A stretch of 64,000 nt of DNA from contig CM026426.1 of assembly GCA_014871385.1 (NCBI GenBank), positions 73,956,303-74,020,302 of the forward strand, given 5' to 3'. The translations under genes and the position numbers were made by a program. Positions 1 to 64,000 of the stretch are shown piece after piece. The notes beneath the pieces were generated by a model, which ran no database searches, was not told the DNA's origin, and saw only the letters and a list, made by a program, of their open reading frames with translations. The stretch's first letter is position 1. Each line of letters opens with the position of its first letter. Source of the stretch: Ceratodon purpureus (lineage: Eukaryota > Streptophyta > Bryopsida > Pseudoditrichales > Ditrichaceae).

Positions 1-74
1 CCGTGTGCTTCAACGTCATACTCTAAGTACTGTTGTTGCACCGTCCATCAAGCATCGTACTTTGTTGATACTCT

Positions 75-1013
75 ATGTACTCTTTGTGTAGCGTGAGTAT
101 TGACGTCTTGAATACAAATGGTGCAGGGGAGTGGGATGGAGCTCGAGCGGTCGCAAAGAGGGCTTTACGCACCCATCAAATTCAGCACCCGGAAGACGAG
201 TTGGCCAACGCATCACAGTGTGTTGACTTTTTAAAAACAAAGTTCAGTCATAGAGATGTCAGTTCTTCTGATGTTTCAAAGGAGGTGCCCATATCTAGAG
301 TGTTCTGGCATATTGGCCTTGGAGATGTTGACAGAGTGAATGAGTGGAAATGTAGAACTATCTCAGGTTCTAGGCAATTCCACAGTATACTCGGAATTTC
401 AAGGACTGATCCTACATTGCTGATGGTGCGTGATTTGTCATGTTTCTGCACGCCCTGCATTAATCAGGAGTCGGTGCATTGTGAGCAAAAGTCCCATGTG
501 GAAGATTGGCGATTAGTACGTCTTCGACCAACAAATGCTCTTGAAGTACAAGAGCAAATCGAATGTCAAGATGATCCCGAGAACTGGGTAGCCAGTGTCA
601 GTGACAACTCACATTCAACCCTTCTCACTGTAGGAGACAACTTCATGATACCGGCTTTCGAAGGCAACGATGAGGGGGTTGATTTTTATGTGTTGCAGTG
701 TACAAAGAATAGGTTTCAGGTCGAAGAGGATTTCATTTGCCCATGGGGAGAATCTTTTCAGAAGGGAGATTTCGCAGTGGCTGGCACATACTACCAAAAG
801 TACGGGAGAGGGTCAAACACCTTTGTCTACCTCGAAAGATCCGTTCAGGCCCACGTCCATGCAAGTAAGATTAGGGTCGCAAAATTCCCGATGATACTAG
901 CTTCGCATGTGGTTCGGGGTGGTGATGCAGTTTATAAGATGACAGACGAGACATTAGATATGATCCAACAAGTCTTATCTGCATGGTGGGCAACTGATGA
1001 GGTTACAAGCTGA
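75..1013 (+). CDS. 3' part of a transposon-type protein (partial)
   Basis: An open frame of about 312 residues runs to a TGA at 1011-1013. I see no convincing start: the first ATG lies only 74 bases into the window, in GTAC-rich intron-like sequence, so this is probably the last exon of a longer gene. A cysteine-rich stretch (residues about 130-150, C-F-C-x2-C, then C and W) followed by a beta-rich C-terminal half resembles the C-terminal segment of uncharacterised DNA-transposon proteins of plants and animals. That resemblance is from memory of the general pattern, not a search. No catalytic triad is visible here. The SET gene downstream is convergent. It could also be a decayed host gene. 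Confidence 0.45.
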   Translation: MYSLCSVSIDVLNTNGAGEWDGARAVAKRALRTHQIQHPEDELANASQCVDFLKTKFSHRDVSSSDVSKEVPISRVFWHIGLGDVDRVNEWKCRTISGSRQFHSILGISRTDPTLLMVRDLSCFCTPCINQESVHCEQKSHVEDWRLVRLRPTNALEVQEQIECQDDPENWVASVSDNSHSTLLTVGDNFMIPAFEGNDEGVDFYVLQCTKNRFQVEEDFICPWGESFQKGDFAVAGTYYQKYGRGSNTFVYLERSVQAHVHASKIRVAKFPMILASHVVRGGDAVYKMTDETLDMIQQVLSAWWATDEVTS

Positions 1014-1341
1014 GTGCCAGATGTATTTTTGGGTACATTTCCCCGACTTGCAAATCAATAATTCAATCATCTTTTAAGTATTAGGCTGTGTACACATAGA
1101 GTGCGATCTATAAAATTTGAAAAACAAATTAAATGAATAAAATGTCTCTGAGTAAAATGTTTATATTGTGGGAAAAAATAACAGTAACAAAAGTGACAAT
1201 CTATGAGAAGTCCATACATAATGCGCACACCTTATGAAACGACTTGAAAATCTAACACAACTGTTAATTCAAAACATTACGGTCTAGTCTTCGAGACAAT
1301 CTGAGGTGCCTCTACAGGCGGCTTGAATGAAAATCTATCAA
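1014..1341. other. Convergent intergenic region
   Basis: About 330 AT-rich bases lie between two convergent stop codons. They presumably hold the 3' UTRs of both genes. I see no other element. Confidence 0.5.
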
Positions 1342-3456
1342 CTACAGTCGGCTTGGATTCCTACACGCTAAACTGCCGCACAGACATGGCCCGCCGTTAG
1401 AACCCGTGCTCCATCCCTCCTCACCGTAATCCTGGTATTCAAGGAGACATCACCAACAATAGGAAGTAAGAGACTCGATCAATGTAAACACTGCTCCATA
1501 ACAAAATCATCTAAACCAAGGAAAGAACAAGTCTTACCCATGTGAGTTCCTCTCTAGGCTCGATATATCTACAAGCAAAAAAGGCCACATGATATAGCCG
1601 TGGATCAGCTTGCTCGATTCTAACCGGCACGTCCACCAGGTTAGCATCCTCGCACCTGTGGTTCAAAAAACGTGCCACGTTACCATATAAAACTCCGTCG
1701 ATATTGAGAGCCGTATTGTCGTCACTTGCCGCTTCCGCCCTCCATTGAGCATCTAGGTTGAGAGAGTACCAGCCGTTGCTGGACCACAAACCTGTCCTCC
1801 ACATCGTTTCTTGATTTGTACAAATCTGACCTGCAAACTCTACAACAAATTGTCCCTTCTCTATGGCTTCAAGTGTTTGAAGTCCCCAACCCCGACCTCC
1901 AGTCCAAACTACATTCAACTTTAAGGTCAGCCCTTTCTGTACAACTCTATTCCTACAAGTTCCACGACACAAGCATGACAGATTGCATTCAAATATAAAC
2001 TTCCGCTCATAATGTCCTCTGCACACAACGTATCCTATCGGAGGATCACTCGCATGTTCGAGCTCAAAGTAACACCCTTCGCCTAGTTGACAGTAATGTA
2101 ACTCCGATACCTACACAACAAAGACAATTTCAAATGAAGACGTCTTTCCAGAATGTTGCACAGAAACGAAATATACTAAACTCTAAACCAGAACTCTTGA
2201 GCACTGAACCGGTACCTTCATTACATCGTGATCCTCCACCTTCAAGCGTCCATCTGCATCATATGCACATGCTCCATCATTTTTCCGCATGCATTCACAA
2301 GCACCCGGGACCTGTGAGCAATCCTGCCCATAACAATAACAACTACTTTCTCTTTTATTACCAACAACTACCTCCTCACTCAAAATAGTGCTCGGGACGT
2401 AAATAAACGGAGCCATGGGGCAGTTGCCTTCCACAGGCACTTGTACCGCTACAGGCACATCCTCCAGACCCGTAGAAATGTCAGAATGGTCAAACCATGT
2501 TACCTGCGTGGTCATGTAAAAGAATTCACTTTGCAAAAAATATAATATATATAAAGAAATCGACAATAAGCAAAATAACTTATCATCATTTACATGACCA
2601 CGAGCAGTCACTACTTCAACACTGACTACATGCAATCCCAGATTCCGCATACAACACTGCCTAGCTACCGTTTACCCCTTTTCTTTTTACCCACCGCCTT
2701 CTTCTTTGTGGTAGGGCTTGCTTCCTTGCTCACTTTCATCATCTTAGATGGCTTGGCTTGGGCCAGACTGTCCAACTCCTCCGCCATGCTAGCATCCTTC
2801 AACGCCATCCCTCGTGCCCTACCCTTCCGAGTCAAAACCCCTTCAATCTCCACCCCCAACGCCTTTGGCACCTCAGGTGGCTCCACCAACTCCTCGGCCC
2901 CTTGACCTTTCTCTCTAGAACCGCAAGGCTCTTCCTCTATATGGGCAACTGATGGAAGAGCGTGCAATGCAATATGAGACTCCCCCCCATCATCTCCCTC
3001 ACCTTCAGAATCAGATGCCTCATCCTTCTTTGATGAGGCAGTATGGGCAGCAGAATCCTCGTCATCTCCAACATTAATTTTAGGGAACGCTGCGGATCAA
3101 AGATTACTAGAATTAGTGACTTAGGAGAAGACAAAACGACTCAGAAAACGCAACTTAACGACACATCAGCTCACCTGCAAAACCCGATGGCTGAGGTGGA
3201 TTGAACTTCTGCTGCTTCGGCAAGCTCCCAGATGTGTCACCTAGTCTCGGCGGTTGCAGGACTTGTCTCGGGGTAATGAATCCTGTAATGACTGGACCTG
3301 GAGCACCGGGGATCGTTTGAGCTAAACCGCTCCCCATCACATGATCCAGTGCTACGGAACTTGGAGTCCTGCCGGCAGATACGTTGACGGTAGGGGAGGC
3401 AACTACGTCGGCAATAGGGGGTTGAGTCGTCGGCCCTCTTTGATCTGAACCACAAG
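1342..3456 (-). CDS. SUVR-type SET-domain histone lysine methyltransferase, 5' end not found
   Basis: Five exons join in frame on the minus strand: 3175-3456, 2695-3089, 2216-2503, 1538-2110 and 1342-1431 (TAG at 1342-1344). The first two encode a Pro/Ser-rich then acidic and Lys-rich linker. The 2216-2503 exon holds a cysteine-rich pre-SET (C-x-C-x3-D-C, then C-x-C). The 1538-2110 exon holds AWS-like cysteines and the SET core, with G-R-G-W-G-L near its start, F-L-N-H-R-C-E-D-A-N, and E-E-L-T-W. The last exon supplies D-Y-G and a post-SET C-x-C-x4-C. This order and the NHRCEDAN form are those of plant SUVR1/2/4 proteins, nuclear enzymes that methylate histone H3, usually K9. All catalytic motifs are intact. 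The acceptor at 3457 needs an upstream exon ending in phase 1, which I did not find. It lies between transposon-derived genes, so it may be captured. Confidence 0.72.
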
Positions 3457-3490
3457 CTGCACCAACAATGACCACAAGACATTAATAGTT

Positions 3491-3895
3491 GTACTCAGAG
3501 TCCTAAGAGTAGTTTGAAACAATAGAGCAGTACCTAGTCCAATGTACGAAAGTACTCTGGATACCTACTTCGGTACTCTGGACACTATGCGAGGCAAGCG
3601 ATTACATTAGAGTACGCAATATACTAATCATGTACCAATGGTAATCATAAAGTATACCTCAAGTATCTACGTGCAGTACTCAAAGAAATGGAACTACATG
3701 ATATAGTAACCACTGCACCCGGAGTGTACAGAGCGTACTTGACATAGTACTCATATCCCTACCAACCGCTATCCTCGACTACTTAAAGTATGCTAACACA
3801 CTACTCACACAATCCAGCTATGTCAAGGTTATTCTATTATACCCAACGTACACCCCAAACTGTACGTAAACCCGCCAATCAGTCTTCTAGAGTAC
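3491..3895. repeat. GTAC-rich non-coding block
   Basis: Fourteen GTAC tetranucleotides start at 3491, 3530, 3544, 3552, 3573, 3612, 3632, 3676, 3726, 3735, 3747, 3848, 3862 and 3892. About 1.6 would be expected in 405 bases. Seven are GTACTC or GAGTAC. The block lies between the SET gene and family member A. Three more GTACs occur in the first 80 bases of the window. Confidence 0.7.
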
Positions 3896-3943
3896 CCTGG
3901 CTACATACAGAACTACCTAGCTCAACTCAGTGGGCTAACCTAA

Positions 3944-5836
3944 CTACACATTAAGTATATTCATTACACCGAAACTGACACGTCTACCATGAATCGACAA
4001 TACAAGTCTAAAAACCTGTCCATCAGACATGGTCCTGAGCTTCATACCTTTTTCGTCCCGCTTCTCCATGACAGGTATCTCTTCCTGAGGTAGTTGCTGT
4101 CTTACAGCTTCCTCCCTCGAATGCATAAATCCCAACAATTGCACATCAACATCAACCTTCACGGCTTCTTGCTCGAGCTCCTTAGTTGTGACACCCCACC
4201 CGAAACTTTGGAACGAGCTGGGATGGACTATTGCCGTGCAATCCTTCGCCACACACCTGTCCCCTCTACTAAAAAGAGCAAACGCACACCACGGATGGTA
4301 GATGTGCATGCAACCTGCGACTACGATATCACGATTTGGAAAAGCAAAAGAACACAAGCTACAATGCGAAATGGATATACTTGGAATTGGTTCAGTTGAC
4401 GACGCTGATGGCTGGGGATAGAACATAGGCCACGGATATAACCTTGACGGTCGTCCTCCAAACCTCAGCTGATTGGCCTCTTCAATGATAGCATTAAGCC
4501 CGACTTGGTTTAGCTTCAACTGGCTTTGAATTCCCTCAAGGTCTGTCTGCGCTGCTAGGCACTCCTCCTCGGTCTGCTTTACCTTTGCTCTATTATTTTC
4601 CTTCATCTGATCGAAATGTGCCTTCACGTGCTCCTCGGCCTCTAAATTCGCAGGCTCCCATGCATCTCCATCAAGCGCAGCAAGCTGGTCTTCCAACATG
4701 TCGAAATTAGCCTCCAACGCCCTCTTTGTGTTGCACAACGACTAGATCTTCGTCTTCGTCTTCCCTACGTCTGCTGTTATTGCTGTCCTCTCCATTGTGA
4801 GGATCCTCGCAATGTCTCCCAATCTCACGAGCCTCTCTGCAGTGCAGCTTCCGAGCTCAACCTCCTGATTCGTTGGGATCCGACTTCCACAGACCTCCGA
4901 AGCATCCTGCGACCGAACCCTATACCAATTCAGACCATGTTCGTACTGCACACCTAAAGTAATTGCTTCAGAATTCTGGTATGACAATTCCCAAATTTTC
5001 TAAACCCTATAAACATTAGATATGATCCTTGGATTACGTACCCTTTTGACGTTGGCTACAGGATCTCCCACGGACGTCTCTAGCTTCAGCTTGTAAATTT
5101 CATCCTTACTCACCCTCGTGACTCCCTTGTCCTTACAGTACTGCAGCTTCTCTCGCGTATCAACACGCATCTTCCGTTGCCGTTGGTTAACCTCTTATGC
5201 GAAAGCTGCCCAATTGACGCTCCCCTCTCCATGCACAAATTCATGCTGGATCCCCTCTGCAAACTTCACCTTCAGCATCGGAGGCATTTGCTGGGGATCG
5301 TGCTGGTATATCACGGGGTGCAGCTCCAGCACCCTCTCCATCACCTTTGCGTTTAGACAGTCTTGCCACTTGTAGCCGTTGCGTCCTCTTTTCCTTGACC
5401 GCTTGCCAAAGAGCTTCGCCATGTCGTCAGCAGACTTGAAGACGTTGCTGAAGCGCTTAGGGTTAACTCCAGTCCCAGAGAGATTGTGTAAATTCACCCA
5501 ATCCTCCTCCAGCAAAATTGTTGGCGGTGCCCTACACTTCACGAGGGCAGCGTTCACGTCAACGAGCTCGACAACGTCTTCGTCCTCCTCCTCTCCGACG
5601 CCTTCATCTTCATTCTCTTCTCGGTCGTCATCAACGAGCGAAGCAGCGTCTGCTACCACCTTCACTCCAACCGCCTTGGCTTTCGGGAAGGTATCTCTTG
5701 CCTTCGGCCCACTCTCCTTGGACTTGGCGCTGCCGCTACAAACAGGTCTCTTCGTAGCACTCAGCGACCCTATCTTCGATGGAGACTGAGTCGACTTGCC
5801 TCCAGCTTGTATAAGCGGGCCTTTCATCTTTTCCAT
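3944..5836 (-). pseudogene. Family member A: N-domain, coiled coil, RING-like protein, broken by two stops
   Basis: Starts at the ATG at 5834-5836. Exon 1 ends at 5042 (AGG before GTACGT) and exon 2 starts at 4975. The protein has an acidic linker (about residues 65-90), a basic N-domain ending V-N-W-A-A-F-A, a coiled coil, and a C-terminal zinc motif C-x2-C-x13-C-x-H-x2-H-x2-C-x10-C-x4-C. Two in-frame stops interrupt it: TAA at 5195-5197 just after the N-domain signature, and TAG at 4742-4744 before the coiled coil. Homology to members B and D continues past both, so they are nonsense mutations rather than ends. The reading frame is otherwise open. Function is unknown; the zinc motif is RING-like, which could mean E3 ligase or protein binding. 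Confidence 0.65.
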
Positions 5837-6694
5837 TCAGTGCGCCACATACACCTGAAAAACAACAAGAAAAAAAAAACGAACATCGTCATTGCAACTC
5901 TGAAGACTAACCCTAAACCTCGGAGATTCTCAGAACACGCACAGCACACACAGGGTAGATATCTGCAGTGGTCTTACTCACCCTTACAACAAGTGCCAGG
6001 CGCCTTCGACGCTCACCAAAACCGCACCCTCTACTTACTCGCGCCTCCAACCTCTACACCTGTACCACACGACTCTACTCTCTCCCGCTCACCCTGAATG
6101 CCTATTTCCCCTGGACTCTACACTTCCACGCCACCACGTATTGAAAAGAAAGGAGCTACGGGTGAGAAGCCAAACAAGCGACACAAGTTTGCTGCAACAC
6201 AAGCAACCTACGGAAGGACCGCAAAACTGGCGCAAGCGTAAAAATCAAAAAATACCCTAAACTCCCAAGGGGGGAACAGAGGTGGCGAGGTGCGAGACGA
6301 CCACCTACTTGACCGGTGAGAAATTAGGCGCTTCCATTGGAGTGACTGGTGGTCACCCTTCTCCCGCCATCCGCGACCGGTGATCACCTGTAGTCTCCGA
6401 AAATACGTTGGAACCCAAATCTGGCCTCATCCTGACAGCCCTGCCCTACGCGGCATCCCCGCATTAATCGACCTTGACGCGTAATACCAAGCTGTCACTT
6501 TTTTTCTAAACAAAGCAAACAGTATCCCATGTACTCATCGCATCCTAAGCTTCCAAAAACTGTTGACTTCAGGTACTTCATTGAGAACAAGTACATGTAA
6601 AAATTGAGCCACCCTAGCATGCTTCCACCCTCGTATGGTTTAATATTATTTCTCTTGAGGACGGAAGATAGTGTAATTGGACATGGTCGTAGCA
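5837..6694. other. Upstream region of member A
   Basis: This holds the likely promoter and 5' UTR of member A, with an A-rich tract near 5868-5880. I see no supported gene. Confidence 0.4.
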
Positions 6695-7030
6695 TTCGGT
6701 ACAGAACGATGTATCGCCATCTGATTTGAACATGGCAGAGCCCAATGGAGCCCAAAAAATCACAAGGGCACATCCCGTTCGGCACCGAACTCATACATAC
6801 AGTCTACTTTTAATTCAGGTACCGAACTCATACATACTGAATCGCAAATTTTGAGGTCTCATCATCTGGCCTCCACCTAGTACTTCGGTGCCGAATGGGG
6901 TAGAGCCTCCTGATTGAAGTTAGAATTTTTTACTCAATCACATTTCCAAGTTCTGACACATTTTTTAGCGGCCTTAACCAGGTTCGATAACATACATTTT
7001 CTACCAACTTCATCCAGGTTCGGTGCCGAA
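6695..7030. repeat. Cluster of TTCGGNNCCGAA palindromes
   Basis: Three perfect palindromes TTCGG-NN-CCGAA lie at 6778-6789, 6894-6905 and 7019-7030. A one-mismatch copy is at 6695-6706 and a half copy near 6819-6828. The copies at 6778 and 6819 share a longer flank, ACCGAACTCATACATAC. The cluster is about 560 bases beyond the 3' end of family member B. A 12-base palindrome with ten fixed positions should be absent by chance in a window of this size. Confidence 0.7.
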
Positions 7031-7592
7031 CGCATCTGATGCTCTCAATTGGAGAATAGCTTTCTCTTAACGGTTTCTTTTTCAAGAGTTTGTCTCAGCC
7101 TACATACTTAGTTTACGGGAACTATTTAAAAGATAAACAAAATTTAGTTTCAAAAAATGCATTCTATATTTTGATTTTCCCTGAATAGTCCAGATCTCTT
7201 CACTGGTTCCTGCCATAACCCTCCGTCTGCACCCAAAATCCAAATTTTACTAATTAGTCAGTTTACTAGCCACACAGAGGTAAAATAACCACTAATGGTA
7301 TATGACATAGCAATGTAAATCCAGAGCTACAAAACTTACCATCGGCAGGATCCTCTTTATCATGTTACTGTTTCACCTTTTCTTCTTTCTGGAGAAGTTA
7401 ACGCCTCCAATGTCTGAGCTGAGATGTTTGCGCTTTCCTTTTTGCTCATATGGTCCAATGAAATATTCTGCAATTCTCCTCATTCTTATGTCATGTTAGT
7501 AATTCAGATTCGGTTGGAAACAAGTGAAGTAGTAAATTTAAAACATAGCATGATTCTGAAAATAATGTCCCTAGATTGGAATTTGACTAGGT
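7031..7592. other. Region 3' of member B
   Basis: AT-rich sequence with no gene I can support. Confidence 0.4.
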
Positions 7593-8720
7593 TTAATACA
7601 TGCCTGGCATTTTGTCTAGCCCGAGACTCTTCTTCCAATTTTCCGAGAATTTCTCGCAACATTCTCTGTGGGCACACTGATCATCGAGCGAGCATTGCAT
7701 TACCAAGCACCAGGGGTGGTATGAGCATTGGCATGATGCAAGTATGATGTCCATGCAAGGAAAGTTAGATTCACATAGAGCACATGGTTTTACTGTCACC
7801 TGAAAGGTGCTCCGGCCAAATGGTAACTCCTGTATATTTTGACTCGCTCGCAAGGTGAAAGGAATGTGGAGTCTGTCGGCCATCTTCTTCAGTTTATCTC
7901 TCAGTCGATCTGATTTGTCCTCAAGGTCCTTCATAACTGCTTCAAGACGTTTTAGCTCTTCCATAGCTTCATTAATCTCTCCTTTCGTGTCAATCAATGC
8001 AATCTCCTTTTTTTTAATTCTGTACTTTAGATTTACTATGCGATCTTCCTCCCGCAATCTTTCATGCAGATGCTGTTCATTGTCCACAATGTTTTTGAGA
8101 ACCTCCTCCAAAGCTTGAAATTTCCCCCGCAGCCTGAGAATGCTTTTCTTGAGTCGTTCTGCTTCAGCTCGAGTGGCTGGATTCTTTGGCTTTGACATCA
8201 AGGTACTTATGAAAATATGACGATCGCTGTAATCAGCCTCAACCTCGCTGTGCTGAAGCTCTGATTTTGCTAAATCTGCCTCAAATCTTGCCTTCACCAA
8301 TCCATAATAGGAATCCTTGGACACTTGAGCTCCATACTTTATTACTGGAGTGACCTTCTTTTTTCCACTTTTTTGGGCCCTCCACCTCTCCTCAGCATAC
8401 TGAGCCCAATTCATAGGGTGGCCGTGACATACCTCAGAAACTATTGCTCTAGCAAAGGACTCTTTGATACACTGATTTTTTGGCATCTTATCACATTGAA
8501 AAATGGCTGGAAATAATTCTTCTACCCGCTCTTGAACTCTAGTAGACTTTGCTTGAGGATAGAAATATCCTATCTTGGCTCGTCTCTCTCCAAACATCCT
8601 TTCCAACTCTGAATTTTGTACGTGGTTGCAGTCCCTTGAAGGATCCAACCCCCAATTGGGCAAAGAGACCTCTGTGGCAAACCATTCCTCCTTCCCTCTT
8701 TCTAGTTTATCTCTCTCCAT
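7593..8720 (-). CDS. Family member B: intact N-domain, coiled coil, RING-like protein
   Basis: A single uninterrupted 375-residue exon with an ATG at 8718-8720. Residues about 20-130 form the N-domain, ending M-N-W-A-Q-Y-A-E-E and followed by a Lys-rich stretch. Residues about 175-285 are a strongly charged coiled coil. The C-terminus carries C-x2-C-x13-C-x-C-x2-H-x2-C-x10-C-x4-C, the same spacing as in members A and D. The N-domain and the position of the WA signature also match those members. The gene lacks the introns of A and D, so it may be a retrocopy or have lost them. Function is unknown. Its intact frame, against the broken A, C and E, suggests it is functional or recent. The upstream 8721-9689 region should hold its promoter. 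Confidence 0.68.
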   Translation of the reverse strand: MERDKLERGKEEWFATEVSLPNWGLDPSRDCNHVQNSELERMFGERRAKIGYFYPQAKSTRVQERVEELFPAIFQCDKMPKNQCIKESFARAIVSEVCHGHPMNWAQYAEERWRAQKSGKKKVTPVIKYGAQVSKDSYYGLVKARFEADLAKSELQHSEVEADYSDRHIFISTLMSKPKNPATRAEAERLKKSILRLRGKFQALEEVLKNIVDNEQHLHERLREEDRIVNLKYRIKKKEIALIDTKGEINEAMEELKRLEAVMKDLEDKSDRLRDKLKKMADRLHIPFTLRASQNIQELPFGRSTFQVTVKPCALCESNFPCMDIILASCQCSYHPWCLVMQCSLDDQCAHRECCEKFSENWKKSLGLDKMPGMY

Positions 8721-9689
8721 GAGTCACAACCTACAAATTCATAGCATAGAAAAGCATTAGAAATATGCACCAATGGAACTCAAACTGAAACACGCTAATT
8801 AGTCAACTTTCAACTCATGCACATATTGAATCAGTAAAGGTCAATGCACTGTGCAAGGTGCGTGTTTACATTATAAACATATTTCAAACCAATATGCCCA
8901 ATATTTAAACACCGCCACTCTACAATAACAATAACGATAATTAGTTAACAAAAATGGTGTGGGACATTACAATGCTAGTAATCAATATGTAAATATTTGA
9001 AACGATATCTTAGTCTTTGCTATCTCGTGCTTCCAACTGCAACTCCTGTTGTACACAAATTCAAGAAGTTATTTGCCGAAAGAGCCACTAGCACTTCTAG
9101 TTTCACAAAATATCAAACTTATAGCTGACAGACCACTCAAACAAAGAATAGATGATCAGAAAGCAAAATGAATAGATACTGAGCGAGAAAACGTACCTTT
9201 CAGTAGCTAGCTCTGCACGGTCACCAGTTGCCAGAATACCAGGGGTGATGTGTTTAGACCCAGTAATGGCCTTGGGACAATCAGCTTGACCAACTACATC
9301 AATGGTGCAGGAGTGGTTTAAGGAAGTGTGTATAGAATCATAGAACCAAAACAATCTGAACAACAGCTAATGAGGCTACAAAATTAGTATACATAAGATT
9401 AAATGAAAATTGATATAGTGAATTGCCAACACAAGGAAGTAGAGAACATATTAGATTATACCAAGGATGATAGCTTTCATGTCAAAGCTCGCATGCTATA
9501 ATGTTTTCAGCCCCGACAACAAGACCTGTTGAGACATTGGCTTGAATCCGATGCTGTGAGCTACTTTCGAATGACTACCCTGCAAATCCTATGCTTTCAA
9601 GCCCACATGGATATTAGCAATTAGATCATTTTGTATATGATATCTGATTTGGATAACATAGTTCTCTGAACCCTAGAAAAACTGTTTAT
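8721..9689. other. Upstream region of member B
   Basis: AT-rich intergenic DNA, presumably with the promoter of member B. No gene or clear repeat is visible. Confidence 0.35.
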
Positions 9690-10425
9690 GGGGGAAGCAC
9701 AATAAAGTGGACCACCAAGTGCAATATGTGATCACTAACAAGTGAATATGAAGTGTGCTGTTTTTTATAGCTCAAAGCTGATTTTGAGCATTTTGGTGTA
9801 GTTTTTGAGCATTTTAGTCACTTTCTAAGGTGTCATAATGTATCTTACACACATTTCCATGAAAAAAACAGCTTCAATTGAAACTTTATTTGACCCCTAC
9901 TTCTAAATCATGAAAATGAACTTGTCCAAAGTCTTGATTTCTTCATTTGGGGCCCTCTGTTGTCTTTAGAGGATGTTTTTTCCAATTTAAAAAACAATGT
10001 TCGGTGAAAAAAACCCTACAAAAAGTTTCACCAAAAACAGTGTTTTAAAAACATCTCAGGGATACTTTTCGCCAATCTAGGATTGCAAACACGGCCACCC
10101 GGATCATTTCTACAAGCGTAATGTACAAACGAAGGGCCCCACAAAGTCAAAAGTGATTTCTGTCAAAACTACAATGTAATACGGTCACTTTTCCAAATGA
10201 CTGCATTCACTTTGTTCAACTTTGTCGTGTTCATAGAGGTGTCTCAACTCAACAACTACGAACGCAAATTTCGGAAGTTGTAGTAAATCAAGTCTACTTT
10301 CCGTATCCTAAACTTAATTTCCCATCAAGAAGTTTTAGATGCCACTTTCTAGCGTGTTTACACAACAGGCTGAATTTGGCAATGAGCTAAGCACTTTTGT
10401 GGTCCACTTTATTGTGCTTCCCCCC
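9690..10425. mobile_element. Non-autonomous terminal-inverted-repeat element (MITE-like)
   Basis: The left end (from 9690) reads GGGGGAAGCACAATAAAGTG and continues GACCAC. The same sequence occurs in reverse complement at 10395-10425. The arms match over about 30 bases with one mismatch near the inner end. The 700-base interior has no open frame of note. I could not fix a target-site duplication: flanks are TTTAT on the left and CTTTAC on the right, so TTTA is possible. The superfamily is not determined. Confidence 0.75.
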
Positions 10426-12337
10426 TTTACTCTTTGCACATTGAAGGCCATTTCGAGTCAAGAATGAAATCTGATGCAGCATATCCTTATGTCTTCACTA
10501 CAATTTAAATGCCCAGAACTACATGGCCGATATGATAGGAAAATATCCTTAGATGCAAGTATTCAGGAAGTCAAAAAATGATACGGTTACGATGTGGAAA
10601 TAATACCTTCTATAGTCAGGATTTCCGCACTGTGTGTTTCTGCCCGCTCCAGTTATCTCCACTAGCCGTTTGCTGCGCTTCCTTCCAAGTCATCGTACAT
10701 CATTGTCACCCAATCCAAATGGAGGAATACAAGTGCTCCAAACAGGCTTACGTATACCCAGTAGTATACGTGTGTTTGCACAGTAAAGGAAACTACATTT
10801 CATTCACAAAATCATGTATGCGTTGGAGATCATATTGAGAAGGTGGAAGAGAGTGAGGGACAATGCTAATTGAAATCCGCTTTACTTTTTCTTTCTTGTT
10901 TCAATACACCGAGGTACTTACATTCACTCTTTCCAACCATAACCGTATACCAATATTGTCCACCGAATATGTAATGTATAGAAACTTACCAGTGAGGTTG
11001 GACACGTAGTACGACCTTCTTTGTCACAATCAAATATTGGAGATGAGTGCAGAAACCAAGGAACTCTCTGAAGTATCTAGACTCAATTGCGAATTGCGTT
11101 TTTTTTTGCAAAGGCTTGCAAAAGCCATATCCGTGTTTGAACCTACTTTGTCTGGCCATGGCTTGCAAGTGGGTCTCCAGGTTTTATTAGCCGTTTTTTT
11201 TCACCTAGCCGTGTCAAATTAAATGATTGGGATTAGCCGTTTAATTTGACACGTAGGGATTAGGTTCACGAATCATTTAATTTGACACATGGTTCACGAA
11301 TCATTTAATTTGACACATAGGCTCGTTGGGATTAGGTTCACGTCGAGACTCATGTAGACTCTTCGTCCCGACTCTCAACTATCGGACTCGGGAAGATTGT
11401 ATCATGATGGTGCCGGCCTTCATGTGATGGTTATACAGTTGGCTACACAGCAGTAGTCAGTGGCATGGAACAGAATTGAGACGGTTATTGTCGTTTTTGG
11501 TACGCGAAGTATCCTGATTAAAATAATGTTGAAGTTGACATGGGTAGTTTTAGAGACATTATCGGGTCCCATATCCACTCTGCCAGAACCTGGTAGATAA
11601 TAGGTCATTGGTGAACTTGGTGCGATCTGATAACTCTCGTTCCGATGCCTCACACCAGCAACCAGTGGCCTTTTTGAAGATATTGGACACTTGTTTAGCA
11701 GTACTGAATTTTCAAACAATGGAACTGATATGAACGAAACAAACATTCATCAAGAATGGTGAGAACATCTCAGAAATCTCTTATAGAAAGCAAGAGAAGA
11801 AATTCATTACAGAACTTTCCAAACAAGGTAAGCTTCCGAGTGTGATGACTGTCACAATATTTTGAGTGTGGTATAGTCACATATGACGACTCACATAAAA
11901 AACAGACCACTTGAAAATCAACGCTAAATACAATTTGAAGGTGAACCATGTATGCCGAAATTCCCTCTTGTATACATTTGCACCTCATTGCTCTATCCTG
12001 GCAGAGTCGCCTGTATCAGCACCAAATTTGACTGATGGTTGCTCTACACTGTGTCAAAATTGCCTCGATCAATACCTGAACACTTATGTAAATGAACCGA
12101 ACATTGTGAATCTTGTGACGATCTTTCCAATGTTTACATTGTTGTCGAGTCGCACCTAAAGCTCCACAGCGAAAAGGTGCATTTAGTTACCCATTCGAAG
12201 AGTACAGCGCCACTGCAAAAGCTGGGGATGAGGATTTACGCAATTGCTTCACGACATACATAGTTATCTCCTATACATCGCGTTGAAGGTGGATGTCATG
12301 ATCAACTCTGGCAGTGTGACCTGCACGAACGTTGACT
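10426..12337. other. Intergenic region with short repeats
   Basis: No supported gene. Between about 11210 and 11340 the 16-mer TCATTTAATTTGACAC appears twice directly and once inverted, with repeated GATTAGGTTCACG around it. This is probably the remnant of a small foldback or a local duplication. Confidence 0.4.
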
Positions 12338-12862
12338 TCAGCTGTGCCATGAGAATGACCGACGAAGCGCCACATTGCGTGCGCCCTGGACAATAGAAGA
12401 CAGAGTTTGTATCACGGATTGTGCGATGGCTGCCTTCACCTGCCCTCGCTTCGGAGCTGCAGGCCTTTTCGGCCTCGCGGCAGCCTGCAGCGTCGCCAGA
12501 TTGCGCTTCGGTGGCGTCCTCCCACTTCCCAACGGGTCAATAAGCCCGGCTCTCACCTCTACCTTTGGTATCTTCACCACTGACGCCGTCCTCGGTTTCT
12601 GATCGAACCCGTTCACAGTCACATACCCAGCTCCTGACATTCTCCCTTCCATTTCTACGTCAGCTCTTCTCAGGTTAGCTTGAGATGAAACACAATTACC
12701 TGTTAGAAGATCCTGTGGCACGAGAGGCGCTCTATCTTTGGTTGCTGAACACGGACAACGACCATGGCCATTTATGACCAGCCTAGATGTCTTGTTGATC
12801 ACGTACTCCCTACCGACATGCGCCTCAAGCTTCCACTCTCCTTTGGATTCACTTAAATTCAT
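12338..12862 (-). CDS. Hypothetical basic protein
   Basis: A 174-residue frame with an ATG at 12860-12862. The C-terminal half is rich in Ala, Arg, Lys and Pro (residues about 105-145) and GC-richer than its surroundings, which favours real coding sequence. I recognise no family, signal peptide or membrane segment. It could be one exon of a larger gene or a chance frame. Confidence 0.35.
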   Translation of the reverse strand: MNLSESKGEWKLEAHVGREYVINKTSRLVINGHGRCPCSATKDRAPLVPQDLLTGNCVSSQANLRRADVEMEGRMSGAGYVTVNGFDQKPRTASVVKIPKVEVRAGLIDPLGSGRTPPKRNLATLQAAARPKRPAAPKRGQVKAAIAQSVIQTLSSIVQGARNVALRRSFSWHS

Positions 12863-13649
12863 CGTCCTGGTTCGTTAAGGTCTGGAGCTTCGTACCTCCT
12901 CCAATCTCCATACAGCTTTTCTCTTCTGATCAATCATTTATCGCGTGAGTCCCTCATTGATCTGCCGTAGGGTCAATTCAACGAAAAAACTTCAGGAATG
13001 TACAGTAATTCGTCCTTGCTTATAAACATAAATATGATGAGATGCGATGATATCTGGGTAGTTGTAGATGATGATCCTAGCTGAGCAAACAATGGTTGTA
13101 GGTAGTGACAATGATTTCTATAAGCGTCGGGGTACTCCTGTGTGATGTTACGAACACTTGACCTTGCAATGAGTTATTATCTCTCAATGTGAACAAGCAT
13201 GAGTAATATTGATGAGTAGCGAGAGGGTTATTATCTGATTTAGTTTCTTACATCTACCGATTCACTTCAATTGGCGTGCATCATGGGTATGTCAGAGTAT
13301 TTGCGTCCCATGCAGCTATTTGCAGTGCAAGGCATGATGATTTCAATCATGAACAAAGTTGTGATCCATATCATGGAAGTCTGAACCTTCAATTCCGTCC
13401 ACGGCATGGACGTACGACACCTATACTGTAGCTGCCAAGCCATGATACTTTTGCGGATAAGATTTCGGTCAACTGGCGAGAAGGCGCTTCTCGATTGTCA
13501 AATGGAGAATTGAACAAAGTCAATGAAGCTTGGAGGTCAACAATATCACTCAAATCTGCCAAGACACTTGTTGCAGTTCTCATGGAAAGAACCATCTAGT
13601 CACCAGACACTGGTCATCGTTTTCGAATGGATTCTGGTTTATGTTTTAT
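12863..13649. other. Intergenic region left of the Copia element
   Basis: No gene or repeat that I can support. Confidence 0.35.
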
Positions 13650-13654
13650 CATAC

Positions 13655-13876
13655 TGTTGCGATAATGGGCTGCAGAGGCAGCAAGTGTATTAGCCCTCAA
13701 ATGAGAGACTGAATAATGAATGTGATTACACATGAAGTGAACTGTATATGTACAACTCTCCGACTTCTAATTAAGCCGTAGTAATCTGACTAACCAGTAA
13801 TATAAAGGTTATCTACAGTGGATGAAAGAGGGTGGATGAAACAGCGAGGATGAGAAACATTTGACATATTTCTACA
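13655..13876 (-). repeat. 3' LTR of the Copia element
   Basis: A 222-bp repeat, TG...CA on both strands, 221/222 identical to 19367-19588. It is the 3' LTR because gag-pol runs on the minus strand. Confidence 0.95.
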
Positions 13877-13885
13877 CCCCCTCTC
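13877..13885 (-). other. Polypurine tract
   Basis: Reads GAGAGGGGG on the minus strand, directly before the 3' LTR. This is the expected plus-strand DNA priming site of the element. Confidence 0.8.
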
Positions 13886-13981
13886 GAGCTGAGAATCCCT
13901 AATTTGGACTCAGTGTAAGTTCCGCGTGAAGAGAGGAAGAGCTCGTTGCGTGGGAGGAACTTCGTTGTTGTTCGAAGCAGC

Positions 13982-14747
13982 ATGGACGATCGTGTCACAG
14001 TAGTAAGTCGTGGTGTTGTTTCTCTTGAAATATCTTCATGCTGTCCTTGAACTTCAATTTGGAGACTAATTGTGTTGGTGGGTTGAGCAGCGAGAAGCAG
14101 CCTGGGGTTGTCTCCGAGCGATCGCCTTGCTGTTGAAGACTATTTTTGTGTCGCTCTTCAATATCGTTGATGCTGCGGTGGTGCGTCGTGAACGTGTTGT
14201 TTTGGCGAGTGTTGAGCGCGATGCAGTGGACAGACCGGAGTATCCTGAGATCGGAGGTTAGGGTTCTGAGTTTTCTATTGGTTTCTAAATTGGGTTGTGG
14301 ACTGTATAATTGTATTCGGTTTGTCTATGTCCATAACCTAGGATTTAGGGTTTAGTTGCTTCGATGTGTGGGTGTTTCTAGAGTAAAGTCCTAGGGTTAT
14401 GTATTTTCCTAGGGTTTGGGGTCTGTTAATTCTAATTGTCTGTGTCTGGTTCAGTTGTAGGGATCAAGGAGGATGGTGGTCCTATCATAGGAAGAATTGG
14501 TGGAGGAAAGGCTATGTGCGAGCATTGTGATGATTTCTGGTTCGACCCTCCTCCAGTTGTTCTGGCCGAGTATAACACTAAAGTCGCTGGACAGAGAGGC
14601 AAGAAATTTTACGCTGTGAAGAAAGGGACGAAACCTGGGATTTACGCTACTTGGAGGGAATGTGAAGACAAGGTGAAACATTTCTCCGGAGCAGAGTTCA
14701 AGGGTTTCCAGACCTATAATGACGCAGTTAAGTTCATGGAAGAATAG
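13982..14747 (+). CDS. Antisense cargo gene with an RNase H1 N-terminal hybrid-binding domain
   Basis: Three exons join in frame: 13982-14002, 14091-14256 and 14455-14747 (480 nt, 159 residues). Introns start GTAAGT and GTTAGG and both end CAG. Exon 2 encodes a partly hydrophobic N-terminal region. Exon 3 has a C-x2-C pair, then K-K-F-Y-A-V-K-K-G, G-I-Y-x-T-W-x-E-C, F-x-G-A-x-F-K-G-F and a final acidic helix. That is the RNase H1 hybrid-binding (viroplasmin-like) fold, which binds RNA:DNA hybrids or dsRNA. No RNase H catalytic domain follows. The gene lies inside the Copia element on the opposite strand, 58 bases from the gag-pol stop. The retained introns fit an antisense position, since they are not splice signals in the retroelement transcript. 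It is probably a captured host gene. Confidence 0.72.
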
Positions 14748-14805
14748 CTCGGGAGAGAGCTTAGGATCGGAGGGTTCTGTCTAGGCAGCATGTTTTGGGA
14801 GTTTG

Positions 14806-17800
14806 TTAGTCAGAGATTGATGAGTAGCTGGTAAGTCCTAGCTTAGCTCTGTGAAGTTCGAACTTCTGTCTACCTAGGTTTTTTGTGAATATATCTGCGG
14901 GTTGTAAATCTGTTGAAACGTAATCAACTTTAATTTGACCCGATTCTACTTTCTCTCTGATGAAATGATGGTGCACTTCTATATGTTTAGTTCTTGCATG
15001 AAATACAGGGTTTTTTGCTAGTTTAATTGCTGATTGGTTGTCACACTGTATTGTTAGGGTATAGGGTTTTAGATCGTTTTCTATGGCACTACTGTCAGAA
15101 GTTAGGGAAAGAGAAGGAGTTTTGGAGGATGATAGCACACCTGTCTCGGTAAGGAGTCGCCTCAACCAGGTTGCTTCAGACGCAGCAGTAGATAGGCTAG
15201 CATATTCCGATTCGGTAGAGGATTTCGCTACGGTTTGCTGCCTCTTTGATTGCCAGGTGATAGCAGCACCTGCCATTAGAAAGCAGTATCCTCCAGTAGA
15301 TCGCCTAGTTTCGGGGCAGGAAGCCCAGTCCGCGTCCGAGAAACCTTGGACTTGTGAGTCGTGGTTGCGTCTGTACAGGAGGCCATAGTCAGAGGTCTTG
15401 TGCACATAGCGAAGGATGTGATGGACGGCTTCGAGATGTGATCGCTGTGGAGCTGCCATAAATCTCGAAACTGAAGAAACTGCGAAGCTTAAGTCGGGAC
15501 GCGTTGTGGTAAGAAAGATCAATTTTTCTACTTTTCTGCAGTAGTCAGTTGTGTCTACCGAAGGGGTTTCCATATCTGTAGATAGTAGCAGTCGTGCTGG
15601 GAGTGGAACATGTTCTGTGTTTGAATGTTGCATACTAAATTCTCGTAGCATATCTTGTACATATGTATGCTGAGTGAGAAATAAACCCTGGTGCGTTGTT
15701 TTGAATTCGATGCCAAGATATTTGGAGATGAGTCCTAGGTCAGTGATGTCGAATTCCTCTTTAAGTTTTTGTTTTAACCTGTGAATCTCCTTTGTGTTCG
15801 GTCCGGTGACAAACAGGTCATCAACGTAAACTACAAGTACTGTTCTATTTCTGCCTGTGCCCATGTAGTAGAGATTGTAGTCGCTATGGGACCTAATCAT
15901 TCCAATTGACTTGAGGTATGTGTCTATCCTCTCATACCACATCCTAGGGCTTTGTTTTAAACCATATAAGGATTTTTGTAACTTGCAAACTAGATGTTCT
16001 TGCCCTGGTGTTGTAAAACCTGGCGGTTGTTCCATGTAAACCTCTTCGTTTAGGATTCCATAAAGGAAGGCAGTTTTGACGTCTAAGTGATGGATTTCGT
16101 GACCCTGTCTTGCAGCCGTGGCAGCTAGGGAACGAATTGTAGACCATTTAACAACTGGAGCAAATACTTCTTCGAAATCAATCCCAAATTTCTGCTCATA
16201 CCCTTTGGCTACGAGCCGTGCCTTGTGTCTTGGTGGCTGTCCATTTATCCCTGGTTTGGTTTTAAAAATCCAGCGCGCACTGATGGTTTTCTTCCCGCTT
16301 GGTAAGGGTACCAATGTCCATGTGTTGTTTTTCTGAATTGAATTCAACTCGTCTTGCATAGCAGAGCTCCATTCCGGATTGCTTAGTGCCTGGTCTAGCG
16401 TGATATCATCTGAGGGCATAGGGGTCAGATTCTGTGACATGGAGATGTCGAAGTCGTCGGGAGTAATGGTTAATATGTAATCATCTAATCTAACACTCTG
16501 CTTGCGAAACCGGGAAGATCTCCTTGGTGGTTCCGGTAGGAAAGGTTGGATAGTGTCGATGGGATCTACTTGCGGGAAGGTTTCAGGTTCTAAAGGTGAC
16601 TGTTGCTCTGTAGGGCTAGGAGTTCGAGGAACAGGAGGCTCCGATGGAGGAAGCGACATCGTAGTTTCAGAAGGTGCTGTGACTAGCTGATGGGGGATCA
16701 TAGAGTTTAATTCAAGGAAGGAGCGAAGGATATCATCTTGAGGTGAAGGTAACTCTTTCTGATTGGGTATTCCTGTTTCTGCTTCCAAGAAGTGTACATC
16801 TCTAGATATAATGATTTTTCTAGAGTTATAGTCGTAGCATCTGTAGGCTTTAGATTGGGAGTCATATCCTACAAGGATCATTCTAATGGCTTTGGGTTCT
16901 AACTTTTTTGTGTTTTGGATGTGGACAAATGCAGTGCAACCGAAGGTACGCAGATGTGAGAGATTGGGTACCTGGCCGGTATAAAGCTGGATTGGCGTGA
17001 CTTTATGTAGAGCTCGGTGAGGGACACGGTTGGAGATATAATTCGCAGTGCGAACAGCTTCTTCCCATAGATAGGTAGGTAGGTTGCTGCTGAACAAGAG
17101 TGTTCGCATAGTCTCACATAAATATCGGTTCTTGCGTTCCGATATTCCGTTCTGTTGAGGTGTCCTTGCAGCAGTTAAATGTCTTCGAATACCTGCCTGC
17201 TTGCAGTATTGAATAAAATCCGAGGATAGATATTCCCCTCCTCGATCTGAGCGGAGGCAGGATAATTTTTCCCCAGATTCTTTTTCTACCATGTGTCTAA
17301 AGTCTTTGAAAGTTTCGAAAGTTTCACTCTTGCGGTTTAAAAAATAAACCCAAGAGTATCTGGTATAGTTGTCTATGAATGTGAGAATGTAGCGAGAACC
17401 AGATAAGGAGATAGGTAGGGGACCACATAAGTCAGAATGTACCAGTTGAAGTGGTCGGGTTGTAGGAGTTAAACTGACCTTGGGAATGGGATGTCTATGA
17501 TGCTTGCCCAGGATGCAGGATTCGCAATTGGGGCGAATGAGTGGAAGACGCGGGATGCCAGTAGCCATTTCCTGATGTGAGAGCCGGTACAGTGACTGGA
17601 AATTGAGGTGGGCGGTTCTTTTGTGCCACAATTGAGCATCGGATTCGGTTGAGGCTGTAGTGGTCAAGTTTACAGATTGGTAGGGTAGCTTGAGGTTGCG
17701 GTCTCCCTTAATTGTAGTATCTAATCTGTAGAGACTATTTCTCTCTTGTCTGCTTCCTGTGTACAGGATTCTGCGTGGATTTGTAGCAGAGAAGATCCAG

Positions 17801-19260
17801 CAATTGCGTGGACCGAAGAGAGTGTAATAACCTGAATCAGCGAACTTTCCTACGGACAAGAGGTTCTTTACCATACCAGGTACGTAATAAACATTGTCAA
17901 TTGCTTTATTGTTTTCAACTGTAGCACTTCCTTTTCCTGAAATTGGAAGGGAATTTCCACCTGCTGTTGTGACACTAGAATTTGGAGCCTTTTCTAAGTT
18001 AGAAAGTAGTTCCAAATTGCCTGTAACATGAGCTGTAGCCCCGCTATCTAAGTACCAGCTTTGGGGACTACTATGATTTTTTACCTCTGCTGCGCAGACT
18101 TCGAATACTTCTGCCAGCGCAATATCTTCGCTAGCTTTCTGATCATCTGTCTGTTGTTGCTCAGATAGATTCGCGGAGTGGGGAGCACGCCAGCGGGCTG
18201 CACCAGATGTGGAGCTGAGTTCCAGCTCGCGAACTTTCTCTCTGAGTAGGCGAACCTCGCACTTGTCTGCCCAATGGAACGGACTTCCACAGACATGGCA
18301 GTAAGTAAAAGAATCCGTGGAGGCTCGTGGAGAACTGGAGCGATATGGAGGTCGAGAAGCTTGGGTACCTCGCTGGCCTGACTGGAAAGAGTTGCTGCGC
18401 GTACCAGCAGGGGAATTTGCTCCTCGGTATGAGGTAAAGCTTCTTCCCCTTGGTTTAAAATTTCGACGAGAGTAATTTCCCCCATACTGTCCGGAAAATA
18501 AAATGTCTTGCTGTAGAGATAGGGCTTGTTCTCTGTCTTCGAGTTCCCTATCTCTGAATCTAATGCCGTCTTCTTGCAGGAGCAATCCTTCAAGCTCCTC
18601 GAAGGAGGGAGCACGTTCTCTGCCAGAGATCATTTGGCGGAATATTCCCCAACTTGGTGGAAGACTGGTAAGTACTCTATCTACGAGTTCTTCATCTGGA
18701 ATTAGAACTCCTATGTTTGCAAGTTGCCCTACCAGAGTACTGATAGTGGCTAAGTGAGAATCTAGACTAGTTTTCTCAGTCATTTTCAAGCTGTAAAGTT
18801 GAGATTTAAGGCTAAGACGTCTATTCATACTACTAGACTCATACAGATCTCTCAACTTGGTCCAGATGCGTCTAGGGTCCGTCATATTCATGACATGGGG
18901 TAGAATAGAGTCTTTTACCGTAGGTACAATGATGCGAGTCGCTTTGAATCTCTGATCTTGAAGGTTGGTTGCTGGCTGTGATAGAGCAGGAGCAGGGACG
19001 GTCGGAGCAGGAGCATTGGTTGGTGCAGGGGTGCTGACTTCGGCTGCGCCTCCGGAGTCTGCTTCGCCAGAGACCGTAGAATCTGCAGTGTGAGTGGAAG
19101 CGGAGGTAGGAGAGATAGGTAGTGTCTCAGGTGAGACGACTTGCCAGAGTCTCTCTCCTTGAAGTAAAGTTCTCATCTTGTATGCCCAGATGGCATAGTT
19201 TGATGAGCCCTGAAGTTTAGTACTCTCCGGGATCTCTCTACCTGATAGAGAGGATTCCAT
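14806..19260 (-). CDS. Copia gag-pol polyprotein
   Basis: An intact 1,484-residue frame. In order: a gag region; a zinc knuckle C-x2-C-x4-H-x4-C near residues 320-333; the aspartic protease D-S-G-A near 404; the pre-integrase H-x3-H/C-x2-C module near 545-585; the integrase DDE core (H-S-D-L near 607, S-D-R-G-G-E-Y near 668, S-E-R-K-N near 710); reverse transcriptase with Y-V-D-D near 1146; and RNase H with D-A-D-W near 1305. The protease-integrase-RT-RNase H order defines Ty1/Copia. The product forms virus-like particles, reverse transcribes the element RNA and inserts the DNA. There is no stop or frameshift, so it is probably competent. Confidence 0.96.
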   Translation of the reverse strand: MESSLSGREIPESTKLQGSSNYAIWAYKMRTLLQGERLWQVVSPETLPISPTSASTHTADSTVSGEADSGGAAEVSTPAPTNAPAPTVPAPALSQPATNLQDQRFKATRIIVPTVKDSILPHVMNMTDPRRIWTKLRDLYESSSMNRRLSLKSQLYSLKMTEKTSLDSHLATISTLVGQLANIGVLIPDEELVDRVLTSLPPSWGIFRQMISGRERAPSFEELEGLLLQEDGIRFRDRELEDREQALSLQQDILFSGQYGGNYSRRNFKPRGRSFTSYRGANSPAGTRSNSFQSGQRGTQASRPPYRSSSPRASTDSFTYCHVCGSPFHWADKCEVRLLREKVRELELSSTSGAARWRAPHSANLSEQQQTDDQKASEDIALAEVFEVCAAEVKNHSSPQSWYLDSGATAHVTGNLELLSNLEKAPNSSVTTAGGNSLPISGKGSATVENNKAIDNVYYVPGMVKNLLSVGKFADSGYYTLFGPRNCWIFSATNPRRILYTGSRQERNSLYRLDTTIKGDRNLKLPYQSVNLTTTASTESDAQLWHKRTAHLNFQSLYRLSHQEMATGIPRLPLIRPNCESCILGKHHRHPIPKVSLTPTTRPLQLVHSDLCGPLPISLSGSRYILTFIDNYTRYSWVYFLNRKSETFETFKDFRHMVEKESGEKLSCLRSDRGGEYLSSDFIQYCKQAGIRRHLTAARTPQQNGISERKNRYLCETMRTLLFSSNLPTYLWEEAVRTANYISNRVPHRALHKVTPIQLYTGQVPNLSHLRTFGCTAFVHIQNTKKLEPKAIRMILVGYDSQSKAYRCYDYNSRKIIISRDVHFLEAETGIPNQKELPSPQDDILRSFLELNSMIPHQLVTAPSETTMSLPPSEPPVPRTPSPTEQQSPLEPETFPQVDPIDTIQPFLPEPPRRSSRFRKQSVRLDDYILTITPDDFDISMSQNLTPMPSDDITLDQALSNPEWSSAMQDELNSIQKNNTWTLVPLPSGKKTISARWIFKTKPGINGQPPRHKARLVAKGYEQKFGIDFEEVFAPVVKWSTIRSLAATAARQGHEIHHLDVKTAFLYGILNEEVYMEQPPGFTTPGQEHLVCKLQKSLYGLKQSPRMWYERIDTYLKSIGMIRSHSDYNLYYMGTGRNRTVLVVYVDDLFVTGPNTKEIHRLKQKLKEEFDITDLGLISKYLGIEFKTTHQGLFLTQHTYVQDMLREFSMQHSNTEHVPLPARLLLSTDMETPSVDTTDYCRKVEKLIFLTTTRPDLSFAVSSVSRFMAAPQRSHLEAVHHILRYVHKTSDYGLLYRRNHDSQVQGFSDADWASCPETRRSTGGYCFLMAGAAITWQSKRQQTVAKSSTESEYASLSTAASEATWLRRLLTETGVLSSSKTPSLSLTSDSSAIENDLKPYTLTIQCDNQSAIKLAKNPVFHARTKHIEVHHHFIREKVESGQIKVDYVSTDLQPADIFTKNLGRQKFELHRAKLGLTSYSSISD

Positions 19261-19354
19261 ACTGTAGAGATAGGATAGGGTTGAGTGAGGATAAGGAGAG
19301 GAGAGACGAGAAGGAAGGATTCAGAGAAAGTGAGGATCTAGCTAATGAGCAGAT

Positions 19355-19366
19355 GCTCTGATACCA
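19355..19366 (-). other. Primer-binding site for initiator tRNA-Met
   Basis: Minus-strand TGGTATCAGAGC directly abuts the 5' LTR. This is the standard Copia site pairing with the 3' end of initiator tRNA-Met. Confidence 0.92.
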
Positions 19367-19588
19367 TGTTGCGATAATGGGCTGCAGAGGCAGCAAGTGT
19401 ATTAGCCCTCAAATGAGAGACTGAATAATGAATGTGATTACACATGAAGTGAACTGTATATGTACAACTCTCCGACTTCTAATTAAGCCGTAGTAATCTG
19501 ACTAACCAGTAATATAAAGGTTATCTACAGTGGATGAAAGAGGGTGGATGAAACAGTGAGGATGAGAAACATTTGACATATTTCTACA
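19367..19588 (-). repeat. 5' LTR of the Copia element
   Basis: A 222-bp LTR next to the primer-binding site. It should contain the promoter of gag-pol. It differs from the 3' LTR only at 19557. Confidence 0.95.
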
Positions 19589-19961
19589 CATACTTCATAT
19601 TAAACGTCACTAGTATACCTTTATGACCTTTTAGGTCGACTTCACACCCGATTTCACTACCAGCAAGCTTGACGTCCGTGACTGATTAATTTAGTAAAAA
19701 GGGAGCTCAGGCGACAGAGAATTGACTCATCGACCTCCCTCGGAGAGTTCCGGAGTCTTAGCGGCTTGGTCAGTCACTCGGGTCACATACGACGAATTGG
19801 GGGCCCACGAGATTTGAGAGCTGTGCACGCTGCGAACAGAGATGGATGGTTCCATCGGGCCCTTCGTGCCATGCTGGAGTGTCTCCCCTGATGACGTGTA
19901 TTTCTACAGCTGCTGATTGGGACGTGAAGTAACATGTCCCGTAAATTACCATCTGTTGGTT

Positions 19962-20600
19962 TAGCCGTCCGATATCGTATGTACTGCGCGGTGCGATGGG
20001 GTTCTTCGAGATGTAGTCCCAGATGCGAATTATTGTCCGGCATCTCGTTCGACGACTGTCTCGAGGACGCGTGAGCAGATCCCATTTGATGCTCATTTCG
20101 TTTGCGAGGATGTTTTGTTGTGGATGAAATTTTGTGTGTGCGGTTTCTGTTATCTCGATGAATGTAGTATGGGCCGGAATTTCTTGGGGTAGCCGTCCGA
20201 TATCGGATGTTTGGGACGGTGCGATGGTCTCCTCGTTATGCCCGGCATCTGCTTCGACGACTATCTCGACGACGCGTTAGTAGATCCCATTGGATGCTCA
20301 TTTCGTTTGAGAAGATGATTTTTTGTGGATGAAAATTCTCCAGCATGATTTCTGTTCTTTGGATGAATGTGTTATGATCTGGAATTTCTTCGACTAGCCG
20401 TCCGATATCCTATTCAGTGGACGATGCGATGGGCTTCTTCATTCTGCCCGGCATGTGGTTCGACGATTGCCTCGACGACGCGTGAGCAAATCCCATTGGG
20501 TGCTCATTTCTTCCAAGATGATGATTTGTTGTGGATGAAAACTCTTGGGCATGGTCTCTGTTATATGGATAAATGTATCGTGGACAGAAATTGTCAAATT
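19962..20600. repeat. Three diverged ~200-bp tandem repeats
   Basis: Units start at the shared word TAGCCGTCCGATATC at 19962, 20190 and 20395 (periods 228 and 205). Each contains, in order, versions of GCCCGGCATCT, TTCGACGA, GACGCGTGAGCA, CCCATTGGATGCTCATTTC and a GATGAATGT block. The repeats are diverged and have no consistent frame. They could be subterminal repeats of a DNA transposon or a small satellite. Confidence 0.8.
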
Positions 20601-22620
20601 TCATTCATTCACCGAAATTAATGATTCGGTATGGACGTAAAAATCATAGTGCATGCCTGTGCTTATGTATTTGGGGAATTGACGTCCTGTATAGACCATT
20701 ATCATTCCCTCCTACAGTACGAATCAAACAGCACTATGGTAAGCCTTTCATTGTATGTCGATCACTCTGCCTGAATTCAAACTCTTCCTACTCAGCGATT
20801 GAGTGGAGACATTTCAATATGAAACTTTAGAAAAATGTTCAGACCTGAGATGTTCCGCTGCGAACTTCTCAACCTCGGTTAGCTCTATTGTTCCAACTGT
20901 ATCGGGTACACTGAAAACAACATCGACTCCGCACCTTTGCATGCTTTATTCCTCAACTCCTTCAATATGAACCTCCGCCTACAGCAACACTCTGACTGGA
21001 CTCTTGTTAGTCACAAATGATGATATCGAAATCATACTCAAATAGAATAATTATAAAACACAAAACTGAACACTGTAGATGAAATTTGGAGGCTAGAAAA
21101 GACGACATTGTAGTCCTCCGGTTCATAAAGCATTAGGTGTAATCTTCATTTCCGTAAACTCTGAAATCAGGGATGTGCAGAATGTACCTCAATGAATTTC
21201 AGTACCTCCCCTGACATGCTGCCCTTCACTCACCGGTTACTGACGTCTTACCCTTGCGCAGGGGAAGATCACATATGGGTCTGCAAATATGAAGACACAA
21301 TCAGTTGACGTAAACAAATTGCCTCATGCAAAACTGAGATAAACCTGTCCATCCTTCTACTAGGAGAAAACGTAATTCTTCTATGTCCTTCTAAGACATC
21401 GGGGTGTATGCATTTCAATTCAACCAGATGGGGACATAGAAATCTTTGAAACGAAATTTCCTTCATTTGACAACTTCCCCATTGCTGTATTAAATAAATC
21501 GCGTTTAACGACGTGCCATGCACAGAGTATAGGAGTTACGAGATTTTCTATTATTCGGATTCCACATGACGAACACGCTCATAGTTTCTCTATCAGGGAT
21601 AAAGAAAAACAATCACACAGTAAGCATGGATGTCTACGCGTCAATTTTACCTTGTGTCCATTTGGGGATATGAGGTTTCTCCAAGGATAATATAAATAAA
21701 TAAATATCTATTCTAGTAATCATATCCAATACGTGCTCAACATGTTTGAAAAAATTGGAGACATGCGTGAATTTGAGAACAAGGAAGGCGAAGAGGTTTG
21801 CAAAGGGGGGTGACAACTAACCTAGACTCCAACGCCTGTCGATCCTGGGACGTCGCATGTTCATCCACATAGACATCAGACGACATGAAGAACGATTATG
21901 TTAAGTAAAACGTTATTCGTATACCTCTACTGACAGAGGATACGTTAGCTCTGTTCTAGTTGTATTATTCTAGTTATCTGCGGTGCATTCGATTAGTATC
22001 TGAAAGAGGGATCACCCGAACTAGTAAGCACGCTATCATTAACACTTGCAAGAAAAAAAAACTAAATTGTGCTACTCTTCTCGTGCGAGGTCTGGGGACC
22101 CGATAACCCAGAAAATTGAGATACATACAATGACAATGTGACTCACTTCACCGATTTCTAATATCCTGTAAACGGTATATGTAATTGCATTAATTCGAAT
22201 GTATGGATTAAACATAATATCTAGATACAACTACAATCCAGAGAGGATATTTCGTGACAACAATCTGTGATCAACATTGAAACACTCATAAAAAGCATCA
22301 GTGGTCATGTCCTCAGAAAGAGTTCTGAATGTCTCATATTGGAACTCTGTGATACGGGTCTACTGTTTTTCGAACACATTCTGAATCTGGGCTTGTTCCC
22401 CTCGTTCTGCTTGAGACGACTACGCGTCGACACTGCAACATTGGCCCTTCCATACCTGCATCCGCAATTTGTTATCGGATATTTTGGTGTTATTTTTTTT
22501 AAGCTGTCTCATACGATCAGAAGGCACTTACAGCATACAATTCCCAAATTTTATCTCTGCAACAAGAGCATAGTGGAGTGTACACTATATTTTAAAACAA
22601 CTTCATAATGGACTTACCGT
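20601..22620. other. Region without supported genes
   Basis: Two kilobases of AT-rich DNA, probably the left part of the CACTA element or its flank. I looked for a CACTA-type terminus here and did not find one I could trust. Confidence 0.3.
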
Positions 22621-25600
22621 TCAGTTGACCTTGCTGACCTCAACATAGTTGAGGTACCTGCTCTGCCACAGTATAGTTGCGTCCTCTGCAAAGTCCCCTT
22701 TCAATGCATCTCCGATAGTGTTAATGCCCTGTCGCTGGTGATCTGGGTATAACACCTTGCTTTGCGACCATTCCGGATAAACGTGTTCGATCGTAACTTG
22801 CTGCATTCCATGCTCCCAAGGAACACCTTCAACTCCTGGAACCAGTTTTTTTTTGGTCGATCTCCAATGTGGTCCACATCGATCCAAAGCTATCGTCTTG
22901 TTCTGGTGCTCTGGGTGTAGGATCCACACTGCTTTCGACGGTGTAAGTGGTGAACTCTGCATACACATTGTAAGTTAATGAGAGAATGCGCACTGCAAAC
23001 GAGGACGAGGCAATTTCATATTTCATTACTTGTGCTCTTGCGTCTTCTAGCTTACCATCTCCGCTCTGGGTTTGTTCTCTGCAGGTGGGATATAGTCAAT
23101 GTATTTCGACGGGCGCTTCCTCACACGTTTAGGTCGGTTCTGAGTAGCCGGGTTGGCAACGCCTGAAGGTGCACTAGTGGATTGCACTGGGAGGACATTT
23201 TTTTTGGATTTCGAAACAGCGGGCCTTCCCCGCTTCAATGGTGGGGGATCAAGACATGTACGTTCTTCGTCTACAACTGCATATGCCCACATGTTAGCAC
23301 TTAAAATATATTACTATTCGAACAAATTATAATGCAGGGTGTCATGTCTAATGATACCATGGGACAATATACATATGTATTACCAGTTTCGATTGTACGC
23401 TTCCCACGGTTTAGAGTCAACTCAGTCGCCTGTATCCCAAAGGCGGCCTGTAACCCGTTCCCTACTTTCGCGCAACTTGCATCTGAGGGATTCACGTCTG
23501 CGTTGGAAGGACTGTTAATCATGTTCGATTGGTGTTGGCCCCCTTCCTTTTCTGAAATTGTGGTCAAGGACGGACTTGTCCTATGGCCTCCATGTTCCCA
23601 ATCGTAACTATCGTCTGTGCACAGCATAGATGCAACATAAAGGCATTAACATCATCATGTACGAGGTGACAAAGCGAAAAAAAAAATGTCAACGGTACAT
23701 CTGAGGATGCATATTCAGAGAGACAAAGTTCTTTGCGGCTGAATTATGACGTTCTCTCCTTATCCATAAGTGACAACTATGATTCAGACTGTATGTTCCT
23801 CCCTCTATTTCTGATGGCCTGTATTCTATGAACTACACTATCCAGAGGGAATTAAAGTACAACATACCTTCAGTCATAACAGAGGGGTTCTGTGTACACA
23901 TGACTTCTGAGACTCCTGAGCCACATCCCGTTCGCAATGCAGCCCTATACACTGGAGTGGGGCAGTGGTCAAAGTCTCCCATATTGGATGCATTCCGTAG
24001 AGGGTCCTCTCGATTAAGTACCAGGGTACTGGGATCTCCTACACGTGACGGAAGGGTTGCCGCTTTTTGCCCGGTTGGCAACATGACATTGAGGAGCATA
24101 TCCAGTTTCTTACTTACGGAATCCATGTGCTCTTGTACTCCTTCCCTCCACGATTCCAATCCGTGAACCGATTTTTTCACTGCATTGAGCTCGCGCCCTA
24201 TTGAACGAGCAACGCCTTCCCCACTACTGGGTCGAACAATACTCATTGTCGCGTGACTCGGTGTGCCTCTGTCTTCCTGGGCCCCCTACAGTTTTAATAT
24301 TATGAGAATAGCATACTTGACATATCAATAACGTTTTTACTCCCTCATTGCGCACCTCTACAGCACATAATACAGAGAGAGAGGCACTTCACACAACCAC
24401 TGAAAAGTATTAAACTAGCAAACTCATGGGCGATGTTCCAATGTCTTAATGTGATCGACCTTCGAATTGCAAATGCATAGGCTGAGTCCATTTTACCTCT
24501 AGGGATGTCACTCCCGCTTTCGATCCGGGAGTGCATGTGGTCATGACCTGTCACAACGCAGCCAAAGCATCCATAACATAAATAAAAATGGTGTTTAGCT
24601 TCTGTGGGTGTACGTCGATGAAGATTACCTGGTAATTCCACAGCAGCAGCTCTTATAATTACTACTACGGATATACAAACGACTTATCTTATGCCACTTA
24701 CATCTGTAGTACTACGTAAGCAGTATGTTTACATCTCGTCTAGAATAAAGGGATCTGGAAGTCAGTTAACGTACATTTGTATTATCGTCCTGCTCGCCCG
24801 TCGATGATGCCAGAAGTGCGTCAGAGCCAGTGTCATTGCTGGAATCGTTTTCGTCCCATAAAATGTTTAACAAATCTTCGTCCACTAATGGCTGTCAAAT
24901 TAAAATATACATGTAATTAAAATACAATTCGACAGGAGGTGAATTAATAATGACTTCAATGCTTTAGAAATGATGCCGACATCCTAATTCTGCGCAAACC
25001 CCATCATTATGCAAATGCTGCTCAACTGATTAACATTTATTGTGCGACGCGGCACACAGCATTGTAAATACAAACATAGATATTGACCAACTTACATCCC
25101 AGAGGTCCTGATCCTCTTGTGTACCATCCACGTTGGTTGTTATACGGTCCAGTTTTTTTTTCTTGGCAGCGCTTCTGGCCTCTTTCATTCTCTTGCTCTC
25201 TTCCTCAGCTTCCGTAGTCTTCCAATACTTTACGAGGGCAGGGAAAAATTGGGAGGGACAGAACTTGTGCTTCTCACCTCTACCAGTCTTGACCCAGTGC
25301 TTTCTCCACAGATAACGTGATGTCCGCACAGACATCTCCATGTAAGACAACACATAGTCGCTCTTTAGTGGAGGGTCAAATAAGAATCTTCTGTCAATAT
25401 CGTCCCTCAGTACTTTTATATCAGAGTTCGGGTGATCTCTGAAGTGAATAACGGAGAGTTTGAGGAATCTCCGTGCAGTAGCCCTAAATTGGTTGTGCGC
25501 GTAAAGTCGGACATCCTTTGGTAACTCCCCTTTCTCAGTGCACGCAATTCTCATAGGCCAGTCCATGGATTTCTCTGCAAACTCTTTAGCTCTTTGACGT

Positions 25601-26367
25601 TGGTTTCTCCTCTGAGCCGATTTTTTGGACTCTCCTTGTCGAAGTGGACCGCTCCCATCTAAATCTGATATAACGTTGTATTTATCTGTCTGTTGATGAA
25701 GAGTGCCGTCCCCTTGAGCACTGAGCGCTGGGGAATGCATTCCTGGACCTTTGACGCAGAACGGTGACAATATTGAACCACCACGCCATAAGGGCCAAGC
25801 ATTACCCTGGGAAGAAAATGACGGCGCCTAAGGTATTTGAGACGCCGACAGCTGACTCGGGATTGGGGAGCTCATCGACTGTGACTGTGTGGAACGCGTC
25901 TGCAGAGGTCGAAGACTAAGGCTCCTAGTTCCACGATTGTCCACGGGCCTTGCATAAGGAGGCATCTGTTTGGATGAGCCTGGGATTGATGGCATAGACG
26001 ACTGTTTTGTACCGACTTCAGCCGGCGAATATCTCTGAAACAAATATTGCATTTGAGAGGCCGAGTCCATAACAGAGGAATGTGATGCCCCATACGTGAG
26101 TTGAGGTCCCCACATTACAGGTGGACGCTGGTTGTAGGTAGACATCACGGGCATTTGGACAGTTGCTGTTCCCTGAAATACATACGACATCTCAGCGTTC
26201 TTGGTCCCATATCCAAAAACAAATAAATTAAAAAAACAAAGACAGTCACGTCCCTGGAATCTGATCTACAGGAAGATGGTACTCATAAACTCTTTATTTA
26301 TTATAGCGAAGTCACGTACATGAACCTGAGAAACATTGTTGGGGTGGCCGGAGTTATTCTGAGACAT
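22621..26367 (-). pseudogene. TNP1-like (TnpA-type) protein of the CACTA element, with one nonsense codon
   Basis: A multi-exon minus-strand gene from an ATG at 26365-26367 to TGA at 22621-22623. Recognisable exons cover a Ser/Pro/Gln-rich N-terminus (about 25800-26180), a central domain with the W-x3-H-W and F-C-P-S-Q-F-F-P pattern typical of plant Transposase_24-like proteins (25085-25770), an acidic exon (about 24783-24895), a short coiled coil (24050-24285), basic linkers (23395-23617 and 23050-23280) and a C-terminal exon (22621-22967) resembling the TNP1 C-terminal domain. The last junction, 23058 to 22967, is in frame. In En/Spm, TnpA binds subterminal repeats and regulates the element. 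An in-frame TAG at 25828-25830 interrupts the N-terminal exon, with coding sequence continuing past it. Confidence 0.6.
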
Positions 26368-26772
26368 TTTGCCTGCCCTGGCAGGATACGTATGAAATTC
26401 CTCAACGTATGGGACACTAGAAGAACGGTAGCAATCCTGGAGAGGATGGCACATGCATGAAGTCAGAAAAATCAATAATGAATCTGGTACAGAGGCAGTA
26501 ATCTCATTCCACGACAGCACATTCTACAAAGGGCATATTGCAAAGGTTTTTTTTTTAAAACGGTGCAGAACATGAATTTCAGGACGCGATTTCATACTGA
26601 ACAAGAACAGATTACATAAACTACGTTCATTGCATTGCCCATTACAGATGGCTCTACTACAATTTCTCTCTGTCTGTTCAAAACAAACTTATGTCCCAGC
26701 TAAATCGCCGTGGACAGCGGTTCCAACACTGTGGAACCGGTCTCTAGCTTATACTATCCCAAGTGAAAACTG

Positions 26773-27580
26773 CTACTCTGGGTCGACTAGTGACTCCGCG
26801 TCTGAGTCCTCGTTCCCCCACGACTCATACCCCCAAGAGGGGTCAGATTCTGAGTCGGTGTCAAGGAACGGGTTTACTTTGTATTCGGAGATGTAACGAT
26901 GGTCACCCTTCTTCCAGGCCTCTAAAGCGAACGGCCATTCCTTGCTTCCCTCTCCGTAATACATCCAGGCCTTGCAGACACATCTCATGAGGCATAGTGT
27001 CCTGAAATTGTCATGAGCACTTGGGCCATTTATGAGGATCGGCCACAAACTTTGCTTCACTAAGTCACCTGGAAGGGAGTCCATAAAAGTTTGTGCCACA
27101 ACTGAGATATCAGTGGAGAAACAGGGAATTCTGCGGTCAGTTTCTGCAGTCCAGGGAAATACTCACTCCGGCACCTCTAACCTGTATCGTTTGTGGAACC
27201 TCTCCGAGCGAAAAGTGGCCATTTCAGCCACATTGAGCATTGTGTCGTGAATGCCATCGGGACCGTCAATCCACCTTCTCTCAGACATTTGTTTCGGTCG
27301 AACCATCGAAGAGGCCATGACAGGATTTGCAATATCTCTAGAATAAGACTATTGCACTACACGTACCCTACTGAATCACCTCTCCGTACTTCAGAATCGT
27401 AAGCACATGCCACTGCAAACAGAAGACAAGGGGAATGGGAGATAAACAGACCTTCAGGATAATCCCAGAGCCATAGCAGAGGAGTTCGTGCTCGCGGAGA
27501 TCTTCTGGCACATAGCAGGATATATATCCTGCATGTCTCCAGACGATGCCCCCGTCCGGTTGCTCCACACGGATTTCCAT
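26773..27580 (-). CDS. F-box-like protein gene between the CACTA genes
   Basis: Three minus-strand exons are likely: about 27452-27580 (ATG at 27578-27580), about 27183-27300, and 26773-27110 ending with a stop at 26773. The last exon has an F-box-like start (L-P-G-D-L near its beginning), the R-x-V-C-K-x-W pattern of F-box helices, then an acidic tail with repeated Asp, Ser and Glu. F-box proteins act as substrate receptors of SCF ubiquitin ligases. The exact junctions are uncertain. The gene runs parallel to the TNP1-like gene and sits inside the presumed CACTA element, so it may be cargo or a host gene the element straddles. Confidence 0.5.
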
Positions 27581-28428
27581 TCCATCCGAACCCTAGAGAT
27601 GGTGCAAAAGTTAGCTCCTGCTTAATAGCAGGACAAATCCGCCCACACCGTCACCGAACAGAACGGGCGAACAATTAATCAAGCGGCGGCTTAAATGTGG
27701 AAACTGCGCGACGTGCCCCCTCACAAGATCACCTTCACATCGGTCGTGGGTCGCTGGTGGATGGAGAAGATGGGTCGACCTGGAAGGTATTAGCCTTGGA
27801 AATGACCTTGTGCTGAGAAGGCCGCATACTCTCACCCTCTGAGGGTCATTCGAAACGTAGCACTGGCCCATCCACTACGAAAAGAAATTCTACTTTAGAA
27901 GCCTTTTGTCGTGACACGCGATACTTTCTGAGGCACCATGTCTTTACTGTCCGCCTGTATAGGATTCTAACGTTTTTTGAAGTGCTAGATGGCAGTCTAC
28001 TGCCAGAACCTACCTCGCACGGCAGTACGCTCTCCCTAAACCCCTCACCATGATCTCCCATGGTACGAAAAAACCTTCCTGCAAAACCAACACTCTCACC
28101 TCTCCTTCCACGAAACGATAAAAGTATTATGAGTATCTTTTTCGTACCATAGTGGCAGAGTTTCCAATACCTCGTTAGAAGTGGAGATATCCTCGGATAC
28201 CTGCCGGATTCGTCCGTAATGCGCGTACGATGCAGTTTAGTACGATAGGTCTTCCGACGTTTGTCCACTCGGAATTGCTTGCCTTGTTCATCATGTAGAC
28301 ATTGTAGTACTACCGCATTCTAGGGTTGCCCAGTACGTACTTCGATAAGTTCCCTTTTTCTTGAACGATTTAATCTCGTTCAGTGTAATACTTTCTTGCG
28401 GACCAAGCGATTTCGCTTCCAACGCACA
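27581..28428. promoter_or_regulatory. Divergent intergenic region with a GTACG/CGTAC cluster
   Basis: The spacer between leftward and rightward CACTA genes. Between 28025 and the start of the downstream gene (28533) there are 11 GTAC words, where about 2 are expected. Eight are GTACG or CGTAC: 28025, 28063, 28143, 28224, 28240, 28333, 28336 and 28533. In En/Spm such regions hold the promoter and binding sites of TnpA; that is family knowledge, not shown here. Confidence 0.45.
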
Positions 28429-28920
28429 ATGGACAGCAATGGAGGAGGTTATAATGCCGAGCACAGTACTGGACGAACAGGGGTGTATTGCTTCAATGGA
28501 GGGATTAGGTGGGTTGACAGTGTATTAGCAGAGTACGAGCTGGGGCCTTTTGGTCCAAAACATGTTTGCTTAGAGCCATGTCTTTGTATCCGATGCCAAA
28601 AACATCAGTGGCTGCGTAATCCATTCTGTGATTGCAAATTAGGGTATCACGCTCGACTTTCCTTGTCGCTGGACGCAGCGATGAGGAGAAAGTGGCAGCT
28701 GTGTCGCTGTGGCCCTTCCCCGAGTACTTTTAGCAATGTAGATTTCTGTCCTTGCCTACTGTTAGTTCCGACCCAGAAATTCGATTTTTACCTTCTCAAA
28801 ACGAGTGACTGCACTACAGTTGCAAACGATTCGACGGGTGTATTGGAAGAGGCAGACTGCGGAGATGTTGATAGGGATTACGAATGGGCACAGCAGACAG
28901 TGAGCCTGAGCGACTCTTGA
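28429..28920 (+). CDS. Hypothetical cysteine-rich protein in the CACTA element
   Basis: A 163-residue frame from the ATG at 28429, stop at 28918-28920. It has about 14 cysteines, including C-L-C-I-R-C, C-D-C and C-R-C, which suggests metal binding. It is followed by an acidic tail with D-x-D-R-D-Y-E-W. I do not recognise the family. It precedes the Tnp2-like gene on the same strand, so it may be a first exon of that gene or an accessory protein. Confidence 0.4.
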   Translation: MDSNGGGYNAEHSTGRTGVYCFNGGIRWVDSVLAEYELGPFGPKHVCLEPCLCIRCQKHQWLRNPFCDCKLGYHARLSLSLDAAMRRKWQLCRCGPSPSTFSNVDFCPCLLLVPTQKFDFYLLKTSDCTTVANDSTGVLEEADCGDVDRDYEWAQQTVSLSDS

Positions 28921-29287
28921 TAGTCGATTTTTAGGGTTTCCTTGAGAGGTCGATTGCGAGTTCGGAGTGACATTACTTTCGATACTACAAGACCTGTGTC
29001 CTGTTTATGAATTGAATAAATGTTCGTCATTTTCAAATCCGACACAATCGCTTATTCACCACGGAAGAGGCTTCATTTTTGATTCTTTTGTTTATGAATC
29101 CACTGTTTATGTAGTTTTGTTTTGGGCATACAGCGAGTACTAAATGGCTCAGTTCCGTTATTTTGACGGGCATATGCTGTCCATGAGTCGACATCTGTAC
29201 GGAGGGTACAATACAGAATGCTACTGACTTTCTTTGTACTAAAACAGGGCCTAGTTTGTAAAGAGACTCCGTTCAAACTCTGAATCA

Positions 29288-32200
29288 ATGGAGGAAGGAA
29301 TACGTCGTCAAGCACCAAGCAAAAGACGGATTCGACGTCGGGACACAAAGTTGCTTGAACGTGAGGTGGACGTAGCGTCATGGTTGGGGTGGAGGAAGTT
29401 ACCTTGCCCGTGTCGCATTCACATGCGGGAAGCGGAGTTAACCATACCGTCGTATAGGAGGTGTGTCAAAACAAACTTGCGACACCCCTGGTTCTATGGA
29501 GCCACTGAGGTTTGCATTCGACCCGTACTCCTCTTCATCTGAGACTGTATTAATCGGTTTAGTTACTGCTTTGATACTATTGCGTAGTGGTGTCCACTCT
29601 TAGTAAACAATCATGCATTGAGTACTTTTCATCACCTAATTACTGCATCAACATTTCTGAATTCAATGATTCAATGATGTATACAACGTTAGTCAGAAAT
29701 GAACATTGTTTTAGAGCTACACGTCATCGTCATTAATTTCAGAAAGTATGCATTTCATTAGCGACACTATCACGTTCTTCATAACGTAACGTTGCGTTTT
29801 GGCCAGGCGATTACAGATCGGGGTCAATACTTCGATGTCGAGGTCCTGAATGCTTTTTTTCATGTCTGTTTGTTAATACACTGCCAAGTTTCCATCTAGA
29901 GCTAATTAAATTTACTCATGCAGGGAATCGACCCAGACGAATCAGATGGAGAGTGGGAAGATCACATTACATGGTTCTACGGAGCACAGGCGAGAGTCAG
30001 ACCCAACACACTACGCAATCGTCAACTCGATGCTGGAGCCGACATGAATGATATGGTGGTGCAAGCATTCGAAGTTGCAGACCGAATCAGGAACCAGGCT
30101 GCGGAGAATAGGTCACCAGAAAGACGCAACGAAGAAGCCAGACATACTACCAACCGTGGCAATGATATTCCCGTGGGTGGGGGAGGCCATGAGTCTGGGG
30201 ATGCAGGTGTGCCGGGCGATCCGTCTACCCCGTCATGGAATGATGACCTCGAAGAAGCCGACACAGCAGAACCAGGCCTTGATAACACGAATCACCAAGA
30301 GCGCGCACCAGATGAACCGGATCCACATTCATCCCAGTCCTCTGAAGACGAAGATGGCGACGACTGGGGTGACTCAGACAACGAAACCGACGCAGCCGTA
30401 ACTGCCCTAGAAGAGGCGGCTAGAACCCCGTTATTTGGTGGCAGTGAGTACTCCAGCATCGGTACTACTTACGTCCTCTTGAGCTCCGCAAAACTACATG
30501 GGTTCACTGACACTTATATTGACGAGTTATTCCGGACGTTTAGCATGTTCCTGCCCCAACCAAATTCTCTACCGAAGACATACCGCGATGCATCCGATTA
30601 CCTCCGTAAACTGGGGCACTCGTACAAATCCTACGACGCTTGCCCTAACAATTGTTGCCTATTCCGCGAGGGCTTGAAAGATTCAAGAGTTTGCCCAGTT
30701 TGCAGAGCACCAAGGAAACGCCGTGCCGGTAGGTCGGAGGTCCCATACAAGGTATGCCGGTACTTCCCTATAATTCCACGTTTGATACGGATGTTTAAAA
30801 GTCCCCTTAAGCAGCGGCCATGACATGGTGGGCTATGTTGCATAGCCCAGATGGGGTAATGACACACGTTTCAGACTCTGCACAATGGAGATGGAATATT
30901 GAGAGGTATCAAGAGGAATTCGGGTACGACGATTGTAACGTCAGAATGGCTCTTGTGACCGACGGATTCAACCCGAACTCAGACAAGAGGGGTACTTATT
31001 CAATTTGGTCGATCTTACTCATGAATTACAACATCGCGCCATGGTTGACAACAAAAAACTATTTCATAATGTTGTCAACCTTGATACCGGGCCCTAAATC
31101 AGTAACTGCCCAACACTTTGACGTATTCATGGCTCCCCTTATCAAAGAAATGCTTGAGCTATGGACTTACGGAGTTTACTGTAGAGATATTGCTCGTTAT
31201 AAACTGTCTTCACATTTCATTCTCAAAGCAATGATCATCTGGACCATTGGAGACTTCCCGGCATATGGGATTTTAGCAGGATGTACAACGAATGGATTTG
31301 TTGGATGCCCTGTCTGCGGTGAGGGCTTTCGATCTAGGAGATCTAAAGTTTTACACAAGAACGTTTTCTGCGGATGTGCCCGTTGATGGCTTATAGAGGA
31401 GGATCGTCACTTACGAAGTGACACAATAAATTTCCAGCATGAAGAATTTCGTGTGGCACCCCAACCTGTATCCGGAGTGGAGGCACTAAACAGAGCGACT
31501 GAGCGTGTTCGGTGGCTCAGGGAGGAAGGAACCCCGAAGAGCAATGACCCGGTTCGTAGACATGGCATGAAGCGCGTCTCTTCACTGTACACATTACCCT
31601 ACTGGAAGGTATTCTACACTATTACACACTGAATTTATTACCAAAGATTTCATTTCCAGTTCTGTCTTTTGTTTCGTCTTCGACTGTAAGTGGTTAAAGT
31701 CTTGAAGTGCTCAAGGATCGTAAAGGATAATCGATGAAGCGATCAATTTAATTTTTATTAAGGTATTCACCACAGCATTTGAGTGTGTACTGGAGCTATG
31801 CAAATCCACTGGCCAGAGTCATGTAGTGTGTTGCTGTAGAGGTGTGTAAGTAGCGTATCTAATTCCATTAGACTGTGTGACAACAGTTACCCATACAGAC
31901 TGCATATTGAAATCGTAGAACATAACTGAAGACTGTTGCTGGTCTGGCTGAACCCGGGATCTAATCGTCCTAGGGTCTATGGAATTTTTCTGCACTTGCA
32001 GCTAATCTCTCAATGTATTGGTATTAGGATATGTTTTTATTGTAAGTCAGATTCAAGTGCTTCACTTATGTCATTATCGTAGTCTGATGCTAAGTTTAAT
32101 TGAAGCTTCTAACGCTGACATGGATTGTTCTGCTGATCCATCGTAGAGGACGTGTTCTTCAATACTGTCTTAGCTATTTTAATTTGTCTTTTTTCACTGC

Positions 32201-34479
32201 ATTGCCTTATGTGCAATAACCCTTTCGCATTGTCGAAGTCATTACTCTTTCAGGACTTGCATGTGTAACTAATTTCTTCTGCTACAACTGAATTGTTTAT
32301 AGGTCAATATTACAACTACCAATGTGATTCAATGTTCATATACCATGCATTCCATGTTTACGGTACTAATTTAGAAAGAGTGTCCTTTGTGCTTGCAGGA
32401 GCTTCCCGTGCGGAACACTCTCGACGTTATGCACGTTGAAAAGAACGTGGCTGCAACCTTGACAGGGTTCATTCTAGGAGACGAGGACACAATTGCGGTT
32501 AGGAAAGATCTTCAGGAACAAGGGATTATGCCAGAACTTCACCTGATACGTGACAAAGAGAGTGATACCTACAGAAAACCACCTGCACCGTACGTTCTTC
32601 GTCCAGAAGAGAAACGTCGGGTACTTGAGACCATTGCCTCGGTCCAAACCCCTTCTGACCATTGTGCAAACTTCGCCAAGTTGGTTAATTTGGATAAAGG
32701 CAGGATGCAGTTCATGAAATCCCATGATTGGCATGTGATGATTGAAGAAATATTACCTGCTGCTATTAGGGGATCTATGTCAGACGATCCTCGACTAGCA
32801 GTAATCCAACTAGGCCATTTCTTCAAGCGGATTTGCGAAAAAAAAATACTTGTAAGTGATCTCGAAGCTTTACAGACATACATAGCAGAGACGTGTTCAT
32901 TATTGGAAATTCATTTCCCCCTGCGTATTGGAATGTCATGGAACACCTTCCACTGCATCTTCCACGCGAGCTGTACTGGTGCGGCCCAGTACATGCTCGC
33001 TGGATGTATAGTGTGGAACGTTATTTAGGCCACTTGAAAGGTCTAGTAAGAAACAAATCAAGACCCGAAGGAAGTATTGCACAAGGATATATGTACGAGG
33101 AGGCCATTGGGTTCGTCACCGAATATTTTCGAATGTATCCTGGGGTTGCCAGAGTGCTGTGGGACATGGATGAAATTGAACAGGACGAGGGTGAGGTCAT
33201 GGAGGGACGCCCGCGAACCCAGTTCTGGCGGGACAACGAACTCAAGGCTATGCACGAGTTTGTGATTCGGAATGTGGAGATTACAGACGCCTTGTACAGG
33301 TGACAGACTTTGACATTCGAATCAAATGACATGTACTTTACTAATGTTTATACAGAGTACTTTACTATCCTTCAGACATCCTGTATCACGCACTGCATGT
33401 GTATTTTAACCTTACTCGATATTTTCTGTACGCAGAGTGTATACCGAAGAGAGAGTGTCCATGAGAGGACACAATCCCCGACGGTTGAGTTCATTTGCGG
33501 ACTGGATAGAGAATAAAGTCAGGCAAATGGGCATAGACGGAGAACAAGTATCCGCTGACATTGTCGCAATGTCCCGCTTACCATCACCTTATGTGAAGCA
33601 CCACAATTCCATGTGGTGCAGAGGTTACCATTTCAGAACGCATGACGAGGAGGGGCGACAGCATGTTACTTTTTATGCGGGAGTAGCAGCGATCATAACC
33701 CAAGAGTGTCGGAGTTCCGTAGCAGATATGAATCCAATTGAAGCTGATTTGCAGTATGTGGGCTTCGTGAAAGACATCTTTACAATAGACTATGGACACC
33801 TTAAGTTTAATGTGCTCAAATATTCCTGGATAAAGCCAGATATAGCGGGAGAGCGCACTATAAAACAGGATAGGGACGGGTTCTGGCTAGTGAAACACCA
33901 AGCCCGCCAAAGCCCAGAGGTGGAGCCGTATATCATGGCTGTACATGCTCGGCAGGTGCGTTTTTAATATTTCTGTTTCACCAATGACTAAGTGTATGAG
34001 AATGTCTGCTAATGATATATCATTGTATCATCGGTCAATTTGTCGTCTTTGTACTCGTTTACAGAAGACTAATAGCCTAGTCATCTGCACCTAAGAAGCT
34101 AAGCTCACGATTGGAATGTCAGGTATATTTCGTGGATGACCCACTCGATCCTGAGTGGAAAGTAGTGCGGTACAAGGATCCCAGGTCCAGACGTGTGGAA
34201 GGTGGACTGGCCGAGGCAACGTTGAGTGCACCCGGTCGTGAGGAAGCAAATGAGGTTCGACGACAAGCCAGAGACGCAGATCCCCGGTCAGAGGTCGGGG
34301 GCGATCATATTCTGGAGGCAGATGTTGTCCATGTAATGGCTCATGAAGAGGACGACGACGAAGCAGCGTATGATGACGACGACCATTTCGACTCTGACTC
34401 CGATGACGATTTTCCAACCTCACCTGATCGAGCGCCCGAGAATGAGGTGGTTAGAGACGTTTTAGATGAGAGTGAATGA
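29288..34479 (+). pseudogene. CACTA transposase, Tnp2 (TnpD) type, decayed
   Basis: The gene reads left to right through a short first exon (from the ATG at 29288, with the W-x3-P-C-x-C pattern), 29918-30823 (acidic region, then A-C-P-N-N-C and C-P-V-C zinc pairs), 30820-31390 (D-G-F-N-P, N-Y-N-I-A-P-W-L, L-I-P-G-P-K, C-P-V-C), 32400-33300 (D-V-M-H-V-E-K-N-V, K-S-H-D-W-H-V, G-P-V, R-W-M-Y, V-R-N-K-S-x-P-E-G-S-I-A), 33440-33954, and an acidic last exon from about 34123 to 34479. This is the Tnp2 DDE transposase of CACTA elements. It is broken by a one-base frameshift near 30815, an in-frame TGA at 31384-31386 and another frameshift near 32910-32918. The open C-terminal exons suggest recent decay. 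Confidence 0.85.
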
Positions 34480-36623
34480 TTGTTTCTAATAAATCATACG
34501 GAATCACTTCATCCATGACGACCAGTATTTGATGAAATGGTTCAGGTAAATACCTCCTTCTGGTCGTTCTTGAAAGTTTTGTGAAGACGTTATCCGTTCT
34601 GTCTACACTGAAGTCCTGTTTCTGTATGGGAATAAAATTTCGGTAAGTCGGTAAATATGTTCTTCGATATGTTACCCAATAGAGAAACAAAGATACAATA
34701 CTAATAAATCAATTGAATCCTCGCCGGATGTTGGTGACAGGTAGTTCCTGTTTCGAATTATTGTTGGCGGTCTACCCAAGGGAAAAAATGATGCTGTTAT
34801 AATGAGGGTTAACAGTGAACTCCGTTTTTTTTTTTTTTTTTTTTCCCTTTCGTATGGGAAATGAAGGAGATATTTCGGACTTGTAACAGAAAGTGGGTCC
34901 TCGGTCATATAAGGTGTGAATTTACTTCACACCTTTTGAGAGTACTTGTGAACGGACAGTGCCCTCTTCAAAGCATTTTCAGGACACGCTAGTTTCATAC
35001 GAAGTATAGGTTCTTGGGGGAAATAAAAAAAGTTATTCTGAATGTGTGAATGGATTAAGTACGAGCTATTGTTTTTAATTCTCCACTGAAAAAAAGATAT
35101 ATGTTAATCCACCGTAAACCACCACACATCCGAAATTACTGAAACAATGTCATAATTAATGTTTCCAGTCTTTTAAAAACCATTACGGAAAGTGTTGATG
35201 TTGCTGTAAGAGTGGTTCAGATTTTCGTGTGTCATCTTTGTATACAACTGCCAATTGAAATAAGAAGTCTTTCACCTTATGTTGCAAAACGTCACAGCAT
35301 GACATGAAGAAAAGGATAAGGTTTATGTTGTTTTTGGAGATCCTCCGTATCCCTGCTGTTATTTCCATCAGTGGACTACATAAAGTATGTCTGGTAGTTG
35401 ACAGGACGTTGGATTTGATGTGCGGGCCTGTGAAACAAAATGTGATGGGATGTGCAGCTTTCTTCAATGATGTGATGCAGCGCAGAGAGTTCTGTTTCGT
35501 GGTGCGCCACGTCAAGGATTAGACAGGTTAGAGATGCTGAAGAGAACTAAAGAGGATCGCCACATGATGACACAAAGTAGTGGCTGGTTATTTCAGAACC
35601 ACCTGGAAATCAAATCATGCACGTTTATTGTGGCTGTCAAGTGCTTCCTATCTGTCGCGTCCGTTTAATCAACCCTGAACCCTAAATCTTTTCTATATAA
35701 CCGTAGTGTGTTCTGAAGGGAACCCTCTTTGTTTCTGCACATGGTACTCTTACATTCACAGCCGAGTATGTAGCTCTGCTTCTCCGATGGAGCACAGTCT
35801 CGGCTTCTCCTGTGGATATCAGTCGTTGTAGATGTTTTGCGACTGCGTTTGGACGTATACGGCATTCAGAAGGAGCGCTTCGGGGTTTAAGGTACCGACA
35901 TTTCCGCTTAGAGTAATTCTGCAGCTTTGTTTGTTACTTGTGAAAGTTCGGTGTTTTAAACCCGTCTCTTAATAGTTCGGTAGTCCTACATAGTAAGTTC
36001 TCCTTCACATGTTAAAGGGTTCTTAAGTTTCCTTGTTTTCGTTTTAGCAATTCAGTACCTCGCTTCTGTTGAGTCTGGGACTCCGTCTTATGCATTAGGA
36101 ATGAGGCGTCGGAGTTTCTTATGCAAGGACTGTGTTGTACCTGCATTTTCTAATCCGTTGCGTCTCTGCACAATGTCGTTCAGTACGATTTCCATGGCAG
36201 GTTCTATTTGACGGTACACCATACATTCTAACAGGCTTTCAGCGTTACTATATCGAAGGAAACACTTTTTTGAAAGGAGAGCGAGTTCTGTGAGGTAAAC
36301 CCCCTACCAAATTGTGGACCCGCTTGTCGCTTTAATTGATGGGCACCATGTGGATACGGGCTCCATACTTCATTACTAGAATCTGCCTTCTTTCTCAATG
36401 GTGTATGTCTTCATATGCGCCCCTTTTTCCTGCCTTCAGTTTCGGCTGTTCGTTGGGGATTGAGTTACATAGTTTCATGTATACATAATAGGGAGGCCCA
36501 AATTTCGCAAGACCTCCACTGAAGCAGTGTACGCTTGTGTCCTGGGTTAGGTGTTCTGCAGACCCCATGTAAGAACTAATCGACACCATCGTTTCCATAC
36601 AGACACAGCTAGAGTGTGAAGCT
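34480..36623. other. Region right of the CACTA transposase
   Basis: No supported gene. It contains an 18-base poly-T run near 34826-34843. It probably includes the right end of the CACTA element and the promoter of member C. A GTAGTG near 35578 could be a TAGTG terminus but has no partner I could find. Confidence 0.3.
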
Positions 36624-37625
36624 ATGGCCTGCCCACGCATTCACAACTCTGGCGACCAGGACCTCGGATCTCCGGATTGGTTTTGTGTGGAGTTGAAGCT
36701 TAACCACTATGGCTACGTACCTGGCGCTCCTAGGATGGAAAGGGATGCGCTACCGAACCACATCTCAGATGAATCACTGTGCACGAAACGATGGGGAAAG
36801 AAGGAAGGCGGGAAGTTTTGGTACGCCAAGAAGGGAAGCTCTGAAAGTCCGCGTATGAGATATCGTGTTGAAAAGCTGTATCAGGTTACGCACTAGAGGC
36901 CAATTGGGAACCAACGCGGAATAAGCTTGGGATTCGCTCGGGGATTGCTCACGGAAAAACGCGGGTACGCTGTGGACTGGGCTACTTACGCTGCGAAACA
37001 ATGCAAGAGAGGAAACAAACCCTTCCAAAGCATTGAGGTATTGAAATCGAATACAAAGGCGCAAAATGGCGAATGGCCCAAAAACGAAGTATTCGGAGAG
37101 GATGAAGGCCTTTTCGAAGGAGCACCTGACGACTGGGAGGTGAACCGAAGGGTGATAGATCTGAATCCACAATTGGTGATCGGGTACAATCTCAAAGAAG
37201 CATTACCAACGATACCTGAATACGATGTGGCAACCCCAACGTATAGCGGAGGAAGGAAACCGAGAGGTCAGTCATTCGCGTCACTTTAATCATATGTGTA
37301 TGCAGAAAGGTAAAGAATTTGACTGTTATTTTCCTTCAATGAGCTGTCGGTTTCTTCTCCTTCACAGTGATTATGAATGTTCTGGCAGTGACGTTTGAGA
37401 GCAAAAGTTTGGAGGCATCTTCGGAAGAGGAATCGAAGGATGTGGAAGACTATGGAGGAGGTGAGACAGAATCAATTAATGACGATGTTGAAGTGGAAAA
37501 GCTCCCGTGCTTGCACTGTTTCATTTGTGGACTCGCTATTTCCGTTCTCTACTGCAATTAGTTCCAACTCCTAACTAGAAACTGGTCATGGATGTGCAGA
37601 TGAAGAAAACGAAGTTGAGGAAGAG

Positions 37626-37659
37626 CATTAGGGGAAAAATGAGGTCTCCAACAGGCCTT
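37626..37659 (+). repeat. Left terminal inverted repeat
   Basis: Begins CATTAGG and contains GGTCTCCAACAGGCCTT. A second, inverted copy of the core (GGCCTTTTGGAGACC) ends at 37757, so the left end can also fold on itself over 115 bases. Between them is a perfect 9-bp hairpin, AGGCAGCCC (37663-37671) with GGGCTGCCT (37681-37689). Confidence 0.7.
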
Positions 37660-38509
37660 GTAAGGCAGCCCGGATTAGGTGGGCTGCCTGCCCAAAACCC
37701 CCTCTGTCGCTGTCAGCAGGGGTCTGAAACGCTGCCCGAAGCGGCCTTTTGGAGACCGACGGGAGTTGCGTCGCCGGGTTTTGCCTCGTTGGCGAGAGGG
37801 CGTGGACGGTGATTGTTGAGCGCCAAGGAGTGGGATTTATTGCTCGGCGATTAATGAAGTGCCTCGATCCGTTGCCTCGATCCACGGATTGTTCGAGTTG
37901 TTGCCACAACGGTCTGGGCGCGATGGCGCCACCGGCTCTACGGCATTCAGCACCAAGAAAACGAAGCGCCCTGTTCTGCTTCAAGCAAGTCGTTGTTGGC
38001 ACTGTGGGACGCACAATCGTATGTGATTTGCGAGAAAGATTCCGAGTGGCGATGGCACCCCAGACCGGAGGAGCAAAATTGAGATTGCAATTCGTTTCTT
38101 GGCAGCGTCCGCTGGCAGCGACGGCGGCGGGGGGTTGTTCTCAGTCGGCGACCAAGGTTTCAACGAAGAGATGAAAACTGATGTACTTGAAGGGAAGGTA
38201 AGTTAACCTAATTCGATAAACCTTTGTGGGGTGTTCAGGGGCTACTGGGTTTTTGAGCAATTTGAATTTCGATTTCATTAGCCCTTGCTGCCACAACGGC
38301 ATAAGGCAATGTAGGTTTCGTGGTCGATAGCGCTTGTAGATGCCACACAGGTCTATCGAATTAGGTTCGGAGTATTTGAGGTTGTGAATTTAGTTTTTCA
38401 TTGGGTGTAGGAGGTGTCCCAAGATCATAACAAGTTCTCTCGAATAACAGCAAATCACCAAGTGTGACCAGGGGAGATTCAATCAAGATTACCGACTATT
38501 GGGTCCACG

Positions 38510-41500
38510 ATGGCAGCAAGGGCTGAACGAAGCAATCAGTACATTCCCCACTTTGCACTGGACACACGCTATGCCCCGGTCATGAGACGAGGTTCTACGC
38601 AAGTGGAGCTGTGCATGAGGAGCTTGTTTCCAACACGGAGGTTGCGTGGAGACACGAACATTGACTTGTGGATCAATGGAGACATTTACCCTGTTGACCC
38701 AATGACAGGGAAGCCACCTCCAATCAAGTCGCTAAAAGAGTTCATTGAATTCATATGTCATGGAGAGCAGGGTCTTCGCGGATATACATACAGGCTGCTC
38801 GATCATTGTGTACATGGTCCTACACAGGAGGAGACGTTGATCCAGTTGGCACAGTTGAGCGAAGAAGTGCTTCAGCTTAGAGGCGAAGCTCTGGCCAGCA
38901 CCTCAAGGGCAGCCCAAGATGTCCAATTGGGGAGAATGCGTTGCCTTGAGTTAGAGAAGAAATGCAGGGATTTGCAAGCTGAATTACAGGCTGTCCGTGA
39001 TTGCCATGCCCAAAGGGTGGAGCAATTGGAGCGCCATGTGCGGGGTCTCCAAGAAGACGTTGAACTCTGCCAGCGGAGGGCCAGCTTCGAGAAGGAGACC
39101 CCCATGGGCATGCGAAATAGGAGGAGGGCTCTCAGAGGGATTCACGAGTTAAAACCTGGATCAGGTGGATCAAAAGCAAGAGTGAAGCTTGTGCGGACAG
39201 TGTTGCAACTAGATGTGGTGCAGTTTGTTGTCGAAAGGAACCGAGAGAACCGGAAGTGCTCTCGACTGCGGGGGGATAAAGAGTCCCAAAATAGGACTGC
39301 AGTAGCACTAGCTCGAATTTTGTCACGGCATGAAGGTGTAGCGCTCGCTTCTCAGCCTGCAATGGCACATGTTAAGTCAGATATTTCGAAAAATGTGCTG
39401 AAATCGATTGGTAAGAGTATTGGACCGGACAAAATTCTTGCTGCTTGCGACCAGGCAGGGGTTTCCCATCGGGGATATGGTGCTCTCTACAAATCTGTGA
39501 AGGCTCCCATTGCTGCTCTAAACAAAGGAGTCTCCGGGAGTATTTTGCCGAGCCCCTATCACGTGAAACTGCTTCGGCAGGAGTTAAATGCAAACCTGCC
39601 ACAGTATATTGGCGAATACTACCATGCTGAAGGTCGACTTACGCTGCCAGCAAGTTCTAAGAAGAACAAGAAGTCCGAGGACATGGTAAAGGAAGTCGTT
39701 TTGACTGACAAGAATTCCCTATTCACAGACCTTGACGTGGTCCAAAGGAGCATGGTGATCTTCTACGGCATCACGGAAGAAGGTAACGTAATCACCTCGG
39801 ACTATTGTTTTCAGAGTTTGCTGTCAGCAGGGTTATTTATCAATTAACCGTGACTTACACATCCACTCGCCATGTTTCCACAGAGTTAAGAGGGGCACCG
39901 CTGGTATTTGTCATGAAATTGGACGAGGCCGAGATTGTCAATGGCAAGAAGTTTGAACGGGTCAGCATCACATTGATGAATAGGGCGCTCGACCCAGACA
40001 TTCAGAGAAACCATGCCTTGTTTTTCTCAGTCCAGTCAGAGCAGGAAATCTGGCTAGTGGCAACCTTTCAAGTGGAAAAAGAGTCCTACGAAGTTCTGTC
40101 GTGGATATTTGGGAAATCCAAATTTCCATCTGTGATTGCAGCACAGTCCAGTGGCGAGAAACTCACGGTCCCTGAAGTTGGAGAATTCCATGTGGAGTGG
40201 CATCTCGCTGCGGACATGAAGACGATCAAGTGTATGTACGGGCTTCAGTCGGGGCCGTCGTGTGCGATGAACTGCATATACTGCGAGCAGAAGAGGGCTA
40301 AGCCTACCGTAGGGACAGCAAGCCAGGCGAGTGCTGCCATCAGAAAACGTGGGAAACCGAATTGGGTGGGGGGACTGTTTGCCAACTCTGTGGAGCCAGA
40401 ACCATGTGACATGCGTGCACATACAAGGTGGAGGCCTATCTTGCCAATTCCGTTGCAAAGAGTGCACATTTGTACACTTCACGCCCTAGTTCGCCTAGCG
40501 GAGAAGATTGTGCATCAACACATCATTTATGTCTGGAACATACAAGATCAAAGACTGAGGGCTACAGCCATAGAGCAAATGGAGAAGTCCTTGTCAGCTA
40601 TTGGGGCTCACGGTGGCAATGTGGAGATTAGAAAGGATCCGAAACTGAGTGGCAGCACAGGGAATGTGCCACAGAAGCCATCTTTCAGTGGGGTTGTTGC
40701 TAGCAGACTATTTAAACCAAGCGTATGGTCTAGAAACGACAAGGCCTGGAAAGACATATGTCAAGCAGAGAGCAATAATAGTGGCGGCGGTGCACATCGT
40801 AGGGCAAGGGCTGCTATGTGGCAAGCCTTTGAAGAGGTTCTACCATATTTCAGCGGCTTGGTGCTGACAGCAGAACAACGACTCCAATTCAAAGGGAAGA
40901 TAGAAACGTGGGGGAGAACATTTTTGGAGGCCTTCGGAGAGGAGCATGTGTCGCACTACATGGTGAGTTATATGAACGAAGTTTGGGATGAATTAGGGGT
41001 TGATGGCTGACCTCACTTTTGTCAATTCTCTATCCAGGACTAACCTTGGAGTGGCTGTTGACAGCATGTAATTGTCAGGCATGGCAGTTGGTTTGTGGAG
41101 GAATACGGTAGTCTGGCCGTATGGAGTTGCCAGGGTATGGAGAAATCCCATCATCAAGCGAAGGCAGCGAATCAAGCGCATACAGCTCACGGTGGTGGCA
41201 AAGAGCGCATCAGTATAATTTTGCAACAATTCCAGCATTGGTACCGAAATATACAGCATCGGTATAAGAAGAAATTAGAGTGCACAAGGGTTCTCAATAC
41301 CCCGGATGATGAGGCAAGATTGGAGGCTACGCGTAGAAGGCGAGAACAATGGCATCGATCAAATGCTGCGAGGGCTTTGGAGAATTGGCGGTCAAGGCGA
41401 CGGCGTGTTGGCAAAGCTTGGGTGTGTGATAACACCATTGGAGGTGATGGAGCCAACAATGATCAAGCAAGAGGATCTGCCAACGAAGATGACCCCGGGG

Positions 41501-41616
41501 AGGATGGCAACAATGTGGATCCTGAGGAAGGTCTCAACTCCAGTGACGGTGACGATGCTGGCAACAACGTGGACAGCAATGACGCTGGCAGCGACCCTGT
41601 GACCCGTGTGAATTGA
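38510..41616 (+). CDS. Transposase-like protein of the 11-kb element
   Basis: Exons 38510-39782, 39884-40962 and 41065-41616 join in frame into 967 codons; both introns are about 100 nt (GTAACG...CAG and GTGAGT...CAG). Residues about 110-200 are a coiled coil. Near residue 550 is A-A-D-M-K-T-I-K-C-M-Y-G-L-Q-S-G-P-S, followed by C-x4-C-I-Y-C. After it come H-I-C-T-L-H-A-L-V-R and, near residues 790-815, H-x-S-W-x-V-E-E-Y-G-S-L-x-x-W-S-x-Q-G-M-E-K-S-H. The C-terminus is Arg-rich then acidic. The D, H and E motifs in this order fit an RNase H-like transposase of the kind found in uncharacterised plant and animal DNA transposons; the exact superfamily is not settled. The frame is intact. The start is the first ATG of the open frame. 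Confidence 0.6.
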
Positions 41617-43621
41617 GTACAATGCGTTCTAAACTCATTGGATGGCTATTCTAGAATGTGACAAGTCCTTATTTAATTTTTTATTTTTTTAATCGGAGTA
41701 GACAGTGGTTTTTTCTTGAACATGTTTTTTGGTTTCATTCTAGAATAGCCATTTACGGATAGATTTATCAAAAAATGGGGATTTTATCCAGGAATTGCCT
41801 AAAATGGCTTATCCATTGCTATGTTACTCTTGATAATTATTAAAGAGGCACCCATGGAGAAGGTAGTGATTCCACTGACAGTGAGGTCGCTGGCAGCAAG
41901 GAGTACAGTGACGACGCGAGCAATGGCTGTCTGTGACTTGGCCGCAATGTGTCTTGGTAATTATGTTATAGCTATGTAGAATGTGGCTGGCAACAATGTT
42001 TTTTTTGAATGAGTTAGGCCATGTTTCTCCCCTAAACTTGTTTTGTGGATAGCTCACTAAAGTGCCTAGTCCATGCAATTATTAATCTTCATAATTAATG
42101 GTCTTAGTAATCATATGTACCGGTCACGCTCAAATTAAGATTTTAATTTCTAAGACGATTTTCTAAGTACCCACATCAAATGGGGATGTGTGGTTTAGGG
42201 CCATGGCAATCATTTGCATGGAGTGGCAATTAAGGGAGAAATGAGAGCTTTGCACCAACTCCTCAACCTCCCTTCATTAAACTCTGTTTGAGACTCTCAA
42301 CTCCCTCTAAGCCCCCCAAACCTCCCCTAAAAGCGTTCCAATATCCTCTTGAAGTAAACCCGGCCTAGTTTCCAAGGACGCACATGTGGTTGACTCGGGC
42401 AGGAAGGCCTCTCTCTTTTCCTGCCTTGTTCCCATACGACACCCTCCGTTGACTCCAACACCTCTTCAGCTCCTCTGTCTTCTTCAGTCGTCCTCTTGCT
42501 GTCAGCAAGCGCCCTCGCGATTGCAATTACCTTGGCAGTTTTGTGGGCGCCGTGGGGAAGTTGGATGTTCAGAGGGCGGTACAGTCACGCACCCCCTTTG
42601 GGTCGTTGAGGATCGCGTGAGGAGACGAAGAGTACCGCCAGCAACGACTTTGAAGGAAGGGGCCGTTGCGGTCGACTGCACGAAGCAGCTGCAGCGTGAG
42701 GAGCGAGCCGTCGAGGAGGGCCGTGGAGATTCAACGGCAGGTGTAGCAAGGGGGTCGTGAGCGGTTTTGGAGCAGCAAGGTCGGGAGCGAGGAGCAGCAG
42801 CAGGGTCGAGAGCTGCGGGGAGGTACAGCAAGGTCGGGAGCGAGGAGCAGCAGCAGGGTCGAGAGCTGCGGGGAGGTACAGCAAGGAGGACGAAGGAAGA
42901 GCAGCAACGTCGTTGGCAAGAAGAAACGGAAGCGCAAGCACTGTGGTGGGTCACGGAAGGTGATAGAGCGGGGCGGAGCTGCATTACACGGAGCTCGCGT
43001 TGAGGGTCACGTGAGGAGCGGCCGTGGAGCTGAAGGCGAGTTCTTGCGGTTGGGAGCTACAGCGCAAGGTGTGGGGAGGAGCAGCACGGTCGGGAGCCCG
43101 AGGGGAGGGGGGTACAGCACAAGGAGCAAGGTGGAGCTCTCCAATAGTGAGGAGCAGGCGTGGAGCTCATTGGCGAAGTGAGGAGCGGGCGTGGAGCTGC
43201 AGCGTGAGGAGCGCAGTGGAGAAGAACCGAGGCCAGCCGGAGAGAGGGGAGGGTGAGCTATAGCAGAAGAAGCGGGGTGGAGCAGCAGGGCTGGGAGCGT
43301 GGGGTGAGGTGGAGGTTTCTCGGCTACAGAATCTAGAGGCGCATTGTCACGCGCGGCGAGAGGGGCTTCAAGCTGCACCGTCTTCCACCGCTGACAGTGA
43401 AGCATTGCGAGGTTAGTGATCTGATCGTGTCTATTTTTTTGCAACCTTGCTCCTCCTTATGTTGCGGTTGGCCATGTTGGAGCGTACCGACCATGGTGAA
43501 GAGAATAGAGTTGCTCAGCAATGGCTGCTAGGGTCGCGGGGGGTAATGGTTTAGAGATGTGTAGCTTAAATCTCTAATCTGCAAGAATAATACCCTGTCC
43601 GTTTCTCTCCTTTCAGCTGCC
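41617..43621. other. Spacer between transposase-like gene and member D
   Basis: Holds a 3' UTR, then an AT-rich part, then from about 42770 a GC- and purine-rich stretch built of GGAGC-like words, which is probably the 5' leader of member D. Exact palindromes lie at 41889 and 42498. Long open frames in the purine-rich part exist on both strands and look like low-complexity artefacts. Confidence 0.45.
42774..42879. repeat. 53-bp tandem duplication
   Basis: Two perfect copies of a 53-base unit start at 42774 and 42827 (AGCAAGGTCGGGAGCGAGGA is the start of each). They lie upstream of member D. Confidence 0.85.
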
Positions 43622-45613
43622 ATGCGCGATCCCCCTTTCGTAAAACGTGTTGTTTTTGCACTACCAGCGCCAGGGATGTCGAGCCGTAGGAAGGGAAAGG
43701 AGGCCGTCGTGAAGAAGGAGGTCGTCGAGGTTGCTGACAGCAAGGAGGATGGCAACCATGTTGAGACGCCGTGGGATGACGCCTTCGACTTGGACGGCTT
43801 ACCCCCTGCACTTCATGCACAGCTCCACCACCTCGCCCCATTTCTGCTGGGTAGGCAGGCTGCGGATTACGATGAGGACTTCTTCGCCCGCACCTTGCAG
43901 CTCTCCAACAAGGGGCTCAAGTTCAGTGACCTCAGCGGCGACAAGCATTGCAGGAAGGCCGACTTCATCGACAGATGGCCCGAGCGTTCTTCTCGGCGGC
44001 ACTACGTTGCTGACTGTGAGGATCCGGAGGCCCAGAGGAAATACTGCGAGATGTACCGGTGGACTTATGGAGGTGACCCCGACAACTGGGCATTCGGGAC
44101 CTCCTTTCTTCGGGCTTGCCACCTCTACTTTGAGAAGGGCGTGGATGTCAACTTCGCCCAGAAGGCGGAGGCAATTGTGAAGGGGCGTGAGAAGCTGCGA
44201 GGGCGTGATCCGCAGAAGTTGACTCCCCCGGCCTTGAGAGGGCAGATTGAAGCCATTATCGACTTCCTCGCTGGCCACATCCCCGGTGCTCGCAGCAAGG
44301 GCAAGGGAGGAGGGGCGGAGTCGAGCGGAGGAGCCAAGCCAGTTGGAGCCACCTCCAAGGCTTTGATCACGGCCGCGGAGGCGAAGAAGGTCAGGGGACC
44401 TAGATCCCTGCCCCCTCCTGCGAAGGCCGTGGCTGAGAAGAAGTCCGTGAAGGCCCTTGCTGCCGTTGCCATCAAGGTGCAGCCCTTGGTGGCAACGGAT
44501 CCGAAGCAGGTCCTAGAGCAGCAGCGCCTCAAGAAGAAGTCCTTGGAGGCGGCACTTCTGAAGGTGGAGGCCAGCCGGGACCGCGTGAAGATCGACCTTG
44601 CAACCCAGCGGGACTACATCAAGGCCAAGGAGGCCGAGGAGTCCAAGCTCTATGACGACATCTTCTCCGCCCACGAGGCCTCCAAGAAGGCCGCGGCTGA
44701 TGGCAATGACCAAGAGAAGAGGCGCTTTGATCACGCGGCCCGCTTAGGCCAAGACAAGCTGGGGCTTGCAAGCAAGGCACTCCTTGAGGCCCAAGCCCGC
44801 ATTGACAGGGTCTACAAGAAGTTGGAGGAGATGGAAGCCGATGAGCAGAGACGCCACGCCAAGGTCTCCGCGCTGACAGCGGAGATCTCGGCCTTGGAGT
44901 TGGCTTCAGCTTTCTTGCGCCCGAAGAAGGTGCTGGCTCGTTATCCATTGGAGTTCCAAGTGTTGCCAATAGCCCTGAACGACCCATGCCCCTTCTGCGA
45001 GCGTTACTTCGTTGACACCTGCTACGTACCTCTGTTCTGCGGCTGCTTGGCACATCCCCATTGTATGTTTGAGGCAGTCTTCTCCCAAGACGCCCGGTGC
45101 CGTCGATGCGAGCGGGGGATGACTGGAGGATGGCTTGGGCAGTGGGGCTTCGACTTCGACTCCAAGGCCGCGGAGGAGTTACGTCTCACGGAGGAGATCT
45201 TCCTCGCCGAGCCTGCTTCACCACGTGCTGGCAGCAAGAGGCCCGCTGCCCCCTCTGTGGCCGCGCTTCCGTGGAAGAAGACCAAGGGCGACCAAGGTTT
45301 GTTGCCCCTTAACCTATCTGCCCAACTGGATCTTGCCTAATTCGTTGTTACATCCGAATAATTCTTATTTTCTAATTCTTGTTTGCTGGCAGCAACTACA
45401 GAGGATGCTCTCCCCGACTCAGACTCCCTAGCGTTCGATCCCACGCAACGCTCTCCTCATGAGACCCAGGCAGCCCTATCCGGAGAAGGGAACAAGGGCT
45501 CATCCGCCACCACGCAAGGACCAGGTGCAGCTGAGAAGATTGAGGACGACACCAACATGGAGGGACTGTCCAGCCTTGTTGAGGCAATTGCCACAGATGC
45601 AGCCGTGGAGTAG
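43622..45613 (+). CDS. Family member D: intact N-domain, coiled coil, RING-like protein
   Basis: Exon 1 is 43622-45296 and exon 2 is 45393-45613, joining in frame to about 631 residues. The start is the ATG at 43622; a second ATG 19 codons later is also possible. Residues about 75-200 are the N-domain, with C-E-D-P-E-A-Q-R and then G-V-D-V-N-F-A. A Lys/Ala-rich linker follows, then a coiled coil at about 295-425. The zinc motif starts near residue 456: C-P-F-C-x13-C-G-C-x2-H-x2-C-x11-C-x2-C, matching A and B. Exon 2 encodes an acidic Ser/Thr-rich tail. The gene is GC-rich compared with its surroundings. It is carried by the 11-kb element, so a role in mobility or in protecting the element from silencing is plausible but unproven. 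The intron acceptor overlaps a GCTGGCAGC palindrome. Confidence 0.72.
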
Positions 45614-46764
45614 ATTCCCACCTTAGATAGTTCCGTAGGCCGGGTTAGGGGTTTGCTGGCAGCGACTTTTGGTCCGGACTTTTATGGGCTACATTTCTTA
45701 AACTTTTCCAAACTTGAAAACAATTTGCCTCTGGACTGCCATGTCTCTTTGAAAGATATGGCATTCTTGTAACCCTTCCTTTTTATTCGCAACTGTATTT
45801 CTTCTTTATTGTGGACTGCTGACAGCAAGGGCTGCTCTTTAGCCGCCATTTTTTTTTTTTTCTTATTTCATTATTCGCCACCATGATCCCTTTCAATTTT
45901 GGCCATTGTTGTTATTTACCATCTGCGACCTACTTCATCTCTTATGTACAACTGTTTTTTATTTTTATCTTGTTCTATTAGAATCAAGCGTGGTTCTTTT
46001 TTTATTTGCAACCTTCATTTTTTCGTCTTTGTTGGCACCAAGGGCTGCATTGTGCCCGCCATTGCCAGTTCAGAGCACCAAGTTCACGAAGGAGCCAGCC
46101 TCTTCGGAGGAAGTAACAAACTTTACATTCCTTCCTAATTACTTCATATTTGTCAAGTGCCAAACTCCATTTTGTGCCTCTGAAGGGTCATGTGCTCTAT
46201 TGTATACAATTGTTTTTCTTTTCTTATTTTGCGCTGGCAGCAGGCTCCAGCGTCAATGGCGCCACCACAAGTTCGAAGCAATTTTGCGATTCAGACCCAG
46301 GCCCTCTGAAACCCCGGCCATTCTTCAGACTTCTTGTATTTTATTCTATTTTTCATTTTGCACCCTAGGATTCACCACTGGTAATTGTAACTGTTTTTCT
46401 TTTCTATTTCCGCAGGCAGCATGAAGATCAAGGGTAATCACAAATTTGCCTCCATATAACACGTTAATACAGGATGTCCCACAGAAAGTCCTGAATGGTA
46501 AGCAAAACCACTACCTGAACTCGCTAACGACTTCGCGAAGAACCTAATGACTTCCCACATACTGTGACTACCCATCCCCGAAATCACTTTTCCTACAGCT
46601 CCACAATCTTCATCCTTTTGGGAACCGTGACATCCGCAGCTATAAGGTGTCTCTCATGGCGCTGGTTGATCTGCATCCAACAAATCCTGTCATTTTCGTT
46701 TGCTGGCAGCAAGGAGCTCTGAACAGCCAATTCCCAACACATCAAAACGACTACATGAATTCGC
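45614..46764. other. Spacer downstream of member D
   Basis: AT-rich with T-rich tracts, and four GCTGNCAGC copies (45655, 45818, 46233, 46702), each preceded by pyrimidine-rich sequence like a splice acceptor. Small extra exons are possible but I could not join them convincingly. Confidence 0.4.
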
Positions 46765-47931
46765 CTAGACTCGTACCTTTTTCTCACGAACACCGTTGGC
46801 CTCTATCAAAACCAGGTTGTACTTCCCAGGTACGTCATCTCCAAGTGCCATTGCAATTTCGTGCCGCACGTGGGATACTGGCCAACCCTTGCCAACTTCG
46901 AATGTTGGCAGCAAGTTCCCCCTAAACATACAAGACACTTCCACCATCACCTCCTCTGGTAGGTGATCCAACGCTTCCCACTGACTGTTGGCAGCCCCCC
47001 TATACCTTGTACACATGAACCTGGTGTATAATGTTTGTCTTCCCACGTGATAGCGGAAAACAATGCTGGTCCTGTTGGCAACGCACTTGATGACATCTTG
47101 GCCAATGTGGAACTTCTCGTTCCACCCTGGGTTCATTAGACTGCTCAGCAGAGCCTCGGATGGAGTACTCAAAACAAACAATGTAGGTGTCCGCCTAATG
47201 CTGTCAGCAGCTACCGCAAACAAATCAACCATAACATGGATTGGCATAAACCATTGGTGGTGGACGAAGCTGCTACCAGTTGTTGCTTTCATGGCATTTG
47301 CAAAATCGAGAGTGAGCTTTGTTCTAAACGCCTCAGATGTGTGCATGTCTGACAAAGGCCACTCCACATCATTGAACCCTGGAAGCGGGAGTGCTTCAAC
47401 CTTCCCGTACAGCGTGTCACCTGTTGGAGGCAAATACAGACCACCAAGGAAGAATGTACCTATGTCCAGCAACTCCGCGTGGCTCTGTCGATTCCGTGTT
47501 GCCTCCCTAATCTCAACATGGAGCACAAGAATGGGACCAAGGATAGATGCAGGATGTACCCAATCCTCCGAAACCGACGCGTACAGGTAGTTTGCCATTC
47601 CCAATTTGGTTACTGCCTCCGTAGGATCCAAGCGCAGATGCCTTGGTTGATATGCATGTTGCACAAGCACCTTATCGAGGTCGCATGCTCCATGCTCCGT
47701 GGAGATCCAAGAGAAATCTCTGATCTGCGCTTTGAAGGCCCCCCGAAAATTTTCTCCACCATGTCGCCTTGCCTCTCTACCCCAAGGCCCATCCGACGCT
47801 GGTTGCAGCATAACCCATGAATCACGATCCACCCTCATGGGGATCCAGTTGCCCTCCAAGTCTTGAGTATTATGCAGAATGACACTCTGTACGAGGGAGT
47901 TTGGCCGTGAAGCCATACCACTAGAATGCAT
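46765..47931 (-). CDS. Orphan 388-residue protein of the 11-kb element
   Basis: An intact frame from the ATG at 47929-47931. It has no signal peptide and is mostly mixed alpha/beta in character. A central section contains G-T-F-F-L-G-G-L-Y-L-P-P and a later one W-F-M-P-I-H-V-M-V-D-L-F. The last 45 residues look like a compact beta-grasp-type segment, but this is only an impression. A donor-like GTACGA occurs in the final codons, so a further short exon may replace the last residues. I recognise no family. It is convergent with member D and carries one exact palindrome (47200). Confidence 0.55.
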   Translation of the reverse strand: MHSSGMASRPNSLVQSVILHNTQDLEGNWIPMRVDRDSWVMLQPASDGPWGREARRHGGENFRGAFKAQIRDFSWISTEHGACDLDKVLVQHAYQPRHLRLDPTEAVTKLGMANYLYASVSEDWVHPASILGPILVLHVEIREATRNRQSHAELLDIGTFFLGGLYLPPTGDTLYGKVEALPLPGFNDVEWPLSDMHTSEAFRTKLTLDFANAMKATTGSSFVHHQWFMPIHVMVDLFAVAADSIRRTPTLFVLSTPSEALLSSLMNPGWNEKFHIGQDVIKCVANRTSIVFRYHVGRQTLYTRFMCTRYRGAANSQWEALDHLPEEVMVEVSCMFRGNLLPTFEVGKGWPVSHVRHEIAMALGDDVPGKYNLVLIEANGVREKKVRV

Positions 47932-48590
47932 GAAATTTTCGACTGTGAACTCAAAAACTTACAAATGGTGTCGTCGCTGTCATCAACCGCCAGAACTACA
48001 CGCTGTCAACACACCCTCCGCCATCACGAACGGCTGAAACCTGCGTCCACGGCCTCGCAACCAAGGTACGACCTACCCTAAAACCTCATCCCGAAACCCC
48101 AATTCCCAACTCAGGTACTCTCTCCAACCTATGTGGATGGCAGACCGCTGGCAGCGTTGGAAGACCACTACAGCTAAACCCTAAATCTCTACTGCACAAT
48201 GCGTGACCACCCACAACCGAAATCGAACAACTTCGCCCAGCCTTTGGAGGCCTCCACCGCTCCATCCTGCTTGACAACGCAACGACAACAACTCTCTCAG
48301 GGGAACGCATGAGGTTCGGAATGACCGTTGGCAGCATTTCGACATCAACACCTTGTACACGTTGCATCTCAAAGGGGGAGCGGCAATTCGATTTCGGTAG
48401 GTGGCCTTTGGAGTCAGTTTTGCAGGAGTTCATAAAGCCCACCACCGCTGACACCCTTCTGCAATGCTCGAATTCCGTGCGCGAAGAGGCTCCGTTCTCG
48501 ACCTGCGGGACTACACGCGCGGGGGAGGGAAGCCTTCCTGCGCGACTATTGGCCGGACCCCCCCATTCGCGATTTGGCTCGCTTTTGGCG

Positions 48591-48619
48591 ACCTGCTGGC
48601 ACAGTTGGTGCCAGCAGGT
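48591..48619. repeat. Perfect 12-bp hairpin near the right end of the element
   Basis: ACCTGCTGGCAC (48591-48602) and GTGCCAGCAGGT (48608-48619) are perfect inverted arms around a 5-base loop. The arms contain the same TGCTGGCA core as the dispersed palindrome. The hairpin sits about 45 bases inside the right inverted repeat. Confidence 0.85.
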
Positions 48620-48664
48620 AAAGTGCACGGGCATGCCCAAAATTTTGGCACAAATAACATGGAA

Positions 48665-48698
48665 AAGGCCCGTTGGAGACCCCAAACTGCTCCTAATG
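48665..48698 (-). repeat. Right terminal inverted repeat
   Basis: Reverse complement begins CATTAGGAGC and contains GGTCTCCAACGGGCCTT. It differs from the left end at 7 of 34 positions. Confidence 0.7.
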
Positions 48699-49997
48699 GA
48701 CAGTATCAATGTGGCAGGGGGAGTCCTCTCGAGGAAAACATCGTACATCACCCCCGTCTCAGAAATGGCATGGGTGCCCGCTCTCTCCAGATGTCTCTGC
48801 AGGATTTCCTGACGGGGCGCGTAAAATTTCTGATGAAAGCGAGGACGACGACGGCCATAAGAACTGCCGATACTCAGAATACAAGGACGGAGGTCTGAAT
48901 GAGACATTACCACGCCATGGAAGAGGGGAGCACACCTATGTCGCAGAGACACACACGAGAACTCTGTCCGAGGATGCTCCTCAAGAACTCGATGCTTTTA
49001 TGGAAGTATATGGCAAAGTTTGTGATGAGAGTGAGTTTACATTATGTCCTCCTCTATGAAACTCAAGTTCCGTTAATTATGAGAATTTGCAGGGTATCCT
49101 TAATTACATATCCATTAAGGACGTGCTAATTCCTAGTGACATTTAATTGATAGTCGTATTATGTCCTTGCAGTGGACCATCAGGCCAGTCGGGACGGGTT
49201 CGAATTATTCACCGCGGAGCAGCAGTCTCGTTACCTACGTGACCGGGAGGCTCAATACGAGAATGAATGGAGAAAACGCCGTGCCGAGGAATCTGCACGC
49301 ATGCAATGGATAGCGGCTAAGCGCAGTAAAACAAAGTACCAAGGCTCGCAGAAAACCAGGAAAGGATTACAGTCGTCCCGTGATCCAGGAGAACAAAGTG
49401 ACTCGGACGACCTTGATATGTATGAGCGACCAGGTAATTTGTTAACTCCGTTCCACTAAGCGATTTTTTATCTATCTTATGAAATTATTATGCTGGATTG
49501 GTAAGGAGATGAAAAAGGTTTTTACAGCGATTCTATGTTGTACACAGGGGCTGTAACCTTCGGAAGTGCACGGTACGACACAGGGGTTGTAGCGGCTCCA
49601 AGTCTTGAGGAACTTGTGCGGGTATCTGGAGGAGGATTTGATATTTCGGAGGCACAACTGGAAAATGCAGGGGACCTCGCCATTCCATTCTCTCCGACCT
49701 CGATGTCACCCTTGAGATTCGCAAACCTTCCCTTATTGTTACCTGAAGGTACCTAATCCAATCTATGACATAATTCAATATCTTCCGTGAATACTTAAAC
49801 TTTCATGCTGCTCCCATAGTTTTTTTTACTCATGTACCTGAATAAGACTCTGCTCTGCTGTGCTGGCAAGAAATTGCTGATGAACTGTATGCCGTGTTGC
49901 AGACATCGAAAATCAGAGCACTAGTTCGAAAGAAACAGGCTCAGGGAAGTCGGAGAAGACAAGCACGATCATCATTCCCGACAGCGACACAGACTGA

Positions 49998-52050
49998 TGG
50001 AGCGATTTTTTTATTTTTTTTTTGGAACACACGGATTATTGAAGGAGCGACTTTGAATACAATGACACGCACACCGAAAAAGACATCAGTCACATTTGTA
50101 TTAGTGGGAGTATTCTTACAAATCGCTGTAGAGGGAACAAGAACAACATTCAGGACTTAGTGTACAGATGTTTTGGGACTCTGTCTGTAAAAGGAGGCAA
50201 GCGTCCGAAGTTAGACTCCTCGCACTGAACTGTCGTTAGATTTCAGTATCTGTTTTGATGTAAGTAATAAATAATTGACAAGCCAGTCCGTGACTTCCAA
50301 ACATAGCTAAGGCTAATATGATGCTCTTATTACATTTTACCATAGGAACGGAAACACGTACCATTTACATACAAGGTTCTAGTCGTGATAGATGTTGGTT
50401 GCATATAAGTAACATCGGATTCCTCTGTTTTTTTACTATGGTTGAATGTGAAAAGCTTGCTGAAAACTGCGGTGTCTTCACAAGGTGGTTGGATATAGAA
50501 TATCCGAGGTTGTTTGTTGTTGAGGACCTGGAATGTCACATGAAGCGGGACTGATGAAGGCAGAACGTCCCGCGAGAACTTCAAGGAGACTCATCTCGGG
50601 ACATCCACGTCGGACTGGCTCAAATAATCAACCCTCCCAAAAGTTAAACCTTACAAAATATTCGAGTAAAATTCCGACGTGGAATGACGACTGGGATTAC
50701 CAAACTGCAATATCAGAACCAGATTAACTCCGGAATTGAGCTCTGCTAGGATTGGACGCAATGATGGAAGGGCCCACGGTTATCGCAGAATGCGGCCAGT
50801 GAACCGGAAAAGAACCACCTCCTCGCTTCAAACCTCTCAGAGGAGACGCCCCCCGCTGGATGCGGAATCACGGACGTCAAGCTTGCTGGTAGTGTTTGTG
50901 CTGGAAAATGCCGCTTCCATCGTTGTGGAGATTGTGCGCACTGTGGCCCATCTAGTGTGACTGAACCACAGAAGACAATGGACTTGCACACATCCAGCGA
51001 TCTCACAGCCGTTTTCGGCGCACTGTCATGCCGGTTACCTTTCCTCGTTTTACCGCATTACCGCAGTCACTGATCCGCGAGTTATTTTTTCATGCCCGAC
51101 GGTGCTGCCGAAAATAATAATCAACTGCCGCGTGGTCCTTCCAATCTAGATCTAATATACGGTATCATTATAAGGCTGTAAGACATCCCAATGAAATGAC
51201 TGTATTATTCGATATAACTTCCACTTGCCGTTCAATGTTACTCTTGGAAACCGTTGGATACAGTGTTTCAAATCCGTTCGATGCACGTTTAGATTTTTTT
51301 CTATAGGAAATAAACAGACCTCCTGCCACAAAACAGCCCGCGGTGGTTCGCCTCCCGGGTTTTTGGGCGAAAAGCCCGCAAGGCCCAATAATCCGGGCAG
51401 ATTTAATTTTTTTTATTTTTTATTTTTTCGAATGTTTAAGGGGAAAAAAAACTTTTTCTGCTGAACAGTAGGGTCAAAAGAGGAAACAAGTAAAATTATG
51501 ATCCAATCCAACAAGAAGAGATTTTACTATGCTTAACTTGAGTAAAAGGTTTTAAAAATCCACAAATAAGTCTATGGTAAACAAGCCACAAAACCAGAGA
51601 AGAGCCTTTACAAACAACCACACATTCACAAATACTAAAATTTAACCGCTTCGGAATGTCTAATAAACAAAGTGTATCCACAAACTTCGATAACGTCGTA
51701 TTCAAAAGTCTTTGACCATCAAGTCATTTACAAATTGTATTGCAAGTAAAGACAAATTATTCTCCTACAAACCTGTAAACTACCAAAACTGTTTACTCAA
51801 AAATTGAAATCTACTTTGTACATTACAAACTGTGTAAACTCAAAAATTCAATTCTGATCAAACTAGAGCGAATACTAACATCTATGTGAACTAACAACCG
51901 CTTCACCGTGCCAAAAGAAAACAAGTACAAAACTGTTAAAATCAAGTTTAAGAAAAATACATTCAAATCACAAAAACGGAAATGATACAAACAAGTTAAA
52001 GTGAAAATAGATTCAAACTACAAAAACAAGAAAATCCTGAAATACGTTAC
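49998..52050. other. Intergenic region between member C and the recombinase gene
   Basis: No gene I can support. The part from about 51480 onward is strongly AT-rich and may hold 3' exons or the 3' UTR of the minus-strand recombinase gene. Confidence 0.3.
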
Positions 52051-54500
52051 CTTCAAAATCTTTCTCATCAGTTTACTCACGACGCTGGGATCAAAAGGGC
52101 CGTTGAAATTAAAAAAGTTGCAGCCCGAGGCTGATCCAAAAACAAACCCTGATGAACTCCCCTGCTTAACATAACACTGCAAACATTTTCAAATTATTAA
52201 ACAAATTTAAAGGATCATAAACAAAAGCCATGTCAATTCAATTGTAATGTGAAAATGCGAGATCAGTTCACTTACCTCTATGAAAGAACTCGTTTTCCCA
52301 CCAACGTATTTGGACAAAGTCTGTACAGAATAAACCACAAATTAAACCAGTGAATATTCATCAAAGTAAACAATATGAAAAAAAAAAGACAAGGGAAAAA
52401 AAATCTACATAAAACTACAACTTAACAAGTGAGCACCTCTGCAGTTACAGTTGGTTTCAAAACTTTCGCATTCAAATCAATCTTAATATCAGGCTTCATT
52501 TTCGCGTTCACATCTGGCTTGATTTCGGCCTTGACGTCAGCCTTGTTTTCAGGCTTCACAGTTACAGAAAAAGTCCTTCGATTGTGTTGAAAAAAGATAA
52601 CAAAAAACATGTGTTAGAAAAAATGTAGAGAAGACTACAAGCAAATTAACTTGAAACGCAAAATTAAACCAAAAGTAACTTACCTTCTTCAACTTCTGCA
52701 ATAGCACTACAGAGTAATTAGATCCATTGCCATAGATAATTCTCTGACAAACATCCATCTGTAATTTTACAGGATTAGAATTATATTGATTATACAATTT
52801 CACATCCCTGTGTCCCGTGACAAGCATCCCCTTGTCGGTGGGAATTTGCTCTTCAGCCATGCGGAAAGTACCCATTCGGCGTAGGGTCTTGTTTGTGAAT
52901 TTCCAATCACCAACAACAATTCCTGTGGAAAACAAACAGTAATTAGTATAATCAATTAGAATTAAAACTAATCACTGATTCAATCAAAAGATAATTGATT
53001 CAGAACTTGAAAATCAAGCAAAACTTACCTGGTGTAGATTTGATGAGAGTTCGCACTGCCCTCCCAAGTATATTCATTCCCACCGCCCTTTTTTGAAACC
53101 AGACTTTGTCTTCCACCTTGAAGTTGGTTTTTGCCATCAAAAATACTGGGTGTGGGCTTCCATCATATCTATCCTGTAACTCCTTTTTGGTAAACACTGG
53201 CCATTCAGTTGACAATCCTTTGTAAGTGTCAACTACATCTGCATCTGCACAATCTATACTATGCCTCATACTATGTTTGCTGCAATGGTTTATGTCCATT
53301 TTGTAATTCTTCGACAACCCAACGTTGTATCTACAAAACCACAACCAACTATTGAAGTCAGAATTATTGAAATAACTTTTAGAAAACAAACTCAATAAAA
53401 AACAATTTAAAATAAAAACAGAATGCATTACCTTAAAATTCCACGCCGTCATCAGAAAGTACCTCAAACTGCCCCACGTGCGTAGCAAAGAGTTTGTCTT
53501 GGCCTCTAATGAAGAGGTTGCGGCAGAAAAAATAAACCATTTGCAGAGTTAGTCCGATAGGGTTTAAAACAGAGGACGATGAAGACTTCAAAATGTGAAT
53601 CTCCTCGTCTCCTCGTCTCTGGTCAAGACATCTGAAGTCATTGTCTTTGATCCGAGACCACGCCGAAAAGAATATCTGACACTCTCAGTTCCTGCAAATT
53701 TCACAGCACGATAACGCAGGTCTAGCATGATATTGAAAGGCGGTTCAATCTTCGAAGTACGCTGAAGTCGGATTTCGTGCTGTAATCAGATAACCCGGCC
53801 AATTGAACGAATCATATTCTGCAACCCATGTACCATCAAAAAACACAAATTAGATTCCAAAATAAAATAAACTCTTAAACTTCCAGATAAACTAACTTCT
53901 ATTTATTCAAACATCTAGACTGTGTCACCAACTGTTCTAGATTGTAGAATGATTCAGTTTTCAAACTATACATTCCTCAATCCCCAATCCTCTAGACTTT
54001 TGTAACCTGCAACATAAAAAGCTTCAAGAGTTCCACAAACTCGCGAATATCCTCAGCTTCCGAAAGCTTGCCGATTGTTTTTTCCGTTGAAATCCCCCTA
54101 AATCGTCGCCACTCGTCAAACGCGTTAACAGCCCACTTCTCCAAATGTGCGCTTTTCCTCTCACCGCCAATGGAGGTGTTCTTCAACTCTTTTTCATCTA
54201 CAGCTCGAAACCTGGAACCCGTGGTAGAAGAATCTGCGAAATCAAAAACAGAAATAAAAAACAATCAAAAAACTGGTTCTTTGAAAATTAGAACATATAG
54301 ATATTACAGCAGTAGCCAACACTGAGCAATTAGATAAAGTTAAAAGAGTATAAGCAAACTTACCAGGATGCCGGTTATCAATAGACCGACCATTGTCATT
54401 CGCAGACTCCTCACCAGCTCCATCATCGTCCTCCTGAGGAAAGTTCCTACTCTTGGGAATGAAATAAATATCTGGGTCCTCACACTATGGCAGAGATGCG
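52051..54500 (-). CDS. Crypton-type tyrosine recombinase (DUF3504-like), gene model partial
   Basis: Minus-strand exons include one ending at 54364 (acidic), 54007-54233, 53029-53330, 52684-52922, about 52436-52580, about 52277-52320 and 52051-52177. Junctions 54364-54233 and 53029-52922 join in frame. The 54007-54233 exon has K-W-A-V-N-A-F-x-E-W, then an F-V-E-L-L-x-x-F-M-L-Q helix, the N-terminal SAM-like part of this family. The later pair holds V-W-F-Q-K-R-A-V-G, then T-N-K-T-L-R-R, V-T-G-H-R-D and Y-N-Q-Y, which supply the Arg, His-x-x-Arg and Tyr expected of a tyrosine recombinase. Such enzymes cut and join DNA through a phosphotyrosine. The 52436-52580 exon encodes repeated K-P-D-V/I-K units. 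Exons between 53331 and 54006 are unresolved, so intactness is unknown. Confidence 0.62.
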
Positions 54501-54775
54501 TCAAAAATGACGTAAATCCACACTATCCTGAATTAGTGTGGAAAAAATATCCAATTAAACATGGCGCGCGTCAAGCGTTTTAACGTGAAAAAGTCACCAA
54601 TAACGTCACTGCGTCAAAGAGGATATGGGTGAAACGCGAATAAAATTTATACGTTCCAAGTAACGGCATAACGTTAAATTAAACGGACACGTTCCTATTG
54701 GGCAGTAATTTTTTCACCTACTTTTTTACCTCAAGGAACTTTAGATTTGACTAAATATAGTAAGTCTCCACGTCA

Positions 54776-55338
54776 GCACGTTTCTTATGACAAGAAGGAC
54801 GTCAATCTTAACAGGTGCTACGATAAAATGTGTTAAAAAAAACGTAACACATTGACTGACGTGGAATGAGTGCGCTGACGTGGAATGCTTGAAGAGTCAA
54901 TGGCTGATGTGGAAGGTAGTTTTGACTATGGTTGACTATAGTAGTATCTAGAGCAGCGCGTTTCTTATAACATTGAGGCGTTACAGGTAACATGCGCCAC
55001 GTTCAAGTGTGTTAAAAAAAACGTATCGAGAAGTCTGACGTGGAATGACTGTGCTGACGTGGAATGCGTTGTAGGGTGATAGGCTGACGTGGAAGGTTTA
55101 GGGTTTGACCGGTCAAGCAATGTTTGAGAGCCTGAGGGGGCTGTCAACATTGATGTGCGCGTTTCTTGTGACAAAGAGTGCGTTAAGAGTGTGTTACAAA
55201 AAACGTATGAAGATATCTGACGTGGAATGCGTGCGCAGACGTGGAACGTGTGCGTGGAGGAATTTGGTTACGTGGAATGTAAGATTTGACATGCAATATT
55301 TTATTTGGGAGTCTTGGAGGCTGTCAACAGTGACGCAC
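54776..55338. repeat. Three ~190-bp tandem repeats rich in TGACGTGGAA
   Basis: Units start at a G(C/A)(G/A)CGTTTCTT-like word at 54776, 54956 and 55157 (periods 180 and 201), and the next start is at 55337. Each carries two or three ACGTGGAA copies: 54859, 54878, 55038, 55057, 55087, 55220, 55239 and 55270. The block lies directly upstream of the recombinase gene. ACGT is the core of plant bZIP and bHLH sites, so the repeats may be a promoter, or recombinase binding DNA. Confidence 0.8.
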
Positions 55339-55422
55339 GCGTTTCTTGGGTTAGAAAGTGCGTTTCTTGTAACGGGATGTGCGTTTCTTGTAACGGGAAG
55401 TGCGTTTCTTGTAACATAAAGT
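55339..55422. repeat. 21-bp tandem repeat
   Basis: Four units start at 55339, 55360, 55381 and 55402, with consensus GCGTTTCTTGTAACGGGAAG plus one base. They continue the 5' word of the larger repeat. Confidence 0.85.
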
Positions 55423-55452
55423 GCGTTCAAATGTATTACAAAAAATGAAGGC

Positions 55453-55522
55453 AGCTAGGGTTGGCGGCTAGGGTTTTGCGGCTAGGGTTTTGCGGCTAGG
55501 GTTTGACGGCTAGGGTTTGGCG
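55453..55522. repeat. 13-14-bp tandem repeat containing telobox-like TAGGGTTT
   Basis: Five CTAGGG words start at 55455, 55468, 55482, 55496 and 55510. Most read GGCTAGGGTTTTGC. Confidence 0.8.
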
Positions 55523-55589
55523 GGTACGTTTTTGAGGGGGTTTTGGGTTGAGGATTGACTCTTTTTCTCTCTATCTGGGTGTTTCAGCT

Positions 55590-55742
55590 GGAGCTAGGAG
55601 TGTGTGTGTATGTGAGTATGGAGCAAGGAGTGTGTGTGAGTATGAAGCAAGGAGTGTATGAGTATGAAGCTAGGAGTGTGTGTGTGTGTGTGTGTGTGTG
55701 CGTGTGTGTGTGTGTGGAGCTATGAATGTGTGAGTGTGTGTG
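55590..55742. repeat. Interrupted (TG)n microsatellite
   Basis: Runs of TGTG broken by GAGTATGAAGCAAGGAG-like spacers. Confidence 0.8.
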
Positions 55743-56593
55743 AAAGTGTAGAAGTTGAATATTACTTTCATGAGGCCATTACTTTCCTCTATCCTAATGA
55801 TGACACAAATGAATGACAAAGAATTTGTAAAAAAACATATAACAGATGCGGAAAACGTAAATTAATACAGATACAGTACTCACCTTAACATCCGCTCGCA
55901 GTCCGAATGAAGCTCAAAAATTCGAAGGTACTTCAACAATTTGCACATAAAAGAGAGAGCAATTAAGAGCACATGAAATTAATATATAGAGAAGAAATAA
56001 ACAGACTATATATCAAACATTACAAGAAAAATGGAATATACAACTTGAAAAAAACAAAGAAATATAGAACATACCTGATCGGACGCCATTTAATTGAAAG
56101 ATATACCGACGGGGCAGTCGCCTTAATTCCTTCAATTATAGAGATAGACGGTTAACATTAATTAAAGACAGTGATAAAACCTTCCTGAAATACAAGAAAT
56201 GATTCAGATACATATACAATGTTCAAATAACACAAGTAAAACAAACAACACAAGCTAAATGAAATGACAATTTCCAAAAAATATGAAAACAGAATGATCA
56301 AACACACAAGAGGAACAGAACAACTCACCAAAATGTGTGCCGATAAAGCTCACACGAAGTTACTCCCGCGCTTGCTGAAACAACTTGCAACTCCAAAAAT
56401 AAACTCCTATCTAACAATGAGACACACAGGCAACAGCGCAATCCCTCACAGTGATAAGAACATCGACATCGCAAACTTCTATATCCCCCTACCCTGTCAC
56501 GAGAAAACTGAGAAACTATCAACAGAAAATTAATTCAACACCATCACAACCTAGGTTTACACTACAATCACTAAAGACATAAATCAAAACTGT
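55743..56593. other. AT-rich region without genes
   Basis: No supported gene. It precedes the start of the TTCCG/CGGAA-rich segment. Confidence 0.3.
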
Positions 56594-57235
56594 CGGAACA
56601 CGGAAACGCAACTCACATCCGGATGACACCCTAATTGAGCGTAAACTTCCGTATTGTCACTAGGTTCCGAGTATCGTCCAGGGATTCAATAGTGTTTCAC
56701 CAAGTAGTTACTTCTAATCGTTCCGAGCCTTACCGCAGCTCGGATAGTGTCTTCGGAACGTAACTCCTTAACTATCTCTCTCTCTCTTTCTCTCTCTCAT
56801 TAGGTGTTTCGTCCACAAACCCCAACGTCTCGGAACAGTTACCGTCTCACAACTGTCCTAGAATACTCTGGCCAGCAGGTCACATAGACGATCCTTTCCG
56901 ATCCGTGAGACTACAACGACAAACCAATCCGGATCTGGGAGAACCAGGATCCGATTATCCCTAGGCGACCCATACCACGTTCCGAATCCCCCTGTCACAG
57001 TGTACGGAACCTCTTCAGAAGTTCAGGGAGCCCGATCAAGTACTCCTAGATTTGCTTCGACCCTAGCGACGGCTATTCTGCGTGAGGTTGGGTTGGGGAC
57101 GGAACAGTGAGGCTTCACTCCTACGACAATCCACTAAATCTTTCCGCTCAATCCCATTACCTTTCCGGTTCGGGTCTCGTCACAACTCCCATCACCTTCC
57201 TATCCGAGCTACAGCGGAACTCTCATATCCTTCCG
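56594..57235. repeat. TTCCG/CGGAA-rich block 3' of member E
   Basis: Fifteen copies start at 56594, 56601, 56647, 56665, 56721, 56754, 56831, 56896, 56980, 57005, 57100, 57142, 57163, 57215 and 57231. About 1.3 are expected in 642 bases. A CT microsatellite lies at about 56774-56798. This is non-coding DNA beyond the 3' end of member E. Confidence 0.7.
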
Positions 57236-57523
57236 GATCATTCACACTTAGCTCGAAACCACGCACAGTACTTGCAAAACACGAATACTTTACTGATAAG
57301 GAATATAGGGAGAAAACATGCAAAACGAAGACCCGGGCTGCATCGCCTTCCCCGTTTAAGTAAGCAAGGGCTTCCACAAAAGCGGCGGCGCCGGCAGTTC
57401 AATCAAAAACCCTAATCCCTAGTTATCTACCTAGAATCCTACTTTACGACTAAACCGGATCTCCCGATCCGAAATCTACTTCTATAAATCCGGAAAGTGA
57501 CGGCCAGTTGCAGCGAGAGGAAT

Positions 57524-59737
57524 CTACCCCATCTTTGTCTTCTTGTGGCTCTCCTGCTCGCGGTCTTTCTCCTTCGACCTGATCATCCGTGGCTCGGATC
57601 GTCCTGCCCTTGCTGCCCGCTCCGCCTGACGCCTCGCACTCCATTCCGCCTTTGACTCCTTCGCCTGGGCCTCCAAGGACAGCCGGGTAACGATTCGGTT
57701 CTTGGGGGACTTCGGCAACATATGCGCGGGAGGGGTTCCGGTCGTAGGGGTCCGAGTCCCAGTTCCGGCTGTTCCAACCGGAGAGCTCGCATAGGTTTCC
57801 GAGTCGGACCCGGAAATCGTAATGGGGCCCTTCCCTGCCGGATCCTTCCTCTTCCTCAAAACTCTCTGAGCACCGGCACTGTCAGCAGGGGAATCCACCA
57901 CTAGCGTTCCGGTGGAGGTAGGAGTCACCGTTCCGGTCTTGGCTGTGGGTGAAGGGGTAAGTGCCCCCTCTTGCGTCACTCGGGTCCGTCCGGTTGGTGA
58001 AATGGCTCGTCCCCATTCCGCTCCCGCTATCTCCCCTTGGTAATACGCAATGATCACCTCCGATCCGAGTCTTGGAAGAGCAGCCGGCTGCACGGGCCGG
58101 GTCACCCCTTCCGTAAACGTCCGCTCTTCGGATCGCCTAACGGTGACTGTAGTCCCTGTCACCTCCGCCGGACCGGTGGGGATCGCGCAGCCTTGCTGAA
58201 CCGTGCTGGCTCCGGGTGACGCCACCTGTCCTTGGTGTTCCCCGATCATATTTGCGATCGTCCGAGTCGGCTTGAAGATGTCCGCGTCGACCGCCATCTG
58301 CTCCTCCAGCTGGAGGTTGCGCTCAATTGGGGTCCGGAACCCTACCCCTCGAGATTCCCCTACAACGGTCCGAGAGGGAGATCCATGAAACAGATGGTTC
58401 CGACAAGCGGTTCCGACGCTGGGACTTCCGACTCCCGGATTGAGCAGCTGCCGAACCTTCTTCAGAATCTGGTTCATCGAATGCTCGCATTTGGAGAGGA
58501 TCATGATGATCTTCTGCTTGTTCTCCAAATCTGCAGGCTGCAATACGTTCTCATCAAACAACCGGGCCTTGTTGACGATAGCACCCGGATTCCCTACCAA
58601 CTTCCGAAGCTCATCCAAGGTCTCCTCCTGCTCGGCATGGAACTTCCGGATCTCCTCGCTCTTTGTTGCCAGTTCCCTCGTAAGCTCCTGCAACTGGAGC
58701 TCCAACTGTTTCTTCTCACTCCGAAGTTTCGGGGCGTCCTTCAACAGCTCCACCTCTCGGATCACCTCCTCCGGTAAGCAGCCCCCAAGAGAAGTACAGA
58801 CCCTCCGGAACAGTGTCTCGATCTGATCGTAAGAGGCCTGCGCACGATGAGTCTCCTCCCGAATTCCCCGGAATAGTTCTACCGGAAATCCTCGCTCGGA
58901 ACTGACCTCCTTCCGTTCCGTATCTCCCCGGGCCGTAGAGGGCTCCGCGTGCTGCGACGCAGCGCGTTCCGATCGTGACTTAGACTGAGCCTTCGTAGCG
59001 CCGGGGTTCGGAATGATCGCCATATTGTCATCCTGTTCCGTGGACGCTGTATCCGAGGTTTCGCCATGCGGATCGACATCCATCCCTGGCGGAATCTCCG
59101 AAAAGCTGAGGAAGTTCTTCGCCGTGATATAATCCTCCTCCTCCTTCTCCCTCAGCAAACTATACGCGTGGTAAAGGTGGTAGAGGAAAGGGGCGATCGG
59201 GGTCGGCTTCTTTCCGATCGATGGCACCATCTTCTGCACGGTTTCCGCTATCAGCGCGGCCCAATTCACCAGACGCTCCCCCGTGTACGCTCCGAAGATG
59301 GTGTTCCCGACCGTAATGGTGACCTGTTCCGGTTTCAGCGGGTACAGGATCGGAACGAAGAAGGCTAAGACCTGTCTCTGTGTCCTATCCTTGCAGGCGT
59401 CTATCTCGTATCCATTATTCTTATGGATCTTCCCGTGAAACCTATCCTGCACGTACCTATCCGTCTGGGTTGCTCAAAGGAGCCCGTTTTGCTCGAAGTC
59501 GTAAGTTTCTGCCCACTGTTCCGCACTCCACAGCGTGGGCTTGCCCCGGATCGTGTTGTCCCACCTATTGTCCGGTCCGTCCAGGACCTCCCTCACCATC
59601 ACCTCACTCTTCAGCAACCACGGCCGTGACAACAACCCCTCGCACCTCATCCGGGTGAGATCCGCAATTAACTCTTCCATCTCCGGCTCTTTCACCGGAG
59701 TGCCGGGACTAAGAACTCTACACTGGACGTGCGCCAT
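57524..59737 (-). pseudogene. Family member E: long N-domain and coiled-coil protein with one nonsense codon
   Basis: Starts at the ATG at 59735-59737. A single frame of about 737 codons is broken only by TGA at 59474-59476, with coding sequence continuing in the same frame. The N-domain has L-S-R-P-W-L-L-K-S, D-N-R-W-D-N-T-I-R-G and W-S-A-E-Q-W near residues 35-80, then D-R-T-Q-R and the signature R-L-V-N-W-A-A-L near 165-175. A coiled coil lies near residues 315-385. The C-terminal half is Thr/Pro/Gly-rich, ending in a basic Lys/Arg/Glu segment. There is no RING-like motif. Coding DNA is rich in TCCG, as are its non-coding flanks. Function is unknown; the single stop may be recent or tolerated by readthrough. 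Confidence 0.62.
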
Positions 59738-59978
59738 TTCTACGTCTCACTTCTCTCCCTTTGCGATCCGACAGCAAGAAACCCGACAATCCAACTGCCA
59801 GTGAATCGGAAAAGACAAAACACCTCACCGCTCTTTCACTCCCTACTCCCAGTCCGCAAAAAGGAACTCCAAACCCTAACACCCTCGCTTATATACCCCG
59901 GGCATCATAAACGCTGCGGCGGCCCGTAATTGCAGCCGCCACCGTATCGAGCTAGACGCCTATCCGAGTCATGATGAC

Positions 59979-60234
59979 TTCCGCGTCGTTTCGGATCCTA
60001 GACGCGGTTTACAGTAACGGTCAGTACTCGGATCGTCAACCCGTTCCGTATTTTCTCTTCCGAGATTCCGGAATCAAGGTTCCGAGAATACTTCCTGCGT
60101 TAACTGTTTTAAGGTTTCTGGAGTATCCGGTTTGTGTTAACTCCTAATACAGCTTGTGTCTAGCTAGTTTTTACCTAATTAACCAAAAAAAATGAAAAAT
60201 TAATGGAATATTAACTCCGGATGAGGCTCTTCCG
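59979..60234. repeat. TTCCG/CGGAA cluster 5' of member E
   Basis: Seven copies start at 59979, 60044, 60058, 60066, 60069, 60080 and 60230, where about 0.5 is expected. With the block at 56594-57235 it brackets member E. Confidence 0.65.
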
Positions 60235-62115
60235 GTTTATTCTGAGTTTCTCGGATCCCACAAAAACATCAATCAAACAGCAATTGCGCAACCAAAACAT
60301 CATCAAACTCTATTTCGACACAACCACTCTATCTCACCAGAAACAGACAATACAAATAACACCATATTCGTTATATTGAGACTTTTCATAGTCTCAATTT
60401 AATGCTTAACTGTAGCTTTTTCATTGATTTCCTAATTGATTCTATATTTGTCATAAATGTTTTGACTATACATGGGAAGATTATCCTCGAGTTGAGGATA
60501 ATCTATAATTAGAAAGTAAAAAAAAGTTCAAATTGTCTAAAAACAATTGCTGAAATTTTCTTCAAAAAGTCTCAAAGTTTTGAAATTGCTTCAAAATAAC
60601 GAATATGGTCATAAATACTCAGACGCTATCGGACTAAACGCTATCAAGCACGTGAAACTAAACTCTATCAAACACGTCCAACTAAAGGCGATCAAACGCA
60701 AAGAATGCAAACCCTACAACATGCAAACCCTAACTACGAAAACCCCAGAGCACGCAAAAACCTATCAACTTGACCAAAACATGAACGCGACCACACAACA
60801 ATCGCAAAACAAACTCAAACAATGCAAAACTACATAGAAAACATCGCAAAACCACACAGAAACAAAGCAGACACACAAAACTATCGCAAAACAACTCAAA
60901 AAACACGACGACCGCAACGCATGGAGAGAGTCTCTCGCGCGCAAGAGAGAAGTGAAGAAGGCTCACCTCAACGGCGGTCTCAAAATATATACTTCTCATT
61001 TGACAGTTAGGATCCTTCTGGAAAACCCTAGTCGATCCTAGCCGTTGGATGGCTTCAACTCTTCAGTCTTTTTTATCCACTGAGTTCCACAACGAACATA
61101 TTTATCTTGTACTCCATGTTAGCAAATTACCGGAGGTCGGCGAATCAATGGACGCCACGTGGATCCACTTCAAAATATTCATCCTGCTGTACACGTCATC
61201 ACATTACGTGGCGAAACGGGTGTAGGCAAATCGATGAATGCCACGTGTACTAAGTTCAGTTTCTGTTTAACCCATATCGATTGCCAGTTATTACTTAGTG
61301 GTCGATTTATACACGGAAAATCTGTATCTAGTCATATCATGGCAGTACATGGGGTATCGTGGATGTAGCGAGCCTGATTCATAACCTGTGCTACGGCGGG
61401 TATGAACATGTGTATGTGGCTGTATCGCGATAGCGCTATCGGGTATGGCCATGCACGTTATACGTGGCACCATGTAATACGCTTGGAAGTTTGAAATATG
61501 GTGCTCAGTGGAGGAAATGTTTTTAATCACGATCTTATAAATCCTGTAAGTTGCAATCAGGATTAGGACTTGTATTTAAAGGTATCCTATAAGTTGAAAC
61601 TCTATCGGTTAACATTGGGATGGCTCAGATAATGCTGGTTGAAATATGGAATTGTGGATATGGTTAGTGCAACATTCCACGTGTCAATCTGTGATACATC
61701 AATGCGAGGAAATGGTTCTCAGGCATGGAAATATTTTAAAGTTCACAACATTGGTAATCCCATATCGTTTGCAACGGGGGCTCCTGACTTTGATAAAAAC
61801 GCAACATGCTGGTAATTTGATATTGAATTATGTGGTATTAACTGGTGATGTAACTTGGAACGCTTCGGCGGTTTGTGGGAGCGCTTGGGTGGGTGGAAAC
61901 GCCTGGGCTGATGGTGGGAACGCTTAGGCAGGTGATGGGAACGCCTGGGCAGGTGCAGTGAACGTTGGGTAGTTTATCGGGAACTTTCTGTGTAAATACT
62001 GAAACTCCGGGGAGTGGCTCAGGAATGCAGGCAGTTGCGGGCAGAGCGGGCAGTTGTTGGTCAGGGTCGACGTCACCGGGTAACGCGTTAGAAAAATCTA
62101 AAGGGGATTACGCAG
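60235..62115. other. Region with short repeats and no supported gene
   Basis: Contains a perfect 14-bp palindrome CGATAGCGCTATCG at 61428-61441, a related pair of GCCACGTG-containing words near 61150 and 61240, and imperfect tandem copies of a GGGAACGCCTGGGCAGGTG-like unit at about 61857-61965. Confidence 0.45.
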
Positions 62116-62241
62116 GGTGACTCTCCCCTGTCGGGGCTCCTGCGATGGGAGGCCCCCGTTCGCACGGGTCGGGCTACGCCCTACTCCTTTTGTGACAGGG
62201 GGCCTCCCATCGCATGAGTCCCTATCGGGGCGAGGCTCACC
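62116..62241. mobile_element. Short foldback element
   Basis: TGCGATGGGAGGCCCCC (62141-62157) and its exact reverse complement (62198-62214) flank a 40-base loop. The arms continue imperfectly out to GGTGA at 62116 and TCACC at 62241. It could be a small MITE or solo foldback; no target-site duplication is clear. Confidence 0.7.
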
Positions 62242-64000
62242 CTATACTAACCTCCCGCCGTCGGATTCTACAACCTATAGTTGTCGGATTATTCCACTCG
62301 ACGCCATTCAATCTTTTGAATCATGGCCAAAAAATTGGCCTCACTGCACTCATTCGATATATATAATTCACCCCGTCGAGTATTTTGAACCTTGAGTGAA
62401 CGAATCTTTCCACCACTGCCACATGCATCTCAGTAACTAATACTCATCAAACTTCCCGGATCCCTTGAATAGTTGTCGCTGGCCCACCACGGGTAATGCA
62501 TAGCAACTTGCAACCGGCTTGGTCGGTTGCTGTTCGCGGACGGCCGTCTCAGCTGAATTGTCGTCCGTCCTTTGAAATTGACTGTCCTAATTCTTTCATT
62601 GTCGCAGGTTTGAACAAGGTTTTCTTCTTATTGTCTTGGTGTTGCCATTCAATGTCCTCCTCTCAACATGAAGGTTCTACAGTAAATCCAAAGGTTTCAC
62701 AAAAAAATTAGAGGTTCTACACTTCACTTGGTTCTACCTGGTTCTGTGTCTGTGGCGCAAAACTCTTTCTTCTCTTTTGCAAACATACTCAACTTCGTGA
62801 ATGTTAGGGTTTTTTAGTGGGTCTTGTTGGTTTTAATGTAATCTCTCAATTCGGCCGTAGATTGAGTGATTCTTCATACCTAAAAGCTTCAAGGTTGTGA
62901 AATTGGTTGTGTTAATGAATGATGAGTTCAAAGTGGTTTATCCTATGTGCATAGTTGTTTGCGACATAACTTTTACGCAAAAGGGTTTATAGTTCATTGC
63001 CAAATAGCATCGCCTGCGAGGGTCTAACATCAATAGAGTTGCTAGATTTGTCAAAGCTGAAAGAAATATTTATAGTTGTTGAGTGTATCATCATTGAAGA
63101 GGGATCGGCAGAAATGCAATGTCCCAAAAATGTAGGCGGGGTTTTCAGCTGGTCGGAGAAGGGAGTGCGGTTTAGTATTGGAACAGACCATAGTGGTTGC
63201 AGCGAGGACCTTACGGTCACTGAAGAAGAAAGTGACGAGCACCTGACGTTCCTCCAGCATCAAAGCATTAGAAAGGAATTGGGGCTAGTATGGAGCGCTA
63301 TCTTTTAAACATTATGCTAGCCTAAGTGCAATGATATGGGCCATTTGACATCACCATGGGCTGTGCCACATCGGTGCCACTAGACATAGCAGTCCATCCC
63401 AATTAGTGAAAACAAGAAAAGAGGACGAGCACCTAGGTCCCGCCAGAATCCATCGTTGAATTAAATTGAGCCACTGTGGAGGACATGATGAACATTAATT
63501 TCCCCCCAAGTGCCACGACATGCTAAACGCCACCCAACGAAGTTACTTGACTGTGACTCACGGTGTTAATTGATGTCCATGTGGACTGGATGGATGAGGA
63601 AGTCGAGGGGTTTAGGCTAGAAGTTGCAAACAGAAAATTCTGTCCATCGTGTCGATGCTCGGATGGAGTTCGGTAGATGTTACGAAATCTAGAGTTAACA
63701 TCCTGCTATCTGTGGTGTGTGGTTTAGATAGCTCGTCTTTTAGAATTATTGCAAATCTAACATTAAAATTTCTTATTTAATTAAATTTATTTTAGGTCGG
63801 GAAACTACTATCTTTGTTTTTGCCTCTCTTCGGTTTGACCTCACAAATAAATTGAATGGTATTCTCTGTTTCACTTTTAGATTACTTACTTTCACATATT
63901 ACAAGAACAACTCACGAGCATGCTTGACAAGAGCCATTATTGAATATAAAGCACAACAACGTTCACAATGTAAACAAACATGAAACGAATCTCCTGAATA
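62242..64000. other. Right-hand end of the window
   Basis: AT-rich DNA. A 103-codon frame near 62997-63308 has no recognisable features. I see no supported gene or repeat. Confidence 0.3.

Follow-up and report, generated by a model that had tools for sequence, protein, structure and literature searches.

The DNA uptake sequences of Neisseria and Haemophilus are short self-tags that saturate the genome, in genes as well as in spacers. Among transposons, TnpA binds the subterminal repeats of the Spm/En (CACTA) elements, and VANDAL elements are Mutator-like. According to a report on Arabidopsis, VANC21 uses a 9-base motif, YAGTATTAY, that is dense over its own element, VANDAL21, and rare elsewhere (PMC5735166). 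The same report describes VANDAL motifs as tandem repeats in one orientation, placed mainly in noncoding DNA and differing between related families, and gives the VANC protein DUF1985/DUF287 (PMC5735166). According to a second paper, members of the CMCT clade (EnSpm, Transib, Lanisha and others) mostly have 5'-CA..TG-3' ends, make a 2-5 bp target-site duplication, and encode a transposase with C(2)C and H(3-4)H between the second Asp and the last Glu (PMC12730594); from the reference lists, the authors who named Lanisha are also authors of the Ceratodon genome paper. Here we describe a Ceratodon purpureus transposon that carries a dense word of another form.

The palindromic motif and its transposon

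In the 64-kb window, by which we mean the whole stretch of DNA analysed, the nine-base palindrome GCTGNCAGC has 18 exact copies, every one within a single DNA transposon; the first starts at 37709 and the last ends at 48155. Our recount reproduces the cluster described in the earlier note, with none in the rest of the window, and 100 dinucleotide shuffles give a mean of 0.68 copies per window (sd 0.78, maximum 3). Among the 256 odd palindromes in the element the word ranks first, with 18 copies versus 2 for the runner-up, and the one-base spacer alone stands out among the spacings of the palindrome. Its full form is YGCTGNCAGCR; the Y/R flank rule is followed at 36 of 36 flanks in this element, in which the rule was found. 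Symmetry reaches at least 11 bases at 13 of the 18 sites and at least 13 bases at four, one of them with 15, and it is to these four that the earlier mention of several sites with 13-15 symmetric bases applies. No paper of the library searched contains the word GCTGNCAGC.

The transposon covers 37626..48698 of the forward strand (11,073 bp), starting with CATTAGGGG and finishing with CCTAATG; these ends are common to other elements, and related sites lacking the element are known in the genome. Comparison of the ends gave a left terminal inverted repeat at 37626..37659 (forward strand; CATTAGG... and GGTCTCCAACRGGCCTT) and a right one at 48665..48698 (reverse strand), so that all 18 motif sites lie between the repeats. 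All nine elements compared start with CATTA or CATCA and finish with TAATG, and a 2-5 bp target-site duplication was found in none of the nine. Two related unoccupied sites (71-75% alike) showed a junction with at most one extra base, and they did not support insertion into CATG with duplication of AT. Judged by these sequence features, the transposon resembles the CMCT/Lanisha group, yet without a target-site duplication.

Three genes were recognised. Gene 1 (38510..41616, forward), transposase-like, was traced from open reading frames (ORFs) and genome copies and has at least three exons (38510-39783, ~39883-41000 and ~41068-41616, limits placed by eye), the second of which has 107 scored genome copies (92-100%). 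Its ORFs contain CIYC (CxxC), HICTLH (HxxxxH) and QGMEKSH, read by eye. Gene 2 (43622..45340, forward) is an ORF of 572 aa, conserved in copies and in diverged relatives, with a coiled coil and a RING-like Cys/His cluster assigned by eye. Gene 3 (46765..47916, reverse; 383 aa, no known family), supported by its ORF and by family comparison, shows higher conservation than gene 2 across two element families having the motif. Profile comparison recognised no DNA-binding domain in genes 1-3; the transposase ORFs had no Pfam/NCBIfam match above curated cut-offs, and the ORFs of the three genes had no Pfam match to Mutator-like transposases, DUF1985 or DUF287. Searching the PDB by sequence gave no useful match, the predicted structure of gene 3 had a mean pLDDT of 32.8, too low for use, and a search for a gene 3 relative in viral contigs gave 46 pattern matches, of which none was confirmed.

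Seven of the sites lie in ORFs (5,812 bases) and 11 in the remaining 5,261 bases, a split that depends on exon limits placed by eye. By overlap with the ORFs, the coding sites are in the exons of gene 1 (39643..39651, 40863..40871 and 41584..41592), gene 2 (43733..43741, 44872..44880 and 45227..45235) and gene 3 (47200..47208). The noncoding sites comprise one near each end (left subterminal, 37709..37717; right subterminal, 48147..48155), one at 38111..38119, one in a probable gene 1 intron (39820..39828), one after the gene 2 ORF (45385..45393), one beside gene 3 (46702..46710), and five in spacers (41889..41897, 42498..42506, which is the site with 15 symmetric bases, 45655..45663, 45818..45826 and 46233..46241). 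The motif is found in exons, in a probable intron and in spacers. Other copies of the element have three further sites, at the places corresponding to 39066, 44288 and 46412, that were seemingly lost from the window element.

The earlier note had also held codon bias and tandem duplication to be inadequate as sources of the sites, and both were ruled out. Coding sites occupy two reading phases, A-x-S and L-x-A, and 11 of the 18 sites are noncoding. When the 18 window sites were compared, no common sequence was found in their flanks past about 6 bases, showing that they are not tandem copies.

The motif across the genome and in a diverged relative

The genome contains 9,987 copies of GCTGNCAGC, so the statement that the motif is absent elsewhere is correct for the window and wrong for the genome. 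The full form YGCTGNCAGCR occurs 6,960 times, versus 904 for the opposite-flank control RGCTGNCAGCY and 1,314 for a palindrome of equal base composition. About 60% of the GCTGNCAGC copies belong to the element family by two rough estimates, one from 34 of 56 sampled copies, the other from arithmetic on the genome counts with background flanks taken as random. Seven other elements follow the flank rule at 27 of 28 flanks, versus 23 of 44 for background sites (Fisher p 5e-5). A listed family gene is no more than 8 kb away from 38 of the 50 listed C1 places of TTGCTGNCAGCAA, in a zone that makes up 1.2% of the C1 stretch covered, versus 0 of 50 for the control; the number rises to 42 of 50 once further gene matches are added. 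Six short non-coding derivatives (318-968 bp) retain exact sites and dense half-sites, each having 4 to 11 copies of GCTGNCA versus about 0.2 to 1.0 expected, a number that includes each half of the exact sites; since the derivatives were found via the exact motif, their exact-site density is inflated. The genome-wide excess of the motif tracks the element family and its short non-coding derivatives. The genome count had been set beforehand as a refuting test, and it shows the motif concentrated in copies of this family.

A diverged relative of the window element, L066, has a gene 3 about 74% and a gene 2 about 47-56% identical to those of the window element. Its motif density is similar, with 10 sites in 4.4 kb, the flank rule followed at 19 of 20 flanks and the motif ranking first among odd palindromes (10 versus 2 for the runner-up), and part of its sites are at other places. 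Five of them fall in alignable coding DNA, two at window sites (43733..43741 and 45227..45235) and three at places without a motif in the window; the remaining five are in DNA where alignment was not possible. Conversely, two of the three window sites in DNA alignable to L066 coding sequence are kept (p 0.017) versus 7.8% of random motif-size windows, which is the share intact at 66% DNA identity, and the third (47200..47208) has a homologous place without a motif. At one kept site the residues change from ADS to AGS solely via the free centre base. Since so few windows survive this divergence, descent alone is unlikely, and the motif density appears to be maintained, as far as one diverged copy with five alignable sites can indicate. 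A comparison of L066 and window flanks found no new homologous pair, and it has little power because it missed a known pair.

Among copies within the family, 62 of 85 sites were kept versus about 56.6 expected for random windows, a decay near random. In a test for methylation protection of the motif cytosines, CWG transitions amounted to 3.2% in motifs versus 5.1% elsewhere in older copies and, in the opposite direction, to 3.4% versus 1.1% in younger copies, the rows not being independent in either set.

Possible functions of the motif

The motif has one spacing throughout and flanks that obey a symmetric rule, and it is present in exons and spacers. We favour, with a probability of about 0.43, the reading that YGCTGNCAGCR is a self-recognition tag of the transposon family, which an element-encoded symmetric dimer would bind and through which chromatin would be kept open or unmethylated. 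The earlier note had proposed retention across the element for recognition by a dimeric protein; the retention is supported by the same density in one diverged relative, while the two-fold symmetry, the single spacing and the symmetric flank rule are compatible with a dimer. Such a protein might bind along the entire element and leave its chromatin open or unmethylated as VANC does, and specificity would come from motif density over kilobases rather than from one site. The gene 3 product is the first candidate reader, because gene 3 has diverged less than gene 2 between the two families with the motif.

It is less likely that the motif is a transposition site, at which the transposase or an accessory protein would join the ends in the manner of TnpA, the internal sites being extra or aiding looping. 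The retention of exact sites and dense half-sites by the six derivatives would suit this, as would the higher density of GCTGNCA half-sites in both terminal 500 bp (9 per kb versus 4.7 per kb in the interior). However, the exact sites are spread over the 11 kb, exons included, in a way consistent with uniformity (KS p = 0.73), and only 3 of 18 are about 550 bp or less from an end, whereas the subterminal arrays known to us are restricted to element ends. We consider a host reader of the motif improbable, whether a transcription factor put to use by the element or a silencing factor directed against it. The half-site GCTGNCA is faintly like the sites of plant bZIP group I and TALE factors, but bZIP group I, TALE and MARE-like sites showed no enrichment in the element (AGCTGK, 7 in 11 kb versus 38 in 53 kb; TGACAGST, 0 versus 4), motif sites outside the family do not follow the flank rule, and an element should lose a silencing target, not keep it.

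The near-neutral decay between copies of the same family would also fit a relic, in which the element would have been assembled from repeats carrying the motif, leaving sites that have no function today; so would the three sites seemingly lost from the window element and the five unalignable L066 sites, which may share ancestry with window sites. We give this little credence, since L066 has its 10 sites, still obeying the flank rule, at a divergence that only 7.8% of windows survive, three of its five alignable sites have no motif counterpart in the window, and no common flanks extend past 6 bases. Chance, base composition or codon usage has practically no probability in view of the shuffles, the matched controls, and the occurrence of the motif both outside coding DNA and, within it, in two reading phases.

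If the self-recognition reading is true, an anti-silencing protein that is sequence-specific, with a symmetric site of 11 bases, could become a tool to open chosen loci. The window offers candidate proteins together with the exact site on which their binding could be tested directly. Because sites are kept inside exons, the effect of DNA-level selection on protein sequence can be measured. A literature search on moss and anti-silencing returned matches that, judged from their listing, seem unrelated.

Comparison with known systems

With Spm/En the window element would share a short site, present many times and (by prediction here) bound by an element protein, that is also found in deleted derivatives, but the Spm/En sites are subterminal whereas those of the window extend along 11 kb, including exons. 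The uptake sequences of Neisseria and Haemophilus are a functional analogy only, being bacterial, genome-wide and for DNA uptake, with no common descent. The likeness to Lanisha/CMCT, which we compared by its published description (PMC12730594), lies in the CA..TG ends; CxxC and HxxxxH, placed by eye between an Asp and the final Glu, would be a second, putative point of resemblance. The difference is that a 2-5 bp target-site duplication was seen in none of nine elements here.

The closest parallel to the proposed mode of action would be VANDAL21/VANC21 (PMC5735166): the two systems are alike in a short dense motif that is rare elsewhere and in accessory genes beside the transposase, and recognition by density, as in VANDAL21, would be a further likeness, but the window motif is palindromic, is not tandem and is coding at 7 of 18 sites. 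The same motif is also present in two families that differ at about half of gene 2, whereas VANDAL motifs differ between related families; anti-silencing is a property of VANC (PMC5735166), and for the window element it would hold by analogy. We suggest tentatively, and with somewhat less confidence than the tag itself, that this family, unrelated to VANDAL, evolved self-recognition independently, by a palindromic word across the element including its exons, which would persist in diverged families through ongoing turnover of its sites and be read against silencing by one conserved element-encoded dimer. If so, plant transposons would have arrived convergently at sequence-specific self-recognition through the density of a short word, and the Arabidopsis VANDAL elements would not be a special case.

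A symmetric site confined, within the window, to one element

The earlier note had described a palindrome clustered in one element of the window, and our recount reproduced the cluster: all 18 copies of GCTGNCAGC in the window lie at 37709-48155, against a mean of 0.68 in shuffled sequence. Among the 256 palindromes of the same length with a free centre base, GCTGNCAGC has 18 copies in the element and the runner-up has 2. The one-base spacer alone is exceptional, since GCTG-N(k)-CAGC occurs 2, 18, 0, 0, 3 and 0 times for k=0, 1, 2, 3, 4 and 5.

The bases next to the core also follow a rule, a pyrimidine (Y) on the left and a purine (R) on the right, which was first noticed in the window element, where it holds at 36/36 flanks. 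It holds at 27/28 flanks in seven further elements that share the ends of the window element, a count that excludes L041, a further sampled element with one site, and whose rows are partly dependent through a near-end site common to some of the seven. At background it holds at 23/44 flanks (22 sites in 21 loci, two of which, L010 and L059, are copies of one sequence, making these rows partly dependent as well; Fisher p 5e-5 versus the seven elements). Therefore, the full site is YGCTGNCAGCR, and 4 of the 18 window sites have its TTGCTGNCAGCAA form. Seven sites of the window element are coding. They are read in two of the three phases, as A-x-S or as L-x-A; the unused third phase would put Cys, Trp or a stop beside Gln.

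All motif searches and comparisons were made in one genome, of 362 Mb. It holds 9,987 copies of GCTGNCAGC and 6,960 of YGCTGNCAGCR, versus 904 of the opposite-flank form RGCTGNCAGCY; the composition-matched palindrome YGCAGNCTGCR occurs 1,314 times. TTGCTGNCAGCAA occurs 962 times versus 8 for the same word read backwards. The earlier note had also proposed testing whether the motif concentrates in copies of this element, and the genome-wide counts show such a concentration in its family: among 50 listed places each on contig C1, 38 of TTGCTGNCAGCAA (territory 1.2%) and 28 of YGCTGNCAGCR (19 of them in one full copy) are no more than 8 kb away from a family gene on our lists, versus none for the RGCTGNCAGCY control. 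The gene lists are incomplete, and adding further gene 2 matches raises the TTGCTGNCAGCAA tally to 42/50. A further sample was drawn without regard to elements: of the 59 sites listed for the plus strand of C1 up to 2.95 Mb, 56 were examined (three at 2.88-2.95 Mb were left out); 34 lay in one full copy, which alone supplies 19, or in elements sharing its ends, and 22 were scattered.

The element, its genes and its insertion

The limits of the element, 37626-48698, were set by conserved ends, CATTAGG...CCTAATG, common to related elements. The element carries gene 1 (transposase-like) and gene 2 (coiled coil and RING-like), with these features recognized by eye, and gene 3 on the opposite strand; none of the three gave a Pfam match above the curated cut-off or any NCBIfam match. 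At least 107 genome copies of one gene 1 exon and at least 76 of gene 2 were scored, far fewer than the 1,083 and 2,103 first-look candidates, so that both copy lists are partial. Upstream of gene 2, a 53-bp GC-rich unit stands in two perfect tandem copies (42773-42878). The C-terminal 60 residues of gene 3 (46768-46945) have a predicted strand/helix order faintly like a ubiquitin-like fold, with the RING-like gene 2 nearby, a mere lead because model confidence is about 50 or less.

The element splits an apparent coding exon of another gene (37200-49460, outside the element). Related sequences lacking the insertion, at C9:2057624 and C6:25166842 of the searched genome, are 71-75% alike over 200 bases, and these two related unoccupied sites are compatible with insertion without a target-site duplication, or with one of at most 1 base. 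A 2-5 bp duplication was found at none of nine elements (including the window element at 37626/48698, L007, L008, L009, L042, L049 and L055), which is unusual for a CA..TG-ended transposon. L007 (3119-4086) and L055 also show a foldback derivative with arms of ~400 bp, and in L007 the motif lies near both ends.

Probable maintenance of the sites

When the window element was compared with six further copies and a derivative of 2.5 kb, 62/85 sites were kept, with ~56.6 expected from random windows. Such near-random decay is as expected of dead copies and lends no support to selection. At 39066, 44288 and 46412, several other copies have the motif and the window element is one base off, having probably lost it.

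The more telling comparison is with L066, part of a diverged relative, which has 10 motif sites in 4.4 kb and follows the flank rule at 19/20 flanks. In aligned coding DNA (66% identical), 2/3 window sites are kept versus 7.8% of random windows (p 0.017), one of them despite a protein change from ADS to AGS, which falls on the free centre base and so spares the motif; three L066 coding sites are non-motif at the matching window places. The other five L066 sites fall outside the aligned coding DNA and had no window partner in the flank comparison, which is of little power. We take a motif density that outlasts most sequence identity as probable selection for the motif, in this one relative.

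Among listed gene 2 copies 61-80% identical to L066, 24/28 are on C6, the 110-Mb contig, in a tally of the best 119 of 1,548 candidates scored. This suggests that old families persist on C6, a probable sex chromosome; one contig of the genome measures 110.5 Mb, and a review gives for the moss Ceratodon purpureus 360 Mb with sex chromosomes of >100 Mb each, ~30% of the genome (PMC8000587).

A candidate reader and known systems

The symmetric site and its fixed spacing suggest a putative dimeric reader, and because the motif excess follows the element, a protein encoded by the element is the likeliest candidate. Gene 3 is the first candidate, because between the two motif-sharing families, with genes 2 and 3 alone compared in the second, it is better conserved (72-74% identical in protein between L066 and the window element) than gene 2 (45-47% in the N-terminal part, 52-56% in a C-terminal 66-residue stretch). 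Such a reader would coat the whole element, which would fit the even spread of sites over 11 kb, exons included. The main rival to self-recognition is that the motif may be a site with a role in transposition, as short derivatives retain many half-sites; both could hold at once.

In its ends, and perhaps in its transposase motifs as read by eye, the element resembles the CMCT transposon group, within which PMC12730594 places Lanisha, but nine elements showed no target-site duplication, and we do not file it under Lanisha. The best precedent for a candidate element protein reading its own motif is Arabidopsis VANC21. This protein causes methylation loss, and its binding site is a 9-base motif that occurs densely along the transposon VANDAL21 (PMC5735166).
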